A program made the position numbers and the translations under genes. Shown here in pieces: positions 1-64,000 of a stretch of 64,000 bases of DNA. The notes below the pieces were generated by a model. That model was not told the DNA's origin. It worked only from the letters and a program-made list of their open reading frames with translations, and made no database searches. Origin of the DNA: Acidobacteriota bacterium. Lineage in GTDB: Bacteria > Acidobacteriota > Terriglobia > Acidiferrales > UBA7541. Numbering within the stretch: the first letter of the stretch is position 1; every line of letters starts with the position of its first letter. Location of the stretch: contig JABCZK010000007.1 of assembly GCA_013289695.1 (NCBI GenBank), forward strand, positions 62,001 through 126,000, written 5' to 3'.

Positions 1-1305
1 CGCGAGAGCTACGACTTTGAATATGCCGTGCTCGAGCAATCCGACAAAAATAAGAACACACATTTTGAGTTTGAAACCTACGACACGTACCAGTGGTACC
101 TGGATCTCGGCCCGCTCTCGAATATCAATGCCAAATATCTTCACGGCGCCATTCCTTACTGGAATCTCACCATCGAGCATCCGGACTATGACGATTTCTG
201 GAAAAAAGAAGCGTGGGTCCGCCAGTTGCACGCATCCACCGTCCCTAATTTAAATGTCGCTGGTTTCTGGGACCAGGAAGATCCCTGGGGCCCTTGGCAG
301 ATTTTCCGCCACGCCGCCGAGCACGACCCCGACCACACCAATTTTATGGTGGCGGGGCCCTGGTATCACGGACAGTGGCAAACGCCCAAGGCCGATAGCA
401 TCGGCCTGGTTCCGTTCGGCGGCCACGAAACCTCGCGCGAGTTTCGCGAAAATCTCGAAGCACCCTTCTTCCGCTACTACTTGCATGGCAAGGGTGAGAA
501 ACCTGCGTGGCAGGCCACCACTTTCCAAAGCGGCTCGAATACCTGGCATAGCTATGCGGTTTGGCCGCCGCGGGAATCGAGTTTGACGAATTTGTATTTG
601 CACGAGGATGGCACGCTTTCGTTCGACGCTCCATCCGCCGCGAAGGAAAAGGCAGCCTATCGCCAGTACGTCTCGGACCCAGCTAATCCGGTGCCCTATC
701 GCACGCGCCCGATTTCGCCAACCTATCCAGCCGGCGATTGGAGAACCTGGGAAGTAGCGGACCAACGCTTCGTCGATCATCGCCCCGATGTGCTCACGTT
801 CGTCACGGCGCCACTCGATCACGACATTACCGTCACCGGCCAACTCGCCGCAAGACTCTTTGCGTCCACATCTGGCACCGACAGCGATTTCGTGGTCAAG
901 CTGATCGATGTGTTTCCTGAGAATTCGCAGAAAAATGCCTGGGATCCGGAGAGCGGGCCGAACCCGGGCGCGTATGCGCAGTCGCTGAACGGTTATGAAC
1001 TACCGATCGCTATGGAAGTTCGCCGCGGCCGCTACCTCGCCAGCTTCGAGCATCCAGCGCCGCTCAGCGCAAACAAGCCTGCCGAATGGGATATTCCATT
1101 GCGCGATCACGATCACGTCTTTTTGAAGGGTCACCGCATCATGGTCCAGATCCAGTCCACATGGTTTCCGGTCATTGATCGCAATCCGCAAAAGTTTGTA
1201 CCCAGCATCTACAAAGCGACCGCTTCCGATTACGTGCCAGCAACACAGCGCGTCTATTGCTCGCCGACCATGCCCTCACACATCGAGCTACCGATAACCA
1301 AATAG
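1..1305 (+). CDS. CocE/NonD (peptidase S15-like) hydrolase, 5' truncated
   Basis: The frame is open from base 1 and ends at TAG 1303-1305, so the gene begins upstream of the window; 434 codons are visible. The catalytic serine elbow expected for this alpha/beta hydrolase family is not in view. The GFWDQED segment (visible residues about 88-94) is the probable acid region, and GPWYHGQW (His about residue 123) carries the probable catalytic histidine. From about residue 230 the sequence matches the C-terminal beta-sandwich of the family (DVLTFVTAPL, VVKLIDVFP, RIMVQIQSTWFP). Members hydrolyse esters or amides of acyl compounds; the substrate cannot be told from sequence. The family assignment is firm, the specificity unknown. 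Confidence 0.88.
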   Translation, partial: RESYDFEYAVLEQSDKNKNTHFEFETYDTYQWYLDLGPLSNINAKYLHGAIPYWNLTIEHPDYDDFWKKEAWVRQLHASTVPNLNVAGFWDQEDPWGPWQIFRHAAEHDPDHTNFMVAGPWYHGQWQTPKADSIGLVPFGGHETSREFRENLEAPFFRYYLHGKGEKPAWQATTFQSGSNTWHSYAVWPPRESSLTNLYLHEDGTLSFDAPSAAKEKAAYRQYVSDPANPVPYRTRPISPTYPAGDWRTWEVADQRFVDHRPDVLTFVTAPLDHDITVTGQLAARLFASTSGTDSDFVVKLIDVFPENSQKNAWDPESGPNPGAYAQSLNGYELPIAMEVRRGRYLASFEHPAPLSANKPAEWDIPLRDHDHVFLKGHRIMVQIQSTWFPVIDRNPQKFVPSIYKATASDYVPATQRVYCSPTMPSHIELPITK

Positions 1306-1441
1306 GCGCAGTCCGCGCGCGTCTTGGCTAGCGATAGGTTCTGCGCCTGTGAGGCCGCCGACGATTTGCCACCACTCACGAGCTTTCCCAAATTTACAAG
1401 TTGTTGTGGAATTTCAGGCGAGCCCTTGGGAACGGGCGCAA

Positions 1442-1654
1442 TCACAAGTTGCGGAATAACTCCGATAGAGACAGCTTCAATGCTCGTGCAATCTTTTCGA
1501 TGTTTACGAGCGCCACGTTCCGTTCACCGCGTTCGATCCCGCCAATGTATGTGCGGTCCAATTCGCACAGATCGGCGAATGCTTCCTGGGACACCCCCAG
1601 CTTGTGCCTCTTCTGCCTGACAGCTTTTCCGAACCTGACGCGAATGTCGTCCAT
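1442..1654 (-). CDS. XRE-family helix-turn-helix transcriptional regulator
   Basis: A 70-residue protein that is nearly all one HTH_3 domain: the recognition region is [20 protein letters not shown] (about residues 19-38), followed by IERGERN and a C-terminal helix. This size and layout match single-domain repressors and restriction-modification controller proteins. The start ATG at 1654 has AAGGG about 4 bases upstream. It is divergent from the GIY-YIG-like gene at 1724, with about 70 bases between starts, so it may control that gene and itself. No methylase is adjacent, so a restriction-modification role is not supported. Confidence 0.85.
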
Positions 1655-1723
1655 TTACCCTTGCGCGTCATCTTTGAGCCTCACGGTTTATGTGTCCACG
1701 GACTATGAGTATCATTGCTCGTT

Positions 1724-2152
1724 ATGGCCTCCGGTTTGCATCACGGGCACCCTCTCCGTCTCGTTCGAAGCTGTGCTCAGTGGATTCCAAAGGACCGAAT
1801 CGATTCCGTGCCAACAGGACTCCGGGGAATCTACGCGCTACATCGCTATCGTCCGCGAATTGGAAAATACGATGTCGTTTATGTGGGAATGGCGGACGGC
1901 GGTGCTGGAATTCGCGCTCGTCTGGAAGCACACGCCAACAGCAAACGGAAACGAGAACTCTGGACGCATTTCTCAGCCTTCGTGGTTTGGCCCAATATCA
2001 CGGAAGCCGAAATCACAGAGCTTGAAGGTCTTTTCCGTGAAATCTATCGGAAGGACAAGAGAGCAAACCGACTGAACCGACAGAAGCGGTACCGAAAGAT
2101 ACAGAACGTGAGAGTGCGCGATGTGTCGAGGCTAGCGGGTGAAGGGCCGTGA
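1724..2152 (+). CDS. GIY-YIG nuclease-like protein
   Basis: A 142-residue protein. GLRGIYALHRY near residues 34-44 is followed by DVVYVGMADGGAGIRARL, which is the GIY...YVG pair plus the conserved Arg helix; ELEGLFREIY further on provides the Glu expected at the metal site. These are the core elements of the GIY-YIG fold, a DNA-cleaving or nicking domain in repair, homing and some restriction enzymes. The C-terminus is strongly basic (RKDKRANRLNRQKRYRK), consistent with nucleic-acid binding. The ATG at 1724 is preferred; a TTG at 1715 in the same frame is possible. Its TGA overlaps the GTG of the next gene, implying translational coupling. The biological role is not known. Confidence 0.7.
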   Translation: MASGLHHGHPLRLVRSCAQWIPKDRIDSVPTGLRGIYALHRYRPRIGKYDVVYVGMADGGAGIRARLEAHANSKRKRELWTHFSAFVVWPNITEAEITELEGLFREIYRKDKRANRLNRQKRYRKIQNVRVRDVSRLAGEGP

Positions 2153-2688
2153 TAAAAGCTATCAGGATTACGATGGAAGTAGGGCTGCTTCTGGTGATTG
2201 GGCTTGGCGGCTGCACATCCTCAAAGAAAATAGCGAGGGCCGAGGGAATGGCGACGCTTCAACAAATGCGTTCGGCCGTCCAAGACATGGATATTGTCGT
2301 TTCAGCCGGAGCGACGAAGGATGAATACTCCAAGCGTCTTACCGATGCGTTGTTGAAATTCGGTGATCGCGATGTAGGCTGTAAGCAGGCCATCGCTAAG
2401 TTTTCTGACGGTGAGCAACAATCGATCGCAACAGAGGTTTGTCAGCACTTGAGCAGTGCGATGGATGCCTATACTTACGCCAAGCAATACGTGGGCTCCG
2501 AGCCGGATGGTTACACGGCCACAGTAGCGGCGAAAGATTATGCGGACGCCAAGGAGCGGTTCCCGAACTTGGAAGAAATGTCGGCAGTCAACACGGCAGG
2601 CGGCTATAAATGGTACCGTCGCGACGCTATGGTCCAAGCATTGTGGAAAGTGGCGGGCCAGGAGTCCAGGCCGCACAGACCGACGTAG
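2149..2688 (+). CDS. Putative lipoprotein of unknown function
   Basis: A 179-residue product with a hydrophobic N-terminus ending in the lipobox LGGC (Cys at residue 22), followed by TSSKK. It should be lipid-anchored after signal peptidase II cleavage. The rest is hydrophilic and helical, with no domain I recognise. The GTG start at 2149 overlaps the stop of the GIY-YIG-like gene as GTGA. An ATG at 2173 would shorten the signal sequence and is less likely. The coupling of a lipoprotein to a nuclease-like gene is unusual. Confidence 0.65.
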   Translation: MIKAIRITMEVGLLLVIGLGGCTSSKKIARAEGMATLQQMRSAVQDMDIVVSAGATKDEYSKRLTDALLKFGDRDVGCKQAIAKFSDGEQQSIATEVCQHLSSAMDAYTYAKQYVGSEPDGYTATVAAKDYADAKERFPNLEEMSAVNTAGGYKWYRRDAMVQALWKVAGQESRPHRPT

Positions 2689-2783
2689 AAAAGCTTAACC
2701 AACTTTGACAGCTGCTCTGGGCGACTTCTGCTTCACCAGTCTTTGACCCCCGAACGGCACCTGTTCGGTTACGCGACGCCCAG

Positions 2784-3044
2784 ATGCGCCAGCGCTCCCG
2801 TCCAGCAGTTCCACACGAACGATACAACTTCGATGACGACGAGACTGGCACCAAAGAAGACGCCGCATTTTACGAGGAACTAAAACACAGCGACGTAAGC
2901 GAAAATCAAGATGCCAAGTCCCGCGCATTTACGCTCCGATGCAAGGCTTGCAACGAAGAGGGTGTGTATGCGATGGAGGCAATTCGGGAATTTGAAGGTA
3001 TGCCGCGAGCCCGAGCTGAAAAGGACAAAGTCGCTCGGGCGTAG
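2784..3044 (+). CDS. Possible small hypothetical protein with a CxxC motif
   Basis: An 86-codon frame. The second half (LRCKACNEEGVYAMEAIREF) has coding-like composition and a single CxxC pair, reminiscent of half a zinc ribbon. The first 30 residues look non-coding, and no ribosome binding site precedes the ATG, so the true start may lie further in or the gene may be broken. It converges with the frame ending at 3075. I do not recognise a family. Confidence 0.3.
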   Translation: MRQRSRPAVPHERYNFDDDETGTKEDAAFYEELKHSDVSENQDAKSRAFTLRCKACNEEGVYAMEAIREFEGMPRARAEKDKVARA

Positions 3045-3074
3045 CGTGAAGCGGTTCGCCCCTTGGTCCTTCGC

Positions 3075-3392
3075 TTAGTCGCGCTGACTGAGCGCCGCAA
3101 TTTGGTTGCGCAATTCCGCTCGCCGAATCTCCATTTCTTCTTCCGTGAGAGCTGTAACTATTCCGTCGCTCGAACTAACCCATTTTTTCTTGAGCATTTC
3201 TACAAACTGAGTCCAACGATTGTAAATCAAGCTTGGGCGCACCGCTTCGCCTCGTTTGCGAGTCCTACAATTTTTGAGAGTTCTACCTTGCTGGCACCTC
3301 AAGCCCGATTCAAACGTTCTGAGTTGCAGCTTTGTGCTACCAGAATGTCTGCGGCGTTGACCGATCATTTTGGACTCCCGAAGACTGCTCAC
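3075..3392 (-). CDS. Possible hypothetical protein downstream of a zinc-ribbon gene
   Basis: A 105-codon frame with a GTG start at 3392 that overlaps the TGA of the upstream minus-strand zinc-ribbon gene as GTGA, the main argument that it is real. The C-terminal third (TEEEMEIRRAELRNQIAAL) is a plausible amphipathic or coiled-coil helix; the N-terminal third is Arg/Ser-rich and poorly convincing. No family recognised. Confidence 0.38.
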   Translation of the reverse strand: MSSLRESKMIGQRRRHSGSTKLQLRTFESGLRCQQGRTLKNCRTRKRGEAVRPSLIYNRWTQFVEMLKKKWVSSSDGIVTALTEEEMEIRRAELRNQIAALSQRD

Positions 3393-3580
3393 GCAGCCTT
3401 GTTGTTAACGGATGTCTCTTCATCGAAGCGCACGAAAGCGTAGAAGCGGGCGTTACAACTAAGGCAGCGAAAAGGGCGAACACCGAGGGTTCGAAGAAGG
3501 TAGCGTTCAATAGCGCCACGGCGACGCGAACGAACAGCCTCGACACTTTTGCAACTGGGGCAAGTGCGTTTCGTGGCCAA
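3389..3580 (-). CDS. Small zinc-ribbon protein
   Basis: The credible part of this frame starts near a TTG at 3580 and encodes about 63 residues. It has two Cys pairs, TCPSCKS and FRCLSCNARF, separated by an Arg-rich turn (RSRRRGAIERY), the layout of a compact zinc ribbon seen in many small proteins of Acidobacteriota. The frame stays open upstream to 3730, but that stretch does not look like protein. Its stop overlaps the next frame's GTG. It probably binds zinc; its function is unknown. The start is uncertain because no clear ribosome binding site is visible. Confidence 0.55.
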   Translation of the reverse strand: MATKRTCPSCKSVEAVRSRRRGAIERYLLRTLGVRPFRCLSCNARFYAFVRFDEETSVNNKAA

Positions 3581-3834
3581 ATTCGACGTCCAATGGAACG
3601 GCACAGGAGTTGGGGCGAACCGTACGGTCGCGAATCCCCAGCCCGAGTCCCCCGCAAAGCGTTCTCGGTTCGCAGCCGGATAATTGCAGCGAGCAGGATT
3701 CCAAGCAATACAGGGAATTATGTATCTCAATCCGAACGCCGGCCTACCTAGTCGCTGTGCCTGAAATCTGTTGACTAGAAATCCGCAAGAGCGTTAAATT
3801 TCCGCTTCGAGCCAAAAATCCCTTGGAGGCGCAT

Positions 3835-4128
3835 ATGTCTTGCGACAGCCCCCTTCATTGGAAGAAAATGTTTCTGCAAGCCATGGATGAATCAGACCGA
3901 GAGAAACTGCGTCGGCTTGTCCCTAAAGCTGAAGCGGCAATATTTATTCGCCGCGAAGAACTCGGAAATTCTGTCGAAGCCCGTGAGGAGTTGGGCACGA
4001 TGGCGGTAGCGATTGCGGCTCTGTGCTCAATCAGAATTCACGAACTTGGCGGAACTGCTGGATCGGATGAATCCGACCATCGAGGAGTTAAGCCGAGCCG
4101 TCGAGCAAGAAGCCAGGAAACGGCCTGA
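3835..4128 (+). CDS. Small helical protein, 3' end replaced by IS110 DNA
   Basis: ATG 3835 is preceded by GGAGG at 3825-3829, a well-placed ribosome binding site; an upstream TTG at 3823 is not needed. Residues 1-70 (about MSCDSPLHWKK to CSIRIHELG) look like a small helical soluble protein of a kind I associate with Acidobacteriota, where the end should be near this point. From about 4050 the DNA matches IS110 transposase in another frame, so the last 25 residues (GGTAGSDES onward) are probably read-through of the inserted fragment. Function unknown; the gene may be damaged at its end. Confidence 0.6.
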   Translation: MSCDSPLHWKKMFLQAMDESDREKLRRLVPKAEAAIFIRREELGNSVEAREELGTMAVAIAALCSIRIHELGGTAGSDESDHRGVKPSRRARSQETA

Positions 4129-4198
4129 AGTGCGGAGGCTCGTGAGCCATCCTCGCGTGGGCCCGCTGACGGCGTTGGCCTTCGTGTTTTCCCCATGA
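4043..4198 (+). pseudogene. Internal fragment of an IS110-family transposase
   Basis: The frame here reads LLDRMNPTIEELSRAVEQEA followed by a segment ending HPRVGPLTALAFV, characteristic of the coiled region and the beginning of the IS116/IS110/IS902 domain. The domain breaks off at FSP and a stop at 4196-4198, before the catalytic serine region, and there is no N-terminal RNase H-like domain upstream. This is a relic of roughly 50 codons, unable to transpose, overlapping the 3' end of the small gene that starts at 3835. Confidence 0.72.
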
Positions 4199-4351
4199 TC
4201 TCCAGTATTCACCGTATTCCATTCCCGTTTACGCATTTGTAGGCTCCCCAGCGAGATGGCTAGCACGCTCCCCCGCCAAGGGCCTTCTCTGCGTGTGGCT
4301 CATCTGCCCTGGAGACATCGCTCGAAAGATTTCTAGGGCGGGGAGGAACAG

Positions 4352-5512
4352 ATGACACAAAAGGCCACACTTGAGTTCCCGGGATCCCTGGATGACCGGG
4401 AGAGGAACGACGCAGAGCTAGAGCGGCTGCTAAGTGCCTCAAGCGCGTCCCAAGCGGCCAGGAAAGCGCATGGCCCCACGAGCGTCTACTCGCTCGACCC
4501 GCTAAGCGACCCGCGCTGGGAGCGTTTCATCCGAGTGCATCCGCGCGCCAGCGTTTTTCACAGCCGGGGATGGCTGCAAGCGCTGAAGCACAGCTACGGA
4601 TACTTGCCGGTCGCCTTCACCACCTCTGTACCGCACGAAGAGCTTCGGAACGCGGTGGTGTTCTGCGAGGTTCAGACGTGGCTGACGCAGCGGCGGCTGG
4701 TGTCCCTGCCCTTTTCGGATCACTGCGAACCTTTGATGGACGATCCAGAAGACGTCCAGGCAATTCTCAGCCACCTGACGCAAAATCCGCGACGCTGGCG
4801 GTATATCGAGATGCGACCTCGCACGGGCATCCCCAACTCGTGGTCGCTGTTCCAGAAATCAGAAAGCTACTGCCTGCATTCGCTCGATCTCGGTGCCGAT
4901 CTCGAAGTCATCTTTCAGGGCATGCACGCCGATTGCGTTCGGCGAAAGATCCGACGCGCGCGCCGGGAGCGCGTCACGTGCGCGCGCGGAAACTCCGCGC
5001 AATTGCTGAGGGACTTTTACGATTTGCAAGTGGCCACCAGGAGGCGCCACGGCTTGCCGCCGCAGCCGCTCGCGTGGTTCGAGGCTCTGGCCCAGTGTCT
5101 GGGACAAGATTTCACCGTCTGGATTGCCAGACGGAACGAAACGCCCCTGGCGAGCGTGATTACCCTCAGTTTCCGTCAACAGATGGTTTACAAATACGGA
5201 GCCTCCGATGAGGTTCACCACAGCCTTGGAAGCGTGCCGCTGCTGATGGCGGAAATCATCGAGCACGCCAAGGGTCACGGTTACCGTGAATTGGACTTTG
5301 GCCGATCCGCGCTCGATCACGAAGGATTGTTGCGATTCAAAGACCACTTGGGTGCGCAGCGCGTGCCTCTTGCTTACCGGCGGTATCCAGCTGAATCAGG
5401 CGTGGCATCCCCGAAAAATCTCAGATCGCGCGTAGGAAACTGGGCGCTGGCGCGCATGCCCGAAAGGCTGCTAGTGCCGCTTGGAAAACTGCTGTACCCG
5501 CACGCGGGTTAG
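4352..5512 (+). CDS. FemAB-like / GNAT-fold acyltransferase
   Basis: A 386-residue soluble protein. The region from about residue 50 to 350 follows the FemAB/GNAT pattern: VFHSRGWLQALKHSYGY early, a central basic helix (RRKIRRARRER), then RRHGLPPQP, and near the C-terminus YKYGASDE...HSLGSVPLLMAEIIEHA and YRELDFGRS, the signature of XrtA/PEP-CTERM-type FemAB proteins that act in polysaccharide or peptidoglycan modification. The start has GGGGAGG about 6 bases upstream. Transfer of an acyl or aminoacyl group to an envelope sugar or peptide is likely; the substrate is unknown. It stands alone between IS110 fragments. Confidence 0.75.
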   Translation: MTQKATLEFPGSLDDRERNDAELERLLSASSASQAARKAHGPTSVYSLDPLSDPRWERFIRVHPRASVFHSRGWLQALKHSYGYLPVAFTTSVPHEELRNAVVFCEVQTWLTQRRLVSLPFSDHCEPLMDDPEDVQAILSHLTQNPRRWRYIEMRPRTGIPNSWSLFQKSESYCLHSLDLGADLEVIFQGMHADCVRRKIRRARRERVTCARGNSAQLLRDFYDLQVATRRRHGLPPQPLAWFEALAQCLGQDFTVWIARRNETPLASVITLSFRQQMVYKYGASDEVHHSLGSVPLLMAEIIEHAKGHGYRELDFGRSALDHEGLLRFKDHLGAQRVPLAYRRYPAESGVASPKNLRSRVGNWALARMPERLLVPLGKLLYPHAG

Positions 5513-5664
5513 TCGCATTCGCAGGCGCGGGTCACCTGAACCGAGTTTGAGTAAAGTCTGGTAAACGCTGCGACGCAAATCAGGAGTTAAGACTTTCAGA
5601 AGTGGATCAATACCCGCGACCAGTTCAGTCCTAAAGAGTTACAATGCCTGGCAAGGTACATCCA

Positions 5665-6495
5665 ATGCAATCCGCTGCTTCCAATTGCGTTCGAGCTTCG
5701 ATCGGAGCGCTACTTTTTCTGTCTATATCTCCGTCCCTCATGGCGCAGGCTCCGCAAATTGACGCGCTCGCTGGAAAGGTGGCGACTTCGCTCTCCCATG
5801 CCAAGTTGAAGTCCGTGTTAGTTTTTGATTTCGTCGGTCCAGATGGAATGGACGCTGTAGGCCAAAAGCTTGCCGCTGATTTCCGTGCCTCCCTGGCTAA
5901 GTCGGGACAAGACGTTCGAGTCGAAGACTACTCGGAACTACTCGGATTGCTAAAGAAAAACGAACTCGTACTCGCGAACCTTCACAACATAGCCACCGCG
6001 CGATGGATTGTCGGACAAACCGAAGTGGACGCTTGGGCCTACGGCACGCTCTCGAACAGTATTGGCGGTCTGAAGCTCACGGTGGACGCATATCCGCTGA
6101 GCGCCCTGGCTGAGAGATATATCGAGTTCGATACTTCCATACCTCTCACTGACGACCTTAAAGAGCTTGTTGGAGAAAGACAGAAGGACGAATTTTCATC
6201 GTTGCCTCGGCCTGGTGAGAACAGCTATTCCTATCCAACTTGCTTATCTTGTCCGTATCTACAGTACACAATGGAAGCCTTGAGACAGAAATTTAGCGGC
6301 ACCGTTGTGCTGGAACTGACAGTCGATCCAGACGGACACCCGAAGGACATCACAGTTAAAGTCGGTCTGCCTTTCGGATTAACGCAGAAGGCGATTGAAA
6401 CCCTCAACGAATGGAGATTGAAACCGGCGATAGGGCCTGATGGAAAACCGGCGGCCGTAAGGGAAGTCGTGGAGTTGGGCGTTTCTTGCTCGTAG
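5665..6495 (+). CDS. TonB C-terminal domain protein (secreted)
   Basis: From ATG 5665 the protein has a Sec-type signal (ALLFLSISPSLMAQ, cleavage probably after AQA). The C-terminal 75 residues (FSGTVVLELTVDPDGHP to RLKPAIGPDGKPAAVREVVEL) match the TonB C-terminal fold, as found in many Acidobacteriota periplasmic proteins. The middle part is unassigned. There is no N-terminal membrane anchor with a Pro-rich linker, so it is not a classical TonB. An ATG at 5644 in frame adds seven residues. It may interact with an outer-membrane receptor; function uncertain. Confidence 0.75.
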   Translation: MQSAASNCVRASIGALLFLSISPSLMAQAPQIDALAGKVATSLSHAKLKSVLVFDFVGPDGMDAVGQKLAADFRASLAKSGQDVRVEDYSELLGLLKKNELVLANLHNIATARWIVGQTEVDAWAYGTLSNSIGGLKLTVDAYPLSALAERYIEFDTSIPLTDDLKELVGERQKDEFSSLPRPGENSYSYPTCLSCPYLQYTMEALRQKFSGTVVLELTVDPDGHPKDITVKVGLPFGLTQKAIETLNEWRLKPAIGPDGKPAAVREVVELGVSCS

Positions 6496-6673
6496 CGCAT
6501 TCACCAAGAACGTTCTGAGAGGCGGAACCGGCTAACTGGTAAACGCCGTTACCGTACATGTAGAATTTCGGGCAAAAGCAGATCTCCGACCCGACGCAAT
6601 ATAAAAGGGCGCCCCTGTTGGAGTAGGTTTGGAGTGTCGGCTCGAACCCACTTCAGAAAGGAGCGCCCTCTAT

Positions 6674-6859
6674 ATGGATAGCAAAAAGTATATCGGTATG
6701 GACGTGCACAAGGAAAGCATTTCGCTGGCGGTGATGAATGCTGCGGGGAAGATCGTGATGGAATGCGTCATCGAGACGAAAGCGAGCATGATTCTGCAGT
6801 TTTTTGATGGGCTGCGCGGAGACTTGCAGGTGACTTATCAGGCAGGTGGAATTTGTTGA
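6674..6859 (+). pseudogene. N-terminal fragment of an IS110-family transposase
   Basis: After an AAAGGAG ribosome binding site, ATG 6674 starts a frame with YIGMDVHKESISLAV, the first acidic motif of the DEDD catalytic domain of IS110 transposases, then KIVMECVIETKA and FFDGLRG. Homology stops after about 55 residues at a TGA (6857-6859); the rest of the roughly 350-400 residue protein is missing. About 70 bases upstream (6600-6673) probably keep the element's left end, including a loose inverted pair GGGCGCCCC / GGAGCGCCC. It cannot encode active transposase. Confidence 0.75.
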
Positions 6860-6988
6860 GGACAAATGCGAATGCGCCGCAGGAGAAAATCCGACGGCGC
6901 ATTGAGCAGTACGTTTTCAGGCAGGCAATGAAAACTCGCGGCCGGAAGCCGGGACGCCGGCCTTTGCTGGACGAACGATCTCCCTGAA
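6860..6988 (+). other. Unassigned short frame after the IS110 fragment
   Basis: In frame from about 6861 the DNA can be read as RTNANAPQEKIRRRIEQYVF and then a basic tail ending DERSP at the TGA 6986-6988. It has coding-like composition but no start and no family I can name. It may be the tail of another decayed mobile gene brought in with the IS110 relic. Confidence 0.3.
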
Positions 6989-6993
6989 AGAGA

Positions 6994-7028
6994 TGGCTAC
7001 AGGCCGCCCTTAAGACGGCTCGTAGCCA
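6994..7028. terminator. Hairpin after the metalloprotease-like gene
   Basis: TGGCTAC (6994-7000) pairs with GTAGCCA (7022-7028), with a second inner pairing GCCG/CGGC. It lies 46 bases past the stop of the minus-strand gene at 7075. There is no clean T-run, so termination is only a possibility. Confidence 0.35.
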
Positions 7029-7074
7029 ACTGGTTCAATTCATTGCAAGGAACCTGCTATCAAAGTGCGTCGCC

Positions 7075-8376
7075 CTATGGCGTGCACACTGGGCCGGCAT
7101 CGGTCAAGAACGTGGCGTTGTCGGAGAACCATCCGTTGGCTCCAACCGAAGGAGCACCGTAGAACCAAGAGAAAAACGCCAATTCCTGCATGTGGTAAGT
7201 AAACCCGTTTTCGGGGTTGAAAATCGGCGGCGCAAGCGTGCCGCTCAACGGATCACCAACTTCCAAGTTCCCTTGACACCCCGCAACCTGCCCCGTGTGG
7301 CCCCATAGAGGCGTTGGATTGTTGACGAACGGATCATTCATCCATTCCGCGACTTCGTGCGACATGATAGAAACATCTGGCACCGGACTCAAAAAGATAG
7401 AGCTGGTGTCAAAATCTGCAGTGCCGAAGGACTGCGCCCCGAATGCGTCATGGAAGCCCAAAATGCAACACGCGCCACTATTCAGCGTTGCGCACCCGGA
7501 CGTTGCTCCCTCGCACTCAACCACATTGTGAAGGGAATAAAGCGGGAAGGTGCTCGGGTTAACACCCTGTGATGCAAGTTGGGTGAATAAGCCAATGATC
7601 GCGGGCTCATAAACCGCAATGTCGATAATCCCCTCTGTGCCGGTTGGGCAACCGCCAAATGCGGCGCTTGGGAAGGCCACGCCATCCGCTGCCGGGATGT
7701 TGATGACGATCTTCGGGACGGTTGTGACGGGATCAAGAACGACCTGGTAGTTAACTTTACCCGAAGCACCATGTGAAATGAGTTGGAAGAAGTTTCCCCG
7801 CTGGAATGCGTCGGTGGTCTGAGTCACACCCACATCGGTGCCACCAAAATTGAAATCAAAAGGACGGAAGATCGGTGACTGCTGCACGAGTTTGAGCGGA
7901 ACGTCGTTTGGGGATGACAAGCAAGAGTCGTCGGCGACCGTCGGATCGAATACTGTGACGCCAGGAGCCGTCAGAATTACTCCCATTGCATTTACACCGG
8001 CGAACACCGAATTGGTAACGATTACAATCGGAATCAGCTGAGTTGAAACTGAAGTACGCCCATTCGCGCCAAAGAATGGACTCGTCCCTACAATCTCGCC
8101 ACTGTAGACATTTCCATCCCTGCTCGACGTGACGGTATAGGTGAAGGTTTGAAGTTGGGGCCCATTTTTCTTGTTAGCGTTCGTCTGGACCGCGGAGTTG
8201 GTTTTGTTGAGCGCAGCTTCCAAAGCTGCTCCTTCAGCAGTACTCGGGTTCTTTGTAGGGGTCATGAATGGATTTGGTTTCGGCAGTACTGCGGCCTGCT
8301 GTCCAAATGCGAAGGGCGCAGATGCGACCAGCGCGATCGCAGCACACATAAACGAGACCATGGATTTGCGAATCAT
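7075..8376 (-). CDS. Secreted metalloprotease-like protein
   Basis: A 433-residue protein with a signal peptide (AAIALVASAPFAFGQQ). The C-terminal third contains SHEVAEWMNDP (about residues 342-352) and then GHTG...NLEVGDPL. This resembles the HExxE...GD motif of secreted proteins related to plant EXORDIUM and some zinc-peptidase folds, where it reads SHE(L/V)AE..(T/N)DP and GE(I/V)GD. Several Cys (CEGATSGC, SGACC) suggest disulfides outside the cytoplasm. The start is supported by AGGAGG about 6 bases upstream. Protease activity is inferred, not proven; a structural or adhesive role is possible. Confidence 0.65.
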   Translation of the reverse strand: MIRKSMVSFMCAAIALVASAPFAFGQQAAVLPKPNPFMTPTKNPSTAEGAALEAALNKTNSAVQTNANKKNGPQLQTFTYTVTSSRDGNVYSGEIVGTSPFFGANGRTSVSTQLIPIVIVTNSVFAGVNAMGVILTAPGVTVFDPTVADDSCLSSPNDVPLKLVQQSPIFRPFDFNFGGTDVGVTQTTDAFQRGNFFQLISHGASGKVNYQVVLDPVTTVPKIVINIPAADGVAFPSAAFGGCPTGTEGIIDIAVYEPAIIGLFTQLASQGVNPSTFPLYSLHNVVECEGATSGCATLNSGACCILGFHDAFGAQSFGTADFDTSSIFLSPVPDVSIMSHEVAEWMNDPFVNNPTPLWGHTGQVAGCQGNLEVGDPLSGTLAPPIFNPENGFTYHMQELAFFSWFYGAPSVGANGWFSDNATFLTDAGPVCTP

Positions 8377-8950
8377 ATAGATCCTCCTCGTGAAGTTGCT
8401 AAATCAAAGAAGACTCGTTAAGGCATGCGGGAACGGCTGCAGCCTTCTTTTTGGGGTTACGCCTAGAGCCCGTCAGACACATGCACGGCTGCGCTTTTAT
8501 GTCCGCGAGCCAATTTTAGACAACAGGAGATAGCAAAAACGCAAGGTCGGACCACTCGGGGAAAGTAGGCTTCTCCTGAAAACGCTGGTGACTGACAAAC
8601 CTCCTAGGACACACACATATAGGAGTCCGAGCTAGCAACCCGATCACCAAAACCTAATGAGACCAAGCATCATATAGGGAAAGCACTTACCGGCATGTAT
8701 AAACAGTGTTCCGCAAAGGTTTGCACATAATGGTGACCCGTTGCTCTTCATGCCTGCCGAGGGCTGCGTCGTGATCCTCGCGTGCTTGCGTCGACGCGTT
8801 TAGGTTCTCATCCCATCTAACGCCGGAACCGGACATCAATTTTAAGCTTCCAATAGCGCGCCCTATGCCCGGCCAAGGGCCGCCCTGGGCCTTAAAAAGG
8901 GCGCTTTACGCCCGCTAAAACCGCCCCAGGGGTACCGCCAAACGTCCTAG
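8377..8950. other. Long intergenic region without a recognisable gene
   Basis: About 570 bases between the metalloprotease-like gene and the recombinase relic. I see short dyads (for example GGGCGCTTTACGCCC near 8898 and CCTAGGGG repeats near 8946) but no convincing frame on either strand. It may be the eroded left part of the integrative element. Confidence 0.5.
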
Positions 8951-9964
8951 GGGACGCCAGGCGGAACGCTGCGCGGGCCGCCTAGGCCGTTATCCAACAG
9001 CTACTTCCCGCGGTTAAACTGGCGGCTGGCGCAGCCCTCGGGCGATGAACTGCACATTGAGCCCTCCACAATCGAGGGCTACCAATACATTTGGAACATC
9101 CGCGTCAAAGATAGCGCAGCCGCCAACATCCCACTGCGGTCCTTCACGGCCCGCGATGCCCAGCGGTTTCTGGAAAGCCTACCCGCAGAACTGTCCCACC
9201 AACGACATCTAAGGATCAAAAACTTTTTGCGCGGTCTATTTACTTGGGCGATCTCAGATGGGTCGTACGTGGGAAACAACCCCTTCGAAAACGCCAAGGC
9301 CGGGGGTCGCTAGGTGGCGGGGGAACTTTCGGGATTATCGGAGGGTGAAAAGATTCGAAGGGCCAAAACGCTGGAATCCAACAAGCATGCGTATTCGCTC
9401 TTGGAAGTTGCTGAGATGCTGGACAAGTTGCCTGAACCCGCGCGTACAGTTTGCGCCGTGGCGGCCTTTACGAGGTTCACGCGCAGCGAACTGATGGGCC
9501 TCAAATGGAGCGATTACGATGGAAAGGAGATTTCAATCCAGCGGAAAATTTGGAGCGGCAAAGAGGGTGCACCTAAAACAGAAGCGCGCGAGGCGGGTGT
9601 TTTTGTAGTGCCTTTGTTGCGAAGGATCCTTACGAAGTACAAGAAAGACTATCCGGCCGGAAAGGACGGTTGGATTTTCAGGGGCGAGAAACTCTTGAGG
9701 CCAATCAATCTGGATAACCTCTCTCGCCGGGGTATCCCCCAGCACATAAATGGCGCTTGGTTCCGCTGGCATGCTTTTAGGCGAGGGCTGGGAACGCGTC
9801 TCAACGAAGCCGGTGTGGACAGCAAAGAAATCCAGAGCATCCTACGGCATGCCGACGTCTCGACAACGATGGCGTTCTACGTGCTACCCGATCAGAAGCG
9901 AGCGCAGAAAGGGTTGAAGAAACTGGAACAGGTGGCGCGCAAGAAGTACAATATCAAGGCGTAG
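8951..9964 (+). pseudogene. Tyrosine recombinase (integrase) interrupted by in-frame TAG
   Basis: Frame 2 is open from 8951 with no ATG and reads an N-terminal core-binding domain (YFPRLNWRL, HIEPSTIEGYQYIW, FTARDAQRFLESL, NFLRGLFTWA) up to AKAGGR. It then meets TAG at 9311-9313 and continues in the same frame from a GTG at 9314 into the catalytic domain: TRSELMGLKWSDY (Arg box), HAFRRGLGTRLNEAGVD (HxxR), ILRHADVSTTMAFYV (His and Tyr nucleophile). Joined, it would be about a full integrase except for a missing start. The 217-residue downstream half alone lacks the core-binding domain and is unlikely to work. The stop shares its last base with the first base of the tRNA. Confidence 0.82.
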
Positions 9965-10040
9965 CCACCGTAGCTCAGTTGGTTAGAGCACCACACTCAT
10001 AACGTGGGGGTCCCCAGTTCGAATCTGGGCGGTGGCACCA
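9964..10040 (+). tRNA. tRNA with CAT anticodon (elongator Met or Ile2)
   Basis: The acceptor stem GCCACCG (9964-9970) pairs perfectly with CGGTGGC; the D-arm is GCTC/GAGC, the anticodon loop CTCATAA, and the T-arm CCCAG TTCGAAT CTGGG, followed by discriminator A and an encoded CCA (10038-10040). The anticodon stem CCACA/CGTGG has an A-C mismatch next to the loop. The paired first base and the lack of three G-C pairs in the anticodon stem argue against the initiator. Elongator Met and lysidine-type Ile cannot be separated by eye. The adjacent recombinase relic suggests an integration site. Confidence 0.93.
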
Positions 10041-10049
10041 CACTTCTCG

Positions 10050-10268
10050 TCACGCAACATCCTCACCGCGCAACCATTTTTCAACATCAGACCAGTAAAA
10101 ACGTAGCACCTTGCCCGCTCTCATCGCTGGTAATGGACGCTTGTTCCGCGCGCGGGTCAATTCATAAACCGTGCGGGCACTATCAAATCTCAAGCGATCT
10201 ACCGCCGGGATCCGGCCGGCCAGGAACGACGCGTGACCAAGGCATGGGACTTTTGGCGTTCCGGTCAA
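10050..10268 (-). CDS. Excisionase-like HTH_17 protein, start uncertain
   Basis: The C-terminal 45 residues (ARTVYELTRARNKRPLPAMR, then GKVLRFYWSDVEKWLRG) form the winged-helix turn used by AlpA/excisionase and MerR-like HTH_17 proteins, with the usual hydrophobic wing and the closing W. The N-terminus is weaker: the frame opens at a TTG (10268) without a clear ribosome binding site, so the gene may start internally or be 5' damaged. Lying beside a recombinase and a tRNA, it is probably the directionality factor of the same decayed element. Confidence 0.58.
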   Translation of the reverse strand: MTGTPKVPCLGHASFLAGRIPAVDRLRFDSARTVYELTRARNKRPLPAMRAGKVLRFYWSDVEKWLRGEDVA

Positions 10269-10319
10269 GCCGACTGCTGTACTGGCGCTTTACAACTCGA
10301 AGAGAAAAAGGAAAATAGC

Positions 10320-10348
10320 TTGACAACTGGGAGATTATTTGTTAGAAT
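10320..10348 (+). promoter_or_regulatory. Sigma-70-type promoter for the Fic gene
   Basis: TTGACA at 10320-10325, a 17-base spacer, and TAGAAT at 10343-10348: a perfect -35 box, ideal spacing and a 5/6 match to the -10. It points at the Fic gene starting at 10386, giving a leader of about 30 bases. Confidence 0.8.
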
Positions 10349-10401
10349 GTTGTGAGATTAGAAGCAGGGCGTTGGGAGAATATTTGTGAGAATGTTGGTA
10401 G
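10337..10401. repeat. Two 20-base imperfect direct repeats over promoter and start codon
   Basis: 10337-10356 and 10382-10401 share ATTTGT(T/G)AGAATGTTG with only a few differences; the spacing is 45 bases. The first copy overlaps the -10 box, the second the ribosome binding and start region of the Fic gene. They could be operator sites for autoregulation or the trace of a small duplication. Confidence 0.65.
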
Positions 10402-11522
10402 AATACATACACGAACAAGCAGACTGGCCGCAGTTTACTTGGGACGCCACGGCTGTCGCCGGTATTTTGTCCGCCGTCAGGCTTCGTCAGGGCGCACTGC
10501 TCGGGAGGATGCGAAGCTACGGCCTTTCTTCCCGTTGGGACGCGACGTTGAAAGTCTTGACGGAAGAGACGATCAAATCGAGCGCGATTGAAGGCGTCGT
10601 CTTGAACCCAGAAAGCGTTCGATCTGCGATAGCGCGAAGACTTGATCTCAACGCCGGCGGCGTTCGGGGTACAGAAGATCGCAACGTGGAAGGCGTTGTG
10701 GAATTGATGCTGGATGCAACTCAAAACTACGAAGCGCCGCTAAATGACGCGCGGTTATTCGGTTGGCACAACAGTTTGTTTCCGGGTGGATATAGTGGCT
10801 TGCACAAAATTCGTGTTGCCGCGTGGCGCGATGCCTCTATGCAGGTTGCTTCCGGACATCGGGTTGGAAAGGAAAAAATTCATTTTGTGGCGCCTCCTGC
10901 CGATCGCGTTGAACCTGAAATGACTGCGTTCTTTGCTTGGATCAACGGCGACAGCCAGCCGGATCCTCTTTTGAAAACTGCGATCGCGCATCTGTGGCTC
11001 GTCACAATTCATCCCTTCCAGGACGGCAACGGCCGCATCACACGCGCGATCTCGGAACTGTGCCTCGCTCGATCAGATGATAGCCAGCAACGCTTTTACA
11101 GCATGTCATCGCAGATTCTTGAAGAGCGAGCGGAGTACTACCGTGTCTTGGAGAGTACGCAAAAAGGCTCCATGGACATCACGGAGTGGCTTGTGTGGTT
11201 CCTGAAATGCCTCGATCGTTCGATTGAAAAGTCGAATTTGATAACCGACAGTGCTTTGGAAAAAGAATCCCTGCTTCGTGGCCTGAAAAATCGATCGATC
11301 ATTCTTAATGATCGCCAAAAGAAGATGCTGAACAAGCTGTTCGATGGGCTCCAAGGTAAATTAACCGCAGATAAGTGGTCCAAGATGACAAACTGCTCGC
11401 ACAACACGGCAATCAATGACATCTCTGATCTCATTGATAAAGGTGCCTTGATTCGAAACGAAGAAGGTGGCAGGAGCACAAGCTATCGGCTCGCCCCAGT
11501 GCCGGTAGGAGAAAAGCAGTGA
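10386..11522 (+). CDS. Fic family protein with N-terminal inhibitory motif
   Basis: A 378-residue protein. The Fic core motif HPFQDGNGRITR is at residues 209-220, with the catalytic His209 and the phosphate-binding GNGR loop intact. An N-terminal helix carries SSAIEG (residues 65-70), matching the (S/T)xxxE(G/N) inhibitory motif of class II Fic proteins that self-inhibit. The N-terminal 110 residues match the DUF4172-type region, and the C-terminal 90 residues form a probable winged helix (WSKMTNCSHNTAINDISDLI). It probably AMPylates a protein target. GTG 10386 has GGGAG 7 bases upstream and is preferred over ATG 10392. Base composition is lower in GC than neighbours, fitting horizontal arrival with the adjacent integrase. 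Confidence 0.9.
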   Translation: MRMLVEYIHEQADWPQFTWDATAVAGILSAVRLRQGALLGRMRSYGLSSRWDATLKVLTEETIKSSAIEGVVLNPESVRSAIARRLDLNAGGVRGTEDRNVEGVVELMLDATQNYEAPLNDARLFGWHNSLFPGGYSGLHKIRVAAWRDASMQVASGHRVGKEKIHFVAPPADRVEPEMTAFFAWINGDSQPDPLLKTAIAHLWLVTIHPFQDGNGRITRAISELCLARSDDSQQRFYSMSSQILEERAEYYRVLESTQKGSMDITEWLVWFLKCLDRSIEKSNLITDSALEKESLLRGLKNRSIILNDRQKKMLNKLFDGLQGKLTADKWSKMTNCSHNTAINDISDLIDKGALIRNEEGGRSTSYRLAPVPVGEKQ

Positions 11523-11552
11523 ATACGCGGGACCACGAGCAGGAGTTTTAAA

Positions 11553-11849
11553 ATGGAAACTGAAAAGACTGCGCACTTGATCCGATACGGAACGATCGCC
11601 AGCCTGGTGTTCTGTGTAGCCGTCGCCGGCTTCTTTCACTTCGCGCCGGCGTATGATGCGCCGGCGGCGATGGCCACCGTCCCGCCCGCCGCAGCAGTTG
11701 CCCAGCCCGCACCGGCGGAATGTTTGCCCAGCGGCAACGGTGCCCCGTGCATTCCGTTCGATAAGATCCAGGAAATGATGGACGCGCAGCCCGATGCGCC
11801 GGATCCCATCCCGACGAATCCGGCAACAGCAAATGAAGAGACAATTTGA
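11553..11849 (+). CDS. Small membrane-anchored Pro/Ala-rich protein
   Basis: A 98-residue protein with one transmembrane helix (GTIASLVFCVAVAGFFHFA, residues 13-31) and a Pro/Ala-rich exterior part containing two Cys (ECLPSGNGAPCIPF). AGGAGTTTTAAA precedes the ATG, a good start. It begins 30 bases after the Fic gene on the same strand, so it may be co-transcribed. I recognise no family; an envelope or conjugation-related accessory role is possible but unsupported. Confidence 0.62.
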   Translation: METEKTAHLIRYGTIASLVFCVAVAGFFHFAPAYDAPAAMATVPPAAAVAQPAPAECLPSGNGAPCIPFDKIQEMMDAQPDAPDPIPTNPATANEETI

Positions 11850-12111
11850 AGGGACTTTTCTAAGGAAAAAGCTTGGATCCTTTTCAGTCGCAACCGGCGA
11901 AAAAATTGGTGAGAGTGGCCAAAGCCGTTCATGGCATTCAGCCTGGGAAGAAGGGAGAAGTTGTGCCGGGGGAAAATCTCAACGCGATTGCCTGGCAATT
12001 CATCCGGGCATGGAAGCGACAGCGGGCGGTGCAAGGTTCGATCGCTAATTTCGAATCCTCAACTCGGCATACGCAAAATTACTCTGCTACCCGCTGCGGC
12101 GTTGACCCGGT
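11850..12111. other. Region with no supported gene
   Basis: About 260 bases between the small membrane protein and the transposase tail. A frame from 11873 reads AKKLVRVAKAVHGIQPGKKG and could be a gene relic, but it runs without a break into the transposon remnant and I cannot assign it. Confidence 0.4.
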
Positions 12112-12267
12112 ATTCTAGTGGCTACCTACAACTCCATCAAGATTCATCGTACACTTCGCACGTCCCCGGCTATGGCTGCTGGCGTGACGGATCGGCTCTG
12201 GAGCGTAGAGGATTTGGTGGCCCTCTGGGGAGCCTACGAGCAACGGGGGGCGGAAACAGCGGCGTAA
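12112..12267 (+). pseudogene. C-terminal tail of a DDE transposase
   Basis: The frame reads TYNSIKIHRTLRTSPAMAAG and then VTDRLWSVEDLVALW before TAA 12265-12267. YN..(K/R)IH.TL..(S/T)PAM..G(V/I)(T/A)D..W is the standard ending of IS1-like/DDE transposases widespread in soil bacteria. Only the last 50 codons remain, with no DDE residues, so it is a dead fragment. Confidence 0.72.
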
Positions 12268-12288
12268 ATGAAGTGAACGCTACGACTC

Positions 12289-12534
12289 ATGGCGTTGGCT
12301 GGCACTACTATATTCGGCGTAATTTCCTTCACTCAACTCGCGGTTCTCGTGGACATTTACATCGAAACCTACAGACTTGGTCCTCCGCCTTTTCTCATGC
12401 CTTCATACCATCAGTTCCCAATCTATAGGCTGAATCGAGATTTGAGGGACGTGGCCCCAATCCTATTCGCGTTTATATGCTGTTTGATTTGGTCCGTCAG
12501 ATCCGTCAAGTTAGAGCAGAAAGATTCAAAGTAG
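12289..12534 (+). CDS. Possible small membrane protein
   Basis: An 81-codon frame with two predicted transmembrane helices (TIFGVISFTQLAVLVDIY near residues 7-24 and VAPILFAFICCLIWSV near 55-70) separated by a Pro/Tyr-rich loop. Hydrophobic patterning suggests a real product, but no ribosome binding site is obvious and no family is recognised. It converges with the DUF2207-like gene. Confidence 0.42.
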   Translation: MALAGTTIFGVISFTQLAVLVDIYIETYRLGPPPFLMPSYHQFPIYRLNRDLRDVAPILFAFICCLIWSVRSVKLEQKDSK

Positions 12535-12564
12535 CCCACTACCGTCGGCCGTCGTTGAGCGATT

Positions 12565-13728
12565 TCATTGCGGAGCCTTGTGATGTTTGTGGGGTCTGGG
12601 AATGTTCAGCTGGAGTACGTTTTCACCGAATTCTTCCGCGTTTTGCGCTAGCAGGTCCGGTAGGCCCGTGAGCACTCCCGCGCCTCGGCTGTAGGCCAGA
12701 TCGAACTGCAGCATTTCGAGAAGATTTTCCGTGAACTCTTCTCCCCAGGCGTGTTCTACGTCGAGAGCCACCGCGTACGAGGTATATTTCTCAAGAGTTT
12801 CCGGCGTCTCGCCGGGTTGATTCTCGTGGTTCAAGCGGTTTGCGTCTGCGCGCGCGAGAAATTCACGAAATCCATCGAGCTTGGCGAGCACCGCGCGACC
12901 GGCATTCGTCGGCGCCTCCAGCAGCCCTTTGAAGATTACATTCACGCAGAAGAAACTGGTGAGCAGCAGCGCGAACTTTCCAGAAGTCAGGGCGCCAAGA
13001 AAGCCAAAACCGAGCAGCGACGACGCGGTGAGCACAATTGGAGGCAAATCGGCGAAGTCGAGTGCGCGCACAGGGCGTCCGTCGCGGCGAAAAAACGAAG
13101 CAATTTTCCAAAGAGTCGGCGGCCAGGCCCGCGCGGCTGCGATTAACGCCGAACTGCCGAGAAATATGAATATGCTGAGGTACACGACCGACGCCACGGA
13201 TGCGATTCGACTAAAGATAGGTACGGAGTAAGAAAGGTATGCAAGCGCGACCACCGAGTAGGCGATCCCGCTGAACCACACAAACGAGTGCGCCGACATC
13301 AGCTCGGGCTCGGCAATCCCGTCCATCGTTTTGCTGAATTTCTCGTAGGTCTGCGATAGCCAAGTACATTCACGCGAGTTGAATTTGTAGGTGTGAATGC
13401 TGGGCGGATAGAAAAGTGTCGTAAGGATGATGGATTCTTCATGCGGGAGTGACGAGTCGGCCGCACGGAATCTTTCCAGAGTGAACCAGTCTTCGTGCTG
13501 CCGGATCCGCAAGTAGCCTTTGGAAGCGAGTGAAACCAGGGCGGCGGCAAAGGCGCGCTCGCATTTTCCGTTGTCGCGTAGATAGGCAGCCAGGGCGGGA
13601 GAAACTCCTGGCGGCGGGTCGTACTGAGTCACGGTGGTTGTCTTCGGGGTCCAGCGGAGGCCCACGACGGTGCCCAGATAGAAAATCAGAAGGATGCCAA
13701 CACAAACCGCATCCAGCGAGTAAGTCAT
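12565..13728 (-). CDS. DUF2207-like integral membrane protein
   Basis: A 387-residue protein with an N-terminal helix (residues 5-24), a soluble middle containing [20 protein letters not shown], where a short winged-helix-like unit follows the first helix as in DUF2207 (YciQ-type) proteins, then helices near 150-200 and 230-265 and a hydrophilic C-terminal region with [15 protein letters not shown] and [16 protein letters not shown], typical of the family. Function is unknown for the whole family. The ATG overlaps the TGA of the carboxylase gene as ATGA, so the two are coupled. Confidence 0.78.
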
Positions 13729-15290
13729 AGCGGGATGTTGCCGTGTTTTTTGCGAGGGTTGGTGTCGCGTTTATTTTCGAGGGAGCGTAAGGCCGTGATT
13801 AGTTTGGCGCGGGTGTGGGCAGGTTCGATTACGGCGTCGATGTAGCCTTGTTCGGCGGCTACGAAGGGGTTGGCGAAGCGTTCGCGGAAGTCCGCGATTT
13901 TTTCCTGGCGCAGGGTTTCGCGTTCGGATTCGGGGGCGCGGTCAATTTCTCGTTTGTAGACGATGTTGACGGCGCCTTCGGGGCCCATCACCGCGATTTC
14001 GGCGGTGGGCCAGGCGAAATTAATGTCCGTGCGAATGTGTTTGGAAGCCATGACGCAGTAGGCGCCGCCGTACGCTTTGCGGGTGATGACCGTAATTTTC
14101 GGAACCGTGGCTTCGGCGAACGCGAAGAGCAATTTCGCGCCGTGGCGGATGATGCCGCCAAATTCCTGCTGCGTGCCGGGAAGAAATCCGGGGACGTCTT
14201 CGAACGTGATCAGCGGAATATTGAACGCATCACAGAAACGCACGAAGCGTGCACCTTTCACCGAGGCATTGATGTCGAGGACGCCTGCCAGGAACGCCGG
14301 CTGGTTCGCCACGATGCCGACGGAGCGACCATCGAAGCGCGCAAAGCCCACGACGATATTTTTTGCGTAGTGCTCGTGCACTTCGAAAAATTCGGCATCG
14401 TCCGCGAGCGCGTGGATCACGTCCTTGATGTCGTAGGGCTGTTGCGGATTTTCGGGGACGAGCGCGTTGAGCGAGGGCGTGATGCGGTCCCAGGGATCGC
14501 TGCTGGGTTTTCGCGGCGGGTCGTCCAGATTGTTCGATGGCAAGTAACTGAAAAGCTCGCGGATCATCGCCAGGCATTCGGCGTCATCGCGGGAGATGAA
14601 ATGCGCGACGCCGCTGGTGGCATTGTGGGTCATGGCGCCGCCCAGCTCCTGCTTGGTGACTTCTTCGTGCGTGACCGTTTTGATGACGTCCGGGCCGGTG
14701 ACAAACATATAGGACGTATCGCGAGTCATGAAAATAAAATCGGTGATCGCCGGGGAATAGACGGCGCCGCCGGCGCAGGGGCCCATGATCGCGCTGATCT
14801 GCGGAATCACGCCGCTCGAGAGCGTATTGCGCAGGAAAATTTCCGCATAGCCCGCGAGAGATTTCACTCCCTCCTGAATGCGCGCGCCGCCGGAATCGTT
14901 CAGGCCAATCACGGGAGCGCCAGCGCGCATGGCCAGGTCCATTATTTTCGTGATTTTCGAAGCGTTGGCTTCGGAGAGCGAGCCGCCGAAGACGGTGAAA
15001 TCCTGCGCGAAGACGTACACCAAGCGGCCGCCGATGCGGCCGTAGCCAGTGATGAATCCGTCGCCGGGCGGGCGCTGCGTTTCCATGCCGAAATCGTGGG
15101 AATGATGGCGCACAAATTTGTCGAGTTCTTCGAAAGAGCCTTCATCGAGCAGCAGGTCAACGCGTTCGCGGGCGCTGAGCTTGCCTTGCTTGTGTTCGCG
15201 CTCGCGGCGTTCGGCGCCGCCGCCCGCTTCGGCTTCGGCGTTGAGCTGGCGAAGCTCTTCGAGGCGGTCGTGGTGTTTACGATGGGCCAT
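13725..15290 (-). CDS. pccB: Acyl-CoA carboxylase, carboxyltransferase beta chain (PccB/MmdA type)
   Basis: A 521-residue protein of the usual length for propionyl-CoA carboxylase beta chains. SGGARIQEG near residues 133-141 and [12 protein letters not shown] at 170-181 build the first oxyanion site; in the C-terminal half [16 protein letters not shown] and AYGGAYCVM build the second, and the ending [11 protein letters not shown] is the family terminus. It transfers CO2 from carboxybiotin to propionyl-CoA (or a similar acyl-CoA), giving methylmalonyl-CoA. The biotinylated alpha chain is not in this window. A methylmalonyl-CoA decarboxylase alpha subunit is an alternative. Confidence 0.93.
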
Positions 15291-15291
15291 T

Positions 15292-15353
15292 GGTGTGATT
15301 CGTGACTTGTGATTTGTGGTTCGTGAGTTGTGAGCAGTGATTGGTGATTAGTG
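15292..15353. repeat. Degenerate GTGATTNGTGA tandem tract
   Basis: Directly upstream of pccB the DNA is a run of overlapping GTGATT, GTGACT, GTGAGT and GTGATTA units of about 7-8 bases. It is too irregular for CRISPR or a microsatellite and codes for nothing plausible. Confidence 0.6.
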
Positions 15354-15847
15354 AACCGCGACCCATGGATTGCGTGAGGCTCTGGGACGCCGCAAATGGA
15401 TTTTTCCAACCATGCATTATTTGGCGATTAGGAAGGAGTGCGGTCTTTTGTTTTCTGCAAGTTACGTTAGGTTTTAATTCCTGTGTCTGGCGATTAGAAA
15501 TGCGGTGACAAGTGAGCGGTGACGAGTGGCTAGAGGCGGCACGGGCGGCGAAGAGATTGCGAAATGGCAGGCGAGCAAAAAGGCCCAATTTGGATCGAAT
15601 AGAAATTGCTAGTAGCCTTTGTTTTGAAGGAGTTGAGTAATTGAGCGGGCTTTCATTTGTATCGAATGGAAGATACGCGGTGCGCGGAAGCGGCGGGTTC
15701 ATGCGGCGAGTTGTGCGCGAATTTTGTAGGTGAACCACAGGACACGGTAGCACGTTGTTCAGGAAAATGCGAACGGTGCGGTGTGGACATTGAGGACGCG
15801 CTGTGAATCTGTAGCGCAACCCCGCCAATCAGGAAATGGGCGCTCCC
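15354..15847. other. Intergenic region without a gene
   Basis: About 490 bases between the GTGATT tract and the REP-like palindrome, upstream of pccB. No frame on either strand looks like protein. It probably holds the pccB promoter, which I cannot place. Confidence 0.5.
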
Positions 15848-15872
15848 AGGGGCGGGTCTGAGACCCGCCCCT
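15848..15872. repeat. REP-like palindrome, copy 1
   Basis: AGGGGCGGGTC pairs perfectly with GACCCGCCCCT around the loop TGA. Sister copies are at 38493, 39068 and 53414. It lies 41 bases past the stop of the BNR-repeat gene. Confidence 0.85.
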
Positions 15873-15913
15873 AGGAATGCAAGTTCCACGGGATCGGCTA
15901 ACCGAGCGGACGG

Positions 15914-18900
15914 TTACGGAGTACAGGCGTCGGCTGGGGCCGCGTCGTGCTGAGTGGTTGTGATGGACATAATCGTGGCAGTTGGAAGGGCGGCTAAGTT
16001 GGATTTGGCGATGATGGTGTTGGTAGCTGGGACGGCTTGGGCATCCAGATCGCGCCAGGCTAATAGATTTTTGTTCAACTCGGAGCAGGATTCTTCCATG
16101 ACGGCTTTGGCGGTAGAGCTGGGGGCGGCGTCGCCGGATTGGATGAAGAAGGAGGTGCGGGCTAGGTCGCGATTGATGGGGCCTATGCCGGGAGCATCGA
16201 AGGTTCCTTCCAGAATGGTGGCAGCTTGCTTGTCCAAGTCTCTCAGAGCATCGGCGGAAGCCTTGGCTTGCGGGTTGGCGGCCGCGGCTTTCTCGTCCTG
16301 AGCTTTTTCTTCCGCGGTTTTTTCCTTGGGTTCGCCGGACTGCTCGCTGAATCTTGAGGCGTGCTTCTCCTCGAGCGGAACGCCGAGAGTTTTCAGGCGG
16401 TCGGCGATGGCGGCGCGGAGATTGGTGATGGATTGGAAGGCCTTGCTGGTGGCGGCGAGGCCGGAGTCAATGCGTTTTGCGGCAAGCAGCTGCGCTTCGA
16501 GGTCGGCTTGAGAAGCGTGGATGCGCGGATCGAGCGTTATGATAAGCGGCTGTTTCATGACCGTTCCGTTGCCGATGAGAATGACTTCGTACTGGCCGGG
16601 GACGGCGAGAGGGCCGAGAGTTTGTTCACGAGGCGTGTCGGTGGGGAGCGCGTGGTCGGAGATGGTGTACTCGACGTAATCGAGCAGGCCACCGAAGTAG
16701 CCAAAATTCAGAGTTTGCGGCGGATCGTAACGCAGATCCCAAACGAAGCGGTTCAGTCCTGCATCTTTCGAAAGATGTGCGGGCGGCCCGAACCAATAGT
16801 CCGGAACGTTTTTGGGTGTGGAATCCAGGGCCGGGGTGAGGCTGTTGAAGCGGCGCACCACTTTCCCCTGTGCGTCGTGGATTTCTAGCGTGAGCGGGTT
16901 GGGCGGAACGGATTTCAGATAGTAATCAATGATGGCGCCGTCGGGCGGGTTTTTCGCGGTGGGTTCTTCGGGCGGCAGCGGAGTTTCCTGGTCGTTGTCG
17001 TAGCGAACGCGGACGACAGGCGCGGGCTTCAGCAAATACGCATTGGAGTTGGCGATTTCCGGGCCAGCCTGACGGAGCGGCGTAAGGTCGTCGAGAATCC
17101 AGATGGCGCGGCCGTAGGTGGCGGCGACGAGGTCGTCTCCATGCACGGCGAGATCGCGGACATCGGAGGCCGGGAAATTCAACTGCAGGGATTGCCAGTG
17201 GTCGCCATCGTCAAAGGAAACGTAGAGGGCGTTTTCTGTTCCAGCGTAGAGCAAACCTTTGCGGACGGGATCTTCGCGGATGACGCGGGCGATCCAATCG
17301 GGCTGCAAGCCTGCAGTGATTTTCTGCCACGATTTTCCGGCGTCGTGGGTGCGGAAAATGTAAGGCTGGAGATCCTGGCGCGCGTTGAGGACGACGTACG
17401 CGGTGCCTGCGCCGTAGTGCGAGGCTTCGATGGCTTCGATCTCGCTATTTTTCGGCCAGCTGGCGGGAGCGACGTTCTGCCAGGATTGCGAGGCGTCGCG
17501 CGTGGTTTGGACCAAGCCGTTGCTGGTGCCGGCCCAGAGGACGGAGGCGCTGACGGGCGAGGGAGTGAGGACCGTGAGCGAGGTGCGGCGCGGACGCTGC
17601 GCTAATTCGAAATCGTCCTTGCCGCCGGCGTCGCGCTCTTCGAGGTCCACGGCTTCTTCGTCTTCATTCAGAGGGGAGTGCGTGTTTGCGGATGGCGCGG
17701 GCGCTGCGGGATTCGTTGGCGCAGTGGTTTGCGTGTGCGGTTGATCGGTTGGCGCGCCGGGGGCGGCGGCAGGCGTGGTGAGGTCGGGGCTGATCTGCGT
17801 CCAGCTTTCGCCGCCGTTGGTGGTTTTCAGAACGTACTGAGCGCCGAGATACAGGGTGTGTGGATCCTGCGGCGAAAAGATCAGCGGAGGCATTTGCGAC
17901 ATGCGATCTTTCGCACTGCGGACGAAAACATGGACGATTTGTCCGGTGGTTTTGTCCCAGCGCAGGGTACTGCCGTACCAGCCGCCGGAATAAACGATGC
18001 CAGGGTTCAACGGGTCGGGGGCGATGTAACAGAATTCGAAGCCGCCGATGGAAAACCAATCGCGGAAACTGATTTCACCGTAATCGCTGCGGTTGGGAAC
18101 AGCGACCGTGCCGCTATCCTGCTGCGGGGCGTAGGAAATGTAGGGAAACTGATTGTCAGTGATGACGTGATAGAGCTGTGCGGTGGGCTGATTATACCAA
18201 CTGCTCCAGGTGAGGCCGCCATCGAGGCTGATGGTGGCGCCTTGATCCACGCCGAGAATCATGCGCTTTGAATTTTGCGGATCAATCCACATCACGTGGT
18301 AATCATCGCCGCCGGGCGCGCCTTTATAGGCTGCGAAATTTTGGCCGCCATCGGTGGAGCGGTAGGTGGTGGTTTGCATAACGAAAACCATGTCCGGATT
18401 TTTCGGATCAACGTACACGCGGCAGATATAGAGATTGCCGGTGATGCGCGGGTCTTTGGTGATCTGGCGCCAGTGCGCGCCGCCATCGTCGGAGCGGAAG
18501 AGTCCTGGCTCCATGATGGCGAAAATTCTTTGACCTTTGGCGCCGGGAGCGACAGCGAGACCGACGCGTCCGCGCGGCGTGGATGGTAATCCATCTTCCG
18601 AGGCGGGCTTCCAGGTGGCGCCTTCGTCAGTGGATTTATAAATCCAGGAATCCTGCACGTGGGAATCAGGAGGACCGGCGCGGAAATCGAAGGGCTTCCA
18701 GAGAGCAGCGTAGAGAATACGCGGATTGTCTGGGTCGGCGGCCATGTTCGAGACTCCGGCCATGTCGTCCTTGTAGAGAGTTTTCGCCCAGGTCTTGCCG
18801 CCGTCGCTGGTTTTGTAAACGCCGCGATTTTCGCTGGGCGCTCCGACGCCGAGGATGGGATGGCCGAGCACGCCGACGACGATGATATTGGGATTGCGCG

Positions 18901-19387
18901 GATCAATGAGGACGGTGCTGATGAAGCGCGAATCTTTCAGGCCGATGTTGGTCCAGGTGGCGCCGGCGTCGGCGGAGCGGTAGAGGCCATCGCCGGCGGT
19001 TTGTTCGCCGGTGCCGACGATGATGATATTGGAATTGGAGGGGGCGATGGCGACGTCGCCGATAGAGGCGACGTGCTGGTCGTCGAAGATAGGCTTCCAG
19101 AGCGTGCCGCCGCTGGTCGTCTTCCAGACGCCGCCGCCGGGGGTGCCCATGTAGTAGGTGGCGGCGTCGCCGGGAACGCCTGCGACTGCGGAAACGCGTC
19201 CGGCGCGGTAGGGGCCGATGAGGCGCCAGCGCAGGGCGGAGTAGAGGCTGGGATCCACGACGGGCGGATTTGCGGATGTGGATGTTGCTGCGGCGGGATT
19301 TTGTTGGGCGTAGATTGCTACGGCCGTCGCGGCAGTTGCGGGGATGATGAGCAGGACTGCGGCGAGAAGGTGTTGATGGTTGGGCAA
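15914..19387 (-). CDS. Large secreted BNR/sortilin-like beta-propeller protein
   Basis: About 1157 residues from a TTG at 19387, chosen because GGAGG lies 6 bases upstream and a signal sequence follows at once (LLAAVLLIIPATAATAVAIY). The body has many Asp-box/BNR units: SADAGATWTNIG, SDGGKTWAK, STDEGATWKP, DDGGAHWRQITKD, TNGGESWTQISPD, HDAGKSWQKI, DDGDHWQSL. These form one or two beta-propellers of the VPS10/xyloglucanase type. The C-terminal 350 residues include a beta-sandwich region (LNRFVWDLRYDPP) and a helical end. Such proteins are common in Acidobacteriota and Bacteroidota and are annotated as BNR glycosyl hydrolases, though activity is rarely shown. An upstream ATG (19534) gives an unlikely Arg/Cys-rich leader. 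Confidence 0.85.
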   Translation of the reverse strand: MPNHQHLLAAVLLIIPATAATAVAIYAQQNPAAATSTSANPPVVDPSLYSALRWRLIGPYRAGRVSAVAGVPGDAATYYMGTPGGGVWKTTSGGTLWKPIFDDQHVASIGDVAIAPSNSNIIIVGTGEQTAGDGLYRSADAGATWTNIGLKDSRFISTVLIDPRNPNIIVVGVLGHPILGVGAPSENRGVYKTSDGGKTWAKTLYKDDMAGVSNMAADPDNPRILYAALWKPFDFRAGPPDSHVQDSWIYKSTDEGATWKPASEDGLPSTPRGRVGLAVAPGAKGQRIFAIMEPGLFRSDDGGAHWRQITKDPRITGNLYICRVYVDPKNPDMVFVMQTTTYRSTDGGQNFAAYKGAPGGDDYHVMWIDPQNSKRMILGVDQGATISLDGGLTWSSWYNQPTAQLYHVITDNQFPYISYAPQQDSGTVAVPNRSDYGEISFRDWFSIGGFEFCYIAPDPLNPGIVYSGGWYGSTLRWDKTTGQIVHVFVRSAKDRMSQMPPLIFSPQDPHTLYLGAQYVLKTTNGGESWTQISPDLTTPAAAPGAPTDQPHTQTTAPTNPAAPAPSANTHSPLNEDEEAVDLEERDAGGKDDFELAQRPRRTSLTVLTPSPVSASVLWAGTSNGLVQTTRDASQSWQNVAPASWPKNSEIEAIEASHYGAGTAYVVLNARQDLQPYIFRTHDAGKSWQKITAGLQPDWIARVIREDPVRKGLLYAGTENALYVSFDDGDHWQSLQLNFPASDVRDLAVHGDDLVAATYGRAIWILDDLTPLRQAGPEIANSNAYLLKPAPVVRVRYDNDQETPLPPEEPTAKNPPDGAIIDYYLKSVPPNPLTLEIHDAQGKVVRRFNSLTPALDSTPKNVPDYWFGPPAHLSKDAGLNRFVWDLRYDPPQTLNFGYFGGLLDYVEYTISDHALPTDTPREQTLGPLAVPGQYEVILIGNGTVMKQPLIITLDPRIHASQADLEAQLLAAKRIDSGLAATSKAFQSITNLRAAIADRLKTLGVPLEEKHASRFSEQSGEPKEKTAEEKAQDEKAAAANPQAKASADALRDLDKQAATILEGTFDAPGIGPINRDLARTSFFIQSGDAAPSSTAKAVMEESCSELNKNLLAWRDLDAQAVPATNTIIAKSNLAALPTATIMSITTTQHDAAPADACTP

Positions 19388-19568
19388 GTCGATCCTCCGG
19401 AAAACACAAAAGTTTACCATTGTTGGTGCGCAAGTTCTTCTCGGGTTGACGCGATGGCAAGCTGGGGCGCAGCAAGCAGCGCCCCTACCGAGTCCGATCA
19501 ATCGCCGTGATCGCCCCTGTGGGATGTCGCGCACTATGATTGGAAAATCAAAACAGCCGGCGTGACGT

Positions 19569-19600
19569 CCTTCGACCCTGCCGCAGGCAGGCTCTCAGGA
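19569..19600. repeat. Second interspersed repeat family, copy A
   Basis: A 32-base unit beginning CCTTCGACCCTGCCGC and ending GGCTCTCAGGA, nearly identical to 36028-36059 (2 differences). It contains the dyad CCTGCCGCAGG. It lies between the BNR gene and the 19640 gene. Confidence 0.7.
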
Positions 19601-19639
19601 CGATCCGGCGCTGCCAATGGCGCGCGGTTTCGCGACGCG

Positions 19640-20098
19640 TCAGTGCAGGCCAGACCAATCGTCGGCGAGGAGGATGGAATTGCTGGGATTTGACGGGTCG
19701 TATTTCACGCTGGCGGTTTGGCCGGCAGCTACGCGGCCTAGGTGTTTGGCTTCCTCGAGGCCGGTGATGTCTTGCGCGGTTTCGTAGGTTACGCCGGAGA
19801 TTGAGTAGGTGTAGTAAAGGAGCTTTTGCGTGCCGTTGACGGAGGGGGCGGCGCGTTTTTGAAACATGCCGTGCGATTTCGCGGCGGGATCGTTCGCGTC
19901 GCGAGCGTGCTCGACGATTTCCAGGACCTGGCCTTCGACGATGCGGCCGACGCGATTGAGGTAGGCGCGGCGCTGGCGTTCGACATGGGTCTCGTCTTCG
20001 GGCTTGCGGCGCAGCCACAGAGCAATGCCGACCAGGACCACCGCCGCGACTCCTGCCAGCGGAAGCCAATCGTGCCAATCATTCAGGAGTTCTTTCAA
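19640..20098 (-). CDS. DUF3592-like membrane-anchored protein
   Basis: 152 residues: a membrane helix at 14-29 (LAGVAAVVLVGIALWLRRK), then a soluble domain in which residues 44-150 alternate in a beta-rich pattern (GQVLEIVEHA, LYYTYSISGVTYETAQDI) and end with VKYDPSNPSNSILLADDW. That last motif is the hallmark of DUF3592-type domains. It probably faces the periplasm; function unknown. It is the last minus-strand gene of the hslV-to-19640 run, about 140 bases after the FAH hydrolase. Confidence 0.7.
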   Translation of the reverse strand: MKELLNDWHDWLPLAGVAAVVLVGIALWLRRKPEDETHVERQRRAYLNRVGRIVEGQVLEIVEHARDANDPAAKSHGMFQKRAAPSVNGTQKLLYYTYSISGVTYETAQDITGLEEAKHLGRVAAGQTASVKYDPSNPSNSILLADDWSGLH

Positions 20099-20236
20099 CG
20101 CGTGCCTTTGTATCCGCCACAGTGAGCCTGCTTTTAAAGGACGGATTGTTGGAACATTTTGCCTGCGTGAAAAAAGACGCCCGCCTAACGGCGGCCGCTA
20201 CAAAGTCAAACGCAAAGAGCCGGCGAGACGCCTTTG

Positions 20237-21046
20237 CTACGACTGCGCGATGACGGGATTTCTGAGCGTGCCGATTCCGCCGACGCTGACTTCGACGACG
20301 TCACCAGCGGCCAGAGGGCCCACGCCCGAGGGCGTGCCGGTGGCGATCACGTCGCCGGGTTCGAGCGTCATTACCTGCGCGATGAAACGGATTATAACAT
20401 CAACGGAAAAGATCATTTCCGATGTGTGTCCAGACTGTTTCCTGATTCCGTTCTGATAGGTTTCGACGGTAACGCCGGAAGGAGCAAGCTGCGTTTCGAG
20501 GACGGGGCCGAAGGGGCAGAACGTGTCGAAGCCCTTGCCGCGGGTGAACTGGCCATCGAGTTTTTGCAGGTCGCGGGCGGTGACCTCGTTGAGGCAGGTG
20601 TAGCCGAGGATGTAGGGGGCGGCGGATTCGTCGTCTTCTAGACGATAACAACTGCGGCCGATGATGACCGCGAGCTCGCCTTCGTAGTCCACGCGTTGAG
20701 AGATGCGCGGGAGAACGATGGGTTCTTCGGGGGCGATGACCGAGGACGCTGGTTTCAGGAAAATCAGCGGGAGAGTCGGGACAGCATTACCCAGTTCCTT
20801 GGCGTGGTCGGAATAATTCCGGCCGACACAGACAATTTTGCTGGGCGCGGATGGCGGCAAAAATTTTATTTGATCGAGCGGCCAGCTTATCCCAGTGCGC
20901 TCGCGTGGGCCCCAGAGTTCGCCGCGAATTTCGTGGATGCGCTCGCCTTCGATGATACCGGCGCGCGGGGTGGGATGGGCTTCGCGCGTGGCACGGGTGA
21001 GTTCCTTGGCATCGAATTCCAGGGGTTGAAATCGGCAGAGCTTCAT
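20237..21046 (-). CDS. Fumarylacetoacetate hydrolase (FAH) family protein
   Basis: From ATG 21046 the product is 269 residues. KIVCVGRNYSDHAKELGN opens the catalytic domain; the metal-binding acids lie in VDYEGELAVIIGR and the later CLNEVTARDLQ, and GDVIATGTPSGVG closes the fold. Members hydrolyse or decarboxylate acylpyruvates and related 2-oxo acids in aromatic degradation; the exact substrate is unclear. The frame opens upstream to 21262, but that stretch is the neighbour in another frame. The ATG overlaps the upstream gene's TGA (ATGA). Confidence 0.92.
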   Translation of the reverse strand: MKLCRFQPLEFDAKELTRATREAHPTPRAGIIEGERIHEIRGELWGPRERTGISWPLDQIKFLPPSAPSKIVCVGRNYSDHAKELGNAVPTLPLIFLKPASSVIAPEEPIVLPRISQRVDYEGELAVIIGRSCYRLEDDESAAPYILGYTCLNEVTARDLQKLDGQFTRGKGFDTFCPFGPVLETQLAPSGVTVETYQNGIRKQSGHTSEMIFSVDVIIRFIAQVMTLEPGDVIATGTPSGVGPLAAGDVVEVSVGGIGTLRNPVIAQS

Positions 21047-21540
21047 TGGTGGTGAGTCGTGAGGAAATCCGAGCGGCGGCGACGCGGGGCAATGCGGTGA
21101 TGGCGCGTCAACAGGACCATGCCCCCTACCCAGGAGCCAACCGCGCAAACGCCATAGACGACGGCGCCCTCCAGGAACGCTTCGAACGGCGAGCGTAGCG
21201 CCTGGAACAGGCTGTGAAAAAAAATTCCGGCGATGTCGTAGGCAATTACGAAAATTCCCCATCCAAGCAGAGCCGAAGAGAACATTTTTAGCGGACGATT
21301 GAGGAAGCGGAAAATCGGAATGAGCATGATGGCGAGGAAAAGGCCGTAGGAGGCGCCATTGCGTTCGAGGGCGCGATTATCGAGCCAGGACAAGCGATTC
21401 GCGGCGATCAGGGAGCCGACCATTACGATGGTCAACAGGGCGCCGGTGTAGAGGCCGACGCGAAGCGCTGGACTGACCGCTTTTGCCGATACCTGCGCGT
21501 GCGCGGGAATTGGGTGAGTGGTGGTGGCTGGATCGGTCAT
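21043..21540 (-). CDS. Four-helix membrane protein, unknown function
   Basis: 165 residues with helices near 27-46 (LRVGLYTGALLTIVMVGSLI), 64-80, 87-110 (ALLGWGIFVIAYDIAGIFF) and 124-146. Both ends are cytoplasm-like, and the C-terminus is basic (RHHRIAPRRRR). It is coupled by ATGA overlaps to both the FnIII lipoprotein upstream and the FAH hydrolase downstream. No family is recognised. Confidence 0.7.
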   Translation of the reverse strand: MTDPATTTHPIPAHAQVSAKAVSPALRVGLYTGALLTIVMVGSLIAANRLSWLDNRALERNGASYGLFLAIMLIPIFRFLNRPLKMFSSALLGWGIFVIAYDIAGIFFHSLFQALRSPFEAFLEGAVVYGVCAVGSWVGGMVLLTRHHRIAPRRRRSDFLTTHHQ

Positions 21541-22796
21541 CGCTTTGGCGGCGCTTTCTGTGTTCCTTCTGCAGGAACTTCAGCCGGAGCCCCCGTGGGA
21601 GATTCGACCGGCACTTCGCCGGGCGCGGCTTCGCTGGCGGGACTTTCATTGCCGACGCGATCCACTGCCGTGACGGTGTAGAAGTAGTGGTGGCCCGGTA
21701 CAGTATTCATATCGCGAAACGCGGGAGTACGCAACAATTCCGGGTTTTGCTTCTGGCCGGGGGCGCCTTCCTGCTCACTTCTATAGATGTTGTAACCGGC
21801 AATATCGTTTTCCGCGCTGATGGACCAGGAAAGGTCGAGATAGGCGAGCGCGTTGCCCTGCGCGGGAATCAGGACAACGACGAGGCCTTGCGGCGCGGCT
21901 GGAGGAAACGTGTCGAGCGGGGTGACTGCGATGGCTGGCGAGTCAAGTGATTCGACTTGTGCGTCGGGATATTGCGCGACGCTGCGCACGGTGTAGACGT
22001 AGGTCTTTCCGAATTGAATTTGCGTGTCGCGGAATGGCGGCGCCACGCAATCACCGATTTGCACGCTTAGTTTTTGTGATTGCGAGGCTTGCGGGGTGGG
22101 GTTGGGCGCGGTTGTCTGTGCCACTTCATGGCGAAAGATTCGATAGAGGGCGATCTGTGGCGCGGGACCTACAGCAGTATTTTGCGGCGGCGTCCAGGTA
22201 AGAACGACGCCTTGATGAGTGACTTCGACTTTTAGGTCCGTGATTTGATCCGGGGCGGGTTCGACGCGCAGTGATACGGCGTTGGAATTTGCGGAGACTT
22301 TTTTGGGTGATGTGCGGGTGCGGACGATGTAAACGGCCTGCGCGCCAGGGTGCTGGTTGAAATCTTCGGGTTTGAGTTCGTCGGCGTAGCGAATTTGCCC
22401 GCGGGTATCGTAGTGGTCGACCATCGCGGCCGGGATTGTCACAAGGAGCGTAGGAGTTTTGGGGATGACAGGACCCGATGGGGGCGCGGGGTTGGCCGGC
22501 ACGGGCTGGAAATCGCGCAAGATCTCGATTGCGGGCGGCTGCTTGAGCTCGCGACGCTCGACGGACTGCTTGGGAAGGGTAAAGGTGAGGATCACGTAGT
22601 CGCCTTGCTGCGTGGCCGCAAGGTCGGTGACCGCGGTGGGAGTGGGGGCTTTGCGTTCGACCGGTTCGCCGGGAGCGCCGCAGTTGGCGAGGAGAACGGC
22701 AGAAGCGAAGACGGAAAAGAGAAAATAGGAAATGGCTGGCGGCACTGGTGAGCTCTGGGCAAACTGAGACGGACCGGCCGCTTTTCGATTTTCCAT
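21537..22796 (-). CDS. Lipoprotein with fibronectin type III domains
   Basis: 419 residues. A leader (FLFSVFASAVLLANCGAP) ends in the lipobox LANC, so the mature protein starts at that Cys and is membrane-anchored. Three FnIII-like units follow, recognisable by VTDLAATQQGDYVILTFTLP, ITDLKVEVTHQGVVLTWTPP and DLSWSISAENDIAGYNIYRS, each with the Trp/Tyr core. The C-terminal PVESPTGAPAEVPAEG is a Pro-rich tail. It probably acts in cell-surface binding; partner unknown. The start lies inside an A-rich repeat. Confidence 0.8.
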   Translation of the reverse strand: MENRKAAGPSQFAQSSPVPPAISYFLFSVFASAVLLANCGAPGEPVERKAPTPTAVTDLAATQQGDYVILTFTLPKQSVERRELKQPPAIEILRDFQPVPANPAPPSGPVIPKTPTLLVTIPAAMVDHYDTRGQIRYADELKPEDFNQHPGAQAVYIVRTRTSPKKVSANSNAVSLRVEPAPDQITDLKVEVTHQGVVLTWTPPQNTAVGPAPQIALYRIFRHEVAQTTAPNPTPQASQSQKLSVQIGDCVAPPFRDTQIQFGKTYVYTVRSVAQYPDAQVESLDSPAIAVTPLDTFPPAAPQGLVVVLIPAQGNALAYLDLSWSISAENDIAGYNIYRSEQEGAPGQKQNPELLRTPAFRDMNTVPGHHYFYTVTAVDRVGNESPASEAAPGEVPVESPTGAPAEVPAEGTQKAPPKR

Positions 22797-22807
22797 TTTC
22801 TGTTTTC
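22788..22807. repeat. A-rich 20-base repeat shared with queG, copy 1
   Basis: On the minus strand this stretch is identical over 20 bases to 62248-62267 inside queG. The ATG of the FnIII lipoprotein (22796) lies within it. Confidence 0.75.
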
Positions 22808-22813
22808 TAATTT

Positions 22814-24247
22814 CTATAAGATGTAGCGGCTCAGGTCCTGGTCCTTCACGATATTTGCCAATTGCTTTTGCACGTAGGCGGCGTCCACTTTAAAGGATTT
22901 CTTTTTCATTTCCGGGGCTTCGAAGGAAATGTCCTCCAGCACTTTCTCCAAAATCGTGTGCAGGCGGCGCGCGCCGATATTTTCGGTGTGCTCGTTCACC
23001 TTGGCGGCGAATTTGGCGATGGCGGCGACGGCGTCCTCGGTGAAGGTGAGCTTGAAAGGTTCAGTATCGAGCAGCGCGATGTACTGCTTGATCAGGGCAT
23101 TCTTGGGTTCAGTGAGAATGCGAATGAAATCGGCTTCGGTGAGCGAGGTAAGCTCGACGCGAATCGGGAAGCGGCCTTGCAGCTCGGGGATCAAGTCCGA
23201 GGGCTTGGTGGTATGAAACGCGCCGGCGGCGATAAACAAAATGTGGTCGGTGCGCACCATGCCGTAGCGGGTATTGACCGTGGTACCTTCCACGATGGGC
23301 AGGATGTCGCGCTGGACGCCCTCGCGGGAGACGTCAGGACCGTGCCCGGATTCGCGGCCGGCGATTTTGTCCACCTCGTCAATAAATAGAATGCCCATCT
23401 GCTCGACGCGGTCCACGGCGATGCGGGTGACCTGGTCCATGTCAATCAGGCGGTTTTCCTCTTCCTGGATCAGATAGTCGAAGGCTTCAGCGACCGTCAT
23501 TTTGCGTTTCTTTTTTTGCTGGCCGAACATGCCGGAGAGCATGTCCTTCACGTTGATGTCCATTTCCTCGACGCCCTGATTGGTGATGATTTCGAATGAA
23601 GGCATCTGGCGTTCGCGGACTTCCACTTCCACCATACGTTGATCGAGCTTGCCTTCGCGCAACTGGGCGCGAAGTTTCTCCCGCGTGCGCGCTACCTGCT
23701 CGCGGCGCTGAATTTCGGTGGTAGGAGTAGTGTCGGAAGCAATGGGCGAAGGAGGAAGGAGCAAGTCGAGCAGACGGTCTTCAGCGGATTGCTCGGCGCG
23801 TTCGGCGACTTCGTCGAGCTTTTCCTCGCGCACCATGTCAATGGAGGTTTCGACCAGGTCGCGAACCATGGATTCCACGTCGCGGCCGACGTAACCTACT
23901 TCGGTGTATTTTGAAGCTTCCACTTTGACGAAGGGGCATCCCGCCAGGCGCGCCAGACGGCGGGCAATTTCCGTCTTCCCCACGCCGGTGGGACCGATCA
24001 TCAAAATATTCTTGGGCAGAATATCTTCGGCAAGCTCGGGCGGAAGTTTCTGGCGGCGGACGCGATTGCGCAGAGCAATGGCCACGGCTTTCTTGGCGAG
24101 ATTCTGGCCGACGATGTATTTATCCAGCTCGACGACGATTTCGCGCGGCGTAAGCTCATCGAAGGAGGGAAGCGGCTCCGGCTCGGGAGCCTGCGATTCG
24201 TTTCCGGATAGGTAGATGACCATGTCTTTCTCCGATTTCTCCGTCAT
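22814..24247 (-). CDS. hslU: ATP-dependent protease ATPase subunit HslU
   Basis: 477 residues. Walker A GPTGVGKT at 85-92, the pore loop GYVGRD at about 118-123, Walker [11 protein letters not shown] at 286-295, and the C-terminal ending DLSRYIL, whose last residues dock into HslV. The intermediate I-domain contains a charged helical insert ([17 protein letters not shown]). It unfolds substrates and feeds them to HslV in the cytoplasm. The ATG overlaps hslV's TGA (ATGA). The first 8 residues may be extra; MVIYLSGN is a second possible start. Confidence 0.97.
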
Positions 24248-24795
24248 AGCTCTTCCACGCTGAAATTGTCATTGGTATAGATGCAGATTTCGCTGGCGAT
24301 GCGCATGGCTTCGGCGGCGATATCCTTGGCGCTGAGCTTGGTGAATTTGGAAAGCGCGCGCGCGGCGGCCAGGGCGTAAGAGCCACCGGAGCCGATGGCG
24401 CAGATACCGTCGTCCGGTTCGATCACGTCGCCATTGCCGGAAAGCAGAAACGTGGATTTGGCGTCGGCGACGATGAGCAGCGCGTCCAGGTGGCGCAGCG
24501 AGCGGTCCGTGCGCCATTCCTTGGCCAGTTCAACGGCGGCGCGGGCAAGATTGCCGTGAAATTCCTGCAATTTTCCTTCGAAGCGGCCAAAGAGAGAGAG
24601 AGCGTCGGCGGTGCTGCCGGCGAAGCCCGCGATGATTTTGTCGTTGTAGATGCGGCGGGTCTTGCGCGCGCTGTGCTTGATCACGCCGTCACCCAGAGTG
24701 ACTTGGCCGTCGGCGGTGAGCACGACTTTATTGTCTTTGCGCACGCACAGGACCGTGGTGCCATGCATCTGTTCGCTTTTGTGCGTTGTTGGCAT
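24244..24795 (-). CDS. hslV: ATP-dependent protease subunit HslV
   Basis: 183 residues from ATG 24795. The catalytic Thr follows HG in [11 protein letters not shown], so processing removes the leader whichever start is used. [17 protein letters not shown] and the [14 protein letters not shown] loop are standard HslV. An internal ATG at 24768 gives the shorter protein typical of the family. A TATAAT at 24802-24807 (minus strand) lies only 6 bases before the long start, so either the long form is leaderless or the internal start is used. It forms the double-ring peptidase capped by HslU. Confidence 0.96.
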
Positions 24796-25201
24796 CCGGT
24801 GATTATACCTCGCTGCCGCGGGAATGGGCCACTGGGACGCCGGGGGCGCTGGAGCATGAACGCAGAGTCAAAGGCACCACAGATGAGCACTGATAAAAAC
24901 TGATGAAGGCAAAAGAGTTGATGCAGAGTGAACGGCAAAAGATTTAACACAAAGGAAACGGAGGAGCTGCGGAGAACACAGAGACAGACAAACACTACCG
25001 CCGAGACGCAGAGGGCGCAGAGAAAACCACGAGCAAAGGCGTGCCCGGTTCGATGAGACTGAACCGGCCGCTACAAATTCAACGGCAACGGCGAAGAGAG
25101 ATCCCTGCCTGCGGCAGGCTTCGGCCGGCATGAAGCAACGGCGCCGGCCTCCCTTCGCAAAATCACTCAGGGCAGGCAAAATGACGATGCTCGTCGCATC
25201 G
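24796..25201. other. Intergenic mosaic of decayed repeats
   Basis: About 405 bases with no gene. It contains GCCGAGACGCAGAG near 25002 (related to the arms at 37959/38021), a GGCCGCTACAAAT motif near 25068 (compare 20195), a CTGCCTGCGGCAGGC dyad near 25105, and CTTCGCAAAATCACTCAGGG near 25155. All resemble pieces of intergenic repeats found elsewhere in the window. Confidence 0.55.
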
Positions 25202-26080
25202 TCAGTTCTTGTCGTTGTTTTTGTTGCTGGAATTGTTTTTGGACTTTTTATCTTTTTTGCCGACTTTTTCCCAGCGTTCGTCGAGGGATTCCTTGGTGAA
25301 GAGCGAGTCGGGGACGCTGGTGTTGTACTCATACTTGTCGAAGAAAACCTGGTAGACCTTGATGCCGTTGCGTTCGCGCGTGATTTGGTAGGGAGTTTGA
25401 ATGCCGTTAATGGGATGGTAGTTCGAGTAGTATTCGATTTCCTCATTGCGCATACGGGTGTTGGCGTTGCGCGTGTCCACGACCTTGCGGACGGGCAGGT
25501 GGGTGTTGCGGGCGATGGCGATGCGGAAAGTGCGGTTGTCGCTGTCCACCAGCTCGACCCAATCGGATTCCTGGTAGTCCACCACGTCGAGACCGGCGTA
25601 ACGGAAGATCATCCCAGGCTCGTGAATGCGACTGCGCAGAATATTGTCTATGTCTTTCTTGGTGTCTTCCTGAAACGTGGCGAGATCGGTGATGGTGGCT
25701 TCGGAGACGCCGCCGCGATCCAGCTCCCAGCCTTTGTCGCCGTTAAAGACCGAGATGATGTTGCGCTTGGGAAGATTTTCGGTGCGATCTTTCAGCGGCG
25801 GCTGCGCATAGTCGACAAAATGCCCGAAACCGTTGAGTTCGCCGGAATGTCCGAACTGGCTGAGACGGCCCTCACAGGTGACGTCATGGACATTCAGGTA
25901 GACAGGGCCGCCAAGAGCGTCAATGGCCTGCTGCAGGATGGCCTTGGCTTTTGCGGCGCTCTGCTCGGGGAGCAGAACTGTTTCATCCTGCCCCAGGGCG
26001 CGCGGCGCGGCGGTGAAGCAGGCGCAAACGAGTAACAGCGTCGATGCGATGGCGCGAGTGACGGCAATGCGAGCGATCAT
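25202..26080 (-). CDS. Secreted LolA-like protein with Lys/Asn tail
   Basis: From ATG 26080 (GGAAGGA about 13 bases upstream) about 292 residues: a signal peptide (ASTLLLVCACFTAAPRALGQ), then a beta-rich domain in the style of outer-membrane lipoprotein-sorting proteins (LDVVDYQESDWVELVDSD, HLPVRKVVDTRN, EIEYYSNYHPINGIQTPYQI). The last 18 residues are a low-complexity Lys/Asn/Ser run. Periplasmic lipid or lipoprotein binding is likely. Longer starts at 26131 or 26110 would overlap the end of the SDR gene. Confidence 0.72.
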   Translation of the reverse strand: MIARIAVTRAIASTLLLVCACFTAAPRALGQDETVLLPEQSAAKAKAILQQAIDALGGPVYLNVHDVTCEGRLSQFGHSGELNGFGHFVDYAQPPLKDRTENLPKRNIISVFNGDKGWELDRGGVSEATITDLATFQEDTKKDIDNILRSRIHEPGMIFRYAGLDVVDYQESDWVELVDSDNRTFRIAIARNTHLPVRKVVDTRNANTRMRNEEIEYYSNYHPINGIQTPYQITRERNGIKVYQVFFDKYEYNTSVPDSLFTKESLDERWEKVGKKDKKSKNNSSNKNNDKN

Positions 26081-26121
26081 GCGATGAGAGTTCCTTCCGC
26101 GCGAATTCATGAGTGGAGAAA

Positions 26122-26886
26122 TCAGCCGCAAAGCACCGAGCCTCCATTAACGTTGATCACTTCTCCGGTGATAAAGGTTGCCAGGTCGGAAGCCGCGAAC
26201 AGAATGGGGCCGGCGATTTCTTCGGCGGTGCCGACGCGCTTGAGCGCGATGGGAAGGATCGCGGATTTCAATCCGTTCTTGGTGCGCAGGACAGAGGCGG
26301 ACATATCGGTATCCACCCAGCCGGGTGCGACACAATTTACCAGGATGTTGTAGCGGGCCAGCTCGCTGGCCAGGCCCTTTACGAAGCTGATGATGGCGCC
26401 CTTGCTGGCGCCGTAATGAGTGTGAAGCGCTTCGCCGCGCTGGCCGGCGGTGGAACTGATGGCCACGATCTTTCCGTTTTTTTGCGCGATCATGTGCGGC
26501 GCGACAAAATGAATCACGGAATAGACGCTCTTCAGGTTGACCCGGATCATTTCGTCCCATTCGCGTTCGGTCAATTTTTCGATGGGCGTGTCTTCTTCGT
26601 TCCAGATACCGGCGTTGGCGACGAGAATGTCAATGCGGCCGAGGCGCTCGCGGGTGAAGTTCACGAGTTTTTTGGCGTCTGCCATTTTGCCCAGGTCAGC
26701 TTTCAGGGATTCGATGCGCGTGCCGTGCTTGCGGGCTTCCTGTTCCACTTGCGTGGCCGCTTCCTTGCTGCGATGGTAATTGAACACGACGTCCGCGCCG
26801 GCTTGCGCGAAGAGCTTTACGGTGGCGGCTCCGATGCCGCGGGAACCTCCGGTAACGAGTGCGGCCTTGCCTGCGAGCGAAATCAT
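26122..26886 (-). CDS. SDR-family 3-oxoacyl-ACP reductase-like enzyme
   Basis: 254 residues. TGGSRGIG at 13-20 binds the NADP(H) diphosphate, NAG near 91-93, AISSTAGQRG supplies the catalytic Ser, YGASKG the Tyr and Lys, and the C-terminus VINVNGGSVLCG closes the fold. It resembles FabG of fatty-acid synthesis but also glucose dehydrogenase-like SDRs, so the substrate is not fixed. It precedes the LolA-like gene on the same strand by about 40 bases. Confidence 0.88.
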   Translation of the reverse strand: MISLAGKAALVTGGSRGIGAATVKLFAQAGADVVFNYHRSKEAATQVEQEARKHGTRIESLKADLGKMADAKKLVNFTRERLGRIDILVANAGIWNEEDTPIEKLTEREWDEMIRVNLKSVYSVIHFVAPHMIAQKNGKIVAISSTAGQRGEALHTHYGASKGAIISFVKGLASELARYNILVNCVAPGWVDTDMSASVLRTKNGLKSAILPIALKRVGTAEEIAGPILFAASDLATFITGEVINVNGGSVLCG

Positions 26887-26920
26887 TTTTCCCCCGGGGA
26901 TGGTGCGAAGTTGCGATTCG

Positions 26921-26956
26921 TTAAGAGTTCACAGTTGACAGTTAAGAGCTGAAAGT
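26921..26956. repeat. A/T-rich GTTNACAGTT tract, copy 1
   Basis: Bases 26931-26956 match 32913-32938 at 22 of 26 positions and consist of degenerate ACAGTT/AGTTAA/GAAAGT units. It lies upstream of the SDR gene. Confidence 0.6.
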
Positions 26957-27030
26957 CAAACTCGCAAAATCTGAAACCGTGCACGAACTGACAACCGCTC
27001 CGCAGTTGCATGACGCATGACGGTGCGCAG

Positions 27031-27789
27031 CTAAGTATGTACTGGCGCTTTGCGCGCGGCCGCCGCCGCGGCTAGTTCGCGGAACAATGACTGCGATAGG
27101 TCGTCCGCCGTGACCATGCGTTCTGGATGCCACTGCACGCCTACGATCCAGTTGGAGTCGCCGGTCCATTCGACTGCTTCAATCACCCCATCGGAAGCAT
27201 GGGCTACGACGCAAAGATTTCTGCCCGGCTGCAGCACGGATTGGTGATGCGAGCTATTCACGCGCGCCTGATTGGCGCCCGCCATTTGCGCGAGACGGGA
27301 ACCCGCTTCCAACGTGACTTCGTGATGCGGCTCCTCGCCCCTGTGGCCCGTCCAGGCGTGCTGGATTTTGGTGTGAATTTCGCTGGGGATATCCTGCACC
27401 AGCGGACCGCCCAGGAAAACGTTCAAGCTTTGTACGCCGTAACAGATTGCTAGGACGGGCTTGTGTTCGGTGATCGCATGATCGAGCAGCGCGAAATCGG
27501 TGCGCTCGCGATCGGCGTCTGAGTCGGCGGCTTTCGGATGGCGCGTGGCGTGGAAAAGCGACGGTTCGACATCCGCAGGGCTGCCTGGAAGGACGACTGC
27601 GTCGAGCGTGCGCACTAGATGCTGCAACGCCGCGGGGGAGAGGCCGAGCGAGATTTCGACGGGTTCGGCGCCATTTGATTCGACGGCAGCGACGTACTTG
27701 TCGTAGGCGTTCCGTTCCTTGCTAAGTTCTTCTTTTCTAGTGCGATAGGGGATGCCTACGCGAATTTTTTGGGCTGGCGCCGGGCTCAT
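27031..27789 (-). CDS. Gamma-glutamyl-gamma-aminobutyrate hydrolase family (peptidase C26) protein
   Basis: From ATG 27789, 252 residues. The class I glutamine-amidotransferase triad is visible: Cys in LAICYGVQSLNVFLGG, His and Glu in VGVQWHPERM near the C-terminus, with the oxyanion PGSPADVEPS early. Members such as PuuD hydrolyse gamma-glutamyl bonds in polyamine breakdown. No putrescine genes are nearby, so the substrate is open. The frame extends upstream to 27981, but that stretch is Arg-rich and not protein-like. Confidence 0.88.
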   Translation of the reverse strand: MSPAPAQKIRVGIPYRTRKEELSKERNAYDKYVAAVESNGAEPVEISLGLSPAALQHLVRTLDAVVLPGSPADVEPSLFHATRHPKAADSDADRERTDFALLDHAITEHKPVLAICYGVQSLNVFLGGPLVQDIPSEIHTKIQHAWTGHRGEEPHHEVTLEAGSRLAQMAGANQARVNSSHHQSVLQPGRNLCVVAHASDGVIEAVEWTGDSNWIVGVQWHPERMVTADDLSQSLFRELAAAAAARKAPVHT

Positions 27790-27878
27790 GAAGTGTAATC
27801 CTACCATTGAGCGGCGAGCACGGCAATCTCCTGTTCCTTTCGCGCAAAACGCCTGTCGCGGGAGACCGTTTGCGCCAA

Positions 27879-28553
27879 CTACTCGCGATAGAGCATGCCC
27901 TCGTTCTTCCGAAGGACGAGGCAGCCGGAGAGCATGTCGTGAAGCGCCTGCTTGCGGGAGGTTAGTCCCGCGCAGATGCAATCAACCGTGATGTAGAGGG
28001 AGCCGATAAAGGGAAGATGGGCAAGCAGGCGGCCTCCAAAGAAGCGGCCACTGGCGCGCCGGAACGTCACACGATTGCCGCGCAGGTCCGCCACGCTGAG
28101 GCCGATGAATTTCTTCCCGAGAGTGCCCTGCCAGGGCGAGCTTTCGAACAGCGCAAAATAGAGCCAGCCGGTGACGATGAAGAAACAAAGAATCGCAAAC
28201 AAGTAGGTTCTGCCGAACGCCGCGACGATCTCTTCCGGCGATTGCCCCGGATGCAGCTTCAAGAAAGCGCGCCAGCTGCCCATCGCAACCGACAAATAAG
28301 AAACGGCCATGGCGAGCGGTATCGCGAGGATGATCAGGTCAATTATTGCCGCGGGCACGCGGAGCCAGAAGCCGGCGTATTGTTCGGACGAAGGAGCAGC
28401 GAAAGATTCCGCGGGAGAAGTCGCGGGCGAGAAATCAGGCGCGGGAGATCGCGTGGCGACGCGGCCGACTGAAAAGCCTACTAGCGGCCGGCCGCAGGCG
28501 CCGCAATATGGCTTTCCTTCTGCGCTCTTTGCGCCGCACGCGGTGCAGATCAT
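27879..28553 (-). CDS. RDD-family membrane protein with N-terminal zinc ribbon
   Basis: 224 residues. ICTACGAK...YCGACGRPL at 2-23 is a C4 zinc ribbon. The RDD domain follows after a Pro/Ser linker: YAGFWLRVPAAIIDLIIL (the first R and D), a second helix with WLYFALFESSPWQGTLGKK, and a last part with KQALHDMLSGC, the final D. RDD proteins are suspected ion or solute transporters. The product probably sits in the inner membrane with the ribbon in the cytoplasm. Confidence 0.85.
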   Translation of the reverse strand: MICTACGAKSAEGKPYCGACGRPLVGFSVGRVATRSPAPDFSPATSPAESFAAPSSEQYAGFWLRVPAAIIDLIILAIPLAMAVSYLSVAMGSWRAFLKLHPGQSPEEIVAAFGRTYLFAILCFFIVTGWLYFALFESSPWQGTLGKKFIGLSVADLRGNRVTFRRASGRFFGGRLLAHLPFIGSLYITVDCICAGLTSRKQALHDMLSGCLVLRKNEGMLYRE

Positions 28554-28758
28554 GACTCTCTCACAATATGAAAGGGTAATCTGAGATTGGGTCGTGAGAA
28601 ATACCCGTTACTCGCCTTAACACCTTTTGGTAAACAACCGATCACGGAGATCGAGCCCGGGGCCGGATTTCCCCGGCCGGATTTCCGGAGAGGAATTCGC
28701 GACTGCTACGCCGCCGTGGGCGAGGCGGTGATACCTGGGGCTTTGGGGTTCGAACCAG

Positions 28759-29199
28759 CTACTGATTTGCGCGCGCGGTGGCGGGAGTGCAGAAGCGATC
28801 GAAGGCCCGGGTGAGATCGGCTGCGATGGCATGCGGGTCGCGGCCCTCGATGTCGGACCTTTCCAGCATGAAGGCCACTTTGCCGTCGCGCAGCAAGGCG
28901 ATGCAAGGGGACGACGGGGCGTAGCCCGTGAAGTAACTGCGCGCTTGTTCGGTGGCTTCGCGGTCCTGGCCAGCGAATACGGTGGTGAGAATTTCCGGGC
29001 GCGCCTGGTGCGAGAGGGCCATGGCGATCGCCGGGCGAGCTCTGCCTGCGGCGCACCCGCAGACGGAATTGACGACGACCAGCACGGTGCGCGGTTCCTT
29101 CTGCAAAGTTGCGTCCACATCCTGTGCCGTGCGCAACTCGCGAAAACCGATGCTGGTCAGTTCCTGGCGCATTCCTACAAGCAGTTCTTCAGGGTACAT
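28759..29199 (-). CDS. Bacilliredoxin, BrxA/BrxB family
   Basis: From ATG 29199, chosen because AGGAG lies about 5 bases upstream, 146 residues. MYPEELL opens the protein and the active-site CGC motif is at 47-49 (VNSVCGCAAG). TTVFAGQDREATEQAR and GYAPSSPCIALLRDG fit the family. It reduces bacillithiol-mixed disulfides on proteins. The presence of bacillithiol in the host is an inference. Confidence 0.9.
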   Translation of the reverse strand: MYPEELLVGMRQELTSIGFRELRTAQDVDATLQKEPRTVLVVVNSVCGCAAGRARPAIAMALSHQARPEILTTVFAGQDREATEQARSYFTGYAPSSPCIALLRDGKVAFMLERSDIEGRDPHAIAADLTRAFDRFCTPATARANQ

Positions 29200-29291
29200 C
29201 GCAACTCCTTGGCCGATTTTGGGCAGTGAACCATCAAACGGGCAGCACTTCACGGCGCTGGCTTGCCGCGTGCAATCTAACCGTACGCTGA

Positions 29292-29504
29292 TTATGCGCC
29301 GGCTGCTGCGGCTTGCGCCCGTTCTTCAGGTTTCACGAATGCTTTGCTGGCCAGTTCGATGATTTGTTTCAAATGCCACCACTCGCGCTCGCTCATCTGG
29401 CGGCCATCGTTGCTCGAAAAATAAATCGAGACGTATCCGTCCGATGACAACGGCACTCGGATGATTAGGTTATTTTTCTGTTCTGGTATCTGGTTTTCCG
29501 CCAC
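29292..29504 (-). CDS. Small conserved-looking protein, unknown
   Basis: About 70 residues from GTG 29504, preferred because GGGGGAGG lies 6 bases upstream; ATGs at 29510 and 29534 have poorer spacing. The core NNLIIRVPLSSDGYVSIYFS and MSEREWWHLKQIIELA look like a compact alpha-beta protein. I cannot name a family. Minus strand, 92 bases upstream of the bacilliredoxin. Confidence 0.55.
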   Translation of the reverse strand: MAENQIPEQKNNLIIRVPLSSDGYVSIYFSSNDGRQMSEREWWHLKQIIELASKAFVKPEERAQAAAAGA

Positions 29505-29781
29505 GGCCATCCTCCCCCGGCTCAGGCTGGGCAAAGCTAAGAACCGAGCGCCAGAGCGTGGTTCATTCTCTCTCGTTGGCCGAGCAGGGGCAAGGGGTAC
29601 GGATGGCGTGGGGCGGCGACGGCTTCCCGAGCACGCCGGCTGGGCGTTTCCTGCGCTTGATCTGTAGTCCGGGTGATGACGCGACTCCTACGGGACACGC
29701 GATGGCGCGCGACTTCCAGACCGCAGGAGTCCTAGCGGTACCAAACCAGATCGCTGTCCAGGCGAAGGGGCCTTCGCGTTA

Positions 29782-30345
29782 TTAGCAGATCCCAGCGGAC
29801 ATGGAGACCAGACCTGACGACATTCCTGAAGCGCGCGCTGACGACGGGCGGCGTCTGGGGGGATGCGTCTTGAGCCACGTCTCATAGTTCTGGCGCATTT
29901 GTTCGATGTGGTGAGGAATGTGGCGCTCCTGGAGTTCCACCCAGCGATCGAGGCTGATGGCGCCGTCGCGCGGATGCGTGACGGTGCTGTCCCAAACTTC
30001 TTCGGGCAGGGCGATGAGCAATTGATAGGTCATCTTTCTGAGGCGGCGGATGATTTCCAAAGCTTCGCGGGTGCTCTGGTGAAAATAACCGAGCGAACCA
30101 GCCCAGCGCGAGGCGCTGAATTTCGCGGCTTGGCTGGCGGCTGGCTCGGCGATGTATGCGCGGCAGCGCACGTAGACGCTGGCTTCACTATCGGCGAGAT
30201 GGAGGATGATCTCGTGAATGCTCCAGCGCTCATTCGCCGGTTTATAGATCCACATTTTTTTAGGGAATTCACGTAGCGCGGCGCACAACAGAGCCGGCGC
30301 ACGACCGAACGATTCCAGTTTTTGCCTTCTCGCATCCTGCCTCAT
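29782..30345 (-). CDS. DinB-superfamily protein
   Basis: From ATG 30345 (GGGAGGG upstream) 187 residues of a four-helix bundle. The three His ligands of DinB-like metal sites lie in WSIHEIILHLADSE and in ERHIPHHIEQM. Members include thiol-dependent S-transferases (BstA-like), so a link to the bacillithiol chemistry of the neighbouring bacilliredoxin is possible but unproven. A perfect palindrome lies about 105-125 bases upstream. Confidence 0.82.
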   Translation of the reverse strand: MRQDARRQKLESFGRAPALLCAALREFPKKMWIYKPANERWSIHEIILHLADSEASVYVRCRAYIAEPAASQAAKFSASRWAGSLGYFHQSTREALEIIRRLRKMTYQLLIALPEEVWDSTVTHPRDGAISLDRWVELQERHIPHHIEQMRQNYETWLKTHPPRRRPSSARASGMSSGLVSMSAGIC

Positions 30346-30449
30346 GGGACCCTCCCGCTTATCCAGCTTAGACGCACGAGCTGGCGTTTTGCTACGCAGT
30401 AACACATAGATAAACGAAGAAAATGGGCGACTTGTTCAAGCAAGCCAAT

Positions 30450-30469
30450 AATTTTACAAAGGTAAAATT
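30450..30469. promoter_or_regulatory. Perfect 8-base inverted repeat upstream of DinB gene
   Basis: AATTTTAC (30450-30457), spacer AAAG, GTAAAATT (30462-30469). Its AT-rich sequence in a GC-rich genome and its position upstream of the minus-strand DinB gene make an operator plausible. Confidence 0.45.
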
Positions 30470-30610
30470 TCAGGCGTGCGCGAGTGGGAAACCGTGTTCG
30501 TGAGTGGGACGCGATATGCGTTCGCAATTGGCTACGGTGCACGTTCTTGGGAGAAAGTGAAACGCAACAACGCGAATTCTGCAATTTGAATAAATGCGAT
30601 ACGGTTTGCT

Positions 30611-30655
30611 GGAGGAAACTACGAACTTCGGGAGAAAACTACTGACTTCCGGAGG
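30611..30655. repeat. Tandem 20-base repeat over the folC stop
   Basis: 30611-30630 and 30631-30650 match at about 16 of 20 positions (GGAG.AAACTAC..ACTTC), followed by a third partial unit. The stop of folC (30639-30641) falls inside the second unit. Confidence 0.6.
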
Positions 30656-32015
30656 GCCGATTCCGGCCGGCGACAGACCTCTGCTTCGCCACGCGTTTGC
30701 TCCAGTAGGCGCGCAATTCCCCGACAAGGTACAGCGAACCCGTCGCGAACACGACGTCCGGTGGACCGGCCAGATCCAGGGCAGTTTCAAGGGCTTCGCC
30801 GGGATCGCGGACAATGATCGTTTCTTTGGCGTCATGGGTGGTCATTTCAGCGAGCAGTGGTGCGGAAATGGCTCGCGGTTGGCGCGGTTCGGTGAGAACG
30901 ACGGCGGCGGCGTGGGGGAAGAGAAGGCCGGAGATCTCGTCCACCGCTTTGTCGCGCATCGCTCCGTAGACGAGAAAAATGCGGCGGCCGGCGTAATTTT
31001 CCTGCCAAAATTTCAGCAATTCGCGGGCGCCCGCGGGATTGTGCGCGCCATCGAGGTAGAGATCGGGCTGGGTGGCGAGCCGTTCCAGACGTCCTGGCCA
31101 ATTTGCCGTGGCGATGCCGCGCTCGATAGCGGCGTCGGGGATCGGGAAACCGCGCTCGGTGAGGAGCCGTGCTGCGATGGCAGCGGTGAGCGCGTTGCGA
31201 ATCTGAAAACGCCCGGGCAACAACGGAGCGAGCGCGAGCTGTTTGCGCGAATGGGTGAATGCCGCTACGCCGCGATACAGGCCGTCGGAGGATTGCACGT
31301 CCTCAACGCGCGCTGTTGCGTCCACTTCCACCAGGCGCGCCTCCATTTCGGAGCAGCGCCGGACGATTACGGCGCGAGCTTCCGGCCGTTCGCTGGCGCT
31401 GACCACCCACGCGCCGGGTTTGATGATGCCGGCCTTTTCGGCCGCGATTTCCTCGATGGAATGACCGAGAAAATTTTCGTGATCGAAATCTACGGGGGTG
31501 ATGACGGCGACCTCCGGCTTGACGATGTTGGTGGCATCGAGGCGGCCGCCGAGACCTACCTCGTAGATGGCGAAATCCACTTGCTGTTGCGCAAAAGCTA
31601 GAAATGCAATCGCGGTGACGCACTCGAAGAACGTTGGGTGCGCCGCGAGTTTTCCGGAGGCCATCAGTGATTCGATGGAAGAGTGGAGTCTTGACCAGGC
31701 CGCTGCGAAATCCTGGTCCGAAATATTTTCACCGTTGATGCGAATGCGTTCGTTAATGCGTTCGAGGTGCGGCGAGGTGTACAGGCCGGTGCGCAACCCA
31801 GCGGCGCGCAGGATGGATTCCAGCATCGCAGCTGTCGAACCTTTGCCATTGGTTCCAGCGATGTGCGCGCAGGGAGAGGAGCGCTGCGGCTGGCCGAGGT
31901 CCGCGGCGAGCATCGTGATGTTCGCGAGGCCGAATTTCTGAACGCGGGCCTGTTGCGGAGCGGCGAGTTCTCTTCCCAACGAAAATAATGCGCGAACGGA
32001 TTCTTCGTACGTCAT
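30639..32015 (-). CDS. folC: Folylpolyglutamate/dihydrofolate synthase
   Basis: From ATG 32015, about 458 residues; a GTG or TTG at 32051 would overlap accD. The P-loop HIAGTNGKGSTAAM, YTSPHL, VGLGGRLDATN and DFDHENFLG are standard for the Mur-ligase-like FolC family. It adds glutamate to folates (and makes dihydrofolate from dihydropteroate). It follows accD by 4 bases, the classic accD-folC arrangement. The C-terminus ends in a small tandem repeat, so the last residues may vary between strains. Confidence 0.95.
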   Translation of the reverse strand: MTYEESVRALFSLGRELAAPQQARVQKFGLANITMLAADLGQPQRSSPCAHIAGTNGKGSTAAMLESILRAAGLRTGLYTSPHLERINERIRINGENISDQDFAAAWSRLHSSIESLMASGKLAAHPTFFECVTAIAFLAFAQQQVDFAIYEVGLGGRLDATNIVKPEVAVITPVDFDHENFLGHSIEEIAAEKAGIIKPGAWVVSASERPEARAVIVRRCSEMEARLVEVDATARVEDVQSSDGLYRGVAAFTHSRKQLALAPLLPGRFQIRNALTAAIAARLLTERGFPIPDAAIERGIATANWPGRLERLATQPDLYLDGAHNPAGARELLKFWQENYAGRRIFLVYGAMRDKAVDEISGLLFPHAAAVVLTEPRQPRAISAPLLAEMTTHDAKETIIVRDPGEALETALDLAGPPDVVFATGSLYLVGELRAYWSKRVAKQRSVAGRNRPSGSQ

Positions 32016-32019
32016 GGTG

Positions 32020-32871
32020 CTAACCGATGAAGAAGTCGAGAGCTTGTGCAATGTACGGCTTCATTTCCTTGCGCGGGACGACGGCGTCGAGGAAACCGTG
32101 TTCGAGGAGAAATTCGGCGGTCTGAAAGCCTTCGGGCAGTTTCTGGCGGATGGTTTGTTCGATCACGCGCGGGCCGGCGAAGCCGATCAGGGCGCCCGGC
32201 TCGGCAATGTTCAGATCGCCGAGCATCGCGTAGCTGGCAGTAACTCCTCCGGTGGTGGGATCGGTGAGGATGGAAATGAACGGGAGCTTCGCCTCGTCCA
32301 GGCGCGCGAGCGCCGCGGAAACTTTCGCGAGCTGCATCAAGCTGACCACACCTTCCATCATGCGCGCGCCGCCGGAACAGGAGACAATAATCAGCGGCTC
32401 CTTCTGGTCGAGAGAGCGGTCTATCGCCCGCGCGACTTTTTCACCGACGACTGCGCCCATCGAACCGCCGATAAAACCGAATTCCATCGCGCAGCAGACC
32501 ACGGGGCGCCCGTTCAAGCGGCCCTCGGCGGTGATGATCGCATCTTTCATATTGAGTCTGCGCTGCGCGTCTTTCAGGCGCTGCGCGTAGGGCTTGGTAT
32601 CGGTGAATTGGAGCGGGTCGTTCGAAGCGAGATCGGCGTCCAGCTCGATCCAGGGTTCCTCGTCGAGAAGCATCTCCAGGCGGCGGCGCGAACTGAGACG
32701 GAAATGATGGTCGCACTTGGTGCAGACTTCCCAATTCGCTTCGAGATCTTTTTTCCAGATGATGGCGCGGCAGGAATTGCACTTCGTCCACATGCCTTCG
32801 GTATGGACGCGGCGTTCTTCGGTCGGCGTGGGTTTTTCGATCGGTTTTTTTTCGCGCTTGAACCAGGCCAT
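32020..32871 (-). CDS. accD: Acetyl-CoA carboxylase carboxyltransferase beta subunit
   Basis: 283 residues. An N-terminal zinc ribbon has C31, C34, C50 and C53; the catalytic core has FIGGSMGAVVGEK, SCSGGARMMEG and a GGVTASYAMLGD oxyanion loop. It transfers CO2 from carboxybiotin to acetyl-CoA with AccA, the first step of fatty-acid synthesis. AccA is not in this window. Confidence 0.96.
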   Translation of the reverse strand: MAWFKREKKPIEKPTPTEERRVHTEGMWTKCNSCRAIIWKKDLEANWEVCTKCDHHFRLSSRRRLEMLLDEEPWIELDADLASNDPLQFTDTKPYAQRLKDAQRRLNMKDAIITAEGRLNGRPVVCCAMEFGFIGGSMGAVVGEKVARAIDRSLDQKEPLIIVSCSGGARMMEGVVSLMQLAKVSAALARLDEAKLPFISILTDPTTGGVTASYAMLGDLNIAEPGALIGFAGPRVIEQTIRQKLPEGFQTAEFLLEHGFLDAVVPRKEMKPYIAQALDFFIG

Positions 32872-32908
32872 GGGTCGAGGTGCTTTGGGCTAGAAGGCCC
32901 TTTACGAA

Positions 32909-32945
32909 GTTAACAGTTCATAGTTAAAAGTTGAAAGTTAAAAAA
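32909..32945. repeat. A/T-rich GTTNACAGTT tract, copy 2
   Basis: See the tract at 26921: 26 bases match at 22 positions. It lies between cobO and accD. Confidence 0.6.
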
Positions 32946-32967
32946 TTCCGCCGCTGCGCTGTTGGGA

Positions 32968-33504
32968 CTAGTAGTCAATTCCGCGCTGGGCCAGGATGCC
33001 TTTGGTGTACGGGTGCTTTATTTCGCGCATTTCCGTTACCAGGTCGGCAGCCTCGACCAGTTTGGGGTGCGCGCTGCGGCCCGTGCAGATCACATGGACG
33101 CGTTCGGGACGATTGGCGAGCGCGTCCACGACGCGGTCAACGTCCAGCATTTTGTAGCCGATTACGTAATTGATTTCATCGAGCACGACCAGGTCGTATT
33201 TGTCGCTGTAAATCTGTGCACGGCCGAATTCCCAGGCCTCTTCGCACATTTTCACGTCTTCGGGATCGGTTTCCGCGCCGCCAATCTTCACGAAACCGCG
33301 GCCCATGGGGCGCATTTCGAATTTGTCATCGCCGAGCATTTTCGCGGCATCCAGTTCGCCATAGTGCCACGAACCCTTGATGAACTGCACCATCATCACG
33401 CGCATCCCCTGGCCAACGGCGCGAAAAGCGGTGCCCAGCGCGCAAGTGGTCTTGCCCTTGCCGGGCCCAGTATAAACGATCAGCAGTCCTTTGCCTTCGG
33501 GCAT
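32968..33504 (-). CDS. cobO: Cob(I)yrinic acid a,c-diamide adenosyltransferase
   Basis: 178 residues. P-loop TGPGKGKTT at 12-20, MMVQFIKGSWHYGE, YDLVVLDEIN (Walker B-like), and HVICTGR.AHP. It adenosylates corrinoids to make adenosylcobalamin. A B12-dependent methylmalonyl-CoA route would suit the pccB gene, but no mutase is in the window. No cobalamin riboswitch was seen upstream. Confidence 0.94.
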   Translation of the reverse strand: MPEGKGLLIVYTGPGKGKTTCALGTAFRAVGQGMRVMMVQFIKGSWHYGELDAAKMLGDDKFEMRPMGRGFVKIGGAETDPEDVKMCEEAWEFGRAQIYSDKYDLVVLDEINYVIGYKMLDVDRVVDALANRPERVHVICTGRSAHPKLVEAADLVTEMREIKHPYTKGILAQRGIDY

Positions 33505-33516
33505 ACTCAGGGTTCC

Positions 33517-33915
33517 TCACGAGCTGCAGTTCAGAATCGAGCGCATCGAGCGGTTGTTGCGTCGCCATTTGCGTGGCTGCTGACGATTCAAAACCAGACA
33601 GGTTTCATCGTCGTCGTTGACGGAGCGACTCACTATCGAGAATGTCGCTCGCGGCAGATTCGCGACGGCCGCGCTTGGGCAATTGCTGGTGCGGAGCCAG
33701 ATCACCTTAGGTCGAGAACCCAAAACAACGCTTCTTTCTTCGAAATCCGATTCCTTGGAAACGATTATGAAACCGTTGAGTTTGGCGTAATCCCAAATTG
33801 TTGCGTCATCCGAAGTACCCAACCCACATTAATGAACATGGCTTGAGCCGGGATATATCTCTGCGAGCGCCTCGGCTAAGCGGGGAGAAAGATTTTCATC
33901 GAGGAGAAGCTTCAC
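33517..33915 (-). pseudogene. DUF5615 PIN-like toxin gene with an internal TAA
   Basis: A GTG at 33915, overlapping the previous gene's stop as GTGA, starts VKLLLDENLSPRLAEAL, the normal N-terminus of DUF5615 PIN-like proteins, and runs to GSSHVH. An in-frame TAA then falls at 33829-33831, after which the same frame continues CGLGTSDDATIWDYAKLNGF and VIWLRTSNCPS, the rest of the domain. The acidic residue of LLLDEN and the SDD/SKESDF acids are present on the two sides of the stop. A single base change or a sequencing error would restore it. Confidence 0.8.
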
Positions 33916-34136
33916 GCCTTCAGCATTTCCAGTTTTCGCTCGCGATCAGCAGCGAAGGCGAGGCAAGCGCGGATCGCTTCTTCTGTCAAATACGGGAGCT
34001 CTCGCAAAATCTCGGCGTGGGTCATTCCGCTGGCGAGATTCTCGAGCACGTCATACACAGTGACACGCAAGAGGCGAATGCACGGTTTACCGCCGCGTTT
34101 GCCGGGCTCCATAGTGATGATGCCGGAGTAATCCAT
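33912..34136 (-). CDS. DUF433 antitoxin-like protein
   Basis: From ATG 34136, 74 residues. YSGIITMEPGKRGGKPCIRL, then TVYDVLENLASGMTHAEIL and LTEEAIRACLAFAADRE, is the DUF433 (COG2442) winged-helix family, the usual partner of DUF5615 PIN-like proteins in type II toxin-antitoxin-like modules. The GTGA overlap with the downstream gene fits that pairing. An in-frame GTG at 34142 is an alternative start. Confidence 0.85.
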   Translation of the reverse strand: MDYSGIITMEPGKRGGKPCIRLLRVTVYDVLENLASGMTHAEILRELPYLTEEAIRACLAFAADRERKLEMLKA

Positions 34137-34206
34137 ATACACTTACTCTATGTGAAAAAACACGCTGTAGCAAGAGATGGCGAAGGTCGCCAGGGAGAGC
34201 TACGGA

Positions 34207-34956
34207 TTAAGCAAGGAAGCGGTAACCGACGCCGCGGACGGTGAGGAGATGCTTGGGCTTGGAGGGGTCTTTTTCGATGTAGCGGCGGAGGCGGACGATG
34301 AAATTGTCTATGGCGCGCGTGTCGGTGTCTTCGTGCAGACCCCAGACATCTTCTAGGATGGATTTGCGCGAGACAGTGCGGCCTTTGCTGCGAATCAGAT
34401 GGCGGAGGAGTTTCGCTTCCATGAGCGTGAGCTGGATCGTGGTTTCGTTGACGCGCAGTTCCAGCGTTCCGAAGTCAATGGTCTTGCCGTTGAAGGAAAA
34501 TACGTCGGCATCGAATGCGAAGTTCGCGGCGGCTTCTTTTCCATTCGCAGCGCGATTCTTTGTTGCGGCTTTTTCTACGGCGAGCCACTGGCTGCGGCGC
34601 AGCAAGCCTTGCAGCCTGGCGAGAAAAATCGGCAATTGAAACGGTTTCGGCAGGTAATCGTCCGCGCCGGCAGCGAATCCCTGCAGAACATCTTCCGGGC
34701 GGCCGCGCGCGGTTAGAATCAGCACGGGAACGTAATTGTGGGCCTTGCGCAGCGACGAGACGACGGTGAAACCGTCTTTGCCGGGGAGCATAACGTCGAG
34801 CACGACAGCGTCGAAATCTTCTTTTTCCGTGACCAGGCGGTCCAGCGCGGATTCGCCGTCGCCCGCAACTTCGACGGAGTGGCCTTCGGCTTCGAGGTTG
34901 AAGCGCAATCCCTTGGCCAAGTGCGCTTCGTCTTCCACTACCAACACGCGGCTCAT
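34207..34956 (-). CDS. OmpR-family response regulator
   Basis: 249 residues. Receiver domain 1-120 with phosphoacceptor D54 (VVLDVMLPG), the acid pair VEDE and the K in YLPKPF. A linker of about 45 residues leads to a winged-helix DNA-binding domain (LTLMEAKLLRHLIRSKGRTV to VRGVGYRFLA). It is coupled by ATGA with the histidine kinase gene upstream (34953-36005). The target genes are unknown. Confidence 0.95.
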   Translation of the reverse strand: MSRVLVVEDEAHLAKGLRFNLEAEGHSVEVAGDGESALDRLVTEKEDFDAVVLDVMLPGKDGFTVVSSLRKAHNYVPVLILTARGRPEDVLQGFAAGADDYLPKPFQLPIFLARLQGLLRRSQWLAVEKAATKNRAANGKEAAANFAFDADVFSFNGKTIDFGTLELRVNETTIQLTLMEAKLLRHLIRSKGRTVSRKSILEDVWGLHEDTDTRAIDNFIVRLRRYIEKDPSKPKHLLTVRGVGYRFLA

Positions 34957-36005
34957 GCGATATTCCTCGGCAGTTCCAGCGAAATGGTGGAGCCGCGGCC
35001 CTCGCCTTCGCTGGCGGCGTAAACTTTTCCGCCATGGGCACGCGCGACCGCACGTACGATGAACAGGCCCAGGCCGGTTCCCTTCACCTGGAAACTGGGG
35101 CGGCCGGGAACGCGATAGAAACGTTTGAAGATGCGTTTGAGTTCGGGCGCGGGAATGCCGATGCCACGATCGGTGACGCGCAGCGCGATATGCTCAGCGT
35201 CCGGAGCTTCGATGCGGACCGCGACATCCACCTGGTCGCGGGAATATTTCACGGCGTTATCGAGCAAGTTGGAAACCGCGGTGCGCAACTCGGCGGGATC
35301 GCCACGCAGTATGACGGGAGCAGCGTTGGCAGAGACAGGATCGAAATGCAGGACGCCGGGCGACAAGTGATGGCGGACGCGCGCGAGCTCGATGGATTCG
35401 CGCACCAGTTCCGTGAAATCCAGCTCCACGTGATGGCGCTTCCCTCGCCGGTAACTGGCCTCGCCGGCTTTGAGCACCTGCTCGACGGTTCCCAGCAGGC
35501 GATCGGTATCGAGCAACATCAGATTATAAAATTGCTGGCGCTGGGGCTCGTCCACTTCGCGGCGCTGCATCGTTTCCAGATACAGGCGGATGGAAGTGAT
35601 GGGGGTTTTCAGTTCGTGCGTGACGGCGTTGATGAAGCCATCGTGCTGTTCGTTGCGGCGAATTTCGCGCACCAGGAAGATGGTGTTCAGAATCATTCCG
35701 GCGATGATCGCGGCAAAAAAGATCACGCCGAAAAATAAAAGCACGCCTTGGCGCCAATTGAGGATGGTCCAGCCGACAGTGAGGGCGATGGCCAGGGCCA
35801 CCAGGGCGCAGCCCAGCACAACGAAGAAGGCGATGGTCTTTCTGCGGCTCGCGATTTGCACGGTGTCTAACCGGGATTGTACCGCGAAGAAGAGCGATGG
35901 CGCGATATGGCTTGGCCCTGGCCGAACTTTAACCGAGCTGGCGGAGCTATCGAATCCGAGTGACGACCGGAAAATCGGTACTGCAGCGGCTAAAGTCGCC
36001 CGCAT
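34953..36005 (-). CDS. Membrane histidine kinase
   Basis: Up to 350 residues. Two membrane helices (about 57-80 and 88-112) bracket a very short loop, so no large sensor domain. HisKA has FINAVTHELKTPITS with H130; the ATPase domain carries NLLDNAVKYSRD (N box), DRGIGIPAPEL (G1) and GTGLGLFIV (G2). It partners the adjacent response regulator. The first 40 residues look weak, so an internal GTG is possible as start. The lack of a periplasmic domain suggests it senses in the membrane or takes input from another protein. Confidence 0.92.
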   Translation of the reverse strand: MRATLAAAVPIFRSSLGFDSSASSVKVRPGPSHIAPSLFFAVQSRLDTVQIASRRKTIAFFVVLGCALVALAIALTVGWTILNWRQGVLLFFGVIFFAAIIAGMILNTIFLVREIRRNEQHDGFINAVTHELKTPITSIRLYLETMQRREVDEPQRQQFYNLMLLDTDRLLGTVEQVLKAGEASYRRGKRHHVELDFTELVRESIELARVRHHLSPGVLHFDPVSANAAPVILRGDPAELRTAVSNLLDNAVKYSRDQVDVAVRIEAPDAEHIALRVTDRGIGIPAPELKRIFKRFYRVPGRPSFQVKGTGLGLFIVRAVARAHGGKVYAASEGEGRGSTISLELPRNIA

Positions 36006-36027
36006 TTCGAGAGGCCGATGTCGTGGC

Positions 36028-36059
36028 CCTTCGATCCTGCCGCCGGCAGGCTCTCAGGA
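36028..36059. repeat. Second interspersed repeat family, copy B
   Basis: 32 bases matching 19569-19600 apart from two positions. It lies upstream of the kinase gene, between it and the desaturase gene. Confidence 0.7.
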
Positions 36060-36107
36060 TGAACTAAAGCCACGACCTACAAAGATTATGGAATTGCCAG
36101 AGTGGGG

Positions 36108-37028
36108 CTAGAGCTCGGCGGGAGCCAGGGCGCGCGGATTTTCGCGCGTGAGCGTTTTGGCCACAATGGCTTGATTGGCGCGCTTAATTTCGGAAATGTT
36201 CGCCGTGTAGACTTTTTTGGCGATGCCGATTTTTTCCAGCGTCCAGATCACGTACCAGTTGAAATCAATTTCGTACCAAGCCAGGCCGTGGCGCGCGGAG
36301 ACGGGATGCGCATGATGATTGTTGTGCCAGCCTTCGCCCCAGGTGACAAGCGCTACCCACCAGCTATTGGTGGATAGATCGCGGGTTTGAAAGCGGCGCG
36401 TGCCCCAACTGTGCGTGGCCGAATTCACCAGCCAGGTGAAGTGCAGTCCGATCACCGTGCGCAGGAATATTCCCCACAGTACGAACTGGATGCCGCCGAT
36501 GGCGAGCAGGATAAGACCGAGAACGATCATCGGCACGTAATGATATTTGGTGATCCAGACGTGGAACTTGTCTTCCGCAAGGTCGGGGACGTAACGCGAA
36601 AGCGTGGTGGTGTCGTGATGCATGGACTTGCCGGTGAGAATCCAGCCCATGTGGGACCACCAGGTGCCGTCCACGGGAGAATGCGGATCGCCTTCCTGGT
36701 CGGAATATTTATGGTGAATGCGGTGCGTCGCGACCCAGAAAATCGGGCCGCCCTCGAGAGCGAGCGTGGCGAAAATCGTCAGCGTATATTCCAGCCACTT
36801 CGGAACTTTGTATCCGCGGTGTGTGAGCAGCCGGTGATAGCACATGCCGATGCCCAGGCTGGTGGCGACCCACCAGAGAACAATCGCGACGAAAAACGCC
36901 TTCCAGGAAAAGAAAAACAGAGCGGCGATAGCACCCACGTGGAAAATGACCATGAAAATCGAAGTGACCCAGTTAATTTCGCCGCTGTTCTTCGAATTTT
37001 TCTTCAGGATTTCCAGTGACTGGGTCAT
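36108..37028 (-). CDS. Acyl-CoA/acyl-lipid delta-9 desaturase
   Basis: From ATG 37028, with GAGG 5 bases upstream, about 306 residues. The His boxes of the membrane di-iron desaturases are present: HRLLTHR, HRIHHKYSD and HNNHHAHP. At least four hydrophobic helices lie between them. It introduces a cis double bond into fatty acyl chains. A GTG at 37061 would extend it by 11 residues. Confidence 0.93.
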   Translation of the reverse strand: MTQSLEILKKNSKNSGEINWVTSIFMVIFHVGAIAALFFFSWKAFFVAIVLWWVATSLGIGMCYHRLLTHRGYKVPKWLEYTLTIFATLALEGGPIFWVATHRIHHKYSDQEGDPHSPVDGTWWSHMGWILTGKSMHHDTTTLSRYVPDLAEDKFHVWITKYHYVPMIVLGLILLAIGGIQFVLWGIFLRTVIGLHFTWLVNSATHSWGTRRFQTRDLSTNSWWVALVTWGEGWHNNHHAHPVSARHGLAWYEIDFNWYVIWTLEKIGIAKKVYTANISEIKRANQAIVAKTLTRENPRALAPAEL

Positions 37029-37364
37029 GGGGGCCTCAGGTTGGTTCTCTGTGATGCTCACAACCCCCTTAGAGTAGCAGTCGGCGGTGAGCGCGTTTGT
37101 AATAGTTCTGTAATACCAGAGCGGGATTCACAGTATTGGTTAGCAGGGCTGAAATGCGTTAAAAACAAGGGGATTCGCGCGATTTGGCGGTGTTATCAGG
37201 CGAGGTGTATCAAAATGACGCGTCAAAATAACATGGTGTATCCCGATGAAGCAGGGCCGTGCGCAGGCGGAGTCACGATGCCCGTCAGACGAAATTCAGA
37301 TATGATGGGCGAGGTAGAACGGATCGAAGAAAAAGGTACCAACGCCAGATGAGGAGGAAATGAG
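37029..37364. promoter_or_regulatory. Divergent intergenic region with a palindrome
   Basis: About 335 bases between the desaturase and DUF2911 genes, no gene. TGACGCGTCA (37216-37225) is a perfect 10-base palindrome flanked by GGTGTATC direct repeats at 37205-37212 and 37235-37242, an arrangement typical of a regulator site. No obvious -35/-10 pair was found. Confidence 0.4.
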
Positions 37365-37928
37365 ATGCAGAAATTCTTCGGATTGTGTAGCGTGATTCTA
37401 TTGAGCGCCAGTGTATTGGCCCCCTGTACCATCGGACAGCAGGACAAGAGCCAGCGGCCCAGCCCGCCGGCGCATGTGGAGTTTAATTTCGCCGACGGGA
37501 AGACCATCACTATGGATTATTCGAGCCCGCGTGCGAAGGGGCGCAAGATTTACGGAGGGCTGGTTCCCTACGGGCAAGTGTGGCGCGCCGGCGCGAATGA
37601 AGCGACCACGTTTGTAACCAACACGGCGGTTACCGTGGGCGGAAAGACGGTGCCGGCCGGAACGTACACGCTCTTCACGATTCCCAACGCGGATAAGTGG
37701 ACGCTGATTGTCTGCAAAAAGACAAAAAATGATAAGGGCGGGCCGCTCTGGGGCACCGATTATCCTGGAGAAGCTCAGGATGTTGCTCGTGGGGATATGA
37801 AGGTTTCCTCGCTGCCTGCGGCGGTGGAGAATTTTACGATTGCTTTGGATAAGGTGGGGAATGGCGCGTCGTTGCGGATGGATTGGGAAACGACGCGGGC
37901 GTCGGTGGAGATTTCGGAGGCGAAGTAA
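37365..37928 (+). CDS. DUF2911 secreted protein
   Basis: 187 residues, with GAGGAGG upstream. Signal peptide (SVILLSASVLAPCTIGQQ) followed by a DUF2911 beta-sandwich: YSSPRAKGRKIYGGLVPYG, VWRAGANEATTF, and TVPAGTYTLFTIPNADKW. These motifs are diagnostic for the family, which is common in Bacteroidota and Acidobacteriota; function unknown. The protein is probably periplasmic. Confidence 0.92.
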   Translation: MQKFFGLCSVILLSASVLAPCTIGQQDKSQRPSPPAHVEFNFADGKTITMDYSSPRAKGRKIYGGLVPYGQVWRAGANEATTFVTNTAVTVGGKTVPAGTYTLFTIPNADKWTLIVCKKTKNDKGGPLWGTDYPGEAQDVARGDMKVSSLPAAVENFTIALDKVGNGASLRMDWETTRASVEISEAK

Positions 37929-37958
37929 CGGCGGGATTTCGGTCTGGAACAACATTTG

Positions 37959-38036
37959 CCGCAGAGACGCAGAGTGCGTTGCGAAAATCCGCCCATCCAT
38001 TTTCGGGCATTCTCAGCGTGCTCTGCGTCTCTGCGG
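37959..38036. repeat. Long inverted repeat with 16-base arms
   Basis: CCGCAGAGACGCAGAG (37959-37974) is the exact reverse complement of 38021-38036, with 46 bases between. A related half-site is at about 25002. It sits between convergent genes, so it may serve as a bidirectional terminator or a repeat element. Confidence 0.65.
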
Positions 38037-38053
38037 TTTATTTTTTTGAGCGG

Positions 38054-38428
38054 TTAGGAAAGGTTGAAGGTGGAGCGGATGGTTTCCGCTACGTGAGCTA
38101 CTTGCTTCATTGCGGCGGCGGACATTTCTTTGCTGGTGCCGCGTTCACGCAGGACGAGCCAAATTCCCGGACGGTGAACCGACCGGTCGTGGCAGATCGC
38201 GCCGGTTAGCTGGGTGATTTCAAGATTGGCGGCGGGCAGCTCGCGGTCCAGGATCGTGCGTGTTTCGTCGAGCAGGTCTTTGAATCCTTGGGATGCGAGC
38301 ATGGGATCCACGTCGCGCGGGATGGGCGCTTCGACTTCCTCGAGATCGTAATCAGGCAGCGGGCGCGTGATCATGAATTCGATCGAAGCGGTTGGCGCGC
38401 CAGCGTCGTGTGTGATTTTGATTGCCAT
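38054..38428 (-). CDS. Conserved-looking protein of unknown function
   Basis: 124 residues from ATG 38428; the frame is open further upstream, but that part is a shadow of rlmH and a REP. An acidic N-terminal half (DLEEVEAPIPRDVDPMLA) and C-terminal helix (AAAMKQVAHVAETIRSTF). No family recognised. Shares strand and direction with rlmH. Confidence 0.6.
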   Translation of the reverse strand: MAIKITHDAGAPTASIEFMITRPLPDYDLEEVEAPIPRDVDPMLASQGFKDLLDETRTILDRELPAANLEITQLTGAICHDRSVHRPGIWLVLRERGTSKEMSAAAMKQVAHVAETIRSTFNLS

Positions 38429-38492
38429 GGTTTGGATATTCTCCCACAGTCTGGTGCGCGGACCATTCCAAACTCTGAGCCGGGACAGCGAC

Positions 38493-38522
38493 GGGCGGGT
38501 CCCGCAGCCGCGGGACCCGCCC
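38493..38522. repeat. REP-like palindrome, copy 2
   Basis: 13-base perfect arms GGGCGGGTCCCGC / GCGGGACCCGCCC with a 4-base loop AGCC. It is on the downstream side of rlmH; copy 3 lies on the other side. Confidence 0.85.
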
Positions 38523-38613
38523 CTACGGCAGACCAGGCTAGGAGGGGGCAAGGGGGGAACGCACGGAGCGGCGTCGCGTGGCCATGCGATTGGCTGAGAA
38601 TTTGCCTGCGGCG

Positions 38614-39045
38614 TTACTTCGGATACGGATGGCCGGCGAGGATGGCGAAGGCGCGATAGATTTGTTCGGCCAGGAGTACGCGCGCGAATTCGTGCGGCAT
38701 GGTGAGCGTGGAGAGCGCGATTTTTTGTTTTGCGGTGGCGCGCAGTTCCGCGGGAAACCCTTCGGCGTCGCCACAGAGGAAGACCAGTTCGCGCGCGCCG
38801 CGGTCGCGCAGATCGCCCAGCCAGCGCGCGAATTGCTGCGAGGTGAATTGCTTTCCGGCGGCATCGAGCAGGACAACCGTGGCGGATGGGTCGAGTTTTA
38901 GTTTGCGCAACGCGGCTGGACCGGCGTCGCGCAGCTCGCTGATTTCGATTTCGGCGTAGTGCTGGATGCGCTCGACGTAGTCGTTCACCATGGCGCGAGC
39001 TTCTTCGCGACGGGTCTTGCCGAGCATGATGAGTCGGATTTTCAC
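38614..39045 (-). CDS. rlmH: 23S rRNA (pseudouridine1915-N3)-methyltransferase RlmH
   Basis: 143 residues from GTG 39045 (VKIRLIMLGKTRRE). VVLLDAAGKQFTSQQFARWL and ELVFLCGDAEGFPAEL form the SPOUT trefoil SAM site, and the C-terminal LLAEQIYRAFAILAGHPYPK ends with the usual HPYxK. It methylates pseudouridine 1915 of 23S rRNA. Upstream in-frame codons run into a REP element and are not part of the gene. Confidence 0.93.
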   Translation of the reverse strand: MKIRLIMLGKTRREEARAMVNDYVERIQHYAEIEISELRDAGPAALRKLKLDPSATVVLLDAAGKQFTSQQFARWLGDLRDRGARELVFLCGDAEGFPAELRATAKQKIALSTLTMPHEFARVLLAEQIYRAFAILAGHPYPK

Positions 39046-39067
39046 TTTGTGGATACGTGTCGTTAGG

Positions 39068-39103
39068 TAGGGGCGGGTCCCGCATGCGCGGGACCCGCCC
39101 CTA
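39068..39103. repeat. REP-like palindrome, copy 3
   Basis: 16-base perfect arms TAGGGGCGGGTCCCGC / GCGGGACCCGCCCCTA around ATGC, the longest copy. It is about 25 bases upstream of the rlmH start. Confidence 0.88.
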
Positions 39104-39224
39104 CATTGGAAAAAAACAAGAACCAAACATAAATAAGGTTGCTCGCGGCGCTCCGAGAAACCCAATAGAGCCTGCGAACGGCCCTGCGACGCCGTCACTG
39201 GCGGCGCCTCAGGGCAAGCCGGTG

Positions 39225-40166
39225 CTACAACAGCCCGAACTTCTTGCGTTTCTCTAGCAGCGTCTTGCGGCTGATGCCCAGGACTTCGGCGGCGCGGCCG
39301 ATCTTGTAATGCGTGGCATCGAGCGTGGCCTTAATCGCGTCACGCTCGAGATCTTCGAGCGAGCGCAGGGGCGCGCCGGGACGGTGCCCGCTGCTGCCGG
39401 CTCGCACAATTTCCGGAAAATCCTCAGCGCGAAGTTGCGGCTGGCTTGCGAATACCAGCGCGTGTTCGACGGCGTTCTTTAGCTCGCGAATATTTCCGGG
39501 CCATTCGTAGGCTTCCAGCAGGCGAAGCGTGGCAGGATCGAATGTGGCATCGGGACGGCCGTGCACCGGGCCGAGGCGCGCCAAGAAATGCGCGGCGAGT
39601 TCGGGAATGTCGGCGTGGCGTTCGCGCAGCGGCGGGACGACGATGGAAAGCACGTTCAGGCGGAAGAAAAGATCCTCGCGGAAACGTCCTGCGGCGACGG
39701 CCTTGGTCAAATCCGTATTCGTAAGCGCTATCAGGCGCGCTTCCATATGCAGAGTTTCGGTGCCGCCCAAGCGTTCGAAGGCGCGCTCTTCGAGCACGCG
39801 CAGGAGTTTTGCTTGCATGGCAGGGGCGAGCGCGGCGACTTCGTCGAGCACGATGGTTCCAGTCTGCGCCATTTCCAGGCGGCCGGGTTTGCGCGCGACG
39901 GCGCCGGTAAATGCGCCGCGTTCGTGGCCAAACAGTTCGGATTCGACGAGCTCGGTAGGCAAACTGGCGCAGTCAATTTTCAATAGCGGAGCGTCGTGGC
40001 GCGGGCTGCGCTGGTGGATCCAGCGCGCGAGTTGATCCTTGCCCGTGCCACTCTCGCCGGTGATCAGCACGGTGGTGGAGGCGCCGGCGACTTTTTCCGC
40101 AAGCTCGAGAACGCGCCGGGAAGCGGCGTCCGCCGCAATCCAAGCAATGGCCGCGACGGCGCTCAT
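39225..40166 (-). CDS. Sigma-54-dependent activator without a receiver domain
   Basis: 313 residues. AAA+ core: Walker A GESGTGKD (37-44), GAFTGA loop (84-89) that contacts sigma-54, Walker B GTIVLDEV, arginine finger region FREDLFFRLNVL and PGNIRELKNAVEHAL. The C-terminus is a Fis-type HTH (IGRAAEVLGISRKTLLEKRK). There is no N-terminal receiver or GAF domain, so activity is probably set by a partner protein or by expression level. Targets are unknown. Confidence 0.93.
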   Translation of the reverse strand: MSAVAAIAWIAADAASRRVLELAEKVAGASTTVLITGESGTGKDQLARWIHQRSPRHDAPLLKIDCASLPTELVESELFGHERGAFTGAVARKPGRLEMAQTGTIVLDEVAALAPAMQAKLLRVLEERAFERLGGTETLHMEARLIALTNTDLTKAVAAGRFREDLFFRLNVLSIVVPPLRERHADIPELAAHFLARLGPVHGRPDATFDPATLRLLEAYEWPGNIRELKNAVEHALVFASQPQLRAEDFPEIVRAGSSGHRPGAPLRSLEDLERDAIKATLDATHYKIGRAAEVLGISRKTLLEKRKKFGLL

Positions 40167-40290
40167 GGATTCTCACACGCACCAAAACCGAGTTTGTAGA
40201 ACTCCTGTCCCGGGCTTTGCAGGGTTTTCCACCGGGGAAAAAGCGAAGAGCACAGCCAAGAGTAGCCGTGCCACGGACTCAGCGCAACGT

Positions 40291-40718
40291 TCATTGCTGC
40301 GTGGCGTTGCCTTCGGATTCGTTGCGGCGTTCATCGTGCGATTTTTGGCGCGCTGCCGCGGGGCCGGGAGGTTCGTGAAACTCGATGCGCTCGGCATTGC
40401 GCCACAGGCGCTCGAGATCGTAATACTGGCGGGCGCGTTCGCTGAAAATATGCACGACGAAAAATCCATAATCCAGCAGCACCCACTCCGCGCTGGATTT
40501 TCCTTCGCGATGCGCGACGCGGCGCCCGGCTCGATGCAGCCGCTCTTCGACGGCCTCGCCGATGGCTTGTATCTGCGGCTGGCTGGAGCCGGAGCAAAGC
40601 AGAAAATAATCCGCGAACGCGCCGGAGCCGGAAAGGTTCAAGACGGAAACGTCCAGAGCCTGTTTTTCTTGAGCGGCTTCCACGGCCAGCAGAATTTCGG
40701 GATCGAGAGCGTTAAGGG

Positions 40719-40722
<4 letters not shown>
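40291..40722 (-). CDS. rsfS: Ribosomal silencing factor RsfS
   Basis: 143 residues. AAQEKQALDVSVLNLSG, ADYFLLCSGSSQPQIQAI, EWVLLDYGFFVVHIFSERARQYYDLERLW are the family core. It binds L14 and blocks subunit joining in starvation. The ATG/TGA overlap with nadD (40719) and the downstream position match the usual obgE-nadD-rsfS order. The C-terminal 25 residues are a charged extension. Confidence 0.95.
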
Positions 40723-42571
<1,849 letters not shown>

Positions 42572-42620
42572 TCACCTGATTTGGAATCGGTCGTAGCGAG
42601 CATACGCCAGGGTTGGGAGC

Positions 42621-42658
42621 AAAAACAAAAATACGCGCCCTGGAAACCGAGCGCGTAT
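42621..42658 (-). terminator. Rho-independent terminator after rpmA
   Basis: On the minus strand, ATACGCGC and GCGCGTAT arms (12-base loop) are followed directly by TTTTGTTTTT. It starts 15 bases after the rpmA stop and would end or attenuate transcription before obgE. Confidence 0.8.
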
Positions 42659-42672
42659 CGGAAAACGGGAAG

Positions 42673-42990
42673 TTAATTGGCTGCCGCAGATTCCGCCGCG
42701 GACGCCGCGCGATCCGCGCCGCCGATCGCGGATTCTTCCGCCGGGAACACGCTGATAAACTTGCCGTGCGCGCCCTTGTCTTCGAAGCGCACTACGCCAG
42801 TGATGGTGGCGAACAGACTGTCGTCTTTCGCGCGGCTGACGTTCTTGCCGGCCTTGTAACGCGTGCCGCGCTGGCGAATGAGAATGCTTCCGCCAGATAC
42901 CAGTTGCCCGCCGAAGCGCTTGATGCCGAGCCGCTGTCCGTGCGAATCGCGTCCGTTTGTGGAAGAGCCGCCGCCCTTTTTATGTGCCAT
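42673..42990 (-). CDS. rpmA: 50S ribosomal protein L27
   Basis: 105 residues. [28 protein letters not shown] and [20 protein letters not shown] are conserved L27. The C-terminal 15 residues are an Ala-rich extension. It lies at the peptidyl transferase centre. It begins 10 bases after rplU. Confidence 0.97.
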
Positions 42991-42999
42991 GGCAAACCC

Positions 43000-43314
43000 C
43001 TACGAAATTTGGATGTCGCTGACTTCGACAGAGGTGTAATTCTGCCGGTGGCCGCGCTTGATATTGTACTGACCGCCCGTCTTGTACTTCAAAGTGAGCA
43101 TTTTCGGACCGCGATCCTGGGCGACGATCTTGCCGATGACTTTGGCCTTGGCGATGTCTGAGCCGGAAGCGAATTTCTTGTCGTCGTTGCGCACGGCGAG
43201 CACTTCGTCAAAAGTGACCTTGCCGCCGACTTTGCCCTCGAGCCGCTCGATGCGAATGGTCTTGCCGGGCTCGACGCGATACTGCTTTCCCCCAGTGCGA
43301 ATTACGGCGTACAT
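43000..43314 (-). CDS. rplU: 50S ribosomal protein L21
   Basis: 104 residues from ATG 43314 (MYAVIRTGGKQYRV), with AGGAGG 5-6 bases upstream. The core KVTFDEVLAVRNDDK and the ending KRGHRQNYTSVEVSDI are typical. A frame extension to 43374 runs into the promoter and is rejected. Confidence 0.97.
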   Translation of the reverse strand: MYAVIRTGGKQYRVEPGKTIRIERLEGKVGGKVTFDEVLAVRNDDKKFASGSDIAKAKVIGKIVAQDRGPKMLTLKYKTGGQYNIKRGHRQNYTSVEVSDIQIS

Positions 43315-43344
43315 GCTGCCTCCTGAAGCTAGTGACAAACCCCA

Positions 43345-43374
43345 ATTATACGGGTCGGCGGCCGCTTCCGTCAA
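43345..43374 (-). promoter_or_regulatory. Sigma-70-type promoter of the rplU operon
   Basis: On the minus strand, TTGACG (43369-43374), an 18-base spacer, TATAAT (43345-43350). The L21 start is about 31 bases downstream. Strong boxes suit a ribosomal protein operon. Confidence 0.78.
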
Positions 43375-43393
43375 CGAAGTACGCCTAGCGGTA

Positions 43394-43860
43394 GTGTCCT
43401 AATTTGACGCGTGGGTGGTCTTGTTGCATAAAGGAGAACAAGGGAGAGCTTTGTGGGCGCAAAACAGAAAATGAGCTCGATTGGCCAGCCAGTCCCCGAG
43501 TTGCCGGTCGCTGATGTGGAACGCGCGCAACAGCATTACCAAGATGCACTCGGCTTTGAGATTGGATGGCTTTACCCAGGCAAAGAGATTGGGGCCGTGT
43601 CACGCGATAAAGTGGCAATATTCTTTCGCAAGAGGAAGCCGCCGTTCGAACCTGCCGTTCACTGGGTGTTCGCTGAAGATATTGACGCTTCGTATCAGGA
43701 ACTGAAGTCGTTAGGTGCGAACATCGTGGAGCCTCTGGAAAAAAAGCCTTGGGGATTACGGCAATTCACCGTAAAGGATCTGGACGGGAACCTCTTCTAT
43801 TTCCACCATGACTGAGCACACGTCGCATGAGAAGCAGCTGGAGCGGGCAAGTTAGGACAC
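43394..43860. mobile_element. Small element with 13-base terminal inverted repeats around a VOC gene
   Basis: GTGTCCTAATTTG (43394-43406) and CAAGTTAGGACAC (43848-43860) are inverted repeats with one mismatch, 467 bases apart. The only gene inside is the VOC protein; no transposase fits. This looks like a non-autonomous (MITE-like) cassette, though chance or regulatory dyads cannot be excluded. Confidence 0.5.
43453..43815 (+). CDS. VOC (glyoxalase/bleomycin resistance) family protein
   Basis: 120 residues from GTG 43453 (ribosome binding site AGGGAG upstream); ATG 43471 is another start. [39 protein letters not shown], and [12 protein letters not shown] are the single VOC domain, with possible metal ligands His (HWVF) and the final acid/His region. 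It may bind or modify a small toxic compound; no substrate is indicated. It lies within inverted repeats. Confidence 0.85.
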
Positions 43861-43961
43861 GACCCGCGCGGCTCTCGCGGGGTGAGTTACCTTCGCCGTG
43901 GGCGTCGGGCGCGGACGGTTGCGACTTGACAACCAGTGGTACATTAATTTCGGAGGTGAAT

Positions 43962-44507
43962 ATGAAGCACTTTGCTGGACTGTTCGCAGTTTTGTTGTTG
44001 TGTAGTCTTCCGGTTCTTGCGCAAGGTAAGCCAGGCGGCGGCGGTCATGAGGGTGGCGGTCACGAAGCCGCCCCAGCACGCCCGCCTGCTCACGGTCCCG
44101 CTGCGGTGAAGGGCGCCGGGCACTCTGTCGAAGAGAATCATTCGTTTGCGGACAAAGAGGGGCATCCGAACGCGCCTCACGTTCATCCGGACGGCAAGTG
44201 GGTCGGGCACGACACCGGGAAGAACGATCCGCACTACCACCTCGATCATCCGTGGGAGCACGGGCGCTTCACGGGTGGTTTCGGCCGAGGCCATGTGTGG
44301 CACCTGGCAGGAGGAGGTCCGTCGCGATTCTGGTTCGGCGGATTTTACTTCAGTGTCGCGCCGTTTGATTTGGGCTATTGCGGCGATTGGTTATGGGATT
44401 CCGACCAGATCGTGATTTATGAGGATCCGGATCACGTGGGCTGGTACCTGGCGTACAACGTGAGGCTGGGAACGTACTGCCACGTGGAGTATCTCGGAAA
44501 CAGCTAG
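43962..44507 (+). CDS. Secreted His/Gly-rich protein
   Basis: From ATG 43962 (CGGAGGTGA upstream) 181 residues. Signal peptide ([17 protein letters not shown]) followed by a His-rich region ([37 protein letters not shown]) that could bind metal, and a C-terminal aromatic domain ([40 protein letters not shown]) with two Cys. A periplasmic or surface metal-binding role is an inference. No family name known. Confidence 0.78.
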
Positions 44508-44530
44508 CAGGCAGCCGCCATCCGCGCAAA

Positions 44531-44785
44531 TCAGCAGCAGCGGGAGACGGTGGAATAGCGGCGTCGCAGCGCGTGGAGATAGAATTCCTCGCGCGTGAGT
44601 GGTTGAGCGGATGTGGCATGCGTTGAGCAACCTGCTTGCACTGTGCGGGAATCAACGCATGCCATTTCCGCGACGCGACGCGCGGAGCGCAAATAATTCT
44701 CGTAGGCCGCATCGCCGCTGACCTGGCGAATCCAGGACCAAATATTTCGCGGGATGCGAAGCACACGCTCTCGGGTAGAGATCAT
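44531..44785 (-). CDS. ybdD: YbdD/YjiX (DUF466) small protein
   Basis: 84 residues. WSWIRQVSGDAAYENYL, then LTREEFYLHALRRRY and the ending SRCC are diagnostic. YbdD is required with CstA/BtsT-type pyruvate transporters and usually follows them directly. Here one gene intervenes; its stop overlaps this ATG as ATGA. Confidence 0.93.
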   Translation of the reverse strand: MISTRERVLRIPRNIWSWIRQVSGDAAYENYLRSARRVAEMACVDSRTVQAGCSTHATSAQPLTREEFYLHALRRRYSTVSRCC

Positions 44786-46251
44786 TGTTGGATCGCACCT
44801 CCACTGGACGATGCCGGCGCAGGCGCTTGGCGCGTGCCAATGCCAATCTGCATGGCCGTATTTTTCGGGAATACCACTTCGCGGCCGCGCGCGATGAAAT
44901 GGACGTAAACGGATCTGGCCGCGCCGAACGCTCCCATAGCCATACCGAATGGCTGTGAATGTATGCCGGCGCCCAGCGCAATGCCGATCAGTTTAAATCC
45001 TCCAGCACCACCTGCGGCGCGTTCGGGGGTATCGCCCAAAGTGTCGCCACCAACTCCAGCGGACACGGCCGCAAGGCCAATGGAGATCGTGGTCAGCAGA
45101 TATCTGGACTTCGGCGAACCGGCCTCGGCGCCGCCTTCGGCGTCCAGCTTCACGTTGTCCGCTGCGGCGGATTGCAAGCCTTCCAGATTTGCGTCCACTT
45201 TCTGGGCCACGAGCGCACCGCCAGCGCCTTCCGGCGGAAGCAGCTCGTGAAAGACCATGCGCAGTTGGCCGTTGCGGCTCATATAGTGGGCGGGCTCGAC
45301 CTGAACCACCGAACCCCTCAAGCGGCAACCCTGCGGGAGAATCAAGTGTTTGCCGTCGAAAAGCGGCTGCGAAAGTACCGCTTCCACCGGCGCCCCTTTC
45401 GGAGTGCTCGCGGAATTCAACGGCGTAATCAGGAGCGCGCGAACGAAGCTGCCCGGTGGAGGTGCCGCGCCTAATGACGCCGCCATTTCCGGCGTTAGCG
45501 GCTCGGAACCGAAATCGAGCGCCTCCTGCAATTCCGCGAAATAAACCGTTCCGGCGTTGATGTATTGCGGATGAATCGGAAGTTGGGCGACGAGGTAGCG
45601 CTCGACCTTGTGAAATTTGCCGGGCTGCTTCACTTGTTGCATTGCGGCATCCCATTCGCGCTTGGCCTCTTGCTTGGCCTCTTTGGCTTTTTCAGCCGCC
45701 GCGTCCTTTACACCCTTGGGTTCCTTTTCGTTGGCCGCGGTGAGGAATTGAATCAGCTGGCCGGAACCGGGAGTGACGAGCGTGTGAATGGGAATGTGCT
45801 TGCCGTCGGCGAGAATCAGCTCGCTGAAAGTAACGTCAATTGCGTGCGACGGAGAGAAATCGGCATCCAGTGCAGCGAGCGTTCGTTTTCCGGTGGAGAC
45901 TGGCTCGATGCGCGTGATTTGACCCGAGACTACCGTACCGACGGGAATCACCAGCTGGTCGAACGCGTAGATCGGCTCGACGGTATGTGCAGCGAGAGGT
46001 TGGCCAACCTTCCGGGTGCGAGTCTCTTCGTCGAGCGCCAGTTGTATGGGCGTGCCGATTGGCACGGACAAAGGAATCGTCGCGGGTTTCGCAGCATCGG
46101 CTGGCGGTATTGAAGCGGGGCGATGAGCTAGAGCCGGATCGGATTCCGGCGCGGGCGATTGAACCGGGATCGGGCTGGCTTCCTGCGCCTGAAGGCAAGC
46201 TGCACAGGCCCAGGACAGAAAAAGCGTGCCCAATAGCCGCCGGCTCATCAT
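44782..46251 (-). CDS. Secreted protein of unknown function between cstA and ybdD
   Basis: About 489 residues from ATG 46251 or 46248: a signal peptide (LLGTLFLSWACAACLQAQ), a Pro-rich linker, then repeated beta-rich units (VPIGTPIQLALDEETRTRKV, LVIPVGTVVSGQITRIEP, PLFDGKHLILPQGCRLRG, MVFHELLPPEGAGG) that resemble the pattern of TrbI/VirB10-type beta-barrels. A charged coiled segment (EKAKEAKQEAKREWDAAM) interrupts them. The start in the longer frame (46518) is rejected, since that part overlaps cstA. I cannot name a family; envelope location is likely. Confidence 0.7.
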   Translation of the reverse strand: MMSRRLLGTLFLSWACAACLQAQEASPIPVQSPAPESDPALAHRPASIPPADAAKPATIPLSVPIGTPIQLALDEETRTRKVGQPLAAHTVEPIYAFDQLVIPVGTVVSGQITRIEPVSTGKRTLAALDADFSPSHAIDVTFSELILADGKHIPIHTLVTPGSGQLIQFLTAANEKEPKGVKDAAAEKAKEAKQEAKREWDAAMQQVKQPGKFHKVERYLVAQLPIHPQYINAGTVYFAELQEALDFGSEPLTPEMAASLGAAPPPGSFVRALLITPLNSASTPKGAPVEAVLSQPLFDGKHLILPQGCRLRGSVVQVEPAHYMSRNGQLRMVFHELLPPEGAGGALVAQKVDANLEGLQSAAADNVKLDAEGGAEAGSPKSRYLLTTISIGLAAVSAGVGGDTLGDTPERAAGGAGGFKLIGIALGAGIHSQPFGMAMGAFGAARSVYVHFIARGREVVFPKNTAMQIGIGTRQAPAPASSSGGAIQQ

Positions 46252-46429
46252 CTTCGTTCTCACGGCTGAGGTGTCCCCGAATTCAACCGCGCAAACTTGA
46301 TCCCGTGCGACGACGTCATGGCGGCGAAAGCCTCCTAGAGAATTCCGCAAATTTCTGCCGCGTAAAGAAAGATGCAGCGCGTTATGGTTCTGTTGCACAA
46401 CGCCATGCACGCGCACCACAAAAGCCATC

Positions 46430-48493
46430 TTAGTCCCCTTCGGCCCAGCGCGTCGTGACGTATGGCGACTCATGCAGCACCGCAGCCTTGCGTCCGCTGA
46501 GAATCGCAATCCATTCACCGATGGCTTCGACGAGGAGCACCAGAATCATCGCGGCCAGAACGGCGGTGACGGCGGCATCCAGGCGATTATTGAATATCAG
46601 CCGCTGGGTGACTGCGATTTTTTCAGCGGGAATCGCGCCGGACGCAATCTGGGCCGCCAGAACGTCGGCTTGCGACAGGAAGCCGATGCGCGGGTTCGCG
46701 GAGAAGATTTTCTGATAGCCGGCGGTCATGGTGATGGCGACTAGCCAGACCATGGGCGCGAGCGTTACCCAAATCCAGCGCGCGCGGCCCATTTTCAGCA
46801 GGATGGTAGTGGCCACCACCAGCGCGACGCACGCGAGCAGCTGATTGGCGATACCAAACAGCGGCCACAGCGAATTAATCCCGCCCAGCGGATCCTGCAC
46901 GCCTTGCCACAGAAAATATCCCCAGGCGCCGACCATCAGCGCGCTGGTGGCGAGTATCCCGGCCGTGGAACCGGCTTTGCCCAGCGGCTTCCAGAGGTGT
47001 CCGCCGAGTTCCTGCACCATGAAGCGCCCGACGCGCGTACCCGCGTCCAGCACCGTGAGAATGAAGAGCGCTTCGAACATGATCGCGAAGTGATACCAGA
47101 TGCTGAGCAGGCGCTCGCCGCCGATGGTACCGCTGAAAATCTGCGCCATGCCCACGGCGAGTGATGGCGCGCCGCCGGTGCGGTCAAGCAAGGTGTGTTC
47201 GCCGACGCGTTGCGCGAGTGCGGACATGGTTTGTGGATCGAGCGCGAAGCCCCAGGAACGGATGGTCGCGGCCGCGGCGTCGGCCGTCTTACCCACAATT
47301 CCCGCCGGACTATTGATTGCGAAATACACGCCGGGCTGCAACGCGCAGGCGGCGATCATGGCCATCACGCCAACGAATGATTCCATGAGCATCGCGCCGT
47401 AGCCGATCATGCGCGCGTGGCCTTCGCGCAAGATCATTTTTGGCGTGGTGCCGGAAGAAATCAGCGCGTGGAAACCGCTGATGGCGCCGCAAGCAATCGT
47501 GATGAAGCAGAACGGAAAAATTTTCCCGGCGAACACGGGACCGTTGCCGTCCACGAAGCGCGTCAACGCGGGCATTTCCAGCGTGGGACGCACGAAGATC
47601 ACGCCGATTGCCAGAGCGGCGATGGCGCCGACTTTAATGAACGCGCTGAGATAATCGCGCGGAGCCAGCAGCAGCCAGACCGGTAGCGCGGAGGCCGCGT
47701 AACCATAGGCGATGATGGCAATCGCCAGCGCGGGGCCGGAAAACGTGAAGGCGCTGGACCATGCGGGCGATGCGTTTACCCACTGGCCAGAGACGACGGC
47801 CAGCATTACCAGCGCGACGCCGCCGAGCGAAGCCTCCAGCACGCGGCCCGGGCGCACGTAGCGCAGATAAATTCCCATCAGCAGCGCGATGGGGATGGTC
47901 ATCGCCAGAGTGAAGGTGCCCCACGGCGATTCTTTCAGAGCTTTGACGATCACCAGCGCGATGACCGCCAGAAGAATAATCATGATGGCGAGGACGGCGA
48001 GCAATGCGATCATCCCGCCGCGCTTGGAGACCTCCTCGCGCGCCATCTGGCCCAGGGATTTTCCGTCGCGGCGAATGGAGCAGAAAAGAATGATGAAGTC
48101 CTGGACGCAGCCGCCCAGTGCGGCGCCTACGATGATCCATAGAGTTCCGGGGAGATAGCCGAATTGTGCGGCTAGCGTGGGGCCCACCAGAGGGCCGGGG
48201 CCGGCAATCGCGGCAAAATGGTGGCCGATCAGAACCCATTTGCTGGTGGGAACGAAATCGTGGCCGTCTTCCAGGCGCTCGGCGGGAGTGGCGCGGGTGT
48301 CGTCGAGAGCGAGAACTTTCGCGGCGATGAATTTCGAGTAGACGCGATAGGCGACGAGATAGGTGCACAGCGCGGCCACGACGAACCAGACGGCGTTGAG
48401 CGGCTCGCGGCGTTCGAAGGCGATGGCGGCGAGAGCAGCGGCGCCGGCGAGCGCGATGACGGTCCAGAGAATTATTTTCAACAGTGATTTCAT
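46430..48493 (-). CDS. cstA: Carbon starvation protein CstA (pyruvate/peptide transporter)
   Basis: 687 residues with about 16 helices. GHHFAAIAGPGPLVGPTLAA, GYLPGTLWIIVGAALGGCVQDF, FSGTIGG, and FGIANQLLA are the conserved CstA segments. It imports pyruvate (and perhaps peptides) with protons in starvation. The following gene is 178 bases away, and then ybdD: the three form an apparent operon. Confidence 0.94.
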   Translation of the reverse strand: MKSLLKIILWTVIALAGAAALAAIAFERREPLNAVWFVVAALCTYLVAYRVYSKFIAAKVLALDDTRATPAERLEDGHDFVPTSKWVLIGHHFAAIAGPGPLVGPTLAAQFGYLPGTLWIIVGAALGGCVQDFIILFCSIRRDGKSLGQMAREEVSKRGGMIALLAVLAIMIILLAVIALVIVKALKESPWGTFTLAMTIPIALLMGIYLRYVRPGRVLEASLGGVALVMLAVVSGQWVNASPAWSSAFTFSGPALAIAIIAYGYAASALPVWLLLAPRDYLSAFIKVGAIAALAIGVIFVRPTLEMPALTRFVDGNGPVFAGKIFPFCFITIACGAISGFHALISSGTTPKMILREGHARMIGYGAMLMESFVGVMAMIAACALQPGVYFAINSPAGIVGKTADAAAATIRSWGFALDPQTMSALAQRVGEHTLLDRTGGAPSLAVGMAQIFSGTIGGERLLSIWYHFAIMFEALFILTVLDAGTRVGRFMVQELGGHLWKPLGKAGSTAGILATSALMVGAWGYFLWQGVQDPLGGINSLWPLFGIANQLLACVALVVATTILLKMGRARWIWVTLAPMVWLVAITMTAGYQKIFSANPRIGFLSQADVLAAQIASGAIPAEKIAVTQRLIFNNRLDAAVTAVLAAMILVLLVEAIGEWIAILSGRKAAVLHESPYVTTRWAEGD

Positions 48494-48673
48494 GTTTGAG
48501 CGCGCGCTCCCGGGCGTCGTTTTTGCCCCATGCGGCGCATCGTACGCAAGCGCGGAGGGGGCGTCAATCGAGACTTGGACGGGACCTGGGCGGGCGTTGC
48601 ATCGGGATTAGGCGAAGGCGAAGCGGGGTTTTATGGGCGAGAGGGTGGCCACTGCGCGAGCTGCGGATGAAAT

Positions 48674-48853
48674 CTAAGCGTAAGCGGCGCGGCAAGTCTC
48701 GTGTGCGCGGCACGACGACGGGCAGTTCGTTTTATCAATGAGAATGTAGTTGTGGCACGTCGAGCAAACCACGCCGTAAATCGTTTCGCTGAATTGATCG
48801 TGCGAGGTGCTGCCGGTGTGTTCGTTGCGCGCTTGTTCGCGGCCGATGGCCAT
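48674..48853 (-). CDS. Small Cys-rich protein (59 residues), unannotated-size ORF
   Basis: ATG 48853 (CGGAG about 10 bases upstream) to TAG 48674-48676. The sequence has GVVCSTCHNYILID at 27-40 and NCPSSCRAHETC at 43-54: six Cys and two His in 25 residues. CSTCH is a CxxCH heme-c-like or zinc-like motif. There is no signal peptide, so zinc or Fe-S binding is likelier than heme. It is divergent from the S9 peptidase gene. Family unknown. Confidence 0.5.
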   Translation of the reverse strand: MAIGREQARNEHTGSTSHDQFSETIYGVVCSTCHNYILIDKTNCPSSCRAHETCRAAYA

Positions 48854-49030
48854 GGTGTCCGCTCCGTTACGCTAACCAGAACATTCTAGCCGAAATCGCA
48901 CGGCGAGACGAATGCCCAACGCTTGACTTCAGGCGCGTGCGACGTAGCTACCCGCAGGCTGCGAGACTGTGATAGTTTTTCGGCTGCCTGATTCAGACAC
49001 CTGAACCCCATAATGAAAGTTGAGGAAGGC

Positions 49031-51841
49031 ATGAAAAAGATTGCTGCGCGTTGCTGCAAGACGTTTGCCCTTCTTGCGGGGATACTGCTCGCGCTCGCAC
49101 CCAGCGTGGCCGCACAGGCTGCAGCGGACGCCTCCAAGCCCGATCGAGCCAAGAAAAATCACTGGTCGCCGGAGGACGTGGTCTATCAGGAGGACGCTGG
49201 GCAGTTCCGGATTTCGCCGGACGGGCGATTTGCTGTGTGGGTGAAGGGGACGGCGGATAAAGAGAAGGATTTACGCGTCAGCAATCTTTACCTTTCGAAT
49301 TTAAATGACAGCAAGGAAGTGCAGCTTACCCGCGGGACGGACGAAGTGTCGCAGCCGCGCTGGTCGCCTTCGGGAGAGACGATTGCTTACATGAGCACTC
49401 ATGCGCTGCCGAAACCGAAACCAGACCTGGCGCCCACGCAATTGTGGCTGCTGAATGCCGCAGGCGGCGAGCCATGGGCGGTGACGGAATTCGAGCGCGG
49501 CATCCAGCAATTCGAGTGGCTGGACAACGACACCATTATTTTCAGTGCTGAAGAGGATCCCACGCTCTACGAGCGGCAAACGAAAGAGCGCAAGGACGAT
49601 TCGAACGTGGTGGACGATACGGCGCACAGCGCGCCGGTGCGGCTATACAAATTTTTGGTGAAGGACAAGAAAGTCACGCGCCTGACGGACAACGACGATT
49701 GGATCGAGCGTTTTGAACTTTCGCGCGACAAGAAGAAAGCGGTCGCCGTGGCGCGGCGGGAATTGAGCTTCGCATGGGACCAGAAGATTCCGCCGGTTAC
49801 CTACGTCGTGAACATCGCGACCGGCGAGCGGACACAAGTTTTCGCGAACGAGCGAATCCAGCCGGTTGAGATCGCCTGGGCGCGCGACAATTCCGGATTT
49901 TACGCAGTGGCACCCTATTCCGACGACCCGCGGTTTCTGGTGGCGACCGTCGAACGGGTTTATTTTTACGATCTGAGTGCGGGGAAATCCAGCGAAGTGA
50001 ATCTGGACTGGGACCGCGGCTTCGCGCGATCGCTGGAGGCGACGAACGACGGGTTCATCGCTCTGCTCGCGGACGGCGTGTACACCAAACCGGTGCGTTT
50101 CACGCGACACGGCGGTACGTGGTCGCGCAAATCCATTTCCAGCGAGGATGAGAAACACTATTTCAGTTTCGTGCTGGGCGAGGACGGCAAAACGCTGATT
50201 TACGAGCATTCCACCGCTAGCGTCCCGACGCAATTCTTTCGCGCGAAGCTGGACGGCACGAAGATCAATTCGCCCCTGCAAATCACCAATTTAAATCCGG
50301 ACTTCGCGAACAAGCCCATCGCGAAGACTGAGGTTTTACAGTGGAAGGGCGCGAACGACGACAATGTGGAAGGAATCCTCTACTATCCGGGCAATTACAA
50401 AGCAGGCAAGGCCTATCCGCTGATTGTCGCGACCCATGGAGGACCTGCCGGCGCGGATCACGACCAATGGTCCGAACGCTGGGCGTACGCGCCAAACCTG
50501 ATGACGCAGAAGGGCGCATTTGTGCTGAAGACGAATTATCACGGTAGCACTGGCTACGGGCTAAAGTTTGTCGAGTCCATCTGCTGCGGAAAATATTACG
50601 AGCTGGAAATTCCGGATATCGAGCGCGGAGTGGACAACTTGGTCGCCAAAGGCCTGGTGGATCCCGAGCAGATCGGCGCGGCGGGGTGGTCCAACGGCTC
50701 GATTCTTTCGATTCAACTGACGGTGACCAATCCCGACCGCTATAAGGCGGCCGTGGTGGGAGCCGGAGACGTGGAATGGCTGAGCGATTGGGCCAACGTG
50801 GATTTCGGTGAATCGTTTGACCATTATTATTTTGGAAAATCGCCGCTGGAGGATCCGCAGCTTTACCTCGAGAAATCGCCGCTGTTCAAAATGGATAAGG
50901 TGAAGACGCCAACGCTGATTTTTTTCGGCACCATTGACCGGCAGGTTCCCACGGAAGAAGGCTGGACGCACTATCGCGCGCTCTATTCGATTGGCAAGGC
51001 TCCGGTGAAATTTATTCTCTTCCCCGGCGAAGCGCACGGGCCGCGGAAGTTGACGCACCAACTGCGCAAGGTGAATGAGGAAGCCTCGTGGTTCGATACG
51101 TATTTGTTCAAGGCCAAGCCGCCGGAAAATGAAGCGCTGAAGAAGGGTTCGCCGCTGGAAGTGGCTTTGCAGCGCGCGACGGTGCAGAAATCCGGAGCTT
51201 CGTACGGTTTGGCATTTCATCCGGCTGCGACGGCGGAAAATCCCGCGCCGGATGTGCTGATCCCCGAAACGGTGAAACGCGGCGCGATCGAAATCGGGCG
51301 GTTTGAAATTACGCGGGTGCAGTTTGCGGCGTTCGATAAGGACTACAAGTTCGACGCGGGCACGGAAAATTATCCGGCGAACGGAATTACGCTCGAGCGG
51401 GCCCGCGCCTATTGCAATTGGTTGAGCGAGCTGACTGCGGAGACTTACCGGCTTCCGAACGAGAGCGAAACCGGTGAATTCTACAAGGTGCGCGGCGGTG
51501 AGAATACCCTGGATTATTGGGCAGGCTACGCGCTGAATCCCGAAGACGCGCAAAAGCTCGAAGCCAAGATCAGGGAACTGCGGGGAGACGCGCCGCTGCT
51601 GCGTGAGGTGGGAAGTTTTGCGGCGGAGGGCGAGGAGGGCGAAGATTTGGTGTTTGATCTCGGCGGGAATGCGGCGGAGTGGGTGGTTGCTGCCGACGGC
51701 TCCGGCAAGACGCTGGGTGGCAGCGCTGATCGTCCTGCGGATGGCAAAGCGCCATATCGCGCCGCGGATGCGGCCTACACCGGATTTCGCGTGGTGCATA
51801 TTGCTCCGCTGCCGAAGCCTGCGGCCCGGTCGCAGCAGTAA
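49031..51841 (+). CDS. S9 prolyl oligopeptidase-family peptidase fused to an FGE-like domain
   Basis: 936 residues from ATG 49031 (GAGGAAGG upstream). A signal peptide (LLAGILLALAPSVAAQA) and a beta-propeller region (residues 45-430) precede a peptidase domain with GWSNGS (Ser about 554), GTIDRQVP (Asp about 636) and GEAHGP (His about 669). After about residue 740, a formylglycine-generating-enzyme-like (SUMF1) fold: IGRFEITRVQFAAF, TLERARAYCNWLSELTAETYRLPNE, DLGGNAAEWVV and GFRVV. The active-site Cys of true FGE are absent, so this domain is probably a binding or scaffolding module. The protein is periplasmic or secreted. Confidence 0.88.
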   Translation: MKKIAARCCKTFALLAGILLALAPSVAAQAAADASKPDRAKKNHWSPEDVVYQEDAGQFRISPDGRFAVWVKGTADKEKDLRVSNLYLSNLNDSKEVQLTRGTDEVSQPRWSPSGETIAYMSTHALPKPKPDLAPTQLWLLNAAGGEPWAVTEFERGIQQFEWLDNDTIIFSAEEDPTLYERQTKERKDDSNVVDDTAHSAPVRLYKFLVKDKKVTRLTDNDDWIERFELSRDKKKAVAVARRELSFAWDQKIPPVTYVVNIATGERTQVFANERIQPVEIAWARDNSGFYAVAPYSDDPRFLVATVERVYFYDLSAGKSSEVNLDWDRGFARSLEATNDGFIALLADGVYTKPVRFTRHGGTWSRKSISSEDEKHYFSFVLGEDGKTLIYEHSTASVPTQFFRAKLDGTKINSPLQITNLNPDFANKPIAKTEVLQWKGANDDNVEGILYYPGNYKAGKAYPLIVATHGGPAGADHDQWSERWAYAPNLMTQKGAFVLKTNYHGSTGYGLKFVESICCGKYYELEIPDIERGVDNLVAKGLVDPEQIGAAGWSNGSILSIQLTVTNPDRYKAAVVGAGDVEWLSDWANVDFGESFDHYYFGKSPLEDPQLYLEKSPLFKMDKVKTPTLIFFGTIDRQVPTEEGWTHYRALYSIGKAPVKFILFPGEAHGPRKLTHQLRKVNEEASWFDTYLFKAKPPENEALKKGSPLEVALQRATVQKSGASYGLAFHPAATAENPAPDVLIPETVKRGAIEIGRFEITRVQFAAFDKDYKFDAGTENYPANGITLERARAYCNWLSELTAETYRLPNESETGEFYKVRGGENTLDYWAGYALNPEDAQKLEAKIRELRGDAPLLREVGSFAAEGEEGEDLVFDLGGNAAEWVVAADGSGKTLGGSADRPADGKAPYRAADAAYTGFRVVHIAPLPKPAARSQQ

Positions 51842-51930
51842 CCTACGCGGTTGCGCGCTCGAGCGCGCGCGAACCGCAGCCACCCAGATTGGCTCTTGCG
51901 GCGAATGGCGGGGCGATTTACGCTCGATGG

Positions 51931-52584
51931 ATGACCGAGCCGTTCAGCCCCACAGCACGCACCAAAGTTCAGCGCCTGCCTGACCGCGGCAAATATGATC
52001 GCGAAACCGTGTATCGGATTCTCGACGAAGGATTCGTCTGCCACGTTGGATTCGTGGTGGATAGCCAGCCATTTGTGATTCCCACGAATTATGCGCGCGT
52101 GGACGATACGCTGTACGTGCACGGCTCCTCGGCCAGCCGTATGTTGCGAACGCTCGCCGGCGGCGTCCAGGTGTGCGTCACGGTAACGCTCGTGGATGGA
52201 TTGGTACTGGCGCGGTCGGCGTTCCATCATTCGGCGAATTACCGGTCGGTGGTGATGCTGGGCCGCGCGATGCCGGTGGAAGATAGCGGCGAAAAGAATC
52301 GCGTGCTGGAAGCGTTTACCAACCACATTGTGCGGGGGCGGTGGAATGACGTGCGGCCGCCGACGGAGGCGGAATTGAAAGCGACCTCGGTGCTGGCGCT
52401 GCCGCTGGAGGAAGTGTCGGCGAAGGTGCGCACCGGGCCGCCGAAAGATGATGAAGCGGATTACGCGCTGCCGATCTGGGCAGGCGTAGTGCCTTTGCCG
52501 GTGGCGCCGGGTGCGCCGATTCCGGATCCTCGGTTGAATGCGGGCCTCGTCCCGCCGCAGAACGTGCTGAAGTATTCGCGATAG
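51931..52584 (+). CDS. Pyridoxamine 5'-phosphate oxidase-like flavoprotein
   Basis: From ATG 51931, 217 residues. Typical of the NimA/FMN-binding branch: GKYDRETVYRILDEGFVCHV, PFVIPTNYARVDDTLYVHGS, RMLRTLAGGVQVCVTVTLVDG and NYRSVVMLGRA. It would bind FMN (or heme) as a dimer; the substrate is unknown. It sits 90 bases after the S9 peptidase and 5 bases before the esterase, so these may be one unit. Confidence 0.85.
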   Translation: MTEPFSPTARTKVQRLPDRGKYDRETVYRILDEGFVCHVGFVVDSQPFVIPTNYARVDDTLYVHGSSASRMLRTLAGGVQVCVTVTLVDGLVLARSAFHHSANYRSVVMLGRAMPVEDSGEKNRVLEAFTNHIVRGRWNDVRPPTEAELKATSVLALPLEEVSAKVRTGPPKDDEADYALPIWAGVVPLPVAPGAPIPDPRLNAGLVPPQNVLKYSR

Positions 52585-52588
52585 ATCG

Positions 52589-53515
52589 ATGCGAAAGCTG
52601 CAGGGATTGCGCTGCGGAATGTTCGCGCTGCTATTTTTTTCTTTTTGCTTCTGCATACAAGCGCAAAGAAGTGAACAGCAACAGTCGCACGAGGCGACGC
52701 CGGCAAAGGATTTCGCTGTTGCGGGATTCATCGCCGGTTCCTACCGCAGCTCGAGCGGCGAGGCGATGGTGTACCGCCTCTTCCTGCCGCCGGAGTACGA
52801 CGCCGCAAAAAAATATCCGATTGTATTGTGGCTGCACGGAGCTGCGGGACGCGGCTCGGATAATTTTTCGCAGCTTGTGGGCGGAAATGCCGCCGGCTCA
52901 CGCTTTTGGACCACGCCGGAAAATCAGGCGAAGTATCACGCGTTCGTCCTCGCGCCGCAGGTGGACGCAACCAAAGGCTGGGCGCGCCCGCATGCCAACA
53001 CGCCTCCGGTGGCGATTCGTTTGGCGCTGGAAATTCTCGATACGATCGAGAAACAGTACAGCATTGATCGCGCGCGCGAGTACGTCGTTGGCCAATCCAT
53101 GGGCGGTGAAGGCGTGTGGGCGGCGTTGTCGATCGCGCCGCAGCGATTTGCCGCAGCCATTGCGCTCTGCGGGTACGGCGATGCCTACATGATTCCGCGC
53201 GTGGCGAAAGTTCCGGTGTGGATATTTCAAGGCGAAGAAGATCCGCTCGTGCCGGTCAGGCGCGCGCGGGAGTGGGTGGCGGAATTGCGCAAAGCTGGCG
53301 GAGCGCCAAAGTACACGGAGTACTCCAGCATTGGTCACAACGTGTGGGACGTGGCGTTTGGCGAACCGGGGTTGGCGGAGTGGCTGTTTTCGCACGGGAA
53401 CGCCGCGGCAGAGAGGGCGGGTCTTAGACCCGCCCCTACGGGGTCACACCATGAAATCAGACCGTGGACGTGGTTGGGCATCACTACAAACGCAGCCAAT
53501 TCCAAACGCGCATAG
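52589..53515 (+). CDS. Secreted alpha/beta hydrolase (phospholipase/carboxylesterase-like)
   Basis: 308 residues. Signal peptide (FALLFFSFCFCIQAQ); IVLWLHGAAGRGSDN is the oxyanion strand; GQSMGGEGVW has the nucleophile Ser, EEDPLVPV the acid and SIGHNVWD the His. It is an esterase of the LpqC/predicted peptidase type. The fold ends near LAEWLFSHG; the remaining tail (ERAGLRPAPTGSHHE and beyond) comes from reading through REP copy 4 and a transposase remnant, so it is not conserved protein. Confidence 0.88.
   Translation: MRKLQGLRCGMFALLFFSFCFCIQAQRSEQQQSHEATPAKDFAVAGFIAGSYRSSSGEAMVYRLFLPPEYDAAKKYPIVLWLHGAAGRGSDNFSQLVGGNAAGSRFWTTPENQAKYHAFVLAPQVDATKGWARPHANTPPVAIRLALEILDTIEKQYSIDRAREYVVGQSMGGEGVWAALSIAPQRFAAAIALCGYGDAYMIPRVAKVPVWIFQGEEDPLVPVRRAREWVAELRKAGGAPKYTEYSSIGHNVWDVAFGEPGLAEWLFSHGNAAAERAGLRPAPTGSHHEIRPWTWLGITTNAANSKRA
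53414..53437. repeat. REP-like palindrome, copy 4
   Basis: GGGCGGGTC (53415-53423) and GACCCGCCC (53427-53435) around TTA, in the 3' end of the esterase gene and next to the RAYT remnant. Confidence 0.85.
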
Positions 53516-53715
53516 TGATAAGCAAGTTCGAACCAACATTCCAAGACAATGCAGCCCATCGCGCTGCGCCGCAGCGTCCCTTCACAAACGACGCCGAGAG
53601 ACGTCTTCCGTTCGCTGGTGCAGATTGTGAGGAAATATACCGCTGCAGTCGAGTCATCGAAGCTCTTCCGGCGCAGACTGCTGCGCCGGGGAAGCAGAGG
53701 TGGGGAAGGACACAT
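53449..53715 (-). pseudogene. Truncated REP-associated tyrosine transposase (RAYT)
   Basis: The frame reads RRKSFDDSTAAVYFLTICTS, then a SERKTSLG stretch, and ends LAAFVVMPNHVHGLISW. The last has the HUH motif NHVH of Y1-type RAYT transposases, and the start matches their N-terminus. After W89 the sequence becomes a REP palindrome and the catalytic-Tyr half is gone. It is a remnant, adjacent to the REP it would mobilise. Confidence 0.83.
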
Positions 53716-53760
53716 CGGAACGTCCTAAGCCGTAATCTAGACGAGTCGCGTGTTTAAATC

Positions 53761-53792
53761 AAAAAAACAGCCCCGGATTGCGCCGGGGCTGT
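53761..53792 (-). terminator. Rho-independent terminator after the radical SAM gene
   Basis: A perfect 10-base stem ACAGCCCCGG / CCGGGGCTGT with loop ATTGCG; on the minus strand it is followed by seven T. It begins about 31 bases after the stop at 53824. Confidence 0.92.
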
Positions 53793-53823
53793 TGGCCTTG
53801 CTTACCCTGCGGAGATTGTTGAG

Positions 53824-56010
53824 TTAGTCGCCGGCTACTGCGGCTTCTGCTTCGGGCTTTTCGACCTTGGCTGTGCCGTGGCCGTTCGCGTGGCCATTGC
53901 CGTTTGCCGGAGCAATCTGCACTGGCTTTACCGTTACGCCGGGAACCGCGCTGAGGATCTGTTGCATCGAGCCGATTTGAACGACGGGCTCTGTGGACTT
54001 CTTCAGAACGAGTTCTTCGTAAATGCGGCGGACTTTGGCAGCCTCTTCGAACGCTTTCTTGCGGCGAATGCGGTCTTCTTCGGCCGCAGTCACCGGAATA
54101 TCATGTTCCAGGTGGCGAACGCGCGACGCGTCTTCGGCATCAATGCGGAGCGAGTGCTCGTAACTCTGCAGATTGACATTCTTGCCCTTAGCGAAGACGT
54201 CGTGCTTGCCGTGTTCCTTGTACCACTGGGCGACGGTGGCGTTCTTGTGCATGTTCTCGATGATTTTGCGCCAGCCCACGCCGGTGTTGTACGCGCAGAA
54301 GGAAATTTCACCCTGCTGCGTGGCGTAGGGAATGATGCACATTTCGGTGCGGCGGAAATCGTAGTTGAAAAGATCCTGGAACCACATGCCGGCGATGAAG
54401 AGGAAGTTCCAAGGATCTTCCTTACGGCGCTTCATGGCGTCTTCGAAGGTGCGGTCGCCGGAAACCTTACCGTACTTCTTGTCCGCGTTTCCGGAGAGCG
54501 CGTACGTCTTATCGAATTTCTTCCAAAGATCCTTCAGCCGCAAACTGGGCGGCCCCTGGAAGGGACTGTAATTCTTCAAGACGGCCATCGCCATCATAAA
54601 GTTGGAGAAGGTCTTGCCGCGGGCCGCATCGGTAATTGCCGCGACGTCCTTCGTCAGCTGTTGTGCGTTCAGGAAGCGCGGAACCGGCGCCCACTCTTTG
54701 GTTTCCTTGTTGATCATCAACGCCGTGCCGACGCCGCAGTTCGGATGGCAGCCGCAGGAGAGCGAACCCCACTGCGAGTCGGGGCCGTGTACCAGATCCG
54801 AAAAGCCCGCGAAGGTGCTGATGAAGGAAATCGGGAACCAGTCGCGCGTGGGCTCGACTTTGCCGACTTGTGTGCTGACGTCCTTTGCCAAGTGCGAAAG
54901 CGTGTAACGCTGGCGGATGCGGCGTTCCGGAGTGATTTCCTCGTCGCGTCCGGTAAAGGAAACAGGCTGGAAGGACACGAAAGAGATTTTCTTGGGGTTT
55001 TCCATCGCGAACTTGACGATCGGGCCCACCTGATCGTTGTTCACGTTGTTGACGATGGTGGTGACCAGCACGATTTCAATGCCGGCTTCGTGCATGTTTT
55101 CGATGGCGCGAAGTTTCACGTCGAAGAGGTTACCCACCTGGCGGTGGCTGTTGGCGTCGTTGCCGATGCCGTCGAACTGCAGGTAAGCGTAGCGCATGCC
55201 TGCTTCGAAAGCTGCCTTGCAGAATTCCTTGCTCTTTGCGAACTCGATGCCGTTGGTCGCGGCCTGCACGCTGTTGTAGCCGACTTTGCGCGCGTAACGC
55301 ACCGCGTCAATAAACCGCGGGTGCATGGTCGGTTCGCCACCGGAGAACTGCACCGACATCTGACGGCGGGGCTTGATCTTGGTGGCGTTCTCGAGAATTT
55401 CCTGAATTTCTTCCCAGCTTAGCTCGTGAACATAGCCGACCTGGTTCGCGTCCATGAAGCAGGGGTCGCACATCATGTTGCAGCGGTTGGTTAGGTCCAC
55501 GGTAAGAACCGAACCTCGGCCGTGGCGAACCGTGCTGGAACCGTGGCGATGCAGGCCTTCGTCGTTGTGCGCCGGAATATCGCGGCCGGGGAAATTCTTT
55601 TCGATCCATTCCAGGAACTTGGCATCCACAGCCATCAAGTCTTCAAACTTGCCGTGAATGGCGCATTCTTTCACCATCCAGACCTGGCCGTCGCGCTCAA
55701 TAATTTGCGCTTTGATTTCGCCTACTTTTTCATGAACCAGATCGGTCCAGTCTTTTTTACCGTTGATGATTAGATCGCGCGCTTCGCGCACACAATCGGG
55801 ACACAGTGAATCCGTGGTACGCGGCCAGCCGAGCGTCGGCTTGGACTTTTCCCAGGACTTCAGCAACGGCTTATCAGACCACTTCGGTGTGAACGAAGGG
55901 TTCGGATTAAATTTATTGAAGTACTGAATCGTGTTGAATGTGGCGCCGGCAGTCTTGCACAGCGCCCAATCGAACGATTTCCAAAGTTTTGTGCTTATCG
56001 CGTTCGGCAT
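53824..56010 (-). CDS. Radical SAM protein resembling tetraether/membrane-spanning lipid synthases
   Basis: 728 residues, ribosome binding site AAAGGTGG 5 bases before the ATG. Cys map: C70 and C73 (CPDC), C116 (VKECAIHG), radical SAM C177/C181/C184 (CNMMCDPC), SAM-binding GGEP at 224-227, then C419, C421 and C425 (SCGCHPNC), C558 and C572. This is the layout of archaeal Tes (tetraether synthase, MJ0619-like), which has one radical SAM and several auxiliary Fe-S clusters. Bacterial homologs are implicated in joining lipid tails, as in the iso-diabolic acid of Acidobacteriota. The tail after 690 is Ala/Gly/Asn/His-rich. Lipid coupling is an inference from family; radical SAM chemistry is clear. 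Transcribed alone, with its own terminator. Confidence 0.85.
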   Translation of the reverse strand: MPNAISTKLWKSFDWALCKTAGATFNTIQYFNKFNPNPSFTPKWSDKPLLKSWEKSKPTLGWPRTTDSLCPDCVREARDLIINGKKDWTDLVHEKVGEIKAQIIERDGQVWMVKECAIHGKFEDLMAVDAKFLEWIEKNFPGRDIPAHNDEGLHRHGSSTVRHGRGSVLTVDLTNRCNMMCDPCFMDANQVGYVHELSWEEIQEILENATKIKPRRQMSVQFSGGEPTMHPRFIDAVRYARKVGYNSVQAATNGIEFAKSKEFCKAAFEAGMRYAYLQFDGIGNDANSHRQVGNLFDVKLRAIENMHEAGIEIVLVTTIVNNVNNDQVGPIVKFAMENPKKISFVSFQPVSFTGRDEEITPERRIRQRYTLSHLAKDVSTQVGKVEPTRDWFPISFISTFAGFSDLVHGPDSQWGSLSCGCHPNCGVGTALMINKETKEWAPVPRFLNAQQLTKDVAAITDAARGKTFSNFMMAMAVLKNYSPFQGPPSLRLKDLWKKFDKTYALSGNADKKYGKVSGDRTFEDAMKRRKEDPWNFLFIAGMWFQDLFNYDFRRTEMCIIPYATQQGEISFCAYNTGVGWRKIIENMHKNATVAQWYKEHGKHDVFAKGKNVNLQSYEHSLRIDAEDASRVRHLEHDIPVTAAEEDRIRRKKAFEEAAKVRRIYEELVLKKSTEPVVQIGSMQQILSAVPGVTVKPVQIAPANGNGHANGHGTAKVEKPEAEAAVAGD

Positions 56011-56076
56011 AATTCCACCTTTCCCTTTCGAACGACCTTCTAAAATATCGCTTGAATCCCCCGAGGCCTGACCCCT

Positions 56077-56107
56077 ACGGATGAGCTACATCCGTAACCA
56101 GTTACGG
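56077..56107. promoter_or_regulatory. Overlapping hairpins in the leader of the radical SAM gene
   Basis: ACGGATG (56077-56083) pairs with CATCCGT (56089-56095), and CCGTAAC (56092-56098) pairs with GTTACGG (56101-56107). They share 4 bases, so only one can form at a time. They lie about 65-95 bases upstream of the minus-strand ATG at 56010. Confidence 0.5.
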
Positions 56108-56242
56108 TACCAAAGTTTGCACGGTTTCAAACTGGGCGTCTAGGAGGGTGCGTCTAAAGGTGCAATTCGGGGGTTGAACGGCACCCAGGCGCAGCCAATG
56201 GAGAGGCCCAAGTACCAGCCGGACTATGTTTTAGCCCTGTTT

Positions 56243-57475
56243 TCAGTCCAAGTTGAGGGGCGTGCGCAAGACGCCGATCGCGAAATGCGCCAGATGGGGA
56301 GCATCGTCGTCGAGCTGGATCCAGCGGACCACGCAGTGGTCCTTCAGATACTGCGAGACTTTCGCTTCGCCGATGCCCAAATGCTCGGCGAGTTTCGTTT
56401 TCAGGCCGCTGTCGAAGGACGGACGTCCGCCGCGAACAGGTTTGGTGGTGCTGCGTCCGCTGCCGCGGGCGAGATTTCCCAGGCCGACGCGCAGCGTCTG
56501 GCAAGCCTCGATGTAGTACGAAGTAATCTGGTCAGAATCCGAAAGCAGGAATACGCCCGGCCCGGCAGGAGCCGAATCCGATTCGTCCAGGCGATGCAGC
56601 GGGCTGGAAACCAAGCGGCGCAACATGGATTCCAATTTGGACATGCGCGAGGCCAGGGCTGGATCGCCGGCGCGGCCGTGCGCGGTGCGCTCCGAAGGGA
56701 GCATCGGAGCGGCTTGCTCGGCGGGCGGCGTGTATTCCAGTTCTTGCGGCGCAGTGGCTGCCGCAACCGGGACGCGTTCATAGGTTTCGGTGTGCGGGGT
56801 CGGGCGCGAAGGCTGAAATCGTGGCGCCGGCACGCGCGCCTGTGGCGCAGCGGACGACGGTGGCAGCAGAGCGGCGCTAGACTCCGCGTATGCTTGCGAA
56901 GGCAAGCCGGCGGCGGCGGGAGCGCCTTTGCGACGGCGGCCTCGGCCACCACGGCGCCCGCGGCGGCGCTTTTTCTTGCCGGACGGGTCGGTATCGGCCG
57001 CTCCGGCGCCGCTGGGAGGCGTGGCATCGGAAAGATGCACGACCTCTACTTCGATCGCGTCGCCGGTGTAATCCACGCCGTCTTCTGGAATCTCGCCAAG
57101 GGCCAGGCGCGGTTGCGTCCCTTCCGAATCGCTTGGGCTGCTGTACTCGTGGCTCGGCTCAATTTCCGTGCTGCTTGTTGCCGCAAACACAGGCTCAGGA
57201 CTGGGTTTAGCACCCGCCACCGGAATCGGCGCGCCCAATCGCGCTAGAGCTTCCTCGGCTTTCTTCTTCCAATCAGCGCGGCGGAATCGTTCCGCTGCAA
57301 TTGTGTACCACTTCACGGCGTCCTCATTTCGTTCGGCTTTTTCTGCGACGGCTCCCAGCTCCCAGGCCACCATCGCGTCGTGTGTGCGCTGGTACAGCTC
57401 GGTAAGTTTCGTCTGTGCGTCGGCGCTGTTCTTCGCCTTGCGAATACGCGCCTGGATTTGCCGCCAATCTGCCAT
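56243..57475 (-). CDS. Arg-rich protein of unknown function
   Basis: About 410 residues from ATG 57475. The N-terminal 75 residues are helical, TPR-like (AVAEKAERNEDAVKWYTIAA). A disordered middle contains KKKRRRGRRGGRGRRRK, an RNA- or DNA-binding type patch. The C-terminal 90 residues may be a HTH-like fold (LKTKLAEHLGIGEAKVSQYL). I do not recognise the family; a nucleic-acid-binding role is a guess from composition. Confidence 0.6.
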   Translation of the reverse strand: MADWRQIQARIRKAKNSADAQTKLTELYQRTHDAMVAWELGAVAEKAERNEDAVKWYTIAAERFRRADWKKKAEEALARLGAPIPVAGAKPSPEPVFAATSSTEIEPSHEYSSPSDSEGTQPRLALGEIPEDGVDYTGDAIEVEVVHLSDATPPSGAGAADTDPSGKKKRRRGRRGGRGRRRKGAPAAAGLPSQAYAESSAALLPPSSAAPQARVPAPRFQPSRPTPHTETYERVPVAAATAPQELEYTPPAEQAAPMLPSERTAHGRAGDPALASRMSKLESMLRRLVSSPLHRLDESDSAPAGPGVFLLSDSDQITSYYIEACQTLRVGLGNLARGSGRSTTKPVRGGRPSFDSGLKTKLAEHLGIGEAKVSQYLKDHCVVRWIQLDDDAPHLAHFAIGVLRTPLNLD

Positions 57476-57644
57476 GGCCGCATTGTAGCAGCCGATTCGG
57501 GGATAGGCTAATGAAAGCGATGCCCGGTCGTGGTTCAGGTTCGGATGAATGCGTTTAGCAGGCACGGCGTTGGCGCAGGCGCGGCTACAGCAAACAATTG
57601 CTGTTCAATCTGTGGCAACGCCTCGTTGTTGCGTTGCGGTTGAG

Positions 57645-58145
57645 TTAGGCGTCCTTGATTTCGCGGAGACGTCCACTGGCGACGTCGTAGACGAAGCCAC
57701 GGACAGTTACACTCTTGGGAATCCAGGGATGGCTGCGGAGTTTCTGCAATTGGTCGCGTACATTTTCATCAACGTTTTGGAAGGCGTAGAAGAAGGCGGG
57801 AGCAACAGCGGCCGTTCCGGTGCGGTCATGGATTCTATTACGCAAGTCCTGCTCGCTGCTGTGCATCAAGCCGCAATCGGTGTGATTGATGATCATGATT
57901 TCCTCAGTGCCCAGCAGATAGTGTGATACGAGCAGCGAGCGCAGCGTGTCCTCCGTAACGATGCCTCCGGCGTTGCGGATGATGTGCGCGTCTCCCGTGC
58001 TGAGCCCCAGAGTGCGAATGGAAAGCCGTGTATCCATACAAGTGAGGACCGCGAGTTTGCGCTCGGGACGCGGGCTTTGTTTGCGCAATTCATGGGTGCG
58101 CGAATAGATTTCGTTTGCTGCGAGCACTTCGTCGATGGCGCTCAT
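57645..58145 (-). CDS. Beta-class carbonic anhydrase
   Basis: 166 residues from ATG 58145 (58154 is an alternative). Zinc ligands Cys in VLTCMDTR, His and Cys in NHTDCGL; the Asp-Arg dyad follows the first Cys. IIRNAGG is the usual active-site strand. The protein is small and cytoplasmic, interconverting CO2 and bicarbonate, which would also supply the carboxylases. Confidence 0.93.
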   Translation of the reverse strand: MSAIDEVLAANEIYSRTHELRKQSPRPERKLAVLTCMDTRLSIRTLGLSTGDAHIIRNAGGIVTEDTLRSLLVSHYLLGTEEIMIINHTDCGLMHSSEQDLRNRIHDRTGTAAVAPAFFYAFQNVDENVRDQLQKLRSHPWIPKSVTVRGFVYDVASGRLREIKDA

Positions 58146-58161
58146 GGCCAGCATAGTTTAG

Positions 58162-58196
58162 GTCAGTTTCCGATTAGCGCGTAATCGGAAACTGAC
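58162..58196. repeat. Perfect 15-base inverted repeat
   Basis: GTCAGTTTCCGATTA (58162-58176), spacer GCGCG, TAATCGGAAACTGAC (58182-58196). The right arm resembles CGGAAACTAAC at 61297, at the head of the queG repeat. No T-run. Confidence 0.8.
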
Positions 58197-58248
58197 TCCC
58201 GACCGAGTGTACAAGAGCTAACACCCGCCGGCGACGCGCCGCGACGGC

Positions 58249-58475
58249 TGTTGATCGCATGATAGCGGCATGGATTTGGGCGCCAGGCAGCACAGGATTT
58301 GCGGGCAGGCGCGCGCGATGGGGTGAGGTCTGTGCGCCGCGGCGCCCGCGGATGCTTTCCCGGGGTTCGCGCAGTTTTCCGTGTGGCTGCAGCGCGGATA
58401 TGCGGGCGAGATGAATTACCTGCGCGCTGAGCGCCACGCTGATCCGCGATTGGCGCTCGACGACGCGCCGCGCTC
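58249..58475 (+). pseudogene. Broken partial copy of queG
   Basis: About 225 bases align to 61381-61604 (the start of queG) at roughly 80% identity, including the ATG-region GCATGGATTTG, GATTTGCG.GCAGGC and the long GAGATGAATTACCTGCGCG block. The copy reads MDLGARQHRICGQARAMG and then meets TGA, so it cannot make protein. Homology ends near 58475. Confidence 0.85.
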
Positions 58476-58501
58476 GAGATGGACGCGCATTGCTTCCCGC
58501 T

Positions 58502-58529
58502 CTGACGCGGACGGATTCCAGTGTATAAT
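58502..58529 (+). promoter_or_regulatory. Possible promoter of the Cys-rich small gene
   Basis: TATAAT at 58524-58529 with CTGACG 16 bases before; the start ATG is about 30 bases after the -10. Confidence 0.5.
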
Positions 58530-58559
58530 CCGGCGCATTCGCGTCCTGCGAGGCGGCTG

Positions 58560-58847
58560 ATGGCTGCGGGCAACACTTCGGACAAGTCTTCCACGATGTG
58601 GGTTCCGGTATGCTGCGGACGCGTGATGCGCTGCAATATGTTCGGGCAGGCGGATGGCGGGGCTTACGCCGCTCTGGTTTGTGCGGTCTGCAACAAGAAC
58701 ATCACGCTGGAACAAGAATCTCTCGATGCAGCGGATAAATTCGGTGAAGGCTCGAACATTCTGAGACTGATTGGCTCGCCCAAACCACCGAAGGCGGAAA
58801 GAAGAAAATCGTTTTCTGAAGCCGGTCCCGACGATCCAACTCTGTAG
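58560..58847 (+). CDS. Small protein with Cys pairs, unknown
   Basis: 95 residues from ATG 58560. CCGRVMRC and CAVCNKNI (two Cys clusters about 25 residues apart) resemble a zinc ribbon. The C-terminus is basic and Pro-rich. It begins after a TATAAT promoter and ends 35 bases before the kinase gene, so both may be transcribed together. No family recognised. Confidence 0.55.
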   Translation: MAAGNTSDKSSTMWVPVCCGRVMRCNMFGQADGGAYAALVCAVCNKNITLEQESLDAADKFGEGSNILRLIGSPKPPKAERRKSFSEAGPDDPTL

Positions 58848-58882
58848 TCTGGAATGCCGCTCCCGCGAAAGTTTGCCTGCGC

Positions 58883-61282
58883 ATGATTGGCCAGACCATT
58901 TCGCACTATCGCATCGTGGAGCAACTGGGCGCCGGCGGGATGGGCGTGGTATTCAAGGCCCAGGACAGCCGGCTGGAACGCGCGGTGGCGCTGAAATTCC
59001 TTCCTGAAAATCTCGCGCAGCAACCGCAGGCGCTCGAGCGCTTCCGGCGCGAGGCGCGCGCCGCGTCCGCTCTAAACCACCCCGGCATCTGCACGATCTA
59101 CGACATTGGCGAGCAAGACGGCCGAGCGTTCATCGCCATGGAGTTCATTGACGGCGAAACGCTGCGCAGTCACATCCATGGCAAGGCGCTTCCGGTGGAA
59201 GAACTGCTGGAGCTCGGCATCCAGATAGCGGAGGCTCTGGAAGCCGCGCACACCGAAGGAATCATTCACCGCGACATCAAACCCGCGAATATTTTCGTGA
59301 CCAAGCGCGGGCGAGCGAAAGTGCTCGATTTTGGCCTGGCAAAACTTGTTCCCAAAGGAGTCGCGATTGCGGACGATGCTCCCGGCGGCGAAACGTCGAG
59401 CTCGACTTCGATCGCTGGAATCATCAGCGGCACTCCCTCCTACATGTCACCCGAGCAGGTGCGCGGAGACGCTCTGGACGCGCGCACGGACATCTTCTCG
59501 CTCGGGCTGGTGCTGTACGAAATGGCCACGGGCCGCCAGGCATTCGCCGGCGGCACAGGCGGCGCGATTATCGAGGCGGTACTGACGCGGCCGCCTGTTT
59601 CGGCGCGAAGCATCAATCCCGATATCCCGCCGGCGCTCGAAGCAATCATCAACCAGGCCCTCCACAAGGACAGGGAACAGCGTTTCCAGCAAGCTGCGGA
59701 AATACTTGCGGACCTACAACGACTGAAGCGAGATATCGATTCGGGCCGCAGAGATCAGGCGGGAGATTCGGCGTCACGCCTCGCAGCAACCTCTGGACCT
59801 ATATCCTCGACCGGCGCCTTGAGGTCGCGCGCTTCGACACAACAAACCGGCAGCTTCCGCGCGCCGCGCGTCACAAAGACCATCGACTCGCTGGCCGTCC
59901 TGCCTTTCGAAAACGTGAGTCGCGACCCGGAGAACGATTACCTCAGCGACGGAATCACCGGCAGCCTGATCAATAATCTCGCGACGGTGCCAAAACTGCG
60001 CGTGATGGCGCAGAGCACGGTGTTTCGCTACAAGGGCCGGGAGATTGACCCGCAAGTTGTCGGTCGCGAACTCAATGTGCGCGCCGTGCTGACGGGAAGA
60101 ATGATGCAGAGCGGCGGCTCGTTGCGCATCGGTACCGAGTTAGTGGATGTGGCGACTGGGTCGCAACTCTGGGGCGCGCAATTCGATCGCAAACCCGGAG
60201 ACATCTTCGCGATCCAGGATGAAATTTCGAGCGAGATATCGGGAAAACTGCGCTTACAGCTGACGCGTGCGGAAAAAAAGCGGCTCATCAAACGCCACAC
60301 GGAAGACGCCGAGGCTTACCGGCTCTACCTGCAAGGCCGCCATCACTGGAACCGCTGGACGGAAGAAGGATTCTACAAGGCGATCGGCTACTTTCAGCAG
60401 GCGATCGAGAAGGATCCCAGTTACGCGCTCGCGTACGCCGGCGTTGCCGATTCCTATGTGCTGCTGGGATGGAACAGCTATCTGCCTCCGCAGGATGCGT
60501 TCCCGAAAGGCAAAGCCGCTGCGATGGCGGCGCTCGAGATCGCCCCCGATCTCGGCGAAGCTCACACGGATTTGGCGGCAGTGCTGTGGCTGCACGATTG
60601 GCAGTGGCCGGAAGCGCAGATGGAATTTCAACGCGCCCTGGAATTAAACGCCTGCTATGCAACTGCCAATCATTATTACGCCGAGTGCCTGATGACGATG
60701 GGCCGCAATGCAGAAGCCCTCACCAGGATGAAAAAAAGCCTGGAGCTGGATCCTTTGTCGCTCATTATTAATGTTGCGATCGGATGGGCCTACTATCACG
60801 GGCGTCAGTACGACGAGGCCGTCGCACAACTGCTGCGCACGAGCGAATTGGATCCGAACTATCCCATGACCTGCTGGATTCTCGGGCTGGTCTATCGCAA
60901 AACCGCTCGCTACGATTTGGCGATCGGCGCCGGAGAGAAGGCCGTGAATCTGTCAGGAGGTAGTCCGCTGATGCGCGCCGCTCTGGCGCAGACTTTCGCT
61001 ACGGCTGGTGCCGCGCAGGAAGCAATTCAGATCCTCGATGAATTGCAGCAGCTGGCCAAGGAAAGGTATGTCGTGCCCCATTTCTTCGCCGGAATCTACG
61101 TGGGCTTAGGCGACCACGACCGCGCGCTTGAATATTTGGAGAAATCCTACGCAGAGCACTGCCACTGGCTTATCTACCTTCATATAGACCCGAGCATGGA
61201 CGATTTGCGCAACGATCGTCGTTTCCAAGACCTGTTGCGGCGTGTCGGCCTTCCTGCGCCGTCGGCCGCGGTCTCGACTTGA
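58883..61282 (+). CDS. Ser/Thr protein kinase with FlgO/TolB-like and TPR regions
   Basis: 799 residues. Kinase domain: Gly loop GAGGMG (16-21), Lys38, HRDIKPAN (His129-Asp131), DFG (149-151), APE region. No transmembrane helix is visible, unlike most PknB. After about residue 330, SLAVLPFENVSRDPENDYLSD and LGR-type repeats match the TolB/FlgO-like N-terminal domain of adenylate-cyclase/kinase hybrids, then TPR helices to the end (AIGYFQQAIEKDPSYALAYA, PQDAF, NYPMTCWILGLVYRK). It is a cytoplasmic signalling protein with protein-interaction repeats. Targets unknown. Confidence 0.92.
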   Translation: MIGQTISHYRIVEQLGAGGMGVVFKAQDSRLERAVALKFLPENLAQQPQALERFRREARAASALNHPGICTIYDIGEQDGRAFIAMEFIDGETLRSHIHGKALPVEELLELGIQIAEALEAAHTEGIIHRDIKPANIFVTKRGRAKVLDFGLAKLVPKGVAIADDAPGGETSSSTSIAGIISGTPSYMSPEQVRGDALDARTDIFSLGLVLYEMATGRQAFAGGTGGAIIEAVLTRPPVSARSINPDIPPALEAIINQALHKDREQRFQQAAEILADLQRLKRDIDSGRRDQAGDSASRLAATSGPISSTGALRSRASTQQTGSFRAPRVTKTIDSLAVLPFENVSRDPENDYLSDGITGSLINNLATVPKLRVMAQSTVFRYKGREIDPQVVGRELNVRAVLTGRMMQSGGSLRIGTELVDVATGSQLWGAQFDRKPGDIFAIQDEISSEISGKLRLQLTRAEKKRLIKRHTEDAEAYRLYLQGRHHWNRWTEEGFYKAIGYFQQAIEKDPSYALAYAGVADSYVLLGWNSYLPPQDAFPKGKAAAMAALEIAPDLGEAHTDLAAVLWLHDWQWPEAQMEFQRALELNACYATANHYYAECLMTMGRNAEALTRMKKSLELDPLSLIINVAIGWAYYHGRQYDEAVAQLLRTSELDPNYPMTCWILGLVYRKTARYDLAIGAGEKAVNLSGGSPLMRAALAQTFATAGAAQEAIQILDELQQLAKERYVVPHFFAGIYVGLGDHDRALEYLEKSYAEHCHWLIYLHIDPSMDDLRNDRRFQDLLRRVGLPAPSAAVST

Positions 61283-61400
61283 AAGGAACCGGGTAAGCGG
61301 AAACTAACCCGCTACTGGGTGTTGGGGAGCCAATAGGCAGGCCGGCGCTCGGAAAGCGTCATTTCGGCGCGACAGGTTCCGTTGATGGCATCATAGCGCC

Positions 61401-62561
61401 ATGGATTTGGCCGGACGGACACGCTGGATTTGCGAGCAGGCACGCGAGATGGGGCTTGATCTGTGCGGCGTGGCGCCCGCGGCTGCTTTCCCGGAACTGG
61501 CGCAGTTTTCTGCGTGGCTTGGGCGCGGACATGCGGGGGAGATGAATTACCTGCGCGATGATCGCCGCGTGGATCCGCGACTGGCGCTGGACGGCGCGCG
61601 CAGTTTGATCGTGGTGGCGCTGAACTACAACTCCCCGCTGCCCTACTCCACCGAACAGGCTGGCATCCACGATGCAGGCTCCCCGCAGGGATGGATTTCG
61701 CGCTACGCGTGGGGTAACGATTACCACGAAGTGCTCCGCGAAAAACTGAATGCACTCGTCGCGCGGATGCGTGAGCGGTGGCCCGAGCCTTTTGATGCGC
61801 GCGCTTACGTGGATACGGGGCCAGTCGTCGAGCGCGTGGCTGCAAAATATGCGGGGCTCGGTTGGCTCGCGAAAAATACCTGCCTGATTAACGAGCAGCT
61901 CGGTTCATGGCTGTTTCTCGGCGTCGTTGTCACGACGCTGGAGCTGGAAGCGTCGCTAGCGCCGAACGAACCGCCCGCCGCCGATCTTTGCGGAAATTGC
62001 ACGTTGTGCCTGGACGCCTGCCCCACGCAAGCGTTTGCCGCACCCTATGTGCTGGATGCGCGCCGCTGTATTTCTTATCTTACGATCGAGCTGCGCGGCA
62101 CGATTCCGGAGGAGCTGCGGCCGGCGATGGGGAATGCCGTGATTGGCTGCGACATTTGCCAGGACGTGTGTCCGTGGAATCGCAAGTCGCCCGTGACGGA
62201 GCTGGCGGCGTTTCAGCCTCGCCGGATCGAGCGGGACGGCGAAAATGGAAAACAGAAAATGGAAAATAGCGCGACGTTGTTTGCACCGGAGCTGGAGTGG
62301 CTCGCGCCTCTAACGCAGGAAGAGTTTAGCCGGATTTTTCGCGGTAGCGCGGTGAAACGCGCGAAGTGGCGTGGGTTAGTCCGCAACGCTTGCGTCGCGC
62401 TGGGAAATTCCGGCGTGGCGCGCGGATCGGAAGCCTGCGCGCGAATTGAATCGTTGCTCGAACGCCTCGCCGCATCCGACGATTCGCTGATCGCGGAACA
62501 CGCTCAGTGGGCAATGAAGCGCCTCGGCGCGCCTGATGGTTCGCCGCACAGCTCGGATTGA
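61401..62561 (+). CDS. queG: Epoxyqueuosine reductase QueG
   Basis: 386 residues. The catalytic acid is in AYVDTGPVVERVAAKYAGLGW; DLCGNCTLCLDACPTQAF and GCDICQDVCPWN carry the two [4Fe-4S] clusters. It needs cobalamin, as does the pathway supplied by cobO. It reduces epoxyqueuosine to queuosine in tRNA. An internal low-complexity insertion (ENGKQKMENS) after the clusters comes from an A-rich repeat shared with 22788. A broken copy of the 5' end is at 58249. Confidence 0.95.
   Translation: MDLAGRTRWICEQAREMGLDLCGVAPAAAFPELAQFSAWLGRGHAGEMNYLRDDRRVDPRLALDGARSLIVVALNYNSPLPYSTEQAGIHDAGSPQGWISRYAWGNDYHEVLREKLNALVARMRERWPEPFDARAYVDTGPVVERVAAKYAGLGWLAKNTCLINEQLGSWLFLGVVVTTLELEASLAPNEPPAADLCGNCTLCLDACPTQAFAAPYVLDARRCISYLTIELRGTIPEELRPAMGNAVIGCDICQDVCPWNRKSPVTELAAFQPRRIERDGENGKQKMENSATLFAPELEWLAPLTQEEFSRIFRGSAVKRAKWRGLVRNACVALGNSGVARGSEACARIESLLERLAASDDSLIAEHAQWAMKRLGAPDGSPHSSD
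62248..62267. repeat. A-rich 20-base repeat inside queG, copy 2
   Basis: Identical over 20 bases to the reverse strand at 22788-22807. Here it lies in the coding part and inserts a Lys/Asn/Met-rich stretch into QueG. Confidence 0.75.
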
Positions 62562-62632
62562 CTTGCGGCTACACATTCCGCTAGCGTAGCGGCGCACGCC
62601 ACGCCATCGAAGGTTGCGCGGGAGGCTGTCGC

Positions 62633-63412
62633 ATGCATGGTTCTCACTTGGCTCTTTTCATTCACGCTCTGGCGCCGCAGTTCAATTTTCCGCAAGGTCC
62701 CGCGGTCGAACTGATCATGCTGCGCTGGTTGCATTTCATTTTCGGAATTATCTGGATTGGCCTGCTGTATTTTTTCAACCTTGTGGGTGTTCCCACGATG
62801 AAGCAGCTGGAGGCGCCTGTCCGCGGGAAAGTGTTTCCGGTGTTGATGTCGCGCGCGATGGGCTGGTTTCGCTGGTCGGCGCTGATTACGGTGGTGGTGG
62901 GGCTGCGCTACTACTTCACGATTCTTTCTGCCGACGCGCAAAATTCCGGCAACCCCGGGATGACGTTGCGCTGGTTCGGTTGGTGGCTGCTGGTGTGGCT
63001 GGTGGCCTATCCGCTGATCTATCCGTTTCAGTTGCCAAGCAAAGGGCCGCTGGATAATCCCTGGGTGCGCGCGATTGCGATTAGCGCGATAGTGATTGCG
63101 GCTTCGTGGATCGTTCTTTATCTGAATAGCGGGCCGGCGGTTTCGAACGCGCATCTGTGCATCAGCGTCGGCGGCGGGCTGGGCTTTCTGATGCTGCTGA
63201 ACACCTGGGGTGTGGTGTGGCGGGTACAGAAGCGGCTAATCGTCTGGACGCAAGCGAGCGCCGAGCAAGGCACGCCGATGCCCGAGCAGGCGGCGCGCCT
63301 GGCGCGCTGGGGATTCCTGGCCTCGCGTGTCGGTTTCTGGTTGTCGTTCCCCATGCTCTTCTTCATGGGCGCGGCGGAGCACTACCCGTTCTTGAGCAGC
63401 ATCACGAAATGA
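62633..63412 (+). CDS. PuuD-like (urate hydroxylase domain) membrane protein
   Basis: 259 residues with GGGAGG before the ATG. About six helices: LRWLHFIFGIIWIGLLYFF, AMGWFRWSALITVVVGL, WFGWWLLVWLVAYPLIYP, AIAISAIVIAASWIVLYL, GGGLGFLMLLNTWGVVW, RVGFWLSFPMLFFMGAA. His in HFIFG and the final HYPF match the DUF989/PuuD N-terminal membrane domain. The cytochrome-c C-terminal domain of full urate hydroxylases is missing, so urate oxidation is doubtful. Confidence 0.75.
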   Translation: MHGSHLALFIHALAPQFNFPQGPAVELIMLRWLHFIFGIIWIGLLYFFNLVGVPTMKQLEAPVRGKVFPVLMSRAMGWFRWSALITVVVGLRYYFTILSADAQNSGNPGMTLRWFGWWLLVWLVAYPLIYPFQLPSKGPLDNPWVRAIAISAIVIAASWIVLYLNSGPAVSNAHLCISVGGGLGFLMLLNTWGVVWRVQKRLIVWTQASAEQGTPMPEQAARLARWGFLASRVGFWLSFPMLFFMGAAEHYPFLSSITK

Positions 63413-63471
63413 AGAAGCTTGTACCCTTCGGTTACTTGGGCGCGTCCTAACGGACAGCACTGGAGTCCGCC

Positions 63472-64000
63472 ATGAAGCCAGCCACTCGCTCCGGTTTAGC
63501 CGCTCTTCTCGGCACGCTCGTCATCTTGGCGCTGATCGCGCTTCCCGCGCTCGCGTATCAGTATCCGCTGTCGTCCATTGATATCCGCGATGCGTTCTTC
63601 ATCGGCAACCGCAACGATGATCTCACCGCAGCGCTTTTCGCAAAATATTCCCGGACGCTGCCCGCGCCGGAAACGGGACCGTACGTAGCGGAGATTGATT
63701 TGGATACTCCGTTCCTCCAGGTCGCACGGCGCGCCGAGGGGGCTGTTAATTACGACTCGCTCGATGCCGTCCAGGAATTTCAGAGCAAACCGATGGTGTT
63801 TCGTGTGCACGTGAAATTCTATTTCACGTCCACTTATATGCCATTACCGGTCGCGCACACCGAAGGCATCCCTATGGAGACACCCAGTTACCCGGACTTC
63901 TGGAACGATTTCAAAGTGCGCCTGATTCAAGATAAAGAAGTCCGCCAAAAATCCTCGGTCGGAGCGGCGATATTTCCCATGTGGGGAGCGGACGGAGACG
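63472..64000 (+). CDS. Secreted protein of unknown function, 3' truncated
   Basis: ATG 63472 begins MKPATRSGLAALLGTL, a signal peptide ending near ALAYQ. The frame is open to the window edge (about 176 codons). A DTPFLQVARRAE segment and YFTSTYMPLPV follow; no domain is recognised. It is 59 bases after the PuuD-like gene on the same strand. Confidence 0.6.
   Translation, partial: MKPATRSGLAALLGTLVILALIALPALAYQYPLSSIDIRDAFFIGNRNDDLTAALFAKYSRTLPAPETGPYVAEIDLDTPFLQVARRAEGAVNYDSLDAVQEFQSKPMVFRVHVKFYFTSTYMPLPVAHTEGIPMETPSYPDFWNDFKVRLIQDKEVRQKSSVGAAIFPMWGADGD

Follow-up and report, generated by a model that had tools for sequence, protein, structure and literature searches.

Which enzyme makes the membrane-spanning lipids of Acidobacteriota is the question raised by this locus. 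The brGDGTs consist of chains like iso-diabolic acid and are the basis of proxies for soil temperature and pH that are in wide use, and we know of no proof of the acidobacterial brGDGT synthase in the literature examined. The window (the whole stretch of DNA that was analysed, 64,000 nucleotides of an acidobacterial contig) carries a gene for a radical SAM protein, which an earlier note made from the letters alone had assigned to the type of the archaeal tetraether lipid synthase (Tes). We give a probability of about 0.75 to the reading that this protein is a Tes-family membrane-spanning-lipid synthase, which would couple iso-C15 tails to iso-diabolic-acid lipids. The gene family is clean, nearly all genomes sampled from the class have it, and the genome of the window carries one copy only, which makes the synthase question testable. 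The features of the locus are the following:

53824-56010, minus strand: gene of the 728-residue long-type Tes-like radical SAM protein (open reading frame from ATG; profile, PDB and fold matches; tree)
55816-56010, minus strand: N-terminal extension, residues 1-65, with a predicted helix at 4-32 (alignment and model)
55654-55803, minus strand: rubredoxin-like site, C70-x2-C73-x42-C116-x2-H119 (PF23545 and alignment)
55513-55563, minus strand: N-cluster region, residues 150-166, HxHGxS...GRG without cysteine, where Tes binds its [4Fe-4S]N (alignment)
55459-55482, minus strand: radical SAM motif, C177xxxC181xxC184 (Pfam and alignment)
55330-55341, minus strand: GGEP motif, residues 224-227 (sequence)
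54736-54756, minus strand: C419-x-C421-H422-P-x-C425, in which C425 corresponds to Tes C338 (alignment)
54385-54387, minus strand: M542, corresponding to the labile Tes ligand Met439 (alignment)
54295-54339, minus strand: C558 (Tes C455), Y562 (Tyr459) and C572 (C470) of the C-terminal cluster domain (alignment)
53827-54213, minus strand: C-terminal extension, residues 600-728, with a helix at 642-667, an NG/H-rich linker and a terminal VAGD (model and tail comparison)
53766-53793, minus strand: intrinsic-terminator-like hairpin of 11 pairs with a T-rich tail, just 3' of the stop codon (terminator scan)
56112-56118, minus strand: AAACTTT block, a possible regulatory element, 108 nt before the start

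Family assignment

The reading frame, the GGEP and the cysteines listed in the earlier note (C70xxC73, C116, the CxxxCxxC at 177-184, the CxC-x3-C at 419-425, C558 and C572) are where it placed them, and the full set of cysteines in the 728 residues is 18, 70, 73, 116, 177, 181, 184, 264, 419, 421, 425, 558 and 572. The best NCBIfam model was Tes (NF045702, tetraether lipid synthase), with 323.2 bits and an E-value of 2.6e-96, far beyond chance. The best PDB chains by sequence were those of GDGT-MAS (7TOL and 7TOM, 7.6e-60), followed at a distance by the next match (3.6e-7). In the same way, the AlphaFold model of the protein (built with 46 sequences, mean pLDDT 72.6) found 7TOM (1.3e-22) and 7TOL (1.6e-21) at the top of the Foldseek search, with TM-scores of 0.69 when normalised to the target and 0.48-0.49 when normalised to the query, and the first structure that was not a Tes was MoaA (4.4e-6). 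Thus family profile, PDB sequence and fold agree on Tes, and the Tes-type call, together with the suggestion that the protein probably makes membrane-spanning lipids, is borne out as far as sequence comparison goes. The superposition on Tes, with an rmsd of 8 A over 578 columns, is too coarse for fine geometry, and the pLDDT fell below 50 at residues 146-151, 153-167, 182-194, 558-567 and 569-580, that is, around the metal sites.

Tes is the best family, but the score lies below the curated Tes cut-off of 450 bits, and four other long types scored 284-343 bits against the same profile. On the other hand, among 6 of the 12 short acidobacterial homologs that were tested, 5 passed this cut-off; the sixth, L050, obtained 439.9 bits from a sequence whose start had been shortened in the extraction. 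We therefore regard the protein, on its sequence, as a variant subfamily of Tes, which as a strict Tes fails two defining tests. Radical_SAM and the HMPTM zinc-ribbon domain exceeded their Pfam cut-offs, and Fer4_12 did so by a narrow margin; PF23545 covered the rubredoxin-like site with 54 bits against a cut-off of 27.

These matches also bear on the possibility that the protein is a peptide or cofactor maturase of the MoaA, NirJ or SPASM type that merely resembles Tes. The radical SAM core does match many maturase profiles weakly, and TrsS is the second-best NCBIfam model with 218.2 bits. However, Tes is 105 bits higher, the maturase cut-offs are far away (490 for TrsS, 82.5 bits against 650 for NirJ1, 69.4 against 284.05 for MoaA), the protein has the PF23545 domain and the residues of the Tes C-terminal cluster, and no gene for a precursor peptide or a cofactor was recognised by Pfam among the nine neighbours. 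Therefore we consider a maturase very improbable, and the closer kinship with a peptide-maturase family, which the earlier note had named as the outcome against its proposal, was not observed.

Regarding the ends of the protein, the low-complexity tail described in the earlier note is indeed there and is NG/H-rich, but it is not unusual, because NG-rich tails recur in the gp2-like relatives and 12 of 20 listed tails end in AGD. The N-terminal helix may be amphipathic in part of the family, as a membrane anchor would be: 51 of 112 long types exceeded their shuffles at 0.05, but the window protein did not (p 0.215).

Metal-site ligands and the proposed reaction

We mapped the ligands on the solved Tes of M. 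jannaschii (GDGT-MAS, MJ0619), with which the window protein shares 146 of 489 aligned residues. According to the available part of its description, this Tes has a rubredoxin-like iron site (Rd) held by C9, C12, C33 and H36, a [4Fe-4S]N held by C73, C77, C80 and a histidine on the protein surface, the radical SAM CxxxCxxC, and a [4Fe-4S]C with Met439 as a labile ligand; Met439 and Tyr459 are completely conserved across 1000 archaeal homologs, and the M439A variant keeps activity (PMC9433317). From their conservation, C338, C455 and C470 would be the cysteines of the C cluster and H83 the histidine of the N cluster.

The two proteins are alike in the fold, the Rd ligands, the radical SAM cluster, the C-cluster cysteines and the equivalents of Met439 and Tyr459. 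They differ in the Rd loop (x42 versus x20), in the N- and C-terminal extensions, in the expected substrate, which would be a bacterial lipid, and above all in the [4Fe-4S]N, whose cysteine positions read gap, H156 and S159 in the window protein. The Tes-like cysteine map of the earlier note therefore holds for the Rd, radical SAM and C-cluster cysteines but not for the N-terminal [4Fe-4S] ligands. This gap, which the note had not noticed, is the most interesting part of the protein.

In order to place these ligands in the family we compared 119 long-type rows, namely the window protein, 80 named rows (the best 80 of 563 named matches) and 38 others, which comprise 115 distinct sequences and 106 clusters at 95% identity, with 12 short types (L050-L058 and L062-L064). 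All starts were taken at the first ATG. Among 154 loci, 6 of the own genome were without a matching open reading frame and stayed out of the ligand count. A further 12 rows were dropped: the window gene itself in two copies, an unrelated protein of the own genome that was present twice (L002 and L035), and eight rows shorter than 450 aa from the first ATG (L049, L059, L060, L061, L065, L067, L068 and L150, the last of which is annotated at full length and was dropped through the start rule). The weak homologs L066, L069 and L151-L154, some of them without Tes ligands, were kept apart from the short types.

None of the 119 long-type rows had the N-cluster cysteines; H156 was present in all of them and S159 in 118, with an Ala in the other. 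All three N-cluster cysteines and the histidine were found in 12 of the 12 short types, which belong to the same superclade. The radical SAM cysteines, C425, C558, C572, M542 and Y562 were each present in 119 of 119 long types, and the first two Rd cysteines in 116 and 115, where three rows begin later in the extraction and one has a Ser. None of the 12 short types lacked a radical SAM or C-cluster ligand, and 10 of them had the first Rd cysteine, the other two being rows with a later start. Around the SAM site, the residues F106, Q268, S271 and R275 were kept in 119 of 119 long types. Two others differ from Tes: R210, which there hydrogen-bonds 5'-deoxyadenosine, is Q in the window protein and variable across the long clade, and N108, which in Tes belongs to a network of hydrogen bonds nearby, is replaced by D throughout the 119 long types (both roles in Tes from PMC9433317).

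The long clade is also distinguished by its length. Of the 119 long types, 112 have an x42 Rd loop, whereas 7TOL and 10 of the 12 short types have x20; most long types have around 60-70 aa before the first Rd cysteine; and more than 100 residues follow the last C-cluster cysteine in 110 of 119 (156 in the window protein), versus 23-42 in the short types. Identity to 7TOL was 28-36% for the long types and 36-45% for the short types, which are 31-39% identical to the window protein.

Judged by its parts, the protein would work like Tes. The SAM bound to the C177/C181/C184 cluster would be cleaved to give a 5'-deoxyadenosyl radical, which would abstract a hydrogen at the methyl terminus of a phospholipid acyl chain, probably iso-C15. 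The resulting carbon radical would be bound to a sulfur atom in the C-terminal cluster (C425, C558, C572 and the labile M542), until a second radical step at the opposite chain coupled the two tails into iso-diabolic acid. The rubredoxin-like iron site is retained, perhaps for electron delivery, and the N-terminal [4Fe-4S] cluster of archaeal Tes is lost. Because the parts proposed for coupling are kept and the lost cluster lies on the surface of Tes, the coupling is likely to be retained while the electron route would differ. Whereas family, ligand pattern, fold match, clade and spread through the class sample come from the analysis itself, substrate, product and radical mechanism are taken by homology, and iso-C15 and iso-diabolic acid in particular from the lipids of cultured relatives. 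If this is true, sp3-sp3 coupling would not need [4Fe-4S]N. A family that lacks one of the four metal centres by nature is also a test of the role of that centre in Tes. Against the synthase reading count the score below the Tes cut-off, the missing metal site, the changes at R210 and N108 and the lack of recognised lipid genes among the neighbours.

The same comparison feeds another explanation, in which the membrane-spanning lipids of Acidobacteriota come from the short cluster-complete Tes (or Mss), whereas the long type catalyses some other radical lipid reaction, such as coupling at a different position or a modification. It agrees with the short types passing the Tes cut-off and keeping the N, radical SAM and C-cluster ligands throughout, but the residues proposed for coupling are kept in the long type too, and for this and for the distribution given below we judge it unlikely. 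A version of our main reading, to which we give slightly less credit than to this rival, would have the [4Fe-4S]N replaced, with H156 and H154, perhaps together with C419 and C421, binding another metal. H154 (118 of 119) and H156, C419 and C421 (119 of 119) are well kept in the long clade; nevertheless, C421 (8 of 12) and C419 (3 of 12) also occur in short types that retain the N cluster, and residues 153-167 are among those modelled with a pLDDT below 50.

Distribution and phylogeny

A match at 1e-30 was found in 210 of 396 genomes of the phylum; a hand count gave 184 with an E-value better than 1e-150, which were taken to be long types, and 26 with a weaker one. For the class, which from the named matches we take to be subdivisions 1-3 (Terriglobia), 148 of 151 genomes had a match and 146, counted by hand and including the own genome, had a long-type copy; the difference is due to two genomes whose best E-value was weaker than 1e-150 (G420 and G431). 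Three class genomes, 94-96% complete, were without any match. The own genome (87.4% complete) has one copy, its next match to the Tes profile reaching 69.6 bits, and another genome of the same genus has a copy that is 88% identical. Among the best 80 of the 563 named matches the closest were two from Acidobacteria MAGs (L089, 88% in a masked, partial row, and L070, 84%), followed by several with a gp2 label (81-83%) and by that of Candidatus Acidiferrum typicum (80%). The host of the window is therefore probably an uncultured acidobacterium of the gp2 (Acidiferrales-like) group. Four class genomes (G401, G408, G414 and G441) carry beside the main copy a second long-type paralog of around 670 aa, 53-55% identical. 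Only two of these 80 matches bear labels from outside Acidobacteriota: a 71% identical long-type copy on a contig of a Gemmatimonadetes-labelled MAG (L105), a case of transfer or mis-binning, and a 63% identical copy in a record titled as a Bordetella parapertussis MAG (L121), where the label is probably wrong.

This near-universal spread fits a core lipid enzyme, given that the cultured members of the class are rich in iso-diabolic acid. In the excerpts of the culture studies, 17 SD1/SD3 cultures contained 20-40% iso-diabolic acid, a survey of 46 strains found it in SDs 1, 3, 4 and 6 (PMC13274423), and five Terriglobales strains contained 26.8-49.2% (PMC12935467). Zeng 2022 proposed bacterial Tes homologs, including acidobacterial ones, for brGDGT synthesis, giving one homolog for E. 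aggregans (32% identity to an archaeal query) and 42 and 40% for the top two homologs, those of K. versatilis and S. usitatus; they come from the same phylum with the same proposed role, and the available part of the paper gives a single list in which cluster-complete and cluster-lost homologs are not split (PMC8941075). By these identities, the query being other than 7TOL, the E. aggregans homolog fits the long type better than the short one, and those of K. versatilis and S. usitatus would fit the short type. E. aggregans produces both iso-diabolic acid and brGDGT (PMC13274423, PMC10087280, in the parts at hand).

The cultures speak on both sides of the short-type explanation. S. usitatus has two Tes homologs, proposed for tetraether synthesis by Halamka 2022, and makes brGDGTs with no detectable iso-diabolic acid, as stated in an excerpt (PMC10087280), which agrees with that explanation and counts against ours. 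However, the single homolog of E. aggregans has the identity of a long type, nearly every genome sampled from the class has the long type, and it is the sole strong Tes-profile match in the genome of the window, at the completeness given above. These points favour a long-type synthase.

The proposed reaction of the window protein is also that of Mss, the membrane-spanning lipid synthase of T. maritima, reportedly described by Sahonero-Canavesi in 2022; the likeness is one of description only. As the cited excerpts put it, Mss of T. maritima was confirmed by expression (PMC11604127), its models share the Tes architecture and a 2026 Bacillota paper screens for Mss and Ger (both PMC13274423), and a Black Sea paper searched for Tes and Mss separately (PMC11868695).

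The tree was built from 54 chosen rows (35 of the 119 long types, the 12 short types, 7TOL and six other homologs), excluding the N-cluster columns, and was rooted on the six other homologs as outgroup. 7TOL, the 12 short and the 35 long types formed a Tes superclade with a support of 100/98, and the long types were split off by one branch (100/100, recovered in all 200 bootstrap trees). The short types did not form a clade of their own, and the long clade arises beside L050, L051 and L053; branches are long for 7TOL, L058, L051, L063 and the outgroup rows. Regarding the placement outside Tes that the earlier note had considered, the protein does group with Tes, albeit in a long subclade of its own. 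The simplest reading of the tree is that the N cluster was lost once. We see an even chance that a single ancient loss gave an acidobacterial tail-coupling subfamily without the surface [4Fe-4S]N, perhaps adapted to oxygen, which would be the main iso-diabolic-acid synthase of the class, including the uncultured gp2 soil group. Our search of literature listings and the beginnings of abstracts found no earlier description of the lost N cluster, a weak absence; Tes homologs in Acidobacteria were already known, and what looks new is the cluster-lost subfamily.

An adaptation to oxygen as the reason for the loss is no more than a suggestion, and some evidence speaks against it. Mycolicibacterium is a genus growing in air, and the CPxxCGxC is kept in Mycolicibacterium vanbaalenii as well as in three other weaker homologs, from Persicobacter, from the class of the window (L066) and from its phylum (L069). 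It is absent from two haloarchaeal homologs, and all six lie outside the Tes superclade. The physiological tests of the Terriglobales strains were run oxic, according to the available text (PMC12935467). Four haloarchaeal and Mycolicibacterium plasmid homologs (L150, L151, L153 and L154) each have a gene with a methyltransferase domain directly downstream, which marks a distinct Tes-related system.

Neighbourhood and flanking signals

The earlier note had placed the gene outside any lipid operon, and actually none of the nine neighbouring window proteins was recognised by Pfam as a lipid-tail enzyme. We compared 81 loci (80 named and the window) with flanks of up to 6 kb, many contigs being shorter, and found no conserved lipid operon among the gene clusters common to at least 6 of them. 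These clusters were the gene itself, its antisense or frame-shifted shadows, short unnamed open reading frames, a gp2-local gene found in 14 loci, a queG-like gene in 15, a pyridoxamine-oxidase-like gene in 8 and, by our own reading, a RidA-like gene in 6. PF09989, which we take as the marker of PlsA/Ger, an ether-lipid partner, was absent from the own genome (87.4% complete), but 20 of 61 class genomes have it, and so does one genome from the genus of the host.

Regarding the strong terminator of the earlier note, the hairpin at 53793-53766 on the minus strand stands directly after the stop codon and is the longest of three terminator-like sites; their number, against 3.9 expected in shuffles, proves nothing in itself. 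The "own leader" is a mixed case. The scan found no sigma-70-like promoter site 5' of the gene (0.9 expected), and there was no Rfam match or riboswitch within 55900-56400, but 11 of 13 gp2-like genes share an AAACT(A/T)T block that lies 108-182 nt 5' of the start codon, where shuffles average 0.24; the pattern was picked after viewing the alignment, and the 13 genes are related. Because it occurs upstream in just 11 of 79 named long-type loci overall, we consider this block a local feature.

Three neighbours deserve a mention. Upstream lies a 440-aa protein without a Pfam match (56246-57565, minus strand), with homologs near the gene in 14 gp2-like loci including the window. A queG-like epoxyqueuosine reductase (61401-62561, plus strand) has a homolog near the long-type gene in 15 of 81 loci, again including the window. 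Finally, a 126-aa open reading frame without a Pfam match (53335-53715, minus strand) is presumably a remnant of a REP-type transposase, which it resembles in the motif VMPNHVHGLI.
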